NCBI GenBank assembly: GCA_024276655.1
Contig: JAJRWU010000323.1
Span: 1-35,657 of the forward strand
Length of the DNA: 35,657 nucleotides
Direction of reading: 5' to 3'
Source of the DNA: Planctomycetota bacterium
GTDB lineage: Bacteria; Planctomycetota; Planctomycetia; Pirellulales; Pirellulaceae
Below the pieces are notes generated by a model. That model was not told the origin of the DNA. It did not search any database and was given only the letters and a program-made list of their open reading frames with translations. A program made the translations under genes and the position numbers. Of the stretch, positions 1 to 35,657 are shown piece after piece (positions within the stretch are counted from its first letter, which is position 1; every line of letters begins with the position of its first letter).

Positions 1-2
1 AG

Positions 3-76
<74 letters not shown>

Positions 77-81
77 TTCAT

Positions 82-107
82 AAAAAACAGACGGCCTATA
101 CCGTCTG
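82..107 (-). terminator. intrinsic terminator just upstream of the tRNA, same strand
   Basis: On the minus strand a perfect 7-bp stem (CAGACGG/CCGTCTG, 6-nt loop) is followed directly by six T residues, and the tRNA begins 6 bp later. It would end a transcript arriving from the right, but no minus-strand gene is visible there. It may insulate the tRNA from read-through. Confidence 0.6.
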
Positions 108-554
108 CTCTTGTATGTCGGTTATTTTACGCCTTGTTCTTGAATTGTCGAGGGGGCTTGTTCGAGGTTTTAGTTCGACTGCCCCAGGTTAGCGATGTAG
201 GGCGCTATAATGTGGCTGCCTTCGAGGGCCAACGCAAGATTTAGTGGCGGGGCAAGTGGGACCGTCGAATGAGGCAATTGGCGGAATAAACGGCCGCAAT
301 GCGTTTTCTTGGCAAGCGCATCGCAAGTTGTTAAACTCAATAAGTGGCGGGAAAGTAGTGTTTTCGCTTCTTAGGTGAGCGGCAGATAAGGTATGCTTCC
401 TCAGAAAGACAGATACTTCGCTTGGCAGGGTTTGACACAATTGCATCAACTGGATGTGCATCAAAATTGATGCAAAAGTCACATTTTCAGCCGCTTGAGG
501 TATACGATATATAAGACCACTCAGACTGCGGCGGCGAATACCAGGAGCGGCGAA
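108..554. other. non-coding stretch before the Pro-rich gene
   Basis: I find no convincing gene here. The one long minus-strand frame overlaps the real gene at 555 antisense and resembles no family. Near 361-395 there is a GAGCGGCAGATAA-type motif that recurs in other intergenic regions of this window. The promoter-like part is listed separately. Confidence 0.5.
432..474 (+). promoter_or_regulatory. candidate promoter/operator with three TGCATCAA half-sites
   Basis: A consensus -35 (TTGACA, 432-437) is followed by TGCATCAA at 442-449 and again at 457-464, then its reverse complement TTGATGCA at 467-474. The last two form a 2-bp-spaced palindrome. No strong -10 sits 17 bp from the -35; a TATACGATAT stretch lies further on near 501-510. 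The regulator is unknown. The site lies about 80 bp before the start at 555. Confidence 0.35.
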
Positions 555-2603
555 ATGACGACACCCGATCCGTCGCAAAACGGCCCGCCTTCTCAAACGC
601 CGCTGAATCCTCCACAGGCGCCGCTAAATCCTCCACAGGCGCCGCTAAATCCTCCGCAGGCAGCGCTGCTGAATCCTCCGCAGGCAGCGCTGAATCCTCC
701 GCAGGCAGCGCTGAATCCTCCGCAGGCAGCGATTCCTCCGCAGGCAGCGGCCCCGCTGCAGGGCCAACCCGGTCCTCAAACCCAGCCGGCAGTCCCTGTT
801 GCGAACCCGCAAGCGGTTTATCCCCAGCCGGCGAACCCACAAGCTTATCCGCCACAGCAAGCTTATCCGCCGCAGCAAGCTTATCCGCCACAGCAAGCTT
901 ATCCGCCGCAGCAAGCTTACCCGCCACAGCAGACGCCGCCGGCTGTCTATCCTGTCCAGCAACGCCCGCCGCAAGCTCTGCCAGCGCAGCCAAACGATGA
1001 GCAACCGCCGGTCGGCCCTTCATATATTTCACCGCCGCCCGCCGCCGCGTCTGCCGGGGTTGGCGGTGGGTATCCGATCATCGACGATTCCGCTCCGCCG
1101 ATCAAACGAAGTCGATGGGGGCGTGGCAAAAACGTGGCGCCCGCCAAGGAGCAGAAACCGCGTGCGCCGCGCGGCCAGTTTCCACAACCGACCGACCCCA
1201 ACAATGAACCGCCGGAGCCGCAAGACTTAACCGAAGTTGCGGCGCGGTCTGCGCCGCCTTGGCTGATCAGCGCGGTGTTTCATGGCGTGGTGCTGATCTT
1301 CGCCGCACTGCTTTACATTGCCGTTGAACAAAAGCGAGAGCTACGACTATCGCTCGACTTCACCGATGAATTGGGCGAACAATTGCTCGACGACAGCTTC
1401 AGCGCTATTTCCGACGAAACCTTCGACGACATCGAGCCGACGCTCTCCGAAGAACTGCTTGAATTGAACGACCCGCTTTCGAGTCCGCCGGAGTTGGCGA
1501 TTTCACTCGAAGGACCCGGCGCTGTGTCGATGGTCGCGGCGCCGGCGATCAGCATTGCACTCACCGGGCGCGACGCAAGCAAAAAGAAAGCACTGCTTAA
1601 AGCGTTCGGCGGCACCGACAAAACCGAAAACGCCGTCCGGCTCGGTTTGGAATGGCTTAAACGCAACCAACAGCGCAGCGGCCTCTGGAGCCTTTCCGGT
1701 CCTTACAACAGCGGCGTGCAATCGGAAAATAAAACCGCCGCCACCGCCATGGCGTTGCTGGCGTTTCAAGGCGCTGGCCACACGCATCGCGCGGGCGAAT
1801 ACAAACGCGTTGTGGCTCGCGCTTGGCGGGCTTTTCTCAAGGAGCAAGATTCCGACGGCAACTTCTATCCGGGCGGCGGCCTTCACAACCATCGATTGTA
1901 TAGCCAAGCGCAGGCCACGATCGCGTTGTGTGAAATTTATGGCATGACCAAAGACTCCCAGTTCCTCGAACCGGCCCAGCGCGCCATCGATTACGCGGTG
2001 AAAATTCAGTCCACCGGCCGCAACGGCGGCGGCTGGCGATACACCCCAGGCCAAGATAGCGACACCTCCGTCACGGGCTGGTTTGTGATGGCGCTGCAAA
2101 GCGGAAAAATGGCGGGACTCAACGTTCCGCAAAAAACGTTCGACAACATCTCCGGCTACCTCGATTCCGTGCAGTCGGAATATGGACGCCAATACAGTTA
2201 CATTTCCGGCTACGAACCGGAAATCACGATGACGGCCGAGGGGCTTTTGTGTCGGCAATATTTGGGTTGGCCGCACGACGACAACCGCCTGCGCGATGGC
2301 GTCAAACTGCTCGCCCAACAGCCGGTCAGATACAACGGGGCGAACGCCAATGTCTATTATTGGTATTACGCCACGCAGGTCATGCACCATATGGGCGGCC
2401 AGCCATGGGAAGAATGGAACGGTGTGATGCGCGTCACGGTGCCCGCCCAACAAGTCGCGACGGGGCGGGAAAAGGGTAGTTGGGATCCTCGCGACGACCG
2501 CTGGGGCGTGCATGGCGGCAGGCTCTTCACCACTTGCCTGAGCATCTACATGCTGGAGGTTTATTACCGCCACTTGCCGCTCTACCAGTATCGGGCCGAG
2601 TAA
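555..2603 (+). CDS. Pro-rich, membrane-anchored squalene-cyclase/prenyltransferase-fold protein
   Basis: A 682-residue protein. The start at 555 is chosen over an upstream in-frame ATG (495) because AGGAG lies 7 nt before it. The first 150 or so residues are low-complexity: LNPPQA heptads and AYPPQQ hexads. A basic, proline-rich linker follows, and then one membrane span near residues 235-258 (around SAVFHGVVLIFAALLYIAV). The C-terminal ~300 residues carry alpha/alpha-toroid repeats of the squalene-cyclase/prenyltransferase type, with blocks such as GLEWLKRNQQRSGLWSL and GGGWRYTPGQDSDTS. The acidic DXDD-type cyclase motif is not obvious, so terpene cyclase activity is not implied. Proteins of this layout are common and mostly uncharacterised in planctomycetes. 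I infer an envelope protein with a sticky or structural N-terminus. The stop codon coincides with the start of a 117-bp repeat. Confidence 0.85.
   Translation: MTTPDPSQNGPPSQTPLNPPQAPLNPPQAPLNPPQAALLNPPQAALNPPQAALNPPQAAIPPQAAAPLQGQPGPQTQPAVPVANPQAVYPQPANPQAYPPQQAYPPQQAYPPQQAYPPQQAYPPQQTPPAVYPVQQRPPQALPAQPNDEQPPVGPSYISPPPAAASAGVGGGYPIIDDSAPPIKRSRWGRGKNVAPAKEQKPRAPRGQFPQPTDPNNEPPEPQDLTEVAARSAPPWLISAVFHGVVLIFAALLYIAVEQKRELRLSLDFTDELGEQLLDDSFSAISDETFDDIEPTLSEELLELNDPLSSPPELAISLEGPGAVSMVAAPAISIALTGRDASKKKALLKAFGGTDKTENAVRLGLEWLKRNQQRSGLWSLSGPYNSGVQSENKTAATAMALLAFQGAGHTHRAGEYKRVVARAWRAFLKEQDSDGNFYPGGGLHNHRLYSQAQATIALCEIYGMTKDSQFLEPAQRAIDYAVKIQSTGRNGGGWRYTPGQDSDTSVTGWFVMALQSGKMAGLNVPQKTFDNISGYLDSVQSEYGRQYSYISGYEPEITMTAEGLLCRQYLGWPHDDNRLRDGVKLLAQQPVRYNGANANVYYWYYATQVMHHMGGQPWEEWNGVMRVTVPAQQVATGREKGSWDPRDDRWGVHGGRLFTTCLSIYMLEVYYRHLPLYQYRAE
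603..749 (+). repeat. 21-bp tandem coding repeat (LNPPQAP/A)
   Basis: Six units beginning CTGAATCCTCC or CTAAATCCTCC run from 603 to 731, one with an extra CTG codon. A shortened unit without the Leu-Asn codons runs to 749. All lie in frame in the Pro-rich region, and units 4 to 6 are identical, which indicates recent expansion. Confidence 0.9.
840..929 (+). repeat. 18-bp tandem coding repeat (QAYPPQ)
   Basis: Five consecutive 18-bp units (CAAGCTTATCCGCCACAG with third-position changes) encode QAYPPQ. There are no spacers, so this is not a CRISPR array. Confidence 0.9.
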
Positions 2604-2717
2604 GCATCGAGCGGAAAATTAGCGTCGCAGCCATGCTCGCCAGAGCGTGGGATGGTTCACCGCTCACCCACCGTCTGGCGACGATGGCTACACAAATGCG
2701 ACCGTTATTTATCGAGC
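2601..2717 (+). repeat. 117-bp inverted-repeat arm A (REP/MITE-like)
   Basis: Nearly identical in inverted orientation to 4189-4305. It begins with the TAA stop of the preceding gene (TAAGCATCGAGCGG) and ends in TTATTTATCGAGC. Inside, GCAGCCATGCTCGCCAGAGC and, downstream, the complementary TCTGGCGACGATGGC form an imperfect hairpin of about 25 bp with paired GC/CG mismatches, as in REP-type elements. Confidence 0.8.
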
Positions 2718-2751
2718 CGAGGAACCTAGCGCACTATCGCACGGCGCGGGC

Positions 2752-3873
2752 TCACCACGTGATGCGCGTGCCGATCACGAAGGTGTAGTCGGGCTCGACG
2801 GCGTTTCTGAGTTCGCGAACAATCGGCAGTTGCAGCGACGCTTCAATAATCATGCTCTGCAGGGCGAGTTGGAACCCCGGCGCTGCGAACAGCAAGTGGC
2901 TGCCGTCGGTGACATACGAGCCGTTCAACTCGAAGATGCTGTTCAGTTGCCAGAATTTATCGTCGAGATTTTGGCCCGTCAGCAGCACATACGTGTAGGC
3001 GGTGTCGTAACGCATTTGATCGTACCGAAAAAAGTTGTCGCCGGTGTTGAAATTCCAAAACCAATCGAGGTCAAAGCCCCACTCCAACGACTGGTGGGTC
3101 CAGACCGTTCCCAGAAAAGGATCCCAGGATTCGGAACTGAAATTTTTATCGAAGGTGGGAACTTCGAGGCCGCCAAACACCGACCAACGCGTGGTTTCAC
3201 CCGGTTCGTCCGATTCATAAAAACGGTACTTGGCGAAGAAACGCATGTCGGCGACGCCAACATCATTCAATTCAACAAACACCCCCGGCGGACTTGGCGG
3301 GCGGACCGTCCCATCGCGTTTCACCAAGGGAATATTGGCAAACACGGTCAGGTTTTCGCGCACGCCGTAGGCCAGCACCTGAGGATTTACCAGCACATTG
3401 ATTTCGCGGTCGACAGCGCCGGGGCTGCTATGCAGTTGGCGAAACCGCAGTTGCGTGCGGTAAATCGTTTGGCCTTCGCCGGGCGCAATCGCGGTGTTGG
3501 TGTTGATGCCCGTGTTGCCGCTGAGCCAGGAACGAATCGCCCAGCGCTGCGCTGCGGTAAGTCGAGGGCTTTGAGAGGCCAGCGCCGAAAGACCGGCGCC
3601 GGCGGGAAACGCCGACACGCGCGATATTTCGTCCTCCACTGTTGGCGCCTCGCCGTTCTCCAAGCCGGGCGTTGGCGGGAGATCATTTTCCAAGCCCGGC
3701 GTCGGCGGCAGGTTCTCGTCGTTATCGAGTTCGGGCAGCGGCGGACCGGCGCCCGGGTCACTGCCGAGCGACGACGCCTCTGGGCGGCGGTCGGCTTCGA
3801 CCGCCTGCTCGTCAGGTTCCGAGAGCCGCACCAAGAGATGACATCCGGGAAAATACGCCAGCAAGAACAACAC
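2752..3873 (-). CDS. outer-membrane beta-barrel (phenol-degradation MetA-like) protein; start region interrupted
   Basis: The open frame from GTG 3873 gives 373 residues. After a Pro-rich linker with two PPTPGLEN repeats, the C-terminal ~250 residues show alternating aromatic/polar strands and end in RITW, as beta-barrel outer-membrane proteins do. The pattern recalls the MetA-pathway phenol-degradation/transporter family common in planctomycetes. The GTG has no good ribosome site. The natural start is probably ATG 3906, in the same frame and preceded by AAGGA at 8-nt spacing, but codon 4 there is TAA (3895-3897): Met-Phe-Arg-stop-Arg-Leu-Leu-Leu-Gly-Val. Without that stop the N-terminus is a typical signal peptide running to a possible lipoprotein cysteine (FPGC). 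The gene may therefore be inactivated, restarted internally, or affected by a base error. It is boxed by the 117-bp inverted repeats. Confidence 0.65.
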   Translation of the reverse strand: MLFLLAYFPGCHLLVRLSEPDEQAVEADRRPEASSLGSDPGAGPPLPELDNDENLPPTPGLENDLPPTPGLENGEAPTVEDEISRVSAFPAGAGLSALASQSPRLTAAQRWAIRSWLSGNTGINTNTAIAPGEGQTIYRTQLRFRQLHSSPGAVDREINVLVNPQVLAYGVRENLTVFANIPLVKRDGTVRPPSPPGVFVELNDVGVADMRFFAKYRFYESDEPGETTRWSVFGGLEVPTFDKNFSSESWDPFLGTVWTHQSLEWGFDLDWFWNFNTGDNFFRYDQMRYDTAYTYVLLTGQNLDDKFWQLNSIFELNGSYVTDGSHLLFAAPGFQLALQSMIIEASLQLPIVRELRNAVEPDYTFVIGTRITW

Positions 3874-3906
3874 CGAAACGCCCAGGAGCAGTCGTTATCG
3901 AAACAT

Positions 3907-4188
3907 CGGTGCTGTCCTTGAGCTGTAAAAATAAAGGCCTGTTATCCTGATCGGCACAGCCAGCGGAAGGCTTTATCGATTGCGTCGACTTTTCTAGTTA
4001 TCGGGCCTGTAGCATGGTCCTGACTTGAGACGAACACGTTCTGTTCCAGTGTTTTTTGACTTTTCGCATCGGCCGGAAAATAAGTGACCGATATCCGCGA
4101 AAAAGGTTCTTTAGAGCTCCTACCATAACCCCTGTTTGGCGTTTCAAACACGGAGTTTGACGCTGACCTACCAAGTTGTGTTAGCATC
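3907..4188. other. non-coding stretch between barrel gene and repeat B
   Basis: It contains the ribosome site and probable upstream region of the barrel gene (AAGGA near 3915-3919, minus strand). An open frame at 3942-4259 on the minus strand runs into the repeat arm and has no family signature. I see nothing else. Confidence 0.4.
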
Positions 4189-4305
4189 GCTCGATAAATA
4201 ACTGTCGCATTTGTGTAGCCATCGTCGCCAGACGGTGGGTGAGCGTTGAACCATCCCACGCTCTGGCGAGCATGGCTACGGCACTAATTTTCCGCTCGAT
4301 GCTTA
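4189..4305 (-). repeat. 117-bp inverted-repeat arm B (REP/MITE-like)
   Basis: This is the reverse complement of 2601-2717 with only a handful of differences by eye. It carries the same internal hairpin, here in a cleaner form (GTAGCCAT outer arms). Arms A and B enclose a 1.5-kb segment holding only the barrel gene. The adjacent 4306-4418 has no gene; it includes a partial ATTCCCGCCTGCGCG motif related to the repeats near 13623. Confidence 0.8.
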
Positions 4306-4418
4306 GAAGGTATTAGGCATTTTATCGGCCAACTCCGATATGCGGGCGTCGTGCCGCCTCCTTCCGTGTCGGCATTCCCGCCTGCGCGAGCGGCAGTAAC
4401 TTCCGGATCGATGCTGGT

Positions 4419-5261
4419 CTAATTTTTTTCCTTCTGTAATTCCTTCAGGATTTTTGCGACGAGTTTGTCGTTCGGTTGCGTCTTGGCGACGCGTTCGAAT
4501 TGCGCGCGAGCGGCTTTGGGTTGCCCCAACATCCAATAGTGATAGGCGACAAGAAATCGCTTTTTCGCAGTGGACTCCTGCCGGATGGAGTTTTCCAAGG
4601 TTCGCAACTGCGCGGAGTAGTCGGCGGTTTTTTGGTAATGTCCGCCGAGGGTCTTCCATTGCCAGTGCTTGCCGCGCTGTAACGCCATGCGGGCAGCTTG
4701 ACTCGCTTGGTCAAATTCCCCAGACGCGAAGAGCGCCAGCGAGCGAAACTGTTCGATTTCCGCGTCGGCCTCATTTTGTTCGGTAGTATTGCCGCGACTG
4801 CGAGCGACGAGCGCATCGGCCAATTCAAGCGACCGTTTGTAGTCTGCCTGACGAAACGCTTTTCGCGGCGTGGCTAGCAACTGCGTGATTTCCGCGATCT
4901 TCGGTTGTGGGGCGGCTCCCTTGTTATCCGATGGCGTGACGGTTCTGGTCAGCGTGAAACCGCTCCTGGCCACGGCCGTGGAAATAGCGGCTGTTGAAAT
5001 CCGGCCGCCCTTTGGCGGAGTCAGGGCAAAAAGCCCCTTTTTGAAATCCAGCACCTTCACCTGTTGGACTCCGGCCACCTGCCGAAGCTGCTTGAGCACA
5101 TTGGTCAGTCAGGTAGGTCAGGTGATGCCGCTGACATACACCAAGTAGCGGCGTTCTTGCTGCTGTTCGATCTGCGACCGTTTTTCAGGCGGCTGCTGGG
5201 CATGGCCGATGGCTGAAGGAACAGCCGCAGCCAGCAAGACCAGAATGACAATACATTTCAT
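4419..5261 (-). CDS. candidate selenoprotein: exported MerP-like HMA domain with UxxU site plus TPR-like C-terminus
   Basis: Read from ATG 5261 (or GTG 5267), the frame gives 280 residues if two TGA codons, at 5118-5120 (codon 48) and 5109-5111 (codon 51), are decoded. Residues 1-21 are a signal peptide ending AIGHA. Residues 39-105 match a heavy-metal-associated domain: YLVYVSGIT-U-PT-U-LTNVLK, then VAGVQQVKVLDFKKG. This aligns with the GMTCxxC metal loop, helix 1 and strand 2 of MerP, so both metal-binding cysteines are replaced by TGA. The reading frame is open on both sides. Residues ~115-280 are helical with TPR-like repeats. A SECIS-like hairpin follows at 5069-5087. A gene caller would stop at codon 48 or start at GTG 5099 and miss the signal peptide and metal site. 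It is last in the mer-type operon. Two stops landing exactly on both ligand positions argues against decay. Selenocysteine itself is inferred; selA, selB, selC and selD are not in the window. Confidence 0.75.
5069..5087 (-). promoter_or_regulatory. SECIS-like hairpin
   Basis: In the mRNA, CUUCGGC-AGGUG-GCCGGAG forms a 7-bp stem (one U-G pair, extendable by a G-U pair) with a 5-nt loop. The loop begins 28 nt after the second UGA and 37 nt after the first. Bacterial SECIS elements lie inside the coding region just after UGA, with a short GC-rich upper stem and a G early in the apical loop; E. coli fdhF has AGGUCU there. Function is inferred from this resemblance. Confidence 0.6.
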
Positions 5262-5281
5262 TCGCACGTTTCGCTCGCCTT

Positions 5282-5309
5282 ATTACAGTGTGGAACAACA
5301 AAATCCCAA
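5282..5309 (-). promoter_or_regulatory. possible weak promoter before the MerP-like gene
   Basis: TTGGGA (5304-5309) and TGTAAT (5282-5287) are 16 bp apart on the minus strand. They lie after the hairpin at 5321-5353 and before the start at 5261/5267. This could supply transcription if that hairpin terminates the upstream transcript. Sequence support is weak. Confidence 0.25.
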
Positions 5310-5320
5310 ATGGGCGCCTA

Positions 5321-5353
5321 AGAAGCCCGGCTTTTTGAAAAAGCCGGGCTTCT
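5321..5353. terminator. bidirectional terminator-like palindrome (AAGCCCGGC family, copy 1)
   Basis: A perfect 33-nt palindrome: AGAAGCCCGGCTTTTT, central G, then the complement. It lies inside the mer-type operon, between the small Cys-rich gene and the MerP-like gene, so it may attenuate expression of the latter. The T-run lies within the stem arm, so terminator strength is uncertain. Confidence 0.6.
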
Positions 5354-5440
5354 GAACCGGGCCGTAGTTTCCCCATATTTTCATGTTGGACGAAAAAATC
5401 CGACGCGGCGGGTTCGCGCCGCGCCGGACCACGCTTCACA

Positions 5441-5653
5441 TTACTTGACGCGGCAACAATCGCGCGTTGGTTGCACCGCCGCGGTTTCGGCGACCGCCAG
5501 CGGGCATTGGTCCTTACAGACTTCCTCGCCCGTCAGCGGGCAACTGACTTTGCCGGGGCAGTCGCTTCGTTGCAACCCGGCGGCGCCGGCGGCTACCGCA
5601 ACAACCATACCGATCGCCACAACGGCCGTCAAACTTAACAGTACGCGTTTCAT
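5441..5653 (-). CDS. small exported Cys-rich protein in mer-type operon
   Basis: A 70-residue protein. The start at 5653 is chosen over an upstream frame start (5686) because AAGGAG lies 9 nt before it and the protein then begins directly with a signal peptide (MKRVLLSLTAVVAIGMVV). The mature part is about 45 residues with six cysteines at 32, 38, 46, 50, 66 and 67, arranged as DCPGKVSCPLTGEEVCKDQC and a terminal DCC. I do not recognise a named family. Its position directly downstream of a MerR-type promoter (5738-5769) suggests a periplasmic metal-binding or relay protein. The CPLTGEEV stretch recalls the CPVTGG of the His-rich lipoprotein at 18173-18733. The function is inferred. Confidence 0.75.
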   Translation of the reverse strand: MKRVLLSLTAVVAIGMVVAVAAGAAGLQRSDCPGKVSCPLTGEEVCKDQCPLAVAETAAVQPTRDCCRVK

Positions 5654-5737
5654 GGTCTCGCTCTCCTTACTCTTGCAGTACAACACGGCGGGCGTCTACG
5701 TCCGTTAGTAGATGGAAGGCCGCCGCCAGTCCTGCGA

Positions 5738-5769
5738 ATCATACAGCCTGTAGTAAAGTACGGAGTCAA
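5738..5769 (-). promoter_or_regulatory. MerR-type promoter/operator, internal
   Basis: TTGACT (-35, 5764-5769) and TATGAT (-10, 5738-5743) are separated by 20 bp containing the dyad CCGTACTTTACTACAGG. The long spacer and TTGACTCCGTA are hallmarks of MerR-activated promoters. It shares TTGACTCCGTA and the TACAGG half-site with the copy at 6685-6716. It would drive the small Cys-rich gene and probably the MerP-like gene. Confidence 0.8.
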
Positions 5770-5795
5770 GGCCCTTTCGTTCGGGATTGATTCGT

Positions 5796-6245
5796 TCATT
5801 GCTCAGGGAACTCGATTTGCACTAACTTCGCCGGCGGGGCGCAGGCGGAACAGGCCGCCTTGGCAACAGGTCGGCGGGGCCAGACGTTCCAAAACGACGC
5901 CCCCAGCAACAACAAAATACCTCCATACGTGAGGCCCTCGCTGACGAAAACAAACTTCCCCATGACCACCATCACGGCCGCCGGCAGACCGACGGCGAAC
6001 GGTCCAAAGCCGCGCCGCCGTTGGGCGCGAAACGCCATCAGGCCGACCGCCACCGCCATGCCGACGATGGTCAGCGGCAAGAGCACGGCGTTGTTCATCA
6101 ACATCGGCACGCCCAACGCACTGAGCAAGCCAGCGTAGGCCGGCCAACAAGCCGGGCAGGTCAGGTTCGGCAGTAACGCCACCGCCACGGCGGGAATAGC
6201 GGCCCATGCGCCGCGCCGGCCGGAGGGTGTTTTGTCGTTGCTCAC
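5796..6245 (-). CDS. MerC/MerT-like four-helix mercury transport protein
   Basis: A 149-residue membrane protein. The start is GTG 6245, overlapping the merR stop in a GTGA junction, with GGAG 8 nt upstream; a longer frame from 6314 would run into merR. There are four hydrophobic segments, at about residues 14-50, 54-72, 80-101 and 107-122. The first carries LPNLTCPACWP (Cys 30 and 33), the paired-cysteine signature of MerT/MerC-type transporters that take Hg(II) from the periplasm inward. A second pair, CSAC (132 and 135), lies in the C-terminal tail. Four helices favour MerC or a MerC-like family over three-helix MerT. It is co-transcribed with merR. Confidence 0.7.
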   Translation of the reverse strand: MSNDKTPSGRRGAWAAIPAVAVALLPNLTCPACWPAYAGLLSALGVPMLMNNAVLLPLTIVGMAVAVGLMAFRAQRRRGFGPFAVGLPAAVMVVMGKFVFVSEGLTYGGILLLLGASFWNVWPRRPVAKAACSACAPPAKLVQIEFPEQ

Positions 6246-6655
6246 GGTTTTTGCTCCAGGGAATCGAGCGACTCCAAAATGGGGCAATCGTTGGCGGGTC
6301 CGTTGCCGCTGCACGATTTTGTCAACTGGACCAACGATTGTTTCATGCGGCGCAGCGAGCGCATTTTTTCTTCGATATCGGCGATCTTTGTTTCGGCCCG
6401 CTGTTTGACGTCGGCACAGGTTGTTTGAGGATCAAGCCGCAGCGAGAGCAGCTCCTTGATTTCGTTCAGGGTGAAGCCCAGGTCTTTGGCGCGTCGGACA
6501 AACAACAGCCTGAGCACGACCGATTCCGGGTAATGCCGGTAGCCGGAAGGCCCTCGCGGCGGTTCGTCGATCAAACCGCGACGTTCGTAAAAGCGCACGG
6601 TCTCGATGCCGACGCCCGCCCGCTGGGCGACTTTTCCGATGGTCAGGGTGGTCAT
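6242..6655 (-). CDS. merR: MerR-family mercury-responsive regulator
   Basis: A 137-residue protein; the start at 6655 is preceded by GAGGAG. The N-terminal winged-helix region TIGKVAQRAGVGIETVRFYE is typical of MerR. A long dimerisation helix follows. Cysteines lie at 80, 115 and 124. Their spacing (35 and 9) equals that of the three Hg(II) ligands Cys82/117/126 of Tn501 MerR, and the last is in the conserved DCPI context. This supports mercury rather than Zn, Cd, Pb or Cu sensing. It is transcribed first in the operon, from the MerR-type promoter at 6685-6716, and is therefore probably autoregulated. No divergent mer genes and no merA follow. Confidence 0.9.
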   Translation of the reverse strand: MTTLTIGKVAQRAGVGIETVRFYERRGLIDEPPRGPSGYRHYPESVVLRLLFVRRAKDLGFTLNEIKELLSLRLDPQTTCADVKQRAETKIADIEEKMRSLRRMKQSLVQLTKSCSGNGPANDCPILESLDSLEQKP

Positions 6656-6684
6656 GATAAAGGCTCCTCGACTTTCAAGCCTGC

Positions 6685-6716
6685 ATTCTACCACCTGTAC
6701 CATACTACGGAGTCAA
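6685..6716 (-). promoter_or_regulatory. MerR-type promoter/operator, operon head
   Basis: TTGACT (6711-6716) and TAGAAT (6685-6690) are separated by 20 bp with the imperfect dyad CCGTAGTATGGTACAGG. The architecture matches MerR-activated mer promoters. It lies about 30 bp upstream of the merR start. Confidence 0.8.
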
Positions 6717-6767
6717 GGGTGTCGAGGAACTAGCACAGACGCACGCTGAAGCGTACGCTCGCGGCGC

Positions 6768-9700
6768 TTACTCTTTTTCGTGCAGCGCGAACCAAGCTTT
6801 CATTTGGTAGCTGCAACGACATTTCGAGGAGCCGTCGGGAACCAATACCAAGCCGCCCGCCGGTATGGCGTTGATCCAACAACTGGGCCGGATGCCGCCG
6901 TAATTCTCCGTGCCGGCCTGCCGCGATAAATCGCGATAGCCCAAGGCGCCGCTGCGGAACAACAGCAAATGGTCGCTGGAGGAAATCTGGCCGCAGCCGT
7001 ACGAACGCTCCCAGGAAAGCGGCAATGGTCGACCCGTGGCCAGATCCCAGACTGCGTCTTGCGCCATGACCGTACCGCCGTTGATCAGCGGCCGCGACTT
7101 ATAATTCGCGGTTTGATCCCACAACCGGCGCCCCGTCGAAGCCTCAAACCCTGCAATGCGGCCGCCAATTTCCGAAGGCAGCTTGAAGAAATTATGCCGC
7201 ACCGCCTGGTAGTTCATGATCAGCGTGTTGTGTTGCTGGCTGTAGCCCAACTGCGTGCCGAAGATGTCGTCGGGCTGCCGCCAATCGAGTTTTCCCGTGG
7301 CTGCATCGAGCGCAAGCAACGCGCCGCTGGGCTGTTCGCTCGGCTTCAACAACGGCTTGGGCCTGCCGTTGCGGCGAGGGTTCGCCACGTGGTCGGCCTT
7401 CACCAGCGGCCGATCAATCAAGAACACATGGCCGCCGCCGATCGCAATGCTGTTGTTGCGAATGGAATGTTGCGGCTGGAATTGCCAAGCCGTTTTTCCG
7501 CTGGCGAGATCGATCGCGAACAGCCATGCCGATTCCGTCGTGAGTTTGATGCGTTGATAACGGGGGCTGATTTTGTGCTTCGTGTTCGCCAAGGATCCAA
7601 ACAGCAGGCCGTCGGAAAAAGCGAGGAAACCCCACCGTGCATCGGCCGGAAGTTCGGCTTCGCCGGGCGGCGGCGGCAATTGGTATTCAGCGATTTTCCG
7701 GCCGGTTTTGAGGTCGATTCGCACACAGTGGTCGCCGCGTTTGACGAACACGCTCTGGCCGCCAATGCAAAAGTTACTGCCTGCTTCACCGACGCCCACA
7801 TCGTGATGGATGCCGTCGTAATCTTGCAGGTTGCCGGGTAGTTCATACTTCCAGAGCGCGTGGCCGTTGTAGGCGTCCAGCGCGCAGAGGCCGTTCACTC
7901 CGCCCACGACCATCACGCCATCGTGGTACAGCGGCGCGGGCGCTTGCCCATGCCGATTGGGCAATTGGAAATTGCCGTCGCGGAACCAGTGCATTTCCAG
8001 CGGCCCCTTGACGATTTTGTCTTGCGAGCAAATCGTGTTGGCGGGATCGGCGTTTTGGTGCGTCCAACTGCCGGCGCCAACCAGCGCGCCGCGCTCGCTC
8101 GTTTTCATTTCGCCGATGGGCCCCGTGCAGAGTTGCCCGCCGTAAGGACGCTGGAGCCGGAGCATTTGCGCGCGCAGGGAATCGTCAACCGGCTGCGTCA
8201 GCGATTTTGCAGAGATCACCAAATTGGCGGTGTGCTTGGCGTAACGCGATTGGGCCGGGTCGGCCAGATGCACCACCACGCGGGCGCCGTAAAGACCGGC
8301 TTCGTCGAGCCGGCGGCGGGCCAAGGCAACGTTCTCGGGATTGGCGTCGACGGCAATGATTTGCAAATTGGTTCGCCTTGCCAACGCAAGCGCCAACTCC
8401 CCGCCGCCGCAACCCAAATCAATACAGACGCCGCTCGTGACGCCGGTGCGGCGAATAATTTCTTCAACGGCTTGGGCATAGTCGATTTCAGCGGCCGTTT
8501 TTTTCGACGGTTGGTTGACGGTTTGCGACGACGTTTTTTCCGGACCGCCATCAAAACAGTACACTCGCCCTTGATCGGTGCTGACGATCAAACGTCCGCT
8601 GGCGTAAGCCAATCCGAGCGCGCGTCCGGCGACTTCATGCGACCACCAAGTGTTGCGTTGCCGGGTGTAGTCGATCGCACAGACACGGCCATTCTCGCCG
8701 CAAACGGCGTCGCCATCGGCGATGATGAAATCGAGCACCTCGCGCTCGCAGCCCACCAGACGCGTTTTTTCCAACACGCGGCGGCGAACCAGTTTCCCCT
8801 TGCGGTCGGGCCGCTCGATGGTTTTCCAGCGATAAGACGCCAACGACTTGCCTTCTCCCCGCACCACGCCCGACGGCGTCGCGACGGTGGCGCCGACGCC
8901 GAATTGGGAGGCCAATTCGCCGCTGGCGGCGTCGAACAAGCAACCGGCGGTGCAGAGCATGTTCCCGGCCAGCATCGCGCGGGAGCCGCCTCGATGTTGG
9001 TTTTTTTGCAAATGGTAGTAGGCCAACTTGCCGTCGGGGCGAAGAAACGCCGCCGGTACGGCGCGGCCGGTGGGAACGAAAATGTGTTGCTCGTCGGCCA
9101 ACAAATAGCCTTGAGACGAAACGCCGCTCTTGGAGCGAGCGCCGCCGTGGGGCTGCGCCATTTCGAGAGGACCGGTGCGGTCGTTGGTCCAGATCAGGTG
9201 GCCGGTTTTCGCGTTGTGCGCGTGCAAATAGACGCCATCGCTGGGCCAAATTCCGGCCGCGAAATAGACGGTGTCGTCGAGCACGACCGGTCCGCCGCGG
9301 GCCGGCCAACGTGAAATCATGCGGCCGTTGCCAAACACCTGCCGGTTGTTGGGCCCGCCGCGATGTTTCCACAACAGCTTGCCGTTTTCCAACGAAAGTG
9401 CGTACAGCCAACCATCGTCGCTGGCCACGAACACCCGATCTTGCCAGCCGACGGGCGCGAATCGGATCGGCCCTTCGGTAAAGAACGACCATTTTTCGAC
9501 GCCGGTTTGGGCGTCGAGCGCGTAGAGTTTATCGTCGGCCGAACTGCCGAAGAGCACGACGTCGCCCATGATGATCGGCTGGAAGGCGTTGTCGAATTGC
9601 ATTCTCTCCGACGAAGGCCACGCCGGGTTCGGCGCCTGCCGGCTGGAAAACTCCCAACGCAATTTCAGTTGGTTGGGCAGCGGCTCCGACGTGAAACCGC

Positions 9701-9809
9701 TGCGGGCCGCGTCGGCTCTCGCCGCCGGCCAGTTCTCGGCGCTGGCGCGCGCCACAACCATGAGCAGCAGCACGCAGGCCGCGAGAAGGGGACGAATCTG
9801 ATTGGCCAT
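6768..9809 (-). CDS. exported PQQ-like beta-propeller protein with embedded SAM-methyltransferase domain
   Basis: A 1013-residue protein from ATG 9809 (9836 is an alternative in-frame start that would bury the signal peptide). Residues 1-26 are a signal peptide ending in ASA. Residues ~28-425 and ~580-1000 are two blocks of PQQ/quinoprotein-type propeller repeats, with LYALDAQTGVEKW, LYALSLENGKLLW and LCALDAYNGHALWKYE motifs. Between them, about residues 435-560, is a class I methyltransferase Rossmann segment: motif I VCIDLGCGGGELALALA, then the acidic IIAVDANPENVALARRRL. Exported propellers usually bind ligands or work with dehydrogenases. A SAM-dependent domain in an exported protein is odd, because SAM is cytoplasmic. 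It is transcribed toward the mer operon, ending about 50 bp before its first promoter. Confidence 0.85.
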   Translation of the reverse strand: MANQIRPLLAACVLLLMVVARASAENWPAARADAARSGFTSEPLPNQLKLRWEFSSRQAPNPAWPSSERMQFDNAFQPIIMGDVVLFGSSADDKLYALDAQTGVEKWSFFTEGPIRFAPVGWQDRVFVASDDGWLYALSLENGKLLWKHRGGPNNRQVFGNGRMISRWPARGGPVVLDDTVYFAAGIWPSDGVYLHAHNAKTGHLIWTNDRTGPLEMAQPHGGARSKSGVSSQGYLLADEQHIFVPTGRAVPAAFLRPDGKLAYYHLQKNQHRGGSRAMLAGNMLCTAGCLFDAASGELASQFGVGATVATPSGVVRGEGKSLASYRWKTIERPDRKGKLVRRRVLEKTRLVGCEREVLDFIIADGDAVCGENGRVCAIDYTRQRNTWWSHEVAGRALGLAYASGRLIVSTDQGRVYCFDGGPEKTSSQTVNQPSKKTAAEIDYAQAVEEIIRRTGVTSGVCIDLGCGGGELALALARRTNLQIIAVDANPENVALARRRLDEAGLYGARVVVHLADPAQSRYAKHTANLVISAKSLTQPVDDSLRAQMLRLQRPYGGQLCTGPIGEMKTSERGALVGAGSWTHQNADPANTICSQDKIVKGPLEMHWFRDGNFQLPNRHGQAPAPLYHDGVMVVGGVNGLCALDAYNGHALWKYELPGNLQDYDGIHHDVGVGEAGSNFCIGGQSVFVKRGDHCVRIDLKTGRKIAEYQLPPPPGEAELPADARWGFLAFSDGLLFGSLANTKHKISPRYQRIKLTTESAWLFAIDLASGKTAWQFQPQHSIRNNSIAIGGGHVFLIDRPLVKADHVANPRRNGRPKPLLKPSEQPSGALLALDAATGKLDWRQPDDIFGTQLGYSQQHNTLIMNYQAVRHNFFKLPSEIGGRIAGFEASTGRRLWDQTANYKSRPLINGGTVMAQDAVWDLATGRPLPLSWERSYGCGQISSSDHLLLFRSGALGYRDLSRQAGTENYGGIRPSCWINAIPAGGLVLVPDGSSKCRCSYQMKAWFALHEKE

Positions 9810-9952
9810 TTTTTTCCGCCGTCGTGATGGTGACAAGTTTGGAGCCAGTGAGTGTATGATATATAAAGTTCGCCGCTTAAACCACGTCGAAGGTAGTCAC
9901 TCGGAAGACCGGCGAATATACCACATAACGGATAGTTTGTATTGGGGAAAGC

Positions 9953-10192
9953 ATGGGCCTGGAAATACCGAGTAACTATGACGCTGTTGTACGGCAACTG
10001 ATTTCAGAGGGAAAGTTCCAAAATGAGGCTGAGATAGTTATTGAGGGAATTCGACTCGTCGTTGCACGCGAAAATCTGCATGCCGACATACAGGCGGGCA
10101 TTGACGAGTTGGATGCCGGCCAGGGAATCGACGCGACCGAAGTATACGCCGAAGCGAGACGCCGCATTAAAGCAGCTTTTGACAAACTTTGA
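9953..10192 (+). CDS. ParD-like ribbon-helix-helix antitoxin, orphan
   Basis: A 79-residue protein; the ATG is preceded by GGGGAAAGC. The N-terminal 45 residues (IPSNYDAVVRQLISEGKFQN, then EAEIVIEGIRLV) match ParD/CopG-type ribbon-helix-helix antitoxins. The C-terminal part with IDELDAGQGID and a basic helix resembles the toxin-binding tail. ParD normally neutralises a ParE toxin encoded immediately downstream, but here a terminator palindrome follows after 13 bp and the next gene is convergent. It is therefore an orphan antitoxin, or its partner is elsewhere. Confidence 0.75.
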   Translation: MGLEIPSNYDAVVRQLISEGKFQNEAEIVIEGIRLVVARENLHADIQAGIDELDAGQGIDATEVYAEARRRIKAAFDKL

Positions 10193-10204
10193 GGTGCGAC
10201 ATCC

Positions 10205-10237
10205 AGAAGCCCGGCTTTTTGAAAAAGCCGGGCTTCT
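10205..10237. terminator. bidirectional terminator-like palindrome (copy 2)
   Basis: A 33-nt perfect palindrome identical to copy 1. It sits between the convergent ParD-like gene and the oxidoreductase at 10256, where a two-way terminator is expected. Confidence 0.7.
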
Positions 10238-10255
10238 CAAACTCCAATTCGGAAT

Positions 10256-11614
10256 TTAAGCGTCCGGCAGGCCGTAGGGAGCGCGGTACGTTTTGGCGAG
10301 CATTTTTTCGGCCGCCGGGTGATCGAGAAAGGTTTCTCGCTGGGGATCAAAATGTAGCACGTTTTCGGTTCGATAGGCGATTTCTCCCAAATGCACCAAC
10401 GCACATGAGAGGTGTGCGATATCGGCGGTGGCGTTCGGCGTTTCGCGCGAGCGGAGGCAGGCGAGAAAATTCTGCATATGCTCCATGTAGCCGCGGCCCG
10501 CATTTCCGCGAATGGCTTGCGGCACGCCCGGCCCTTTTTTCTCCTTGGGGCCGAGGTAGGTTTGGAAGTAGCCGCGCCGGGATAAGATCATGTATCCGTC
10601 GTCGCCGTAAAATGCGTTGCCGCTGTCGAAGCCGTGCATGCCGTACGGGGTGAAGAGCCGGTCTTCATAGATCAGCACCTTGCCTTCGTCGTATTGGAAG
10701 CTGACGTTCATGTTGTCGGGGAATTCTCGATCACCCTTGTTGGCGCCGGCGTAGTAGAGATCGCTGCCGTGCGCCGTGATGCGGTTGGGGTGCGTCGTGA
10801 CGCCAAGCCCCCAACGAGCCATGTCGATATCATGGATGCCGTCGTCGCCCATGTCGCCGTTGCCGTAATCGCGATACACCCGCCAGTTGGCGTGGAAGCG
10901 ATTCACATTGAATGGCCGCACCGGCGCCGGGCCCAACCAACGATCGTAATCGACGCCCGCCGGCGGTTGGCTATCGGGCACGATAGCTCGCGTGCCTCGA
11001 TCCTGCACATTCCAAGCCTTCGAGACCCGCACCTCGCCAATCACGCCCTCGGCCAGAAGTTGGCCGGCCATTTTCGTCACGGGGCTCGACCGCATTTGTG
11101 AGCCGTGTTGTAGAATTCGCCCCGACTTTTTCACCGCTTGGCGAATGCGTTGGCCTTCGGCGAACGTGTGGCACAGCGGCTTTTCGCAATAGATATCTTT
11201 TCCCGCCGCCAAGGCGTGGAGCACCATCGGCGCATGCCAGTGGTGGGGCGTGGCGATGATCACGGCGTCGACCGATTTATCGTCCAGCACGGTTTGGTAA
11301 TCTTGGGTTTGGCGGGGCGGCTGTTTTTGAAAACCGGCGATCTTGCCGCCGATCGCCTCGCGATTGATTTGCGCTGGGTCGACATCGCACAAATGCACGA
11401 ACCGCACCGCCGAATTGCGCGCCACCAAGCCGCCAACATGGTAAGACATAATGCCGCCGCAGCCGATCAAGGCGAGATTGATTTTATCGTTGGCGGCAGC
11501 CGAAGCGACGCTGCCGCTCAATACCGAAACCGCCGCCGATGCCGCCGCGACGTGCTGGGAATGCGAGAGGAAATCTCGCCGGCTGACGCAGTTCGACCTA
11601 TTTGCGTTCGACAT
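10256..11614 (-). CDS. Tat-exported Gfo/Idh/MocA family oxidoreductase
   Basis: A 452-residue protein taken from ATG 11614 (MSNANRSN), because upstream codons are repeat-derived sequence. A twin-arginine signal (SRRDFL followed by an Ala-rich stretch) lies at about residues 12-40. The NAD(P)-binding Rossmann motif INLALIGCGGIM follows, and then the EKP motif (YCEKPLCHTF) that is diagnostic of the family. The C-terminal half contains MGDDGIHDIDMARWGLGV, typical of planctomycete members. The substrate is probably a sugar or cyclitol derivative in the periplasm, but the sequence does not say which. It is same-strand with a second family member upstream, separated by a palindromic element, so they may not be co-transcribed. 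Confidence 0.9.
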   Translation of the reverse strand: MSNANRSNCVSRRDFLSHSQHVAAASAAVSVLSGSVASAAANDKINLALIGCGGIMSYHVGGLVARNSAVRFVHLCDVDPAQINREAIGGKIAGFQKQPPRQTQDYQTVLDDKSVDAVIIATPHHWHAPMVLHALAAGKDIYCEKPLCHTFAEGQRIRQAVKKSGRILQHGSQMRSSPVTKMAGQLLAEGVIGEVRVSKAWNVQDRGTRAIVPDSQPPAGVDYDRWLGPAPVRPFNVNRFHANWRVYRDYGNGDMGDDGIHDIDMARWGLGVTTHPNRITAHGSDLYYAGANKGDREFPDNMNVSFQYDEGKVLIYEDRLFTPYGMHGFDSGNAFYGDDGYMILSRRGYFQTYLGPKEKKGPGVPQAIRGNAGRGYMEHMQNFLACLRSRETPNATADIAHLSCALVHLGEIAYRTENVLHFDPQRETFLDHPAAEKMLAKTYRAPYGLPDA

Positions 11615-11637
11615 GTTCGCTCCTTCAAAAGGCATTG

Positions 11638-11761
11638 AGAAGCCCGGCTTTTTTCGTTTAACGGCAAGCCGAAGGCGACTGCGTTTCTGTCTTGCCCGTA
11701 CTCGCTGGCGCAAAACGCAGTCGCCTTCGGCTTGCCGTTAAACGAGCCATTGGTAACCGTG
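11638..11761. repeat. palindromic element, copy P1, joined to half a terminator repeat
   Basis: Arms at 11655-11686 and 11713-11744 (32 bp, CGTTTAACGGCAAGCCGAAGG and on) are perfect inverted repeats around a 26-bp loop. The right flank ends AACCGTG at 11761, as in P2. The expected left flank (CACGGTT...) is missing. In its place is the left half only of the terminator palindrome (AGAAGCCCGGCTTTTTT, 11638-11654). Confidence 0.8.
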
Positions 11762-11792
11762 TGAAGTCTTTACAGGACGTTTGATTTCCACG

Positions 11793-13100
11793 CTATGTAT
11801 ACGACCACGGCGCCCGCGGCGTGCGGGAGCGCAGGGCGTTGGCTTGGTCGTCGTTTTTGAACTGCTCGGTTTGAGGATCCCAATGGAGCGTGCGGCGCAG
11901 CCGGTAGCCCAGGTTCGCCAAGTGGCAAACCGTCGCCGAACGGTGGCCGACTTCCGCCGGGCAGACCGTCGCCTTGCGGCTCTTGATGCAGTCGAGCCAG
12001 TTGCGATGATGGTTTTCCGAAAGGTACACGCGGCGGTCGTTCTCGCCCAACGGCTGCTTGGCAAGTTCGGGCGGATCGCTTTCGATGATCGGCCGGTTCA
12101 CATACAGCTTGCCGGCGGTTCCCTCGAACGTGCAGCCGGGAGGGCCGCCATGATACATTTCCACGCCGTTGGCGTACGTGAATTTGAGGCCGGTGTCGGC
12201 ATCGCCGGCGGGCGGCTCTATTTTGACGGGGCCGGAGGCGTCCATTTCCAAGGCCCACTGCGCGATATCAAAATGATGGGCGCCCATGTCGGCCAAACTG
12301 CCGCCGGCAAATTCCTGGTACTGGCGAAAGGCCGGGAAATGACGATGGATTCCCTTCGGGCAGAGAATTTCGTTGTAGCCGCGCCACGGCGCGGGTCCGA
12401 CCCACATCTCCCAGTCGAGATCTTGCGGCGCTTTTTTCTCCGGCAAGTCGCAAGGACGAGGCGGCGGGCCGACGCCAATACGAACTGTTTTGATGGTTCC
12501 CAAACGGCCGTTGCGAATCAGGTTGGCGGCCAAGCGAAAACGTCCGGCGAATTCGCTGCGTTGCTGGCTGCCGGTTTGAAACACGACTTTGTTCTCACGC
12601 ACCGCGTCGGCGATCAAGCGGCCTTCGTGGATGTTGTGGGTCAGTGGTTTTTCGCAGTAAATGTCTTTCTTGGCCCGCGCAGCCTGCAAACAGGGGATGG
12701 CGTGTCCGTGATCGGGCGTGGCGATGAGAACGGCGTCGATATCGTCGCGGGCGAGCAGTTCGCGGAAGTCGGTGTGGGTGTCGCAACCATGGTAGACGCC
12801 GCTTTTGGTTCGCTCGGCGTACTGTTTTTCGACATCGTGTTGGGCGGTTTCACGGCGCGTCTTTTCCACTTCGCAAATCGCCATGACTTGCACGTCGTCA
12901 TAACCCAGCATCCGACGCAAGTGGCCGCGGCCCATCATGCCCACGCCGATAAAGCCAATTTGAAGCCGATCGTTGGCGGCGGGCTTTTCGGCGCCCAACG
13001 TCGCCCGAGAAAGTATCGTGGGAGCGACCACGCTGGCCATGGCGGCGGCTTGCACGAACCGGCGCCGAGAAAGAGAAGTTTCACGCGGGGATCGGGCCAT
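11793..13100 (-). CDS. Tat-exported Gfo/Idh/MocA family oxidoreductase
   Basis: A 435-residue protein. The N-terminus has a twin-arginine signal (SLSRRRFVQAAAMASVV). The Rossmann motif QIGFIGVGMMGRGHL and the EKP motif (YCEKPLTHNIHEG) establish the family. C-terminal blocks include GSLADMGAHHFDIAQWAL and NHHRNWLDCIKSRK. It shares only family-level similarity with its neighbour at 10256, so this is not a recent duplication. Such proteins are strongly expanded in planctomycetes and are thought to act on sugars or sugar acids. The substrate cannot be read from the sequence. It may be part of a polyol or sugar catabolic set with the symporter upstream. Confidence 0.9.
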   Translation of the reverse strand: MARSPRETSLSRRRFVQAAAMASVVAPTILSRATLGAEKPAANDRLQIGFIGVGMMGRGHLRRMLGYDDVQVMAICEVEKTRRETAQHDVEKQYAERTKSGVYHGCDTHTDFRELLARDDIDAVLIATPDHGHAIPCLQAARAKKDIYCEKPLTHNIHEGRLIADAVRENKVVFQTGSQQRSEFAGRFRLAANLIRNGRLGTIKTVRIGVGPPPRPCDLPEKKAPQDLDWEMWVGPAPWRGYNEILCPKGIHRHFPAFRQYQEFAGGSLADMGAHHFDIAQWALEMDASGPVKIEPPAGDADTGLKFTYANGVEMYHGGPPGCTFEGTAGKLYVNRPIIESDPPELAKQPLGENDRRVYLSENHHRNWLDCIKSRKATVCPAEVGHRSATVCHLANLGYRLRRTLHWDPQTEQFKNDDQANALRSRTPRAPWSYT

Positions 13101-13240
13101 GAGCGAGCATCTCCGGAAGGTCAGTCAGTGATGGATAAAAACCAAGCCTACCCGCCGCCGCCGACAACCGCAACTTTTTGCCGGGCAACCAGTCACGGAC
13201 AAAACATTTTAACCACGGAGCGCGGCCGTTGGCTGTAACC

Positions 13241-13432
13241 AAAAAAATTTGACCACGGATAACACAGATGCCACGGATGAAAAAGAATAAGTAATTGGGA
13301 AGTGAGAAGAAAATGCGTTGTGAACGGGCCGGCGCGCGGAGAGAAAGTGAGCCAGAACTTCATGAATGGAAGGCAACGCTCGACGATCAAAATCCGTGGA
13401 ATCGGTGCTATCCGTGGTTGAAATATTTTTTT
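13241..13432. repeat. CCACGGAT-type inverted-repeat element
   Basis: Imperfect 45-bp arms at 13241-13285 (CCACGGATAACACAGATGCC within) and 13388-13432 (its reverse complement with changes) flank about 100 bp. Each arm carries two CCACGGAT blocks. I recall similar CCACGGAT repeats being widespread in environmental planctomycete and verrucomicrobial genomes. It resembles a MITE. Confidence 0.65.
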
Positions 13433-13622
13433 GCCGCCCGTTCGCGTTTCGTGAACAACTCCGCCTATCGCTGATCGCGAGTTTGGTTGCGGCCATCGGC
13501 CGCGCTATGTTTCCCTCCGTCGCAACTGGTAGTGGGTTATTTGCCGGCGGATAGATTGTCGTTGCAATTTCTCGCGATGAAGACCTGTGGGAGTGATCTG
13601 CCGCGCGGAACGGGCGTGGACT

Positions 13623-13693
13623 GTCATTCCCGCGCAGGCGGGAACCTAGTGCAATACGCAAACCATCTGGATTCCCGTCTGCGCGGGAATGAC
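13623..13693. repeat. inverted pair of ATTCCCGC REP-like units
   Basis: GTCATTCCCGCGCAGGCGGG (from 13623) and CCCGTCTGCGCGGGAATGAC (to 13693) face each other across 27 bp, each unit also being weakly palindromic. A third unit of this family lies at 30067-30088. This is typical of paired REP sequences. Confidence 0.7.
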
Positions 13694-13732
13694 GGAAGAA
13701 CCTTTTAGGGGCCCGGCGAATGTTCCGTGGTT

Positions 13733-15397
13733 TCAATCGTCCGAAGCCTGTTCGATGGGGCGCGCTTCGCCAGCGGGAGCGACAGGGCGGCGTAAAATGC
13801 TCCAGTAGGTAAGCACTGCGTGGCGGACATTCGTCGGGACGGGAAAGAAAACACTCAGCCCGAGCGATAAAAGCACCGTGATGCCGAAGCCGATCGGCCA
13901 AAACCAAAGCGAAAACCAATCGGGTTGGAAGACGATCACGCATAGCGTGCCGATGGCGCCGGCAAAGGTTCCAGCGAACACGGCGGTCGCCGAAACGCGG
14001 CGAAAAAAGAAACCTAAAATAAACACCGCCAGCAGCGGGCCGCCAAAGCCCGCCGTGACGGTTTTGCTGATCGAAAACACCTCGCCCAGCGAGCCCACAA
14101 AGTTCGCCAAGACCACCGAAATGATTCCCACCACCACCACCACGCCACGCGTCAGCCAAAGTTCGCCGGCCGCGGTTTTCGGTTTCCAGTGCGGCGCGAA
14201 GCGGTCGCGGAAATCGACCATCAGCGCCGTCGTGACCGAATGGATGCCGGAATCGATGCTTGACATAATCGCCGCCATCAGCGCCACCACCATCAGTCCC
14301 GCCACGCCAATCGGAAAGTGCATTTTCACGAATCGGGGAAAGGCTTGATCGCTCAGGTTCAGCTTCACGACGTCTTCCTGAATTTGCCCGTCGTGCGCCA
14401 GATAGTAGGTTTGCACGTCGTCTGGCGAGACAAGTTGCAAGTTGGGGTGCAAGGCCTGCACCTCTGCTGCTTTCCCGGCCAGCACCGGCGCCAATTCGGC
14501 AGGATGGTCGAGGTAATATCCGTAGAGTCCGACGCCGATCAAGAGCAACCCGGGCGTGACGATCAAATTGCCCAACACCGTGACGACAAACCCGATTTGC
14601 GAGGTGCGTTCATCGCGCGCCGCGATATACCGCTGCACCGCGACCTGATCGGCGCCGAAAGCCGAGAGCCCTTCCAGAAAGGTGCCGATGAGCAGCGCCG
14701 AACTGCCGAATTTGAGCGTCATGGAGAGCGAGAAGTCGACGACCAAATCTTCACGGCCGGCGAAGTAGTGCTGCATCATGCCGGACACGCCGCCATCGGT
14801 GTGCATGATCAGGAGGCCCATTGCGAGCAGGATCGTGACCACGAACACGAAGAATTGCAAGACGTCGGTCCACATTACAGCGCGCAGACCGCCGAGAATC
14901 GTATAGCCGATCGCGACCACGCCCAACGAATAAATAATGACATGCAAATTGCCGCCGGAAATAGCGGCGAGCGCCAGGGCGGCGGCGTACGTGGCGGCGG
15001 CCATCCAGGCGATGCGGAGCAGAATAAAGAGCCCGCTGGCCAGACAGCGCACGGAAACATGAAACCGCATTTCCAGGTATTCGTAAGCGGTGCGGCAACC
15101 CAAACGCGCGTAAATCGGGATAAACACGCCGATAATGACCGGCGCGAACAGCAGGAAGGCGATCAACACCATGCCGACTCTGAGGCTGTTGCCAAAGGCC
15201 GCCGAAGGGTACATGACAAAACTGTTGGTGGAGAACAGCGTGGCCATCACGCTGAGTCCCACCGGCAGCCAACCCATCGACTTTCCGGCGTTGAAAAACT
15301 CTTCCGACGATTTCTGTTTGCGAAAGAACAGGCCCAAGCCAATGGCGAAAGCCATGTAGGCCAGCACAACCGCGTGATCGAGCCAATGGAGTGTCAT
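13733..15397 (-). CDS. sodium:solute symporter (SSS family)
   Basis: A 554-residue protein, start taken at ATG 15397 (MTLHWLDHAVVLAY); an extension to 15424 lacks support. It has about 13 hydrophobic helices. Family features include the N-terminal FFNAGKSMGWLPVGLSVMAT segment, where SSS/SLC5 transporters carry their first unwound helix, and IGYTILGGLRAVMWTDVLQF, a hallmark of helix 5 in this family. The long hydrophilic region around residues 310-350 is a periplasmic loop. It imports an organic solute with Na+. Neighbouring oxidoreductases and a nitrilase-family enzyme hint at a sugar, polyol or amide substrate, but the sequence gives no specificity. Confidence 0.9.
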   Translation of the reverse strand: MTLHWLDHAVVLAYMAFAIGLGLFFRKQKSSEEFFNAGKSMGWLPVGLSVMATLFSTNSFVMYPSAAFGNSLRVGMVLIAFLLFAPVIIGVFIPIYARLGCRTAYEYLEMRFHVSVRCLASGLFILLRIAWMAAATYAAALALAAISGGNLHVIIYSLGVVAIGYTILGGLRAVMWTDVLQFFVFVVTILLAMGLLIMHTDGGVSGMMQHYFAGREDLVVDFSLSMTLKFGSSALLIGTFLEGLSAFGADQVAVQRYIAARDERTSQIGFVVTVLGNLIVTPGLLLIGVGLYGYYLDHPAELAPVLAGKAAEVQALHPNLQLVSPDDVQTYYLAHDGQIQEDVVKLNLSDQAFPRFVKMHFPIGVAGLMVVALMAAIMSSIDSGIHSVTTALMVDFRDRFAPHWKPKTAAGELWLTRGVVVVVGIISVVLANFVGSLGEVFSISKTVTAGFGGPLLAVFILGFFFRRVSATAVFAGTFAGAIGTLCVIVFQPDWFSLWFWPIGFGITVLLSLGLSVFFPVPTNVRHAVLTYWSILRRPVAPAGEARPIEQASDD

Positions 15398-15451
15398 GAT
15401 GAAGCCGCCTGTGTCGCCAAGCAAGGTGTGAATTCAGGGTTTTGTACCGCT

Positions 15452-15585
15452 CACGGTTGAAAATGGTACATTTTTTCGTTTAACGGCAAGCCGAAGGCGA
15501 CTGTGTTTGGCGCCAGCGCGTACTGGCAAGACAGAAAAACGCAGTCGCCTTCGGCTTGCCGTTAAACGAACCATTGGTAACCGTG
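15452..15585. repeat. palindromic element, copy P2
   Basis: The full-length copy. Outer inverted ends CACGGTT (15452-15458) and AACCGTG (15579-15585) enclose 32-bp arms 15477-15508 and 15537-15568 with a 28-bp loop. The loop is in the opposite orientation to the loop of P1. It lies between the nitrilase-family gene and the symporter gene. Confidence 0.85.
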
Positions 15586-15614
15586 CGAAATATGATAATG
15601 GTTGGCGGCCGATC

Positions 15615-16511
15615 TCAACAATCGACTTGCTCGCGCGTCAATTCGCCGAACAGTTCCGGACGCCGCGTTTTCAAGGTGTAGTTCGCCAACGAACGTTCGG
15701 CCGCCAACAACTCAGCGGGGAGATCATGAACGATCATTTCATCTTGGATTTCCTCCCGCGACGTGGACGCCAATACATCGCCGTTGGGGGCGAACACCAG
15801 CGCGGCGCCGGCGTGGTGCGGTTGGTTGGGAGAATCGCGAGGATACATATCGACGTAGCCGGCTCTTCCCGCCTGATTGGTCAGCACGGCGAAGCAGGCG
15901 TTTTCCCGAGCGCGCATGCCGTACGACGAAATGAAAAAATCGTGGGCGTACTCACGCGCCGCTTGCGCCGCTCCGGGGGAATCGTCCCACATTTTCATGC
16001 GGGCGGCGTGCGGCATGAGCAGCACATCGGCCCCGCGCAGCGCCAGAATTCTGGCGATTTCCGGAAATTGGTTGTCGTAGCAAATAATCATGCCGACTTT
16101 GCATTTGCCGATGTCGAACACCGGCATTTCGCGGCCGCCCTTATAGTACAAGACTTCGTCTCGCGAGCAGTGCAGTTTCCGCTGCTTGCCGAGGTAGCCG
16201 TCAGGACCGAACAGCACTTGCGTGTTGAAGACAACGCTTCGTTCTTTTTCGCTGATCCCCACGGAGAGAAACAGCTTGCACGATTGAGCGATTTCGGCCA
16301 GTCGCCGGCAAATGGGGCCGGTGGGAACTTCTTCCGCTAGTTCCCAGGTGTTGGGCGTGCAATGCCCTTGCATTTGCAGTTCGGGAAACAGCACCAGTTC
16401 GGCGCCTTTTTCGGCCGCTCGCTTACTCCAATGCGCGATCTGCTCGATATTCCGGTCGACTTGGCCCAGCAAGCTATTGATGCTGACGGCCGCCACGCGA
16501 ATGGTTTGCAA
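15615..16511 (-). CDS. carbon-nitrogen hydrolase (nitrilase superfamily)
   Basis: A 298-residue protein from TTG 16511, supported by AAGGA 8 nt upstream. The catalytic triad is recognisable: Glu44 in LVLFPELQMQG, Lys112 in GKQRKLHCS, and Cys144 in VGMIICYDNQFPE. This is the fold of amidases, N-carbamoyl hydrolases and nitrilases, which cleave non-peptide C-N bonds in the cytoplasm; no signal peptide is present. The conserved surroundings fit the amidase/N-carbamoylputrescine-amidase-like branches better than true nitrilases, but the substrate is not determinable. It is same-strand with the symporter, separated by element P2. Confidence 0.85.
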   Translation of the reverse strand: MQTIRVAAVSINSLLGQVDRNIEQIAHWSKRAAEKGAELVLFPELQMQGHCTPNTWELAEEVPTGPICRRLAEIAQSCKLFLSVGISEKERSVVFNTQVLFGPDGYLGKQRKLHCSRDEVLYYKGGREMPVFDIGKCKVGMIICYDNQFPEIARILALRGADVLLMPHAARMKMWDDSPGAAQAAREYAHDFFISSYGMRARENACFAVLTNQAGRAGYVDMYPRDSPNQPHHAGAALVFAPNGDVLASTSREEIQDEMIVHDLPAELLAAERSLANYTLKTRRPELFGELTREQVDC

Positions 16512-16889
16512 TGTTCTTTTCCTTGAAGGGCTCTCGCGATTTCGTCATCGAACAGGGGCCGAACTTTGTCAGCCGTTACAAATTTTTTCGACGGGGCGGT
16601 TTCAATTGTATCGACCGACATCGAGATATACTTCACACGGCTGACGATGGCTCGTTTAACGGCAAGCCGAAGGCGACTGCGTTTTGGCGCCAACACGTTC
16701 GGGCAAGACGGAAAAACGCAGTCGCCTTCGGCTTGCCGTTAAACGAAAAAGGCGACATTTTCAACCGTGAGCAGTATAGCAACGAACGCTGCAAGCTGCT
16801 CGAAAATAGCGGAGGGAATTTGCCAGCGGGCTTGCCTCATGGGAGAATAACAGCCCAAGGTCCGCTTCACTCAAACAAGGAAAAACGCA
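16512..16889. other. divergent intergenic region with palindromic element
   Basis: This lies between the divergent nitrilase-family gene and the oxidoreductase at 16890. It holds palindromic copy P3 and presumably both promoters. No gene is supported. Confidence 0.5.
16636..16769. repeat. palindromic element, copy P3
   Basis: Arms 16653-16684 and 16714-16745 match P1 and P2. The ends are CACGGCT (16636) and AACCGTG (to 16769). Relative to P2 the outer flanks are inverted: the ATTTTCAACCGTGAGC flank lies on the right here. Confidence 0.85.
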
Positions 16890-17993
16890 GTGCCGAAAAA
16901 ATATCGAGTGGCGGTGATTGGCCGAACCGGCAAGGGGAATTATGGCCATCGGTTGGATGTCGACTGGCTGCACGTCGACCGCGCCGAAGTCGTGGCCGTG
17001 GCCGATGAAAACGAGCGGGGGCGGGCGCAAGCCGCCCAGCGGTTGCATGTCGACAAGGCCTACGCCGACTACCGGAAAATGCTCGACGAAGTGCAGCCCG
17101 ATATCGTTTCGATCTGCCCCCGCTGGCTCGACCAACATCGCGATATGGCCGTTGCCGCCGCCGAGCGAGGCATCCATATTTACATGGAAAAACCGTTCTG
17201 CCGGAATTTGCTCGAAGCGGATGAAATCGTCGCGGCGTGCGAAAAAACCCACGCCAAGCTGGCCATCGCGCATTCCACGCGTTACAGCCCCAAACTTCAG
17301 GCCGCCCGCCGGTTGATCGAACAGGGCGCCATCGGCCAAGTGCTCGAATTGCGAGGACGCGGCAAGGAAGACCGACGCGGCGGCGGCGAAGACCTCTGGG
17401 TGCTGGGCTCGCATGTGCTCGACCTTTTTCTGGCGTTTGGATATTCGCCCCAGTGGTGTTTCGCCAGTGTTTTGCAAAATGGAGAACCGCTGAAAAAGGA
17501 GCATGTCGGGCCTGGGCCAGAAGGCATCGGCCTGCTCGCCGGAGACGCAGTTCGAGCGATGTACGGCCTGAAGGAAGGCATGACGGCGTCGTGGCAATCG
17601 TATCGCGGCGCCGGCGGCGGCCCTTCGCGTTTCGGTTTACAGATTTTCGGCTCACGGGGCATTCTCGAAATTTTCACCGGCCAGATGCCGGGCGTCTATA
17701 TCCTGGAAGATTCCAGTTGGTCGCCGGGGCGAACATCGAAAAGGTGGAAACCGGTGTCTTCGGCCGGAATCGAGCAACCCGAACCACTCACCGCGGAGAA
17801 ATACAAGCATCATCAAACACTGGGCATGGAAAACCTGCTGCGAAGCATCGAGCAACAGAGCGAGCCGCTGTGCGGCGTATATGAAGGACGTCGGATCGTG
17901 GAAATGATTGCCGCCGTGTTTGAATCGCAGCGTTTGGGGGGCCCCGTTTCACTCCCGCTCGAAACGCGTGAGAACCCGCTGGCGCTGCTTTGA
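16890..17993 (+). CDS. Gfo/Idh/MocA family oxidoreductase, cytoplasmic type
   Basis: A 367-residue protein from GTG 16890 with AAGG 9 nt upstream. Unlike the other two family members in this window it has no Tat signal and begins directly with the Rossmann segment (YRVAVIGRTGKGNYGH). The canonical GxGxxG is altered to GRTGKG. The EKP motif is present (YMEKPFCRNLLEADE), and the C-terminus carries the catalytic-domain strands. It probably oxidises or reduces a sugar or cyclitol derivative in the cytoplasm. It is divergent from the nitrilase-family gene. Confidence 0.88.
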   Translation: MPKKYRVAVIGRTGKGNYGHRLDVDWLHVDRAEVVAVADENERGRAQAAQRLHVDKAYADYRKMLDEVQPDIVSICPRWLDQHRDMAVAAAERGIHIYMEKPFCRNLLEADEIVAACEKTHAKLAIAHSTRYSPKLQAARRLIEQGAIGQVLELRGRGKEDRRGGGEDLWVLGSHVLDLFLAFGYSPQWCFASVLQNGEPLKKEHVGPGPEGIGLLAGDAVRAMYGLKEGMTASWQSYRGAGGGPSRFGLQIFGSRGILEIFTGQMPGVYILEDSSWSPGRTSKRWKPVSSAGIEQPEPLTAEKYKHHQTLGMENLLRSIEQQSEPLCGVYEGRRIVEMIAAVFESQRLGGPVSLPLETRENPLALL

Positions 17994-18172
17994 ATGCGAT
18001 TGAAAAGCACTGTCCAGGTCTGCATGAAAATCCGCCGTTCGCGCCCCCCTACTTGCGTTATTGTATTCGTCGCGTTTAGCATGAGCTTTGTCGGCGGAGG
18101 CGCCGTGTTGATAGAAGCGTTCGTATTCCGCGCCCCATGCAGGCGCAACAAAACAAAAAGGGGGAGTGTTCG

Positions 18173-18733
18173 ATGGTGTTATCAAGATCGTTGTTTGTGG
18201 CGGTAACGATGGCGGCGATGGCGGTTTGGGTCTCGGGTTGTGACAAACCTGATTCGGGAGCGCCCGCGCCCGTGCAAACCGGTGAAGAAGGCGGCGACGA
18301 AGTCGGCGACGGCGGCTAACATGGTCATGAACATGCCGAAGGCGACGAAGTGGGCGATGGTGGCGAACATGGCCACGAACATGCCGAAGGCGAGCATGCC
18401 GATCATGAACATGCCGAAGGCGAGCATGAACATAAGGAAGGCGAGGAACACGCCGAAGGCGAGCACGCCGATCATGACCACGGAGACGAAGCCAAAGACG
18501 ATTCCGCGAAAATCGAGGCGAAAATCAAGGAGTCGTTGGCCATGCTGACCGACGAAGAGCGAGCCTTGGCCGTGAAGCAGTCGATCTGCCCCGTAACCGG
18601 CGGCCAGTTGGGCGCCATGGGTAAGCCGATCAAGCTCGAAGTGGAAGGCACGGAATTATTCATCTGTTGCCCAGGATGCAAAGCCCCGATTCTCAAAAGC
18701 CCCGAGAAATTCTTGGCCAAGCTGAACAAATAA
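18173..18733 (+). pseudogene. His-rich metal-binding lipoprotein gene with in-frame TAA
   Basis: Read from ATG 18173 (GGGGGAG upstream) this is a 186-codon gene with a single stop, TAA at 18317-18319 (codon 49). Residues 1-24 are a lipoprotein signal (MVLSRSLFVAV, lipobox VSGC). Then comes a Gly/Asp/Glu linker, a roughly 55-residue HEHAEGEHADHE-type His/Glu-rich tract, and a C-terminal domain with ICPVTGG and FICCPGCKAP cysteine clusters resembling TRASH/YHS-type metal sites. The stop lies in the first copy of a 48-bp tandem duplication (18293-18340 and 18341-18388). The second copy has GAA at that codon, and the other five differences are synonymous. This indicates a G-to-T nonsense change in a previously constrained gene, or a base error. 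I infer periplasmic Cu, Zn or Ni binding. Confidence 0.75.
18293..18388 (+). repeat. 48-bp tandem duplication in the His-rich gene
   Basis: The two adjacent 48-bp copies differ at six positions. Five are third-codon synonymous changes (GTC/GTG, GAC/GAT, GGC/GGT, GGT/GGC, CAT/CAC) and one is TAA versus GAA. Confidence 0.9.
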
Positions 18734-18771
18734 CCTGTCAGCCACAATGGCTTACCGATTCGTTTACCAAT

Positions 18772-18802
18772 AAAGCCCGGCATTTTGAAAATGCCGGGCT
18801 TT
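18772..18802. terminator. bidirectional terminator-like palindrome (copy 4)
   Basis: AAAGCCCGGCATTTT, central G, then its complement. It lies between the convergent His-rich gene and the decarboxylase gene. Confidence 0.7.
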
Positions 18803-18833
18803 TAACATTGGTAAATTTTAATCTGCCGCGCTG

Positions 18834-20105
18834 TTACTCCAAGCCTTGCAGCGTGGCGAAATAATCGTCGAGCGTTTCGGCGCGGCGAATCAGCCGCACG
18901 GCGCCGTCTGACTGGAGCAATAGTTCGGCGCTGCGGAGCTTGCCGTTGTATTGAAAGCCCATGGAATGGCCATGGGCGCCGGCATCGTGGATCACCAATA
19001 AGTCGCCACGCTTGATCGCGGGCAGCGGGCGGTCGATGGCGAATTTGTCGTTGTTTTCGCAGAGCGAGCCGACCACATCATACACGCCGTCGGTCGGCGC
19101 GTGCTCCTTGCCCATCACGGTCAGATGGTGGTAGGCGCCGTACATGCCGGGCCGCATCAGGTTCGACATACATGCATCAACGCCTATGTACTCCTTGTAG
19201 GTATGCTTTTTGTGAATGGCCGTCGTGACCAAATACCCGTACGGGCCGGTGATCACGCGGCCATTTTCCATCAACACGCGCAGAGAGTGCAGCCCCGCCG
19301 GACGCAGCATCGACTCAAATAATTTCTCGATGTCGGCCCCGACCCGCTCCAAGTCGACCGGGCTTTGATCGGGCCGATACGGAATGCCAATCCCCCCGCC
19401 GATATTCACGAACTCCAAACGAATGCCCAGAGAACTTTGTAGTTCCACCGCAATCTCGAACAGCATTTCGGCCGTGGCGGCGAAGTAGGCGCCGTACAAT
19501 TCGTTCGAAGCCACCATCGTATGCAAGCCGAACCGCCGCACGCCCCGCTCCTGGCAGGTTTTGTAGCCCTGGAAGAGTTGCTCGCGCGTGAACCCGTATT
19601 TCGCCTCTTCCGGCTTGCCGATGATCGTGTTGCCCTCGCGCAGCGGTCCGGGGTTGTAGCGGAAACAAAGCACCTCGGGCAAGCCGCCGCATTGATGGTC
19701 GACAAAATCGATATGGGTGAAGTCGTCCAGATTAAGAACGGCGCCCTGCTGTTTGGCCTGCACGTAGTCGGACGCGGGCGTATTGTTCGACGAAAACAGG
19801 ATGCTCTCACCCCGCAAACCCGCGCGATCGGCCAGCACCAATTCCGCCAAGCTGCTGCAATCGGCCCCGAAGCCCTCTTCCGCCAGAATGCGGAGTATGT
19901 GTGGATTGGGCGTCGCCTTCACGGCGAAAAACTCCTGAAAACCTTCATTCCAAGCGAAGGCCCGTTTGAGCCGCCGGGCATTTTCACGAATCGCCCGTTC
20001 GTCGTACAGATAGAACGGCGTGGGGAAGTCTTCGGCAATTTGCCGCAACTGGGCTTCATCGAACGGCAGCGAAAGATCTTTAATAACGGGCGAACCAGCA
20101 GACAT
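18834..20105 (-). CDS. lysA: diaminopimelate decarboxylase-like PLP enzyme (fold III)
   Basis: 423 residues from ATG 20105 (GGAAATGCCG before it); an in-frame start at 20204 would add an unrelated tail. The PLP lysine lies in EFFAVKATPNPHIL near residue 60. The glycine-rich phosphate loop is VNIGGGIGIPY. Substrate-binding blocks GSLCENNDKFAIDRPLP and AHGHSMGFQYNGKLRSAELL match the DAP/ornithine decarboxylase-type C-terminal beta-domain. The likely reaction is meso-diaminopimelate to lysine. Related enzymes (carboxynorspermidine or other amino-acid decarboxylases) share these motifs, so specificity is not certain. It stands alone between two terminator regions. Confidence 0.8.
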   Translation of the reverse strand: MSAGSPVIKDLSLPFDEAQLRQIAEDFPTPFYLYDERAIRENARRLKRAFAWNEGFQEFFAVKATPNPHILRILAEEGFGADCSSLAELVLADRAGLRGESILFSSNNTPASDYVQAKQQGAVLNLDDFTHIDFVDHQCGGLPEVLCFRYNPGPLREGNTIIGKPEEAKYGFTREQLFQGYKTCQERGVRRFGLHTMVASNELYGAYFAATAEMLFEIAVELQSSLGIRLEFVNIGGGIGIPYRPDQSPVDLERVGADIEKLFESMLRPAGLHSLRVLMENGRVITGPYGYLVTTAIHKKHTYKEYIGVDACMSNLMRPGMYGAYHHLTVMGKEHAPTDGVYDVVGSLCENNDKFAIDRPLPAIKRGDLLVIHDAGAHGHSMGFQYNGKLRSAELLLQSDGAVRLIRRAETLDDYFATLQGLE

Positions 20106-20324
20106 CGGCATTTCCAAAAAAGACAGGGGGTGGCTTCCAACGGGTGTAACGGCAGACATCCGACTTGCCGGGAATTCCCGCAACCAGATCTTATCCTGCG
20201 GCAACGAAATTGTACCTACGACGACGGAATCTTATCCAAGCCCGCCGTGTGTTGCAATGTTCAACCGGAAACCGACAAGGAATGTTTGGGCTTCCGTTTT
20301 TGTCGGGAAATAACAGATGGGCGG

Positions 20325-21614
20325 CTAGCCGGTTTTGTTTGGCGTTTCCCAGTGAATACGGGCCACATGCACGCTGCCATCGGCGCCGTATTTATTGTCG
20401 ACCGGCATCACGTAATTCGGCCCCCAGGTTTGCATCCACTCCGAGACCGTCACCCACGTTTCGTGTTCGTTCACATGCGTCACGCCAAAATTGCCCAGCC
20501 GGGCGCCGCGCTCCGGCACGAGCACCTGCTCCGTCTGGCGGATCACGCGTAGTGTTCGCGGTTCGACTTGCGCCATGAATAACGGCGCCCGATGCCGAAA
20601 GACATGGTCGTTGTTCGCGCCGCGCCGCGTGTAGACCAGGAAGAGGGCGTCGTGGTGTGTGACCCAATGTTGCTGCGTATTGTAATTGCCGAGGTCGGCG
20701 CCGTCGTCGAACTTCCACGTTTGCATCGGCTCGAACTGAAGGCCATCGCGGCTGCGCGCGACGAAGCCGCGCTTATCGTTGCGAATGGTCAGGAAAAACT
20801 CGCCCTGAAATTGGGTTAGCGAGGGCTCATGCAGGCCGCGCGTTTTATCGTCGATGTGCATTTCGTTGCCGTGCTCTTGGAACTGGAGCGTTTGGCCGTC
20901 GAACGTGCAGCGAGCAACAGTGACCTTGGAATTACTGTTCGGCGGCGAAAAATAAATCGGCAGCAAAATCGATCCATCGGCCAAGTCGTAACGCTGGATG
21001 CAGCCGGCGCCGGCGTTTTCAAACTTCGGGCCGGCGGGCATTTCCATTGTTCGCCAAGTACTCCATTGATCGGCGGCGGGGTCGTAAACGGAATACGCCG
21101 TTTGGCGAGGCCGATCATGAGCGACCTTCCACTCCGGCGTGTAGACCACCGTATGCCCCGTGCCGAGCAATTTTCCACTGGCCGCGTGCCAGGTCGGCCA
21201 ACAGTCGCTCAAGGCGACGGGCCGTTTCTGGCCGCCGATGGTTTCGTAACGCGGCGCCAGCGAATCAACCACCCGGGGTTTGCTCCAGTTTTTTCCCAGG
21301 TCGTCGGTGCGCAGGTCGAACATTCCCTTGAACACGTCGCTGCCGGAAACATTGAGCGTGTTCATGGTCATCACGACGCGCGGCGCGCCGGCTTTGCCGC
21401 CGCCCGGCACAACGCCCGCGCGAGGATGGCACCAACAACGCTCGCCATCGTACAGCCGCGTGGGAACCTCGCGCGTGAGCCGGTAGGCGACCGAAGCCGC
21501 ATCGTTTCGCACCGGCGGCGGGTTTTTCTCGGCGGCTGGCGACCTGCGGCCCCATGTTGCCAGCGATACGCCCGCGCAGAGAGATGAGGCAAGAAATTGA
21601 CGTCGTTCATTCAT
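20325..21614 (-). CDS. exported sialidase-like (BNR/exo-alpha-sialidase fold) protein
   Basis: A 429-residue protein. The N-terminus has a Tat-like/Sec signal ([15 protein letters not shown]) with cleavage near SPAAE. The rest reads as a six-bladed beta-propeller of the sialidase superfamily. It has Asp-box-like turns ([19 protein letters not shown]), an early arginine in [14 protein letters not shown], and the [10 protein letters not shown] and [23 protein letters not shown] blocks. Planctomycetes encode many such exported proteins, thought to act on complex glycans. Activity on sialic acid is not established by these motifs. There is no obvious operon partner. Confidence 0.75.
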
Positions 21615-21805
21615 GGTGTCGTCCGCGTAAGTGACGATAAATCACGGAAAATATACTCTTGAATCGTGCGAGGATCACACAACCAAAACATGCACTCTAT
21701 CGTCGCATGCCGCAAGGCGTCGTAACAGTAGGCGGACTGCATCGGCAAACTTTCGCTCTGCTCAGCACCGATTCGGTTTGTGTTTTCCCTCATCACTTGT
21801 TACAC

Positions 21806-22957
21806 ATGAACATTATGGCTGAAACTCCCCCGCCCAAAAAACGCCGCTGGTTGCGGTTCAGCTTGCGGACGCTGCTGTTGGTGATGATCGCGGCCTGCGT
21901 GCTTCTGGGTTGGAAGATGAACGCGGCGCACCGTTGGCGAAAGGCGGTAGCGCGTGTTCGTGAAATGGGCGGGAGCGTGAAGTTTGATTTCTTCGGGAAA
22001 GGGCCAATGATTTACATTGGCGAGTTCTCGAATACTCTCCCTCCCCGGCCGGCGCCCGATTGGTGGATCGACCTGTTGGGCATTGAGGCTGTCGCCGATG
22101 TGACAACCCTACACCTTGATGACGTCGAACTGACGAACAAGACGCTGCGGGCGGTGCTGTCGGATTTCCCGGAACTCCGGAGTTTGAGTTTCTCCGGCAG
22201 CCAAATCGACGACCTCGCGCCGATCACCCGCCTGACGAAGCTGGAGTCCTTGGTGGTTCGCCGTACGCAAGTGCGGGATCTTACCCCACTGGCGGAAATG
22301 CCTAGCCTGACCGTACTGACCATGGCCGAATGTCCGCTGGATGACTTGACGCCGCTGCGTGCAATGAGCGGCCTACAGTACCTGTGCTTGCTTGATTGCC
22401 CGGTCGACGACCTCGCGCCGTTGGCCAGTCTCGACGACCTCCACAATCTTTACCTAACCGGCGGCCAAGTAAGTGATCTCTCGCCGTTGGCCGAATTACC
22501 GCAACTTAGGGCTGTCTTGATCGAATCGCCGCGGCTCATCGACCTTTCACCGCTTGCCAATCTGAAGAGACTGGATTTTCTTGAGATCCACGGCGGGCAA
22601 GTCAGCGATCTCTCGCCGATCACCAAACTGCCCAAGCTTCGCGTGCTACACCTCGACGAAAGCTCGGTTCACGACCTCTCGCCGCAGAGCGGGTTGGCGT
22701 CGCTGATGTATTTCCGCATCTCGGAGACACAAGTCAGCGATCTTTCGCCGTTGGCTGGGCTGAATCGTTTGGTGAATGTTCACATCTCGGCGAGCCCTGT
22801 CCGCGACCTCTCGCCGATCACCAGCCTGCCGATTCTCACGCATTTGGAACTTGGCAAGGAAATCATCAGCCGGAACGAACTCATCGAACTCGAACGAGCG
22901 TTGCCGAATTGCGAAGTCGACTGGCCCGTGAAACCCGCTCGCCCTCCCACACTTTAG
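21806..22957 (+). CDS. membrane-anchored leucine-rich-repeat protein (internalin-like)
   Basis: 383 residues from ATG 21806 (ATG 21815 is an alternative; neither has a good ribosome site). A basic stretch PPPKKRRWLRFSLRTLLLVM leads into one membrane helix (residues ~18-35). The RFSLRTLL motif is a common N-terminus of planctomycete membrane proteins. From about residue 120 there are ~11 repeats of 21-23 residues with the pattern L-x-x-L-x-x-x-x-x-x-V-x-D-L-S/T-P-L, as in bacterial internalin-type LRRs. It is probably a surface or periplasmic binding protein. It is convergent with the formyltransferase gene. Confidence 0.85.
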   Translation: MNIMAETPPPKKRRWLRFSLRTLLLVMIAACVLLGWKMNAAHRWRKAVARVREMGGSVKFDFFGKGPMIYIGEFSNTLPPRPAPDWWIDLLGIEAVADVTTLHLDDVELTNKTLRAVLSDFPELRSLSFSGSQIDDLAPITRLTKLESLVVRRTQVRDLTPLAEMPSLTVLTMAECPLDDLTPLRAMSGLQYLCLLDCPVDDLAPLASLDDLHNLYLTGGQVSDLSPLAELPQLRAVLIESPRLIDLSPLANLKRLDFLEIHGGQVSDLSPITKLPKLRVLHLDESSVHDLSPQSGLASLMYFRISETQVSDLSPLAGLNRLVNVHISASPVRDLSPITSLPILTHLELGKEIISRNELIELERALPNCEVDWPVKPARPPTL

Positions 22958-22996
22958 CAAGCGGCATTGCCGCCCCAGTTGCAAGCAGCCGCCGCC

Positions 22997-23881
22997 TCAG
23001 CCCAATTCGTGCAGGCGGTAGTGGTATTTGCCGAGTTTGCCGCCGTAATTGCCCGCGCCAATGGCGAGCACGTCGGCGCCGGCCGCGGCGTGCATGGCGG
23101 CGTGCATGGCGGCGGCCACGGTGGGTTCGTCGACGCCATCGATCACGATTTCCAGCGCGCAGTTGACGCCCTCGAACAGCTTCGATTCGACGCGTCCTTG
23201 CAGCGTGGGACAAAAGGCGTCGGCCGTGGAGGCGATCAGTTTTTTGTACCGCGAGCCCACCTTGCTGCCGCTCCGCGCCACGCCGCCGGGAAAGGGCGTG
23301 ATGGCGCCGGGAATTTGTGCAATCGCCTCGACGCCGCGTCGCGCCGCATCGAGCGCCGCCTGTTGGTGCGAGGCCTGAAGAATGATGTTGCCGCCGGCCA
23401 CGCCCTTGGCCACGCCGAGCGTGTCGACGACGAGAAATTCGCCGTCCATCACGGGTACGCGCCAGTACCGCATACCGCCAATGATTTTACTTTTCTGGTA
23501 GCCATCGCCGAAGAACCGCAGGTGCTTGCCCAGCGGAATGCGGCCCACGGCGTTCTCGGTGGCGTCGAACACCGCGGTTGAAGGACAGGTCATGAGGCAT
23601 TGCCCCACGCGGTTGGGAATCGCCTTGGCGAGGGCGTCGGCGGAAAAGGCGAATGCCAGCACCACGGCGCCGGGGCGGCCGTCGGGCGTTTCCTCGCTGG
23701 AAAGCCGCTGAGAAACACCGGTTTCGGCATCGCAGGCAATCACCGAAGCGCTGTAGCCGGTGAACTCCCGCAGGGCGGCGTCGAGCCAATGGGCGTCGTG
23801 CGCCGTGATGAGCAAGGCGGTAGAACGCATGCCGAACGCTTCGGCGTAGGTGTCGTCTATTTGTGTGTCGCCGATCTTCAA
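22997..23881 (-). CDS. ftr: formylmethanofuran:tetrahydromethanopterin formyltransferase
   Basis: A 294-residue protein from TTG 23881, with GGAAGG upstream. Its N-terminus KIGDTQIDDTYAEAFGMR, the EETPDGRPGAVVLAF block, RVGQCLMTCPSTAVFD, FFGDGYQKSK, the GVAGGNIILQAS segment, PFPGGVARSGSKVGSRYKK and the end GAGNYGGKLGKYHYRLHEL match Ftr/FhcD along its whole length (~297 residues in archaea). It transfers a formyl group between methanofuran and H4MPT; in bacteria it acts in the formyltransferase/hydrolase complex for formaldehyde oxidation. The H4MPT C1 pathway is known from planctomycetes. No other C1 gene is adjacent, so the pathway appears dispersed. Confidence 0.93.
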   Translation of the reverse strand: MKIGDTQIDDTYAEAFGMRSTALLITAHDAHWLDAALREFTGYSASVIACDAETGVSQRLSSEETPDGRPGAVVLAFAFSADALAKAIPNRVGQCLMTCPSTAVFDATENAVGRIPLGKHLRFFGDGYQKSKIIGGMRYWRVPVMDGEFLVVDTLGVAKGVAGGNIILQASHQQAALDAARRGVEAIAQIPGAITPFPGGVARSGSKVGSRYKKLIASTADAFCPTLQGRVESKLFEGVNCALEIVIDGVDEPTVAAAMHAAMHAAAGADVLAIGAGNYGGKLGKYHYRLHELG

Positions 23882-24213
23882 TGCAACAAACCTTCCCTAA
23901 GCAGGTCTGAGAAAACGCTTAACGGTAACGCCATGATGACCGCCAAGCGGTAGGCTGCCAAGCCGTGGCCGCAGGGCCGGTTTAATCTGCATAAAAAGGC
24001 TAGTCGGCAACGGGTGAATCCAACCCGCCGGACCCTACGGGATATAGCGTTCCGGCGGCCGCCATTCACGAAGCGTTGCGATGCCGCGGCCAGGCGGTGT
24101 TTAGTCGTTGCCGCCGCGCGGTCGATACCAAGAGCAGAGCAAGTCGAGTGGCGGAAAAAATTGACCAGCAGCGACAACCGGCGCCTTGCCCGTCGCCCAG
24201 GGAGGAACACGAT
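23882..24213. other. non-coding stretch between ftr and the small membrane protein
   Basis: I see no supported gene. The frame from 24014 is only an upstream extension of the gene at 24214. It presumably holds the divergent promoters of both genes, but no clear -35/-10 pair was found. Confidence 0.4.
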
Positions 24214-24475
24214 CATGGTTCGAGCATTTTTTGGCACAATCGGCGTTTTTCTGATCGTACTCGGCGCGCAATGCCTCGTGCTCGATAAAGCCGTGCTGGC
24301 CGACTTCAAGGAGCCGTCAACACCGCAGGAGAAGGTCTCTTCACTGTTCATGCCCACCGAACAGACGGTCGAAGCCAAAATCATTCAACCGCCGGAATGG
24401 GCGTCTTGGAGTTTGATGTCGGCAGGCGCCGTGATCCTGCTCTATTCGATCAGCATTCCCAAACGCAGCGAATAA
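24214..24475 (+). CDS. small two-helix membrane protein of unknown function
   Basis: 86 residues from ATG 24214, preceded by GGGAGG at 8-nt spacing; the longer frame from 24014 has no ribosome site and a composition unlike a protein. A hydrophobic N-terminal helix (FFGTIGVFLIVLGAQCLVL) and a C-terminal helix (SWSLMSAGAVILLYSISI) flank a roughly 35-residue loop, which is probably periplasmic. I do not recognise a characterised family. It is convergent with the TPR gene, with a terminator palindrome between. Confidence 0.75.
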
Positions 24476-24534
24476 ACGCGACCCGCTCTCGCTTGACCAA
24501 CGCGTGGCATGGAGGCGAATTGACATACCGGATG

Positions 24535-24567
24535 AAAAGCCCGGCATTTTGAAAATGCCGGGCTTTT
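24535..24567. terminator. bidirectional terminator-like palindrome (copy 5)
   Basis: A 33-nt palindrome (AAAAGCCCGGCATTTT, G, complement), followed by further T residues on the plus strand. It lies between convergent genes. Confidence 0.75.
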
Positions 24568-24616
24568 TTGAGCTACAGCCGGGAGCTTATTTCGAGACAA
24601 CTCCTTAAAAAAACCA

Positions 24617-25543
24617 TCAATATAACTGTTCGTTTGATTCGAAACCGAGTTCGCGCACCCGCAACCGATCAGCCGCCGCCTCCCGCATGAGGCCCAGCTT
24701 GGCCCACACCAGCGAACGGTGGCGCCTCATGACGGCCAAATTTCGGTGGATCACCTTTTCGTTCCGCTTCAATTGCCGAGGGTCGAGCAGCGACTGCAAA
24801 CGCCGTTTTTTTATCAGGTAGGCCAATCGCTTCGCGGTGGATTCCGCTTCGCGCACCGCGCGGTTAAGGTCTTTGAGCGCCGCTTGGTAATCTCCCGCCC
24901 GGTAGTAAAGAAAACCCCGCGTATCAAGCAGTGCGGCGTCAGGCGACGTCCATTGAATGGCGGCGTTGACGTCTTTCAGGCCTTCCTCGATTTCGGTATT
25001 GGCCAACGCGCGCGCGTAGGCCAAAGCGTTCAAAACCCGCGCACGCTGCTTGTGTGGAATTTCGTCCTGTTTTTCCATCAACGCGACAACACGTTTGAGA
25101 TCGGCCAACGACTCCCCAAAACGCCCCCGCCCCCACGCCGCCTCGCTTCGCAGCTCATAACCGATGGCTTCTTGCGGCGCCAATTCAATCATTTTCCCGG
25201 CTGCCGCAGCGCTCGCTTCGTAGTGTTCGCCGTCCAGCTCCCACTTGGCCAACATGCGGTAAGGAGCAAGATAATCGGGCGCCCACTGGGTCGCTTTTCG
25301 GGCCTCCTCCGTGGCGGCGTGGTAGTTGCCGTCGAGCCACGCTTCGGTTCCAATCGCGATTCGCCAACGCGCCATTTCTCGCGGCGCTTCCCGATAGCCG
25401 ATCGGTCCAAACACCAACGCCGCGACGCCCAACACCAACCAACGAGCGCTGCCGCGAGGCCGACCGCCGCTGGAAGATGTTTCATCGTGCGCCGTGGTTC
25501 TAGCCGAGGCGTCGTCTTGATCTGAGAGCAAGGGGTCCCGCAT
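24617..25543 (-). CDS. membrane-anchored TPR-repeat protein
   Basis: 308 residues from ATG 25543, favoured over GTG 25549 because GGGA lies 8 nt upstream. The first 35 residues are hydrophilic, then one membrane helix (ARWLVLGVAALVFGPIGY). The remainder is helical with tetratricopeptide-like pairs, such as WLDGNYHAATEEARKATQWAPD and FLYYRAGDYQAALKDLNRAV. TPRs mediate protein-protein contacts, and no partner is implied. The start lies about 338 bp below the PhoPQ-like gene start on the same strand, and the two genes are only 24 bp apart (25543 to 25568), so they are probably co-transcribed. Confidence 0.82.
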   Translation of the reverse strand: MRDPLLSDQDDASARTTAHDETSSSGGRPRGSARWLVLGVAALVFGPIGYREAPREMARWRIAIGTEAWLDGNYHAATEEARKATQWAPDYLAPYRMLAKWELDGEHYEASAAAAGKMIELAPQEAIGYELRSEAAWGRGRFGESLADLKRVVALMEKQDEIPHKQRARVLNALAYARALANTEIEEGLKDVNAAIQWTSPDAALLDTRGFLYYRAGDYQAALKDLNRAVREAESTAKRLAYLIKKRRLQSLLDPRQLKRNEKVIHRNLAVMRRHRSLVWAKLGLMREAAADRLRVRELGFESNEQLY

Positions 25544-25567
25544 GGCCACTTTCCCGTAGGGCTGATC

Positions 25568-26881
25568 CTAATCTCGCTGGATCAAGGTACAAAGCGAATA
25601 AGGCAGCCCGTCCAACTCGAATAGCAGTTCCGCGTAATGCGCGACATGCCCTTCAGCCGGCAATGCAATGGAGCCGGCGAAAGCTTTATCGGATTTTTGC
25701 ATGGCCTGCGGACTCCACTTCGATTCGCGAAAATCCTTGGTGTTTGAATGAGCGCTCCAGAGGCGGGCGTTCACCGGCTCGGCCGAACAGAAAACCTGCA
25801 AGGTCACCTTGCCGCCGCCGTTGCTGCGTTCCCATTTGAGTTGGGGCAGGGACATTTCCGTGGCGGCATGTTGGAAAAACACGGCCAGTGTTTCCAGGGC
25901 ATGCATGCGTCCGCCGTCGAGTCCATGGCCGGCGTTGGGCACTTGCAAAACATACTTCGGCCCGACCAAATCGTCCCAGTAGAGCTTCATCGCATCGCAG
26001 ACCCAATAGGGATCGTTGGTGCCATTGACCAGCAGTTTGGGTTGGCTGATGCGTTGCAGGTAGGTGTAGGGGTCCATCATTCTGCGCAGATGCTTCTCGC
26101 GAACCGATTCCTCGCCTTCGACGATGAGCCCCTTGCTGGTGTAGTCGCGAATTTGCACGCTGTACTTGCCCCAGGTTTCAATCTGATGCCGCATTTGAGG
26201 ACGGAAATTGAGCACGTCGATCACGATCGGCGCCGTGGCCACAATACGTTTATCGGCGGCGGCGGAAAGCCAGCTTGTCCAACCGCGTTTGGAGGCGCCG
26301 GAAATGACGACGCCCTTCACCGGTTGCTTCCATTCCTGTTCAGCGATTTCTTGAATGGCGTCGATCGCCTTGACCGCGCTTTTCACCATGGGAAAAAGCA
26401 AGGGCCAGGTTTCATCTCCGGTTTCCAGATAGCGGAGCCAAGAATCCGAGATCAGATCATCTTCGACGCGTCCGCCGAACAGCGGTTGGTTGGGAACTTG
26501 GAACAACATCGCCACGCGAGCTTTCGACATTTCCGCCAATTTGCCGCCCATGACCATATCGGAGAGGCCGGGCTGGCGGCCGTTTCGACCGCCCGTGACA
26601 TACAGTAAAACGTGCTCCCGATGCTCCAGATTTTTGGGTTCATGAATCTGCAACACATGTTTCCATGTGGTGCCCTGCCAGACTTGGGAGGTGAGTTCGA
26701 CGTCATAAATTTTTCCGCCCTGATGCGATTGCGTGGAAACGATTTTCCAAGCGTAGGCGGAATCAGGGCGCCCCACATAGTCGAACAGGGCCGAAGGAAT
26801 CTCGGCCTTTTCAGCCCGCGCGCTGGCCGCGCACAACACAACAATACTCAACGCCACAAACGCTCGCTGCGAAAAACGCAT
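25568..26881 (-). CDS. exported PhoPQ-activated-pathogenicity-related (PqaA-type) protein
   Basis: A 437-residue protein; ATG 26881 is preceded by GGAGG at 9-nt spacing. The signal peptide is residues 1-23 (cleavage near ARA-EKAE). The body is an alpha/beta-hydrolase-like fold. The nucleophile-elbow-like GVVISGASKRGWTSW carries Gly-x-Ser-x-x-Gly. Then come the conserved LLVNGTNDPYWVCDAMKLYW (Asp) and VPNAGHGLDG (His), a plausible Ser-Asp-His set. This matches the PhoPQ-activated pathogenicity-related family, whose members in planctomycetes have unknown substrates. It is upstream of and close to the TPR gene. Confidence 0.88.
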   Translation of the reverse strand: MRFSQRAFVALSIVVLCAASARAEKAEIPSALFDYVGRPDSAYAWKIVSTQSHQGGKIYDVELTSQVWQGTTWKHVLQIHEPKNLEHREHVLLYVTGGRNGRQPGLSDMVMGGKLAEMSKARVAMLFQVPNQPLFGGRVEDDLISDSWLRYLETGDETWPLLFPMVKSAVKAIDAIQEIAEQEWKQPVKGVVISGASKRGWTSWLSAAADKRIVATAPIVIDVLNFRPQMRHQIETWGKYSVQIRDYTSKGLIVEGEESVREKHLRRMMDPYTYLQRISQPKLLVNGTNDPYWVCDAMKLYWDDLVGPKYVLQVPNAGHGLDGGRMHALETLAVFFQHAATEMSLPQLKWERSNGGGKVTLQVFCSAEPVNARLWSAHSNTKDFRESKWSPQAMQKSDKAFAGSIALPAEGHVAHYAELLFELDGLPYSLCTLIQRD

Positions 26882-26947
26882 GGCCGGAGGCCTCCCAGGA
26901 CACAGGGAAAAAACGACTCTTCATGAGATGAAAACTTTTACCGAATT

Positions 26948-26980
26948 AAAAGCCCGGCATTTACAAAATGCCGGGCTTTT
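26948..26980. terminator. bidirectional terminator-like palindrome (copy 6)
   Basis: AAAAGCCCGGCATTT and its complement around a short ACA loop. It lies downstream of the lipoprotein gene at 27026 (minus strand). Confidence 0.7.
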
Positions 26981-27025
26981 TCACACCACAATCGGTAACA
27001 GACTCTTTCACGGCGCCGAACGAGA

Positions 27026-27463
27026 TTATTTCGAGGTGAGCTCGATTTTTCCCATGTCGGTCGGTTCGCCCTCGACAACCGTGACTTTAATCTTTGACTT
27101 TTTAGGGTCGGCATACCGGCCTTTGAGCCGGTCTCCCTCGTAGCTCATGCTGATCATGTTCAGCTTACCCCAGGTGAACGTGGCTACATAGTCGCCAGGG
27201 GGCGCGCCATCGCCTTCTTCAAACGTTGAGATGGCAAACGCCCCATCTTCGCCCGATACCGAACTGGAAACCGTGGGGGTTTCGGCGTCCATTCCATTGA
27301 CGTTGTGCAAGGTAATAATAACCTCCGCAGCCGCTTTGCCATCGACAAAGATAGTACCGGTAACCGGGAAAGTTTTCTTTCCGTAGTCTGTGTTTCCGGA
27401 ACAGGAGCAGCACGAAAGAGCCGCGACAAGACAAAACCACCACCGGATCTTTCGACAACTCAT
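27026..27463 (-). CDS. carboxypeptidase-regulatory-like lipoprotein
   Basis: 145 residues from ATG 27463; GGAG lies 11 nt upstream, while TTG 27472 is too close to it. The N-terminal lipoprotein signal (FCLVAALSCCSCSGN) offers several candidate lipidated cysteines. The mature part is an Ig-like/transthyretin-type beta-domain (FPVTGTIFVDGKAAAEVII) resembling carboxypeptidase regulatory-like domains. Planctomycetes typically place this gene right after a DUF1559 gene, as here (84 bp apart). The function is unknown; a structural envelope role is likely. Confidence 0.8.
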   Translation of the reverse strand: MSCRKIRWWFCLVAALSCCSCSGNTDYGKKTFPVTGTIFVDGKAAAEVIITLHNVNGMDAETPTVSSSVSGEDGAFAISTFEEGDGAPPGDYVATFTWGKLNMISMSYEGDRLKGRYADPKKSKIKVTVVEGEPTDMGKIELTSK

Positions 27464-27547
27464 TCTTTTCAAGACTCCACGGAACGGAGGATGGGAACAA
27501 CTAAAAAACGCCCAACGGGAAAAACCAGCTTGGTATAACGGAAGGCC

Positions 27548-28543
27548 CTAGTTACTCGGCACCACCTCGCCCCCTTGGCGAGTGATTTGCGAGGCGAGCG
27601 CCAAGGCGGAGACTGTCGCGTTAACGAACTGCACGGATCCGTCAGCCATGACAAACTGAGCGCCGCCAGGATGGAAACTGTGAAAACCTCGCCCGCGCTG
27701 GCTGGTGCAATTGATACCACAGGGGCCTTCAGGACCGGCGGGATTCGTGGCGCCGGTATACAAACTGCCCGACACCCAATTTTCGCCATTGAGCACATCG
27801 CCCCAACCGCCGCCGTTCAGAATGGCTCCCGCCTGCACGGCTGTGGGCGCCGCCAGACGCTTGTTGTAGATAATGCCGCCGCCGGTTCGTTCGCCGACGA
27901 TAAAGGTGTTTGCCGTGCCATCGGTAACGCCGGCAAATCGGCTGGTGCGATTATTGCCGAACGGGCCATGCACTTGCAGCACGCCGTTGCGGGGCCCTAC
28001 CGGAGTCGAAACGTAGGCAAGGTTGGAAAGGAAGCCCCGAACCCCTGTTGTGGCGGTGTAATCGGAAGCTGCGGCGGTCCAGGTCAGCGGCAACCCGGCG
28101 CCGTTTGCATCGCCATTATATTGGCGTTCCACGCCGCCTGGCGCTGAAGGGCAGACGAAAGCCGATAGCGGCGTCGAAATCACCAGCACGTTGGCCGGGC
28201 TAGTTTCATTCGCGGCAATGATGTTGTGGTCGTACTGATCATACAAAGGCTGTTGTTCGATGAACGGCAAAATCGAAGTGCCCCACTACTCAGCGTTGAT
28301 CCTCGCGCCGATCGAAATATACCAAGCCATTGGAAACGCCTTGAACGTGTCGTGGTAGTTATGAATCGCCAAGCCAATTTGCTTGCAGTTGTTCCCACAT
28401 TGCATGCGTCGGGCCGCTTCGCGAGCCGCTTGCACCGCAGGTAAGAGCATCGCCACTAGAATGCCAATGATGGCGATCACAACGAGCAATTCCACCAAAG
28501 TGAAACCAACTCGGGTTCCAGAACGCGTCGGTCGAGTATTCAT
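27548..28543 (-). pseudogene. DUF1559 prepilin-like protein with in-frame TAG
   Basis: From ATG 28543 (GGAGAGG upstream) the frame spans 331 codons with one stop, TAG at 28286-28288 (codon 86). Before it lies the class III prepilin-like segment [20 protein letters not shown] and the DUF1559 [17 protein letters not shown] and [10 protein letters not shown] blocks. After it the same frame continues with WGTSILPFIEQQPLYDQYD and the DUF1559 C-terminus, including FHPGGAQFVMADGSVQF. Both halves fit together at the position expected for an uninterrupted DUF1559 protein, so a single base change explains the stop. TTG 28270 could restart only the C-terminal half, without the export helix. DUF1559 families are large in planctomycetes, so loss of one copy may be tolerated. 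Confidence 0.8.
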
Positions 28544-28712
28544 CGTGCCTCTCCAGAGAATGAGATGGAAGAGAGAGTAGAAAAGGGGTTCCTCGTGTAA
28601 TAATACACGCGCTAACCTAAATATCTACAATAATCACGAAAAAATGCAACCTACCGGTCGGTCGGTTCCTGAGAAAAACTTTCTTGGCAGAAACAGATTG
28701 ACGCAAGTCGTT

Positions 28713-29342
28713 TTATTCAGTCGACTTAAGGAGTCCGCCCAGAAGTAGGCGAGAAGTTTGTTCGGCAACTTTTTCCGGGCCCAATTTGCCATCGGGCCGG
28801 TACCACCGGGCAATTCCCAGCACCATACCGAAGATATTCAGCGCTGCGATGGTTGGGTCGAGGTCTCGAAGTTTCCCTTGCTCATTCAGTTCGACGAGCG
28901 TCGCCCGCACAAATTCGAAGTAATGTCGCTTGCGTTCGAGAATGAGATCTCGATGTTCGTCGGAAAGCGCGGCCACTTCCTCCGCGAGAATCGTGATTTC
29001 CTTGACGTACTTCGTCATTCCGGCGTGCCGCGCGAGCGTAAACCGCAATCGCTCCTCGGGGTCTTGAATCTTGCGGGCGGGCGTTAGCACTTTCTCGTCG
29101 ACGATATCCATCGCGAATTGCATAATTGAAAAAAGCAGGTCTTCTTTACCGCGGATGTAGTGATACAAGCCGGCCTTGGTAAGATCGAGGGCCGAGGCGA
29201 TTTCGTTCATCGAGGTGGCGTCGAATCCCTTTTGGACGATAATCGCCGCCGCAGTTCGGTAGATTTGCGCCAGTCGATCGAAAGATTCGATCGAACTTGC
29301 CTTGTGGTGGGAGTTGGTTGCGGGAGAATCGCCGAACGCCAT
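28713..29342 (-). CDS. TetR-family transcriptional regulator
   Basis: 209 residues from ATG 29342; TTG 29378 would add 12 residues and neither start has a strong ribosome site. The N-terminal helix-turn-helix is clear: FDATSMNEIASALDLTKAGLYHY with the conserved GKEDLLF after it. The ligand domain is the generic TetR C-terminal type, similar in feel to fatty-acid or acyl-CoA responsive members. There is no obvious target gene beside it. Direct repeats at 29407-29443 just upstream may be its own operator. Confidence 0.88.
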   Translation of the reverse strand: MAFGDSPATNSHHKASSIESFDRLAQIYRTAAAIIVQKGFDATSMNEIASALDLTKAGLYHYIRGKEDLLFSIMQFAMDIVDEKVLTPARKIQDPEERLRFTLARHAGMTKYVKEITILAEEVAALSDEHRDLILERKRHYFEFVRATLVELNEQGKLRDLDPTIAALNIFGMVLGIARWYRPDGKLGPEKVAEQTSRLLLGGLLKSTE

Positions 29343-29406
29343 AAAGAAAAGCCGTCTGCGTGAAGAACGAGTTTGCAAACTGATTGCCAGGAAGGAGCAC
29401 CGACTT

Positions 29407-29443
29407 TAGACTAGACCAAATAGGGCGTATAGACTAGACCAAA
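29407..29443. promoter_or_regulatory. direct-repeat candidate operator upstream of tetR
   Basis: Two exact copies of TAGACTAGACCAAA (29407-29420, 29430-29443), start-to-start 23 bp, 65 bp upstream of the regulator start. A repeat of about two helical turns suits a pair of TetR dimers. The link is positional only. Confidence 0.45.
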
Positions 29444-29547
29444 AATGAGGCGGTTGGCCGAGAAAAACAACGGCTTGAGATAGGCAACGTATTATTTCCC
29501 CGGCGGGCCGCGATCATCGTCTACCATGGCGATCTTGGCAAGTGTAA

Positions 29548-29625
29548 GCAGCGGGCCCAAAAATGCAGCGGGCCCAAAAATGCAGCGGGCCCAAAAATGC
29601 AGCGGGCCCAAAAATGCAGCGGGCG
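29548..29625 (+). repeat. 17-bp tandem repeat running into tRNA-Gly
   Basis: Four exact copies of GCAGCGGGCCCAAAAAT (29548-29615) and a partial fifth (GCAGCGGGC) whose last bases are the first bases of the tRNA. Confidence 0.95.
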
Positions 29626-29689
29626 TAGCTCAATGGTAGAGCATCGGCTTCCCAAGCCGACTACGAGGGTTCGATTCCCTTCGCCCGCT
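29619..29689 (+). tRNA. tRNA-Gly (CCC)
   Basis: A complete cloverleaf: acceptor GCGGGCG/CGCCCGC, D-arm GCTCAATGGTAGAGC, anticodon stem TCGGC/GCCGA with loop TTCCCAA (anticodon CCC), and T-loop TTCGATT. CCA is not encoded; the discriminator is T. Confidence 0.95.
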
Positions 29690-30350
29690 CTGAGCCGCCA
29701 ACCTTCGAGGTTAGGTTATAATCATCATTATTAAAATGTCCTTTTCGTGATTTTAATGGCTGATTCGGTTCGATTCCCCTGGCACAACACAAACAACCTC
29801 CGCGCTCGCGACAGACCGACGCTAAGGACCTGTCCTGAAATAACTTCCGTGTTTCATGTCGGACTGAGCAGGGCGATAGCCTGGGTTATTCTTGCCACAA
29901 ACACCGCGCAAATCAGCCGGAACGTGCTAGCGGTCCGATTCTCCGCGAATACTGGTAACCGTGAGCGAACGCTCATCGGCTGAGGGATCTTACTTCGGAA
30001 CTGCTCCTAGGCGAGCGGCGGAAAATAACTTACCCGCACGCAGAGGGAGTCCGTGACTATTTTTGGGTTCCCACCTACGCGGGAATGACCGTTTGCTGAT
30101 TCACTCGCTTGCGCTTCGTGCTTGTATTAGGTAAGTTTTCATCTGCCGCTCGCCCTAAACAACGCCGGCTGTTCGCCAGCAACCACCCGCCTCAGAACCC
30201 CCTCTCGTTAGGGGGGGTCGGTGCATCATGAAAGGCGCCAGCATATTGACCTTTTTAGGGGACAGGAATAGACTGAATTGTCTTGGAATAGCCCTTCGGT
30301 TGCGAGGAGTTGCTCCCCTGTAAGAGGAATCGCTTTTGAGGAAGAATGCT
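29690..30350. other. intergenic region with MITE-like element
   Basis: No convincing gene; the short frame at 29747-29983 has no family features. It contains the inverted-repeat element 30010-30154 and a C-rich/G-rich hairpin near 30199-30218. The upstream region of the DksA-type gene is at its right end. Confidence 0.5.
30010..30154. repeat. MITE-like element with 25-bp terminal inverted repeats
   Basis: GGCGAGCGGCGGAAAATAAC (start of arm, 30010-30034) faces its reverse complement at 30130-30154, with 21 of 25 positions matching. The inner part includes an ATTCCCGC-type REP unit (30067-30088). Single ends of this family (GCGAGCGGCA...) appear near 372, 4387 and 32754. Confidence 0.6.
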
Positions 30351-30734
30351 GTGCCCAAACCAATGTTAAAGACAGAATCGAAAGTCTACAAGGAGCGCTT
30401 GCTGCAAATGCGCGCTCGCTTGCGAGGCGATGTCAACGCAATGGCGGACGCAGCGCTCAACAAAACGCGCAGCGAAGCCAGTGGCGACCTTTCCAGTATG
30501 CCAATTCACATGGCCGACCTGGGAACCGACAATTTCGAGCAGGAATTCACCCTCTCGCTGATGGCCAGCGAGGGCGACCTTCTGGAACAAATTGAAGGCG
30601 CGCTGGTCCGCATTGAGAATCGCGAGTATGGCCTCTGTGCCGAGTGTGAAGGAAAAGTGCCCAAGGCCCGCCTGAATGCCATTCCGCACACTCCCTATTG
30701 CGTCAAATGCGCCGACGTGGTGCAGTCGAACTGA
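30351..30734 (+). CDS. DksA/TraR-type C4 zinc-finger protein
   Basis: 127 residues from GTG 30351, with GAGGA 8 nt upstream; TTG 30336 and ATG 30363 are alternative in-frame starts. The N-terminal half is a helical hairpin (KVYKERLLQMRARLRG, MADAALNKTRSEASG). The C-terminus has the four-cysteine finger CAEC...CVKC after an ENREYGLC approach, as in DksA/TraR proteins. DksA works with ppGpp on RNA polymerase. Shorter relatives like this one are widespread and their exact role is less clear. Its position just upstream of lspA on the same strand is a common planctomycete arrangement. Confidence 0.87.
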   Translation: MPKPMLKTESKVYKERLLQMRARLRGDVNAMADAALNKTRSEASGDLSSMPIHMADLGTDNFEQEFTLSLMASEGDLLEQIEGALVRIENREYGLCAECEGKVPKARLNAIPHTPYCVKCADVVQSN

Positions 30735-30976
30735 CGCCCGCCGAATGATTGAATGCGCATCGCGGCCGATTCTCTCTAGGTAGTCTGACGCTGCTTCTGT
30801 ATGCTGGAATCAGCTTCTGGGAAGTGTGGAATAGCCAGATTCCGACATGGCGCCTAGAAACTTGGCTTTTCGAGAAAATCGGGCTGCTGAATTGAGAAGT
30901 GACTTTTCCACACGTTCTTCGTCAGGCTGGTCAAAATGCTAGTCAAAACATTGGCCGATTGGGGCATGAAACGGAA

Positions 30977-31558
30977 ATGGATTCCGACGCACTCACGTCT
31001 TCGCAGCCGTCTTACCCGAAGAGCCGGATCTTGCTGTTTTTGTTGATTGCCGTTAGCGGTTTTGCAGCAGACCTCTGGACCAAGCACTGGGTTTTCGATT
31101 GGCTGGGAATGCCTCCCGGCCAGACATACTGGATCTGGGAAGGTTATGTCGGCATTCAAACGGCGCTCAATCCCGGCGCTCTGTTTGGCATGGGCGCGGA
31201 AATTCGTTGGATCTTTCCGATACTGTCCATCTTGGCGGCGGTGGGAATTGTTTTTTGGCTGTTCGCCGCCGGCGCCGCGAAAGATCTTTATTTAACCGGA
31301 GCGCTCTCCTCGGTGACGGGCGGTATTTTCGGCAACCTCTACGACCGTTTGGGTTTGTGGCATGCCCCGAATCAGCCCGACCAGTGGCACAACGAAGTTC
31401 GCGATTGGATTCTCTTTTCGTACGGCGAACATGTCTGGCCCAATTTCAATATTGCCGACTGCCTCCTTGTTTGCGGCGCCTGCTTGCTGGTGTGGCGCTC
31501 GTTCCACGACACGGCAAGCGATTCCGCTTCGGCGAAACCAGCTTCCGGAGGCTCATAG
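30977..31558 (+). CDS. lspA: lipoprotein signal peptidase (signal peptidase II)
   Basis: 193 residues from ATG 30977; the frame continues upstream to 30899 but that stretch is not protein-like. Four membrane helices are visible. The family signatures are AADLWTKHWVF, ALNPGALFGM, FGNLYDRLG with the first catalytic Asp (123), and WPNFNIADCLL with the second (161). It cleaves signal peptides of lipidated prolipoproteins at the inner membrane. Substrates in this window would include the lipoproteins at 27026 and 18173. It ends in a run of hairpins at 31591-31642. Confidence 0.95.
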   Translation: MDSDALTSSQPSYPKSRILLFLLIAVSGFAADLWTKHWVFDWLGMPPGQTYWIWEGYVGIQTALNPGALFGMGAEIRWIFPILSILAAVGIVFWLFAAGAAKDLYLTGALSSVTGGIFGNLYDRLGLWHAPNQPDQWHNEVRDWILFSYGEHVWPNFNIADCLLVCGACLLVWRSFHDTASDSASAKPASGGS

Positions 31559-31590
31559 CCGGATTTGCCGATGTTCATCAAAGCGAGCCT

Positions 31591-31642
31591 AAGTTGCCGC
31601 CTGCGGCAGCCAAAAGCCGGGCATTTTGAAAAAGCCGGTTTT
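31591..31642 (+). terminator. terminator region after lspA
   Basis: A GCCGC/GCGGC hairpin (31596-31607) is followed by a degenerate copy of the AAGCCCGG palindrome (AAAAGCCGGGCATTTTGAAA, then AAGCCGG), ending in seven T residues. Confidence 0.6.
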
Positions 31643-31692
31643 TTTAATTGAGCACACAAATTTCACGCTGCTTCGCCGCGTATGAAAGCATG

Positions 31693-32313
31693 TTACTCCG
31701 CCGCGATGGCCGCGATGGCAATCGCGACCATTTCCGCCTTGCTGCTCACATTCAGCTTTTCCATGATTCGCGCCCGCCGATACTCTATGGTGCGCAGGCT
31801 GACGTCCATTTCCGCGGCAATATCGCGACTCGTTTTGCCTGCCACTATTCCCTTGAGCACAACCAATTCATCGGGCGCCAAGCGGGCCAGCCGTTGGCCT
31901 TTCTCATGGCGCCCTCTCTGTTCCCGACGGGTTTTTGCATCGTACTCCAGAGCGCTGCGCACAATGTCGAGCAACTGAAAGGGGCGATAAGGTTTCTCCA
32001 AGAAATGAAACGCGCCTTCTTTCATCGCCTGCACGCAAATCGGAATATCGCTGTGGCCGCTGATCAGAATCACCGGCGGATGCAGCGACGACTTCGACAA
32101 TTCCCGCATCAGTTCGATGCCGCTCATGTTCGGAAGTCGGACATCGGCTATCAGGCAGCCGCACCGCGACGATTCAAAATCTTCTAGAAAATCTTCAGCC
32201 GACAGAAAGGATTGGGCATTGTGGCCTTCGCCGCTTAACAACGCCACCAATGATTGACAAACTACCGGTTCGTCGTCGACGACAAAAACAATGGGGCTGG
32301 AATCCTGGGACAT
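31693..32313 (-). CDS. FixJ/NarL-type response regulator
   Basis: 206 residues from ATG 32313 with GAGGAATT before it; a longer frame to 32448 lacks support. The receiver domain has VFVVDDEP, phospho-acceptor Asp57 in LIADVRLPNMSG, LISGHSD and the EKPYRPF lysine. The C-terminal LuxR-type helix-turn-helix includes KTSRDIAAEMDVSLRTIEYR, close to FixJ/TtrR-like regulators that control respiration genes. No histidine kinase is adjacent, so it is an orphan here. Confidence 0.9.
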   Translation of the reverse strand: MSQDSSPIVFVVDDEPVVCQSLVALLSGEGHNAQSFLSAEDFLEDFESSRCGCLIADVRLPNMSGIELMRELSKSSLHPPVILISGHSDIPICVQAMKEGAFHFLEKPYRPFQLLDIVRSALEYDAKTRREQRGRHEKGQRLARLAPDELVVLKGIVAGKTSRDIAAEMDVSLRTIEYRRARIMEKLNVSSKAEMVAIAIAAIAAE

Positions 32314-33110
32314 AATTCCTCGATCGTGGCTAGGCGACACATCGGGCAAAGTCGAAACACACGAGAAACGACTGGCGGCCATCAAAAAACGCACTCGCTC
32401 AAATGGCTTCCCAAGCCCCCTCTCACGTGAAGGGGCTTGCCAGAGCACTGCCCCCCTTGAGAAGGGGCGTCTTTAGCAAGAGAAACTATTTTTGCACCTC
32501 ACTGGTTCTGCCCAACCCTATTTTCTGCCCCAATCAGATGATCGCCAGTTGCTGCAACTGGGCGTCCTTGCCCGGCAAGAGGATTTTAACGAAAAAATAT
32601 CTAACAACAACAAATTTCGATCTGATTTTACACCTCGAATTACCATATCACATGTTTGGGGCTCGTTGTCGAGCTGCCTAAAGCAGCAATCGCCCGTCAT
32701 CATGCGGCAGGCCGCACGTTAAAGTCATCCTACCATGCCTAAGCTAACGTCACAGGCGAGCGGCATAAAAAATTGTCTTTCACGGAATGGGAAAAACCGC
32801 AATAATGGGTCTAATCGAACTGGCGGTTTCCCGGCCAACACCCGATAGCGTCTACTTGACAATGAGGTCGCTTCGGGAGTAGGAACCGACTACCGATTTT
32901 CGCCTCAGGGTGAAGTGTGGAAAAACGACATCCCCGGCTGAGAAGCCCGGCTTTTTGAAAAAGCCGGGCTTGTCAGCCGTCCATTCGGGATTTAGCAGTT
33001 CCACTTTTTTTCAAAAAGTGGGTGAGCGTTCGATAACTATTTCTCGAGTGCTCCTGAGTCGGGACGAAACAAGGCGACAAACCAGCTGTTCGAGATGTAA
33101 AGGGAGAACC
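32314..33110. other. long divergent intergenic region before alpha-glucan phosphorylase
   Basis: No supported gene; short frames here have no family features. It contains C-rich/G-rich hairpins around 32417-32475 (AAGCCCC...GGGGCTT), a GCGAGCGGCA motif near 32754, and terminator-palindrome copy 8 (32941-32971), which lies about 140 bp before the phosphorylase start. Confidence 0.5.
32941..32971. terminator. bidirectional terminator-like palindrome (copy 8)
   Basis: AAGCCCGGCTTTTT, G, complement (32943-32971). It is unusual in lying upstream of a gene rather than between convergent ends. Confidence 0.6.
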
Positions 33111-35306
33111 ATGAGCCAGACGCAAGTTCCTCCAGTGGCAAGCAACGACAATGTGGAAGCCGTGGGTGAATTGCCGGCGCAAACGCTCTACGACAAATGC
33201 GTGGCGGTGGCCCATAACTTGTGGTGGTCGTGGCATCCTGAGGTGGTCAACCTATTTCGCGACCTCGACCCCATTCGCTGGCGCCAGTTAGACCACAACC
33301 CGATCGCGTTGCTCAAGGAATTCACGCCTGAAGCTCTCGAAGCCCGGGCGGGCGAAATGGTGCTTTATAGTCGCATCAACCACGCCTACCGTCGGTTGAA
33401 GGAATACACCTCCAGCAAAAAAACCTGGAGCGCCGCCAATGCCGGCGTGTTGGGCGCCAAACCGGTGGCCTATTTTTCCGCGGAGTTCGGCATTCATGAG
33501 TCGATGCCGATCTATTCCGGCGGTTTGGGCGTTATCTCGGGCGATCATGTCAAAAGCGCCAGCGGTTTGGGCGTGCCGTTGGTTGGCATCGGCCTGTTCT
33601 ACGATCAAGGTTATTTCCGCCAACGTCTTGACGATGACGGCTACCAGATTGAAGAATACCAATACACGAAAGTGGAAGACCTGCCGATGCAGCCGGCCGT
33701 TTCGCCCGACGGCGAGCCGATCATGGTGGAGGTGGAAACTCGCGACGGCGTACTCAAGGCGAAGGTCTGGCTGGTGCAAGTGGGGCGCGTGAAGCTCTAT
33801 CTGTTGGATTGCGATGTCGAAGGCAATAAACCCGAAGACCGCGAACTCACCAGCCGTTTGTATGGCGGCGACCAGCGTACGCGCATTCGCCAAGAGATGG
33901 TGCTGGGCGTCGGCGGAGTGCGGGCGTTGCGAGCGCTGGGCATCACGCCCGGCGTTTATCATCTCAACGAAGGACACAGCGCCTTCGCGCCGCTGGAAGT
34001 GATTCGGCATCGCATCCACCACGATGGAATGTCGTTCGACGACGCCCTCCGCGAAGTCGCCCAACACACCGTATTCACCACACACACGCCTGTTCCCGCC
34101 GGGCATGATCGGTTCGACGCCAACATGGTGGAGGAGCATTTGGGCCCCTTGCGAGATCAATTGGGAATCTCCCACGACCAACTCATGGGGTTGGGGCGGG
34201 TGGAGCCTCAGAACGAAAACGAATCTTTCTGCATGACGGTCGTGGGCTTGAAATTATCGCGCCGCGCCAATGCGGTCAGCTCATTGCATGGGCATGTCAG
34301 CCGGCGTATGTGGGCGCACCTCTGGCCTTGGCGCGTGGAGGAGGAAATTCCGATTGGGCACATCACCAACGGCGTTCATACGCAGAGTTGGCTCGCCTGG
34401 CAGATGCTGCATCTTTACGACCGCCACTTCCCGGCCGGCTGGAGAACCCAAGTGGGCGAAGCCGATGCTTGGCAGAGCATTCACAAAGTCGACCCCGGTG
34501 AACTCTGGGAAACCCACAACGCGTTGAAGAATCTGTTGCTGGCGTTCGTCCGCCGTCGCGTGAGTCGGCAATGTCGTCGGCGAGGCGAAAGCGAGGAATC
34601 GATTGAGGCGGCTCGCAACGTGCTCGATCCCAACATTCTCACGATCGGCTTCGGCCGCCGTTTCGCCACCTACAAACGCGCCGATTTGTTCCTCTCCGAT
34701 ATGGACCGCATCTGCGGCCTGCTGAACGACGCCGAACGCCCGATCCAGATTATTTTCGCCGGCAAGGCGCATCCCAAGGACGAACCGGGCAAGCAACTGA
34801 TCCAGCGTATTTCCAATGCGCGGCACGACGACCGGCTCAAACACAGAATCGTGTTCGTCGAGGATTACGATATCAACGTTTGCCGACATTTAATTCAGGG
34901 GGTTGATGTTTGGTTGAACAACCCGCGTCGTCCGTTGGAGGCTTCCGGCACGAGCGGCCAAAAAGTGGTGCTCAATGGCGGGCTGAACCTCTCGGTTCTT
35001 GATGGCTGGTGGGCCGAAGCGTACGACGGCTCCAACGGCTTCGCCATTGGCGTGGGAACCAGCCATGTTTCCGATGAAGAAACCGATCATCGCGATGCGG
35101 AACATCTTTTTCGCGTGCTCGAAGAGCAGGTCATTCCGACATTCTACCAACGCGACGTCGACGGCCTGCCGTTGCAATGGATCAAAATGATGATGAATTC
35201 CATTAGCACGCTGGCTTGGCGTTTCAGTTCGCACCGCATGATGATGGACTACACCCGCTCCTGCTACGTGCCCGCCGCCGGCGGCGTGAGTTGCGATATG
35301 CCCTAA
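33111..35306 (+). CDS. glgP: alpha-glucan (glycogen/maltodextrin) phosphorylase
   Basis: 731 residues from ATG 33111 (AGGGAG upstream; the frame extends to 32910 through repeat sequence). The N-terminal DUF3417-type segment (HNLWWSWHPEVVNLFRDLDP) and YFSAEFGIHESMPIYSGGLG are typical of the shorter alpha-glucan phosphorylase subfamily. Further on are HLNEGHSAF, HTPVPAGHDRF and HITNGVHTQSW. The C-terminal glycosyltransferase B half has IGFGRRFATYKRADL and RPLEASGTSGQKVVLNGGLN, which holds the PLP lysine. It releases glucose-1-phosphate from glycogen or maltodextrin in the cytoplasm. It is followed by a terminator palindrome. Confidence 0.93.
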   Translation: MSQTQVPPVASNDNVEAVGELPAQTLYDKCVAVAHNLWWSWHPEVVNLFRDLDPIRWRQLDHNPIALLKEFTPEALEARAGEMVLYSRINHAYRRLKEYTSSKKTWSAANAGVLGAKPVAYFSAEFGIHESMPIYSGGLGVISGDHVKSASGLGVPLVGIGLFYDQGYFRQRLDDDGYQIEEYQYTKVEDLPMQPAVSPDGEPIMVEVETRDGVLKAKVWLVQVGRVKLYLLDCDVEGNKPEDRELTSRLYGGDQRTRIRQEMVLGVGGVRALRALGITPGVYHLNEGHSAFAPLEVIRHRIHHDGMSFDDALREVAQHTVFTTHTPVPAGHDRFDANMVEEHLGPLRDQLGISHDQLMGLGRVEPQNENESFCMTVVGLKLSRRANAVSSLHGHVSRRMWAHLWPWRVEEEIPIGHITNGVHTQSWLAWQMLHLYDRHFPAGWRTQVGEADAWQSIHKVDPGELWETHNALKNLLLAFVRRRVSRQCRRRGESEESIEAARNVLDPNILTIGFGRRFATYKRADLFLSDMDRICGLLNDAERPIQIIFAGKAHPKDEPGKQLIQRISNARHDDRLKHRIVFVEDYDINVCRHLIQGVDVWLNNPRRPLEASGTSGQKVVLNGGLNLSVLDGWWAEAYDGSNGFAIGVGTSHVSDEETDHRDAEHLFRVLEEQVIPTFYQRDVDGLPLQWIKMMMNSISTLAWRFSSHRMMMDYTRSCYVPAAGGVSCDMP

Positions 35307-35343
35307 AGAATAGTTCTGAAATAAATTACCGATCGCGACTCAA

Positions 35344-35376
35344 AAAAGCCCGGCATTTTCAAAATGCCGGGCTTTT
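35344..35376. terminator. bidirectional terminator-like palindrome (copy 9)
   Basis: AAAAGCCCGGCATTTT, central C, complement. It lies 38 bp after the phosphorylase stop. Confidence 0.75.
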
Positions 35377-35447
35377 AATTTGGCCTGTAAATTCAGCAAC
35401 GATAGGGGTAGGGAGAACCGGTTGAATTTCCGGTTCCCCCTCCCTCC

Positions 35448-35480
35448 GAACCGTACGTGCGGTTCTCCCGCATACGGCTC
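35448..35480 (-). ncRNA. group II intron domain V
   Basis: GAGCCGTATGCGG...CCGCACGTACGGTTC on the minus strand is the conserved catalytic domain V hairpin, with the AGC-type triad region at the base. Confidence 0.88.
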
Positions 35481-35485
35481 TCCAG

Positions 35486-35657
35486 TTAGTAGTTTCCCTC
35501 AAGGGATTGGACGAACCGGCGATGGGCGTCGCTCAGGCTGCGAAACCCATGATCCGTAAAGTAGGCGTTCGGCCATCGAACCGTGCGACTAAGTCGCTTT
35601 CGATTAACCCGGTTGCGTTTCAATAACAATCGACGAAGACGCTTGCGAGTGCGAGCA
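35486..35657 (-). CDS. ltrA: group II intron reverse transcriptase/maturase, C-terminal fragment
   Basis: The last 56 codons before TAA 35486-35488; the rest lies beyond the window. The peptide is very basic (KRLRRLLLKRNRVNRKRL), followed by RWPNAYFTDHGFRSLSDAH. The RWPNAYF-x-x-x-G-x-x-SL ending is the usual C-terminus of bacterial intron-encoded reverse transcriptases. It would splice and mobilise the intron. Intactness cannot be judged here. Confidence 0.85.
   Translation of the reverse strand, partial: ARTRKRLRRLLLKRNRVNRKRLSRTVRWPNAYFTDHGFRSLSDAHRRFVQSLEGNY

Follow-up and report, generated by a model that had tools for sequence, protein, structure and literature searches.

One gene in the window (the whole 35,657-nt stretch of DNA analysed, from a bacterium of the Planctomycetota) very likely encodes a selenoprotein with two selenocysteine (Sec, U) residues at its metal site. 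The gene, at 4419..5261 (-), specifies 280 residues: a signal-peptide-like N-terminus, an HMA-like domain with the motif UPTU (codons 48-51), and a TPR-like helical C-terminus. It is highly probable, taking the explanation as a whole, that the product is a real selenoprotein and an exported soft-metal trap or chaperone, in which a UxxU HMA-like domain is carried on a TPR scaffold. The gene, the positions of its TGA codons, the selection acting on it, the Sec machinery of its genome, the Cys/Sec exchange among homologues, a SECIS-like hairpin, and the predicted HMA fold were all computed.

Reading frame, orthologue and predicted domains

The frame begins at ATG 5261(-) and ends at TAG 4421-4419, and its 280 codons contain only two internal stops, both TGA. 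The first proposed Sec, TGA codon 48 (5118..5120, minus strand), lies at the first HMA ligand position and the second, TGA codon 51 (5109..5111, minus strand), at the second; each aligns with Cys or Sec in homologues, and the residues around the pair read ...YVSGIT-U-PT-U-LTNVLKQLRQVAGVQQVKV.... The first ~22 residues resemble a signal peptide, by reading the sequence alone. An earlier note on this DNA had proposed a candidate UxxU selenoprotein at 5097-5261, with a frame open on both sides of the TGAs. The two-TGA frame at 5261-4419(-) is confirmed as a real observation, as are its start at ATG 5261 and its openness; the end was placed too early, since the gene runs well beyond it, to 4419. 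The note had also argued that random decay is unlikely. Indeed, two random nonsense changes in 280 codons would strike exactly codons 48 and 51 with a probability of 2.6e-5, and both TGAs are kept in a same-genus orthologue.

This orthologue (locus L014; QIKY01000204.1, Planctomycetaceae bacterium SZUA-33) shares the start and the two TGAs with the gene, at 83% identity. Random stops elsewhere in the gene, which the earlier note had named as a sign of decay in close relatives, are absent from this single close orthologue across the 261 codons available. (L014 and the match G001:C64 are taken as a single record, giving one independent orthologue.) Between the two genes dN/dS is 0.234 overall (253 aligned codons); beyond the TGAs, codons 52-105 give 0.169 and the 148 aligned codons past 105 give 0.238. 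The gene is under purifying selection past the TGAs. Codons 41-60, which span both TGAs, differ at 0 of 60 nt, versus 117 of 759 nt across the whole alignment. The HMA-TPR architecture has one independent orthologue among 196 related genomes and none further in 392 genomes of the phylum, and tblastn of the HMA-TPR protein against plasmids returned zero matches.

The HMA-like domain (4938..5147, minus strand; ~ residues 39-108) is predicted to have the order β-α-β-β-α-β, with UPTU at the β1-α1 turn, which is the HMA fold in the model. The AlphaFold model, made from a two-row alignment, has a mean pLDDT of 68.7, with blocks of 72-84 over residues 41-110. In Foldseek, Ccc2a (1fvq) matches with TM 0.81 by target, rmsd 2.4 and E 4.7e-3; Ccc2a and CopZ together give TM ~0.8 by target length with E of 5e-3 to 2e-2, and no match in the whole list has E ≤0.001. 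By sequence profile, PF00403 (HMA) scores 16.1 bits when Sec is read as Cys, under its gathering score of 24.8. PDB sequence matches to the HMA part are ATP7B, B. subtilis-type CopA, ZntA and mercuric reductase, and the Cys pair is in register in the two ATP7-type PDB alignments inspected; the structure-derived PDB match list consists of TPR matches and is uninformative on the HMA part. The claim that the HMA domain is joined to helical repeats is upheld: residues 123-280 (4422..4895, minus strand) are TPR-like both in the model and by PF13428 (27.9 bits vs a cut-off of 23.5), with the remaining TPR models under theirs.

Cysteine/selenocysteine exchange, Sec machinery and the SECIS-like hairpin

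Residues 1-121 were searched against 392 genomes of the phylum. There were 63 matches, own gene included, spread over 52 genomes, and every match was read. Without the own gene there are 62 HMA matches in 51 genomes: CC in 57, UU in 3 (G437, G511, G247), CU in 1 (G213) and CE in 1 (G208). Both columns are thus C or U in 61/62 matches, a count with some bias towards Cys and Sec because the queries had Cys at both columns. Some of the matches are adjacent domains of one protein (G430, G449), and the CC read in G468 has stops around the match and is probably noise. With the whole protein as query against the 196 nearer genomes, the majority of matches fall on the TPR part; those on the HMA part, besides the own genome (G000) and G001, are CC in 15/15, and any stops in them fall past the domain. 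Nearer-genome rows with apparent stops inside the HMA part (G015, G002, G027, G166) have the motif CC and the stops lie past the domain. An in-frame TGA aligned with the Cys of homologues, as looked for in a bacterial selenoprotein, is therefore present at both columns. Codons 48 and 51 are the columns that hold the ligand Cys in HMA proteins, as the earlier note had claimed.

Further Sec-HMA genes were seen beside some of the matched loci (G345, G418, G263) and through a search with NF041115 (G155, G166). The former (L097, L102, L107) are paired small HMA-like proteins of distant Planctomycetota, close to CxxC HMA genes, and have the motifs GATUATU, GIDUGGU, GMSUGMU and GMDUGGU. The latter (L087 and L089) are HMA proteins with GMTUPVGC and GMSUPVGC, respectively, i.e. 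with U-x3-C spacing. In the G166 copy a TAG interrupts the frame within the domain, and the gene may therefore be decayed; this copy was retained in the hairpin and selA counts below. A single-TGA match in G108 was rejected, being a CEGC protein with the TGA located elsewhere, as were PF00403 matches on contigs C33 and C116, which on reading are not HMA proteins of this kind.

Decoding of UGA as Sec needs machinery that the note had proposed to look for in the same genome, and tRNA-Sec, selA, selB and selD are all present. The assembly (5.96 Mb, 328 contigs, 96% complete) contains a tRNA-Sec of 66.4 bits (gathering 47), to which ARAGORN assigns the anticodon TCA. Genes for selB (339.9 bits) and selA (552.1 bits), both above cut-off, are near each other on contig C296, and a selD domain (271.4 bits, above cut-off) lies inside a larger frame. 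The core claim of a UxxU selenoprotein is thus supported by the Sec machinery, by the C/U columns, and by the clean close orthologue. The distribution of selA was compared across 61 genomes, of which 16 were classed as Sec-HMA carriers and 43 as without the Sec form in the stretches read; G139 and G457, whose Sec status is unsettled and in both of which selA exceeds the cut-off, were set aside. A selA match covering ≥380 of 455 positions is found in 16/16 carriers, and 14/16 pass the cut-off, the shortfall being narrow in G020 (266.4 vs 267.9) and wide in G595 (148.5). Of the 43 classed as without the Sec form, 17 pass. A Fisher test on the cut-off counts gives p 0.001, which is indicative only, since the genomes are related.

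The own genome has two further Sec-HMA genes, adjacent to each other on contig C68 (L085:7028-7444 and 7464-8255): a UxxC lipoprotein-like gene and a UxxU HMA-thioredoxin lipoprotein-like gene. The UxxC gene has GMTUAAC in an HMA domain that exceeds the Pfam cut-off (65.7 bits); it is also kept in G001, where it is cut by a contig end. In the UxxU gene, the HMA domain (35.0 bits) has the motif GATUMGU and precedes a thioredoxin domain with WCAPC (51.0 bits). Among 296 related genomes, two-TGA orthologues of this HMA-thioredoxin gene are present in G001, G100, G049, G595 and G020 (32% identity), and in G824 as a split match. The copy in G001 begins at a contig end, and the TAA flagged in it is the C-terminal stop; matches in G139 lack the HMA motif region.

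A SECIS-like hairpin, GCUUCGGC-AGGUG-GCCGGAGU (5068..5088, minus strand), has its apical loop 28 nt past TGA 51 and 37 nt past TGA 48. There is a G in the apical loop, and the orthologue has one loop base different; thus, at the level of sequence, the gene has what is sought in a bacterial selenoprotein, a hairpin just 3' of the TGA with a loop G. The scan, which used the layout rules of bacterial SECIS elements, was confined to that layout, with bulges disallowed and synonymous recoding as the control. Recodings that fold equally well in the same layout amount to 1.1% (1000 synonymous), 1.0% (500), and 2.0% (400, local codon usage). The positive control, the E. coli fdhF hairpin, was poorly recovered because the scan admits no bulge. 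Plain folding compared with shuffles gives no signal (z -0.59, +0.40, -0.07 and -1.13 for 57, 58, 72 and 91 nt from the TGAs).

The same recoding measure was applied to 18 of the 23 Sec-HMA genes, leaving out near copies (L014, two G001 genes, and two G418 genes). The fraction of equally good recodings is below 0.1 in 13/18 Sec-HMA genes vs 5/57 Cys homologues at the same place (Mann-Whitney p 4e-7, a value that overstates independence because 6 of the 18 genes are mutually orthologous). In 5/18 Sec-HMA genes the hairpin is indistinct from the gene's own recodings; four of the five near copies left out (all but the second G418 gene) were scored, at 0.012, 0.074, 0.275 and 0.60. For the HMA-thioredoxin hairpin (7 sequences, 6 distinct), 90.5% of cells are paired and 3/7 pairs are changed on both sides. 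Among shuffles, 43/500 match the 3/7 pairs and 8/500 match the covariation score, and pairing drops when the partner is slid.

The mer-type neighbourhood, proposed function and alternatives

The neighbouring genes are of mer type. A merR (6242..6655, minus strand) has TIGR02051, the Hg type, as its best match; its score of 140.3 bits is just short of the cut-off of 150.85, and this is the top MerR-type model among the matches listed. It has Cys at the TTC and C-x8-C places, three residues that we take to be at the expected metal-ligand positions. Preceding merR is a mer-type operator, TTGACTCCGTAGTATGGTACAGG, with the promoter TTGACT-CCGTAGTATGGTACAGGTGG-TAGAAT (6685..6716, minus strand), which is kept in L014 and which, we assume, resembles known mer promoters; a σ70 scan with a spacer limit of 16-18 made no call there. 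The GTG start of a gene for a MerC-like membrane protein (5796..6245, minus strand) overlaps the merR stop. For this protein PF03203 scores 23.5 bits vs a cut-off of 27.6, and the NCBIfam MerC models are also under cut-off. The upstream neighbour of the selenoprotein gene (5441..5653, minus strand) encodes a small Cys-rich protein of 70 aa, exported by its look, that has no NCBIfam match to E 10 and no Pfam match to E 0.1. Its unit CPGKxxCPLTGEEVCxDxCPLA is single at 5441-5653 and doubled in L014:5576-5875. Gene order at the locus is identical in L014.

Between the Cys-rich and selenoprotein genes lies a strong intrinsic-terminator-like hairpin (5397..5430, minus strand), kept in the orthologous locus, and the selenoprotein gene may therefore be a separate transcription unit; directly upstream of it, no mer-type operator was seen by eye. 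No MerA match in the own genome exceeds the cut-off. The best, on contig C279, has 393 bits vs 454.45, and it was rejected as a mercuric reductase since it is under the cut-off and its C-terminus is without a vicinal Cys pair, presumably a feature of MerA. A separate locus encodes a MerTP-like fusion (81.7 bits vs a cut-off of 180) with an ordinary CxxC. The mer context claimed in the earlier note is consequently borne out on one side of the gene, by merR, the mer-type operator and the merC-like gene, and is weakened by the intervening terminator and by the lack of a MerA above cut-off.

Several other features of the window were noted. REP-like palindromes, AAGCCCGGC(A/T)TTTTGAAAA(A/T)GCCGGGCTT, occur at 5318, 10202, 18768, 24532, 26945, 31609, 32938 and 35341, and the orthologous locus lacks the one that lies upstream of the selenoprotein gene. 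A second repeat family (11647-16753), with arms GTTTAACGGCAAGCCGAAGGCGACTGCGTTT, has several direct and inverted copies. Inverted repeats of 117 nt, 96% complementary (2601-2717 / 4189-4305), flank a 373-aa gene that has no Pfam match to E 0.1. A 1022-aa PQQ-type β-propeller protein with a methyltransferase domain mid-protein is encoded at 6768-9836, a 17-nt unit is repeated ~5 times at 29531-29632, immediately 5' of tRNA-Gly, and an Rfam group II intron match (58 bits, gathering 40) lies at 35402-35482 (-), near the contig end.

From these features we infer Sec insertion, export, metal binding, the choice of metal, and the role of the TPR-like part. Both UGAs would be read as Sec by SelB, with Sec supplied through the cell's own tRNA-Sec/SelA/SelD route, and the SECIS hairpin right after the second UGA would aid decoding, probably as one hairpin for both codons. 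In the exported product, a Sec-x-x-Sec metal site would replace Cys-x-x-Cys in the HMA-like domain, on a TPR-like helical scaffold. The protein is likely an exported bis-selenolate binder of soft metals, and its role would most likely be that of a periplasmic trap or chaperone of very high affinity. Hg(II) appears the likeliest metal because an Hg-type merR, a mer operator and a merC-like gene adjoin; for Hg(II) specifically, a choice suggested by the merR and merC-like genes nearby, the chances are about even.

Other readings of the frame have been weighed. The fragmentation of the assembly into 328 contigs makes it conceivable that two TGC or TGT codons were mutated in a pseudogene, or miscalled to TGA in sequencing or assembly, but both TGAs are found again in a separate same-genus assembly, which largely refutes this. 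Since dN/dS is also <0.25 past the TGAs, and four further genomes from the phylum have UU or CU at these columns, decay or error is very improbable. Hardly more credence is due to termination at codon 48 followed by restart at GTG 5099; the products would then be a peptide of 47 residues and a TPR protein of 226 residues that lacks a signal peptide. An ORF does run from GTG 5099 to 4419, and its start also occurs in L014 (6163); however, such a restart would divide the HMA domain between two products and deprive the TPR part of its signal peptide. Codons 41-60 are identical in both genomes, and in the HMA part the alignment to HMA homologues continues past the TGAs. A reassignment of TGA throughout the genome, e.g. 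to Trp or Cys, without any selenium, would be in keeping with a TGA read in frame in the HMA-TPR gene. Given that the Sec machinery is complete and includes a UCA tRNA-Sec, and that the neighbouring merR terminates at TGA 6244-6242, such a reassignment is exceedingly improbable.

The remaining alternative accepts the selenoprotein and concerns its chemistry: UxxU might be a redox couple, forming a diselenide, rather than a pair of ligands, and the HMA-thioredoxin sister might then serve to reduce it, or as an oxidoreductase acting in parallel. The sister gene does join a UxxU-HMA domain to a WCAPC thioredoxin domain. Furthermore, pairs of the UxxC type are redox motifs, and UxxU is found in a peroxiredoxin-like family, according to the available parts of two publications (PMC2398784, PMC9312934). 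Nevertheless, the fold that holds the motif here is HMA-like rather than that of a thioredoxin, with the motif at its metal loop, and the neighbours at the locus are of metal type; we regard a redox couple as unlikely, if by no means negligible. The ligand-pair reading, a bis-selenolate metal site, is the one preferred here.

If the metal site is as proposed, its interest extends beyond this gene. Redox chemistry is the main setting in which Sec is known. In this gene, both HMA-like ligand positions are Sec codons, and Cys and Sec are swapped at the same two columns across the phylum; thus, the question of Sec as a natural heavy-metal ligand becomes directly testable on small domains. Judging from sister genes in related bacteria, a two-Sec metal site may be a recurring strategy. 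Tentatively, and with less confidence than in Hg(II) as the metal, Planctomycetota may possess a selenium-based system of exported metal handling, in which bis-selenolate HMA domains joined to different partners (a TPR scaffold, a thioredoxin, a lipoprotein anchor) would trap Hg(II) or another soft metal like it and the thioredoxin fusion would recycle oxidised or metal-loaded selenolates. The frames also suggest that annotation blind to Sec truncates or splits such Planctomycetota genes.

Relation to known metal-binding proteins

The earlier note suspected prior art, and rightly so. In the available parts of two reviews, of 2022 and 2026 (PMC9312934, PMC13188914), a UxxU family of "putative mercuric reductase / metal-binding protein" type is described, which is now NCBIfam NF041115 (UxxU_metal_bind) and which PMC13188914 credits to Zhang and Gladyshev 2007. 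A MerT-type selenoprotein is also listed in what is available of these reviews (PMC9312934, PMC13188914), and a table in the accessible part of a 2008 GOS survey includes a Sec-containing MerP (PMC2398784). For MbdU (NF045648, metal-binding double selenoprotein) and the Sao selenoproteins, Sec has been proposed as a heavy-metal ligand, as stated in PMC13188914. Consequently, metal-binding proteins with UxxU have been proposed before, the NF041115 family and Sec-MerP being already listed in the parts of these sources available.

The protein described here nonetheless differs from each of these relatives. Like NF041115, it has UxxU at an HMA metal site, and its HMA part aligns to profile positions 5-68 of 74; the profile, however, is a 74-position domain, to which this protein adds a signal-peptide-like start and TPR-like repeats. 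Because the protein scores 24.6 bits vs a cut-off of 95, and NF041115 exceeds its cut-off in 0/196 related genomes, it is not filed under that family. With MerP (TIGR02052) it shares an exported-looking HMA-like domain, a motif at the β1-α1 loop, and mer-type neighbours, and the earlier description of it as MerP-like holds for the HMA-like fold. It does not hold for the family score (15.6 vs 92.55 bits), and two Sec in place of Cys and the TPR extension set the protein further apart, as does a system in which the membrane neighbour is MerC-like and no MerA in the genome is above cut-off. NF045683 (MerT/CopZ fusion-like heavy metal transport selenoprotein) resembles it by name, with Sec in a heavy-metal HMA setting, but the score is 16.8 bits vs 375 and the match is limited to the HMA part.

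In predicted fold the protein resembles copper-carrier HMA domains (Ccc2a 1fvq, CopZ 2qif, ATP7B 6a71; Foldseek TM 0.75-0.81 by target length), from which it differs in that both ligand Cys are Sec codons. MbdU and Sao share Sec as the proposed heavy-metal ligand, and MbdU has two Sec; their motifs are others (CU and others), as far as the available descriptions go, and NF045648 is not among the matches listed. No report of HMA-TPR or HMA-thioredoxin selenoproteins, or of such selenoproteins in Planctomycetota, was found among the matches listed in the literature searched, which included few subscription papers. Thus, while the UxxU site places this protein beside selenoproteins for which metal binding has already been proposed, the HMA-TPR architecture in which the site is set looks new.
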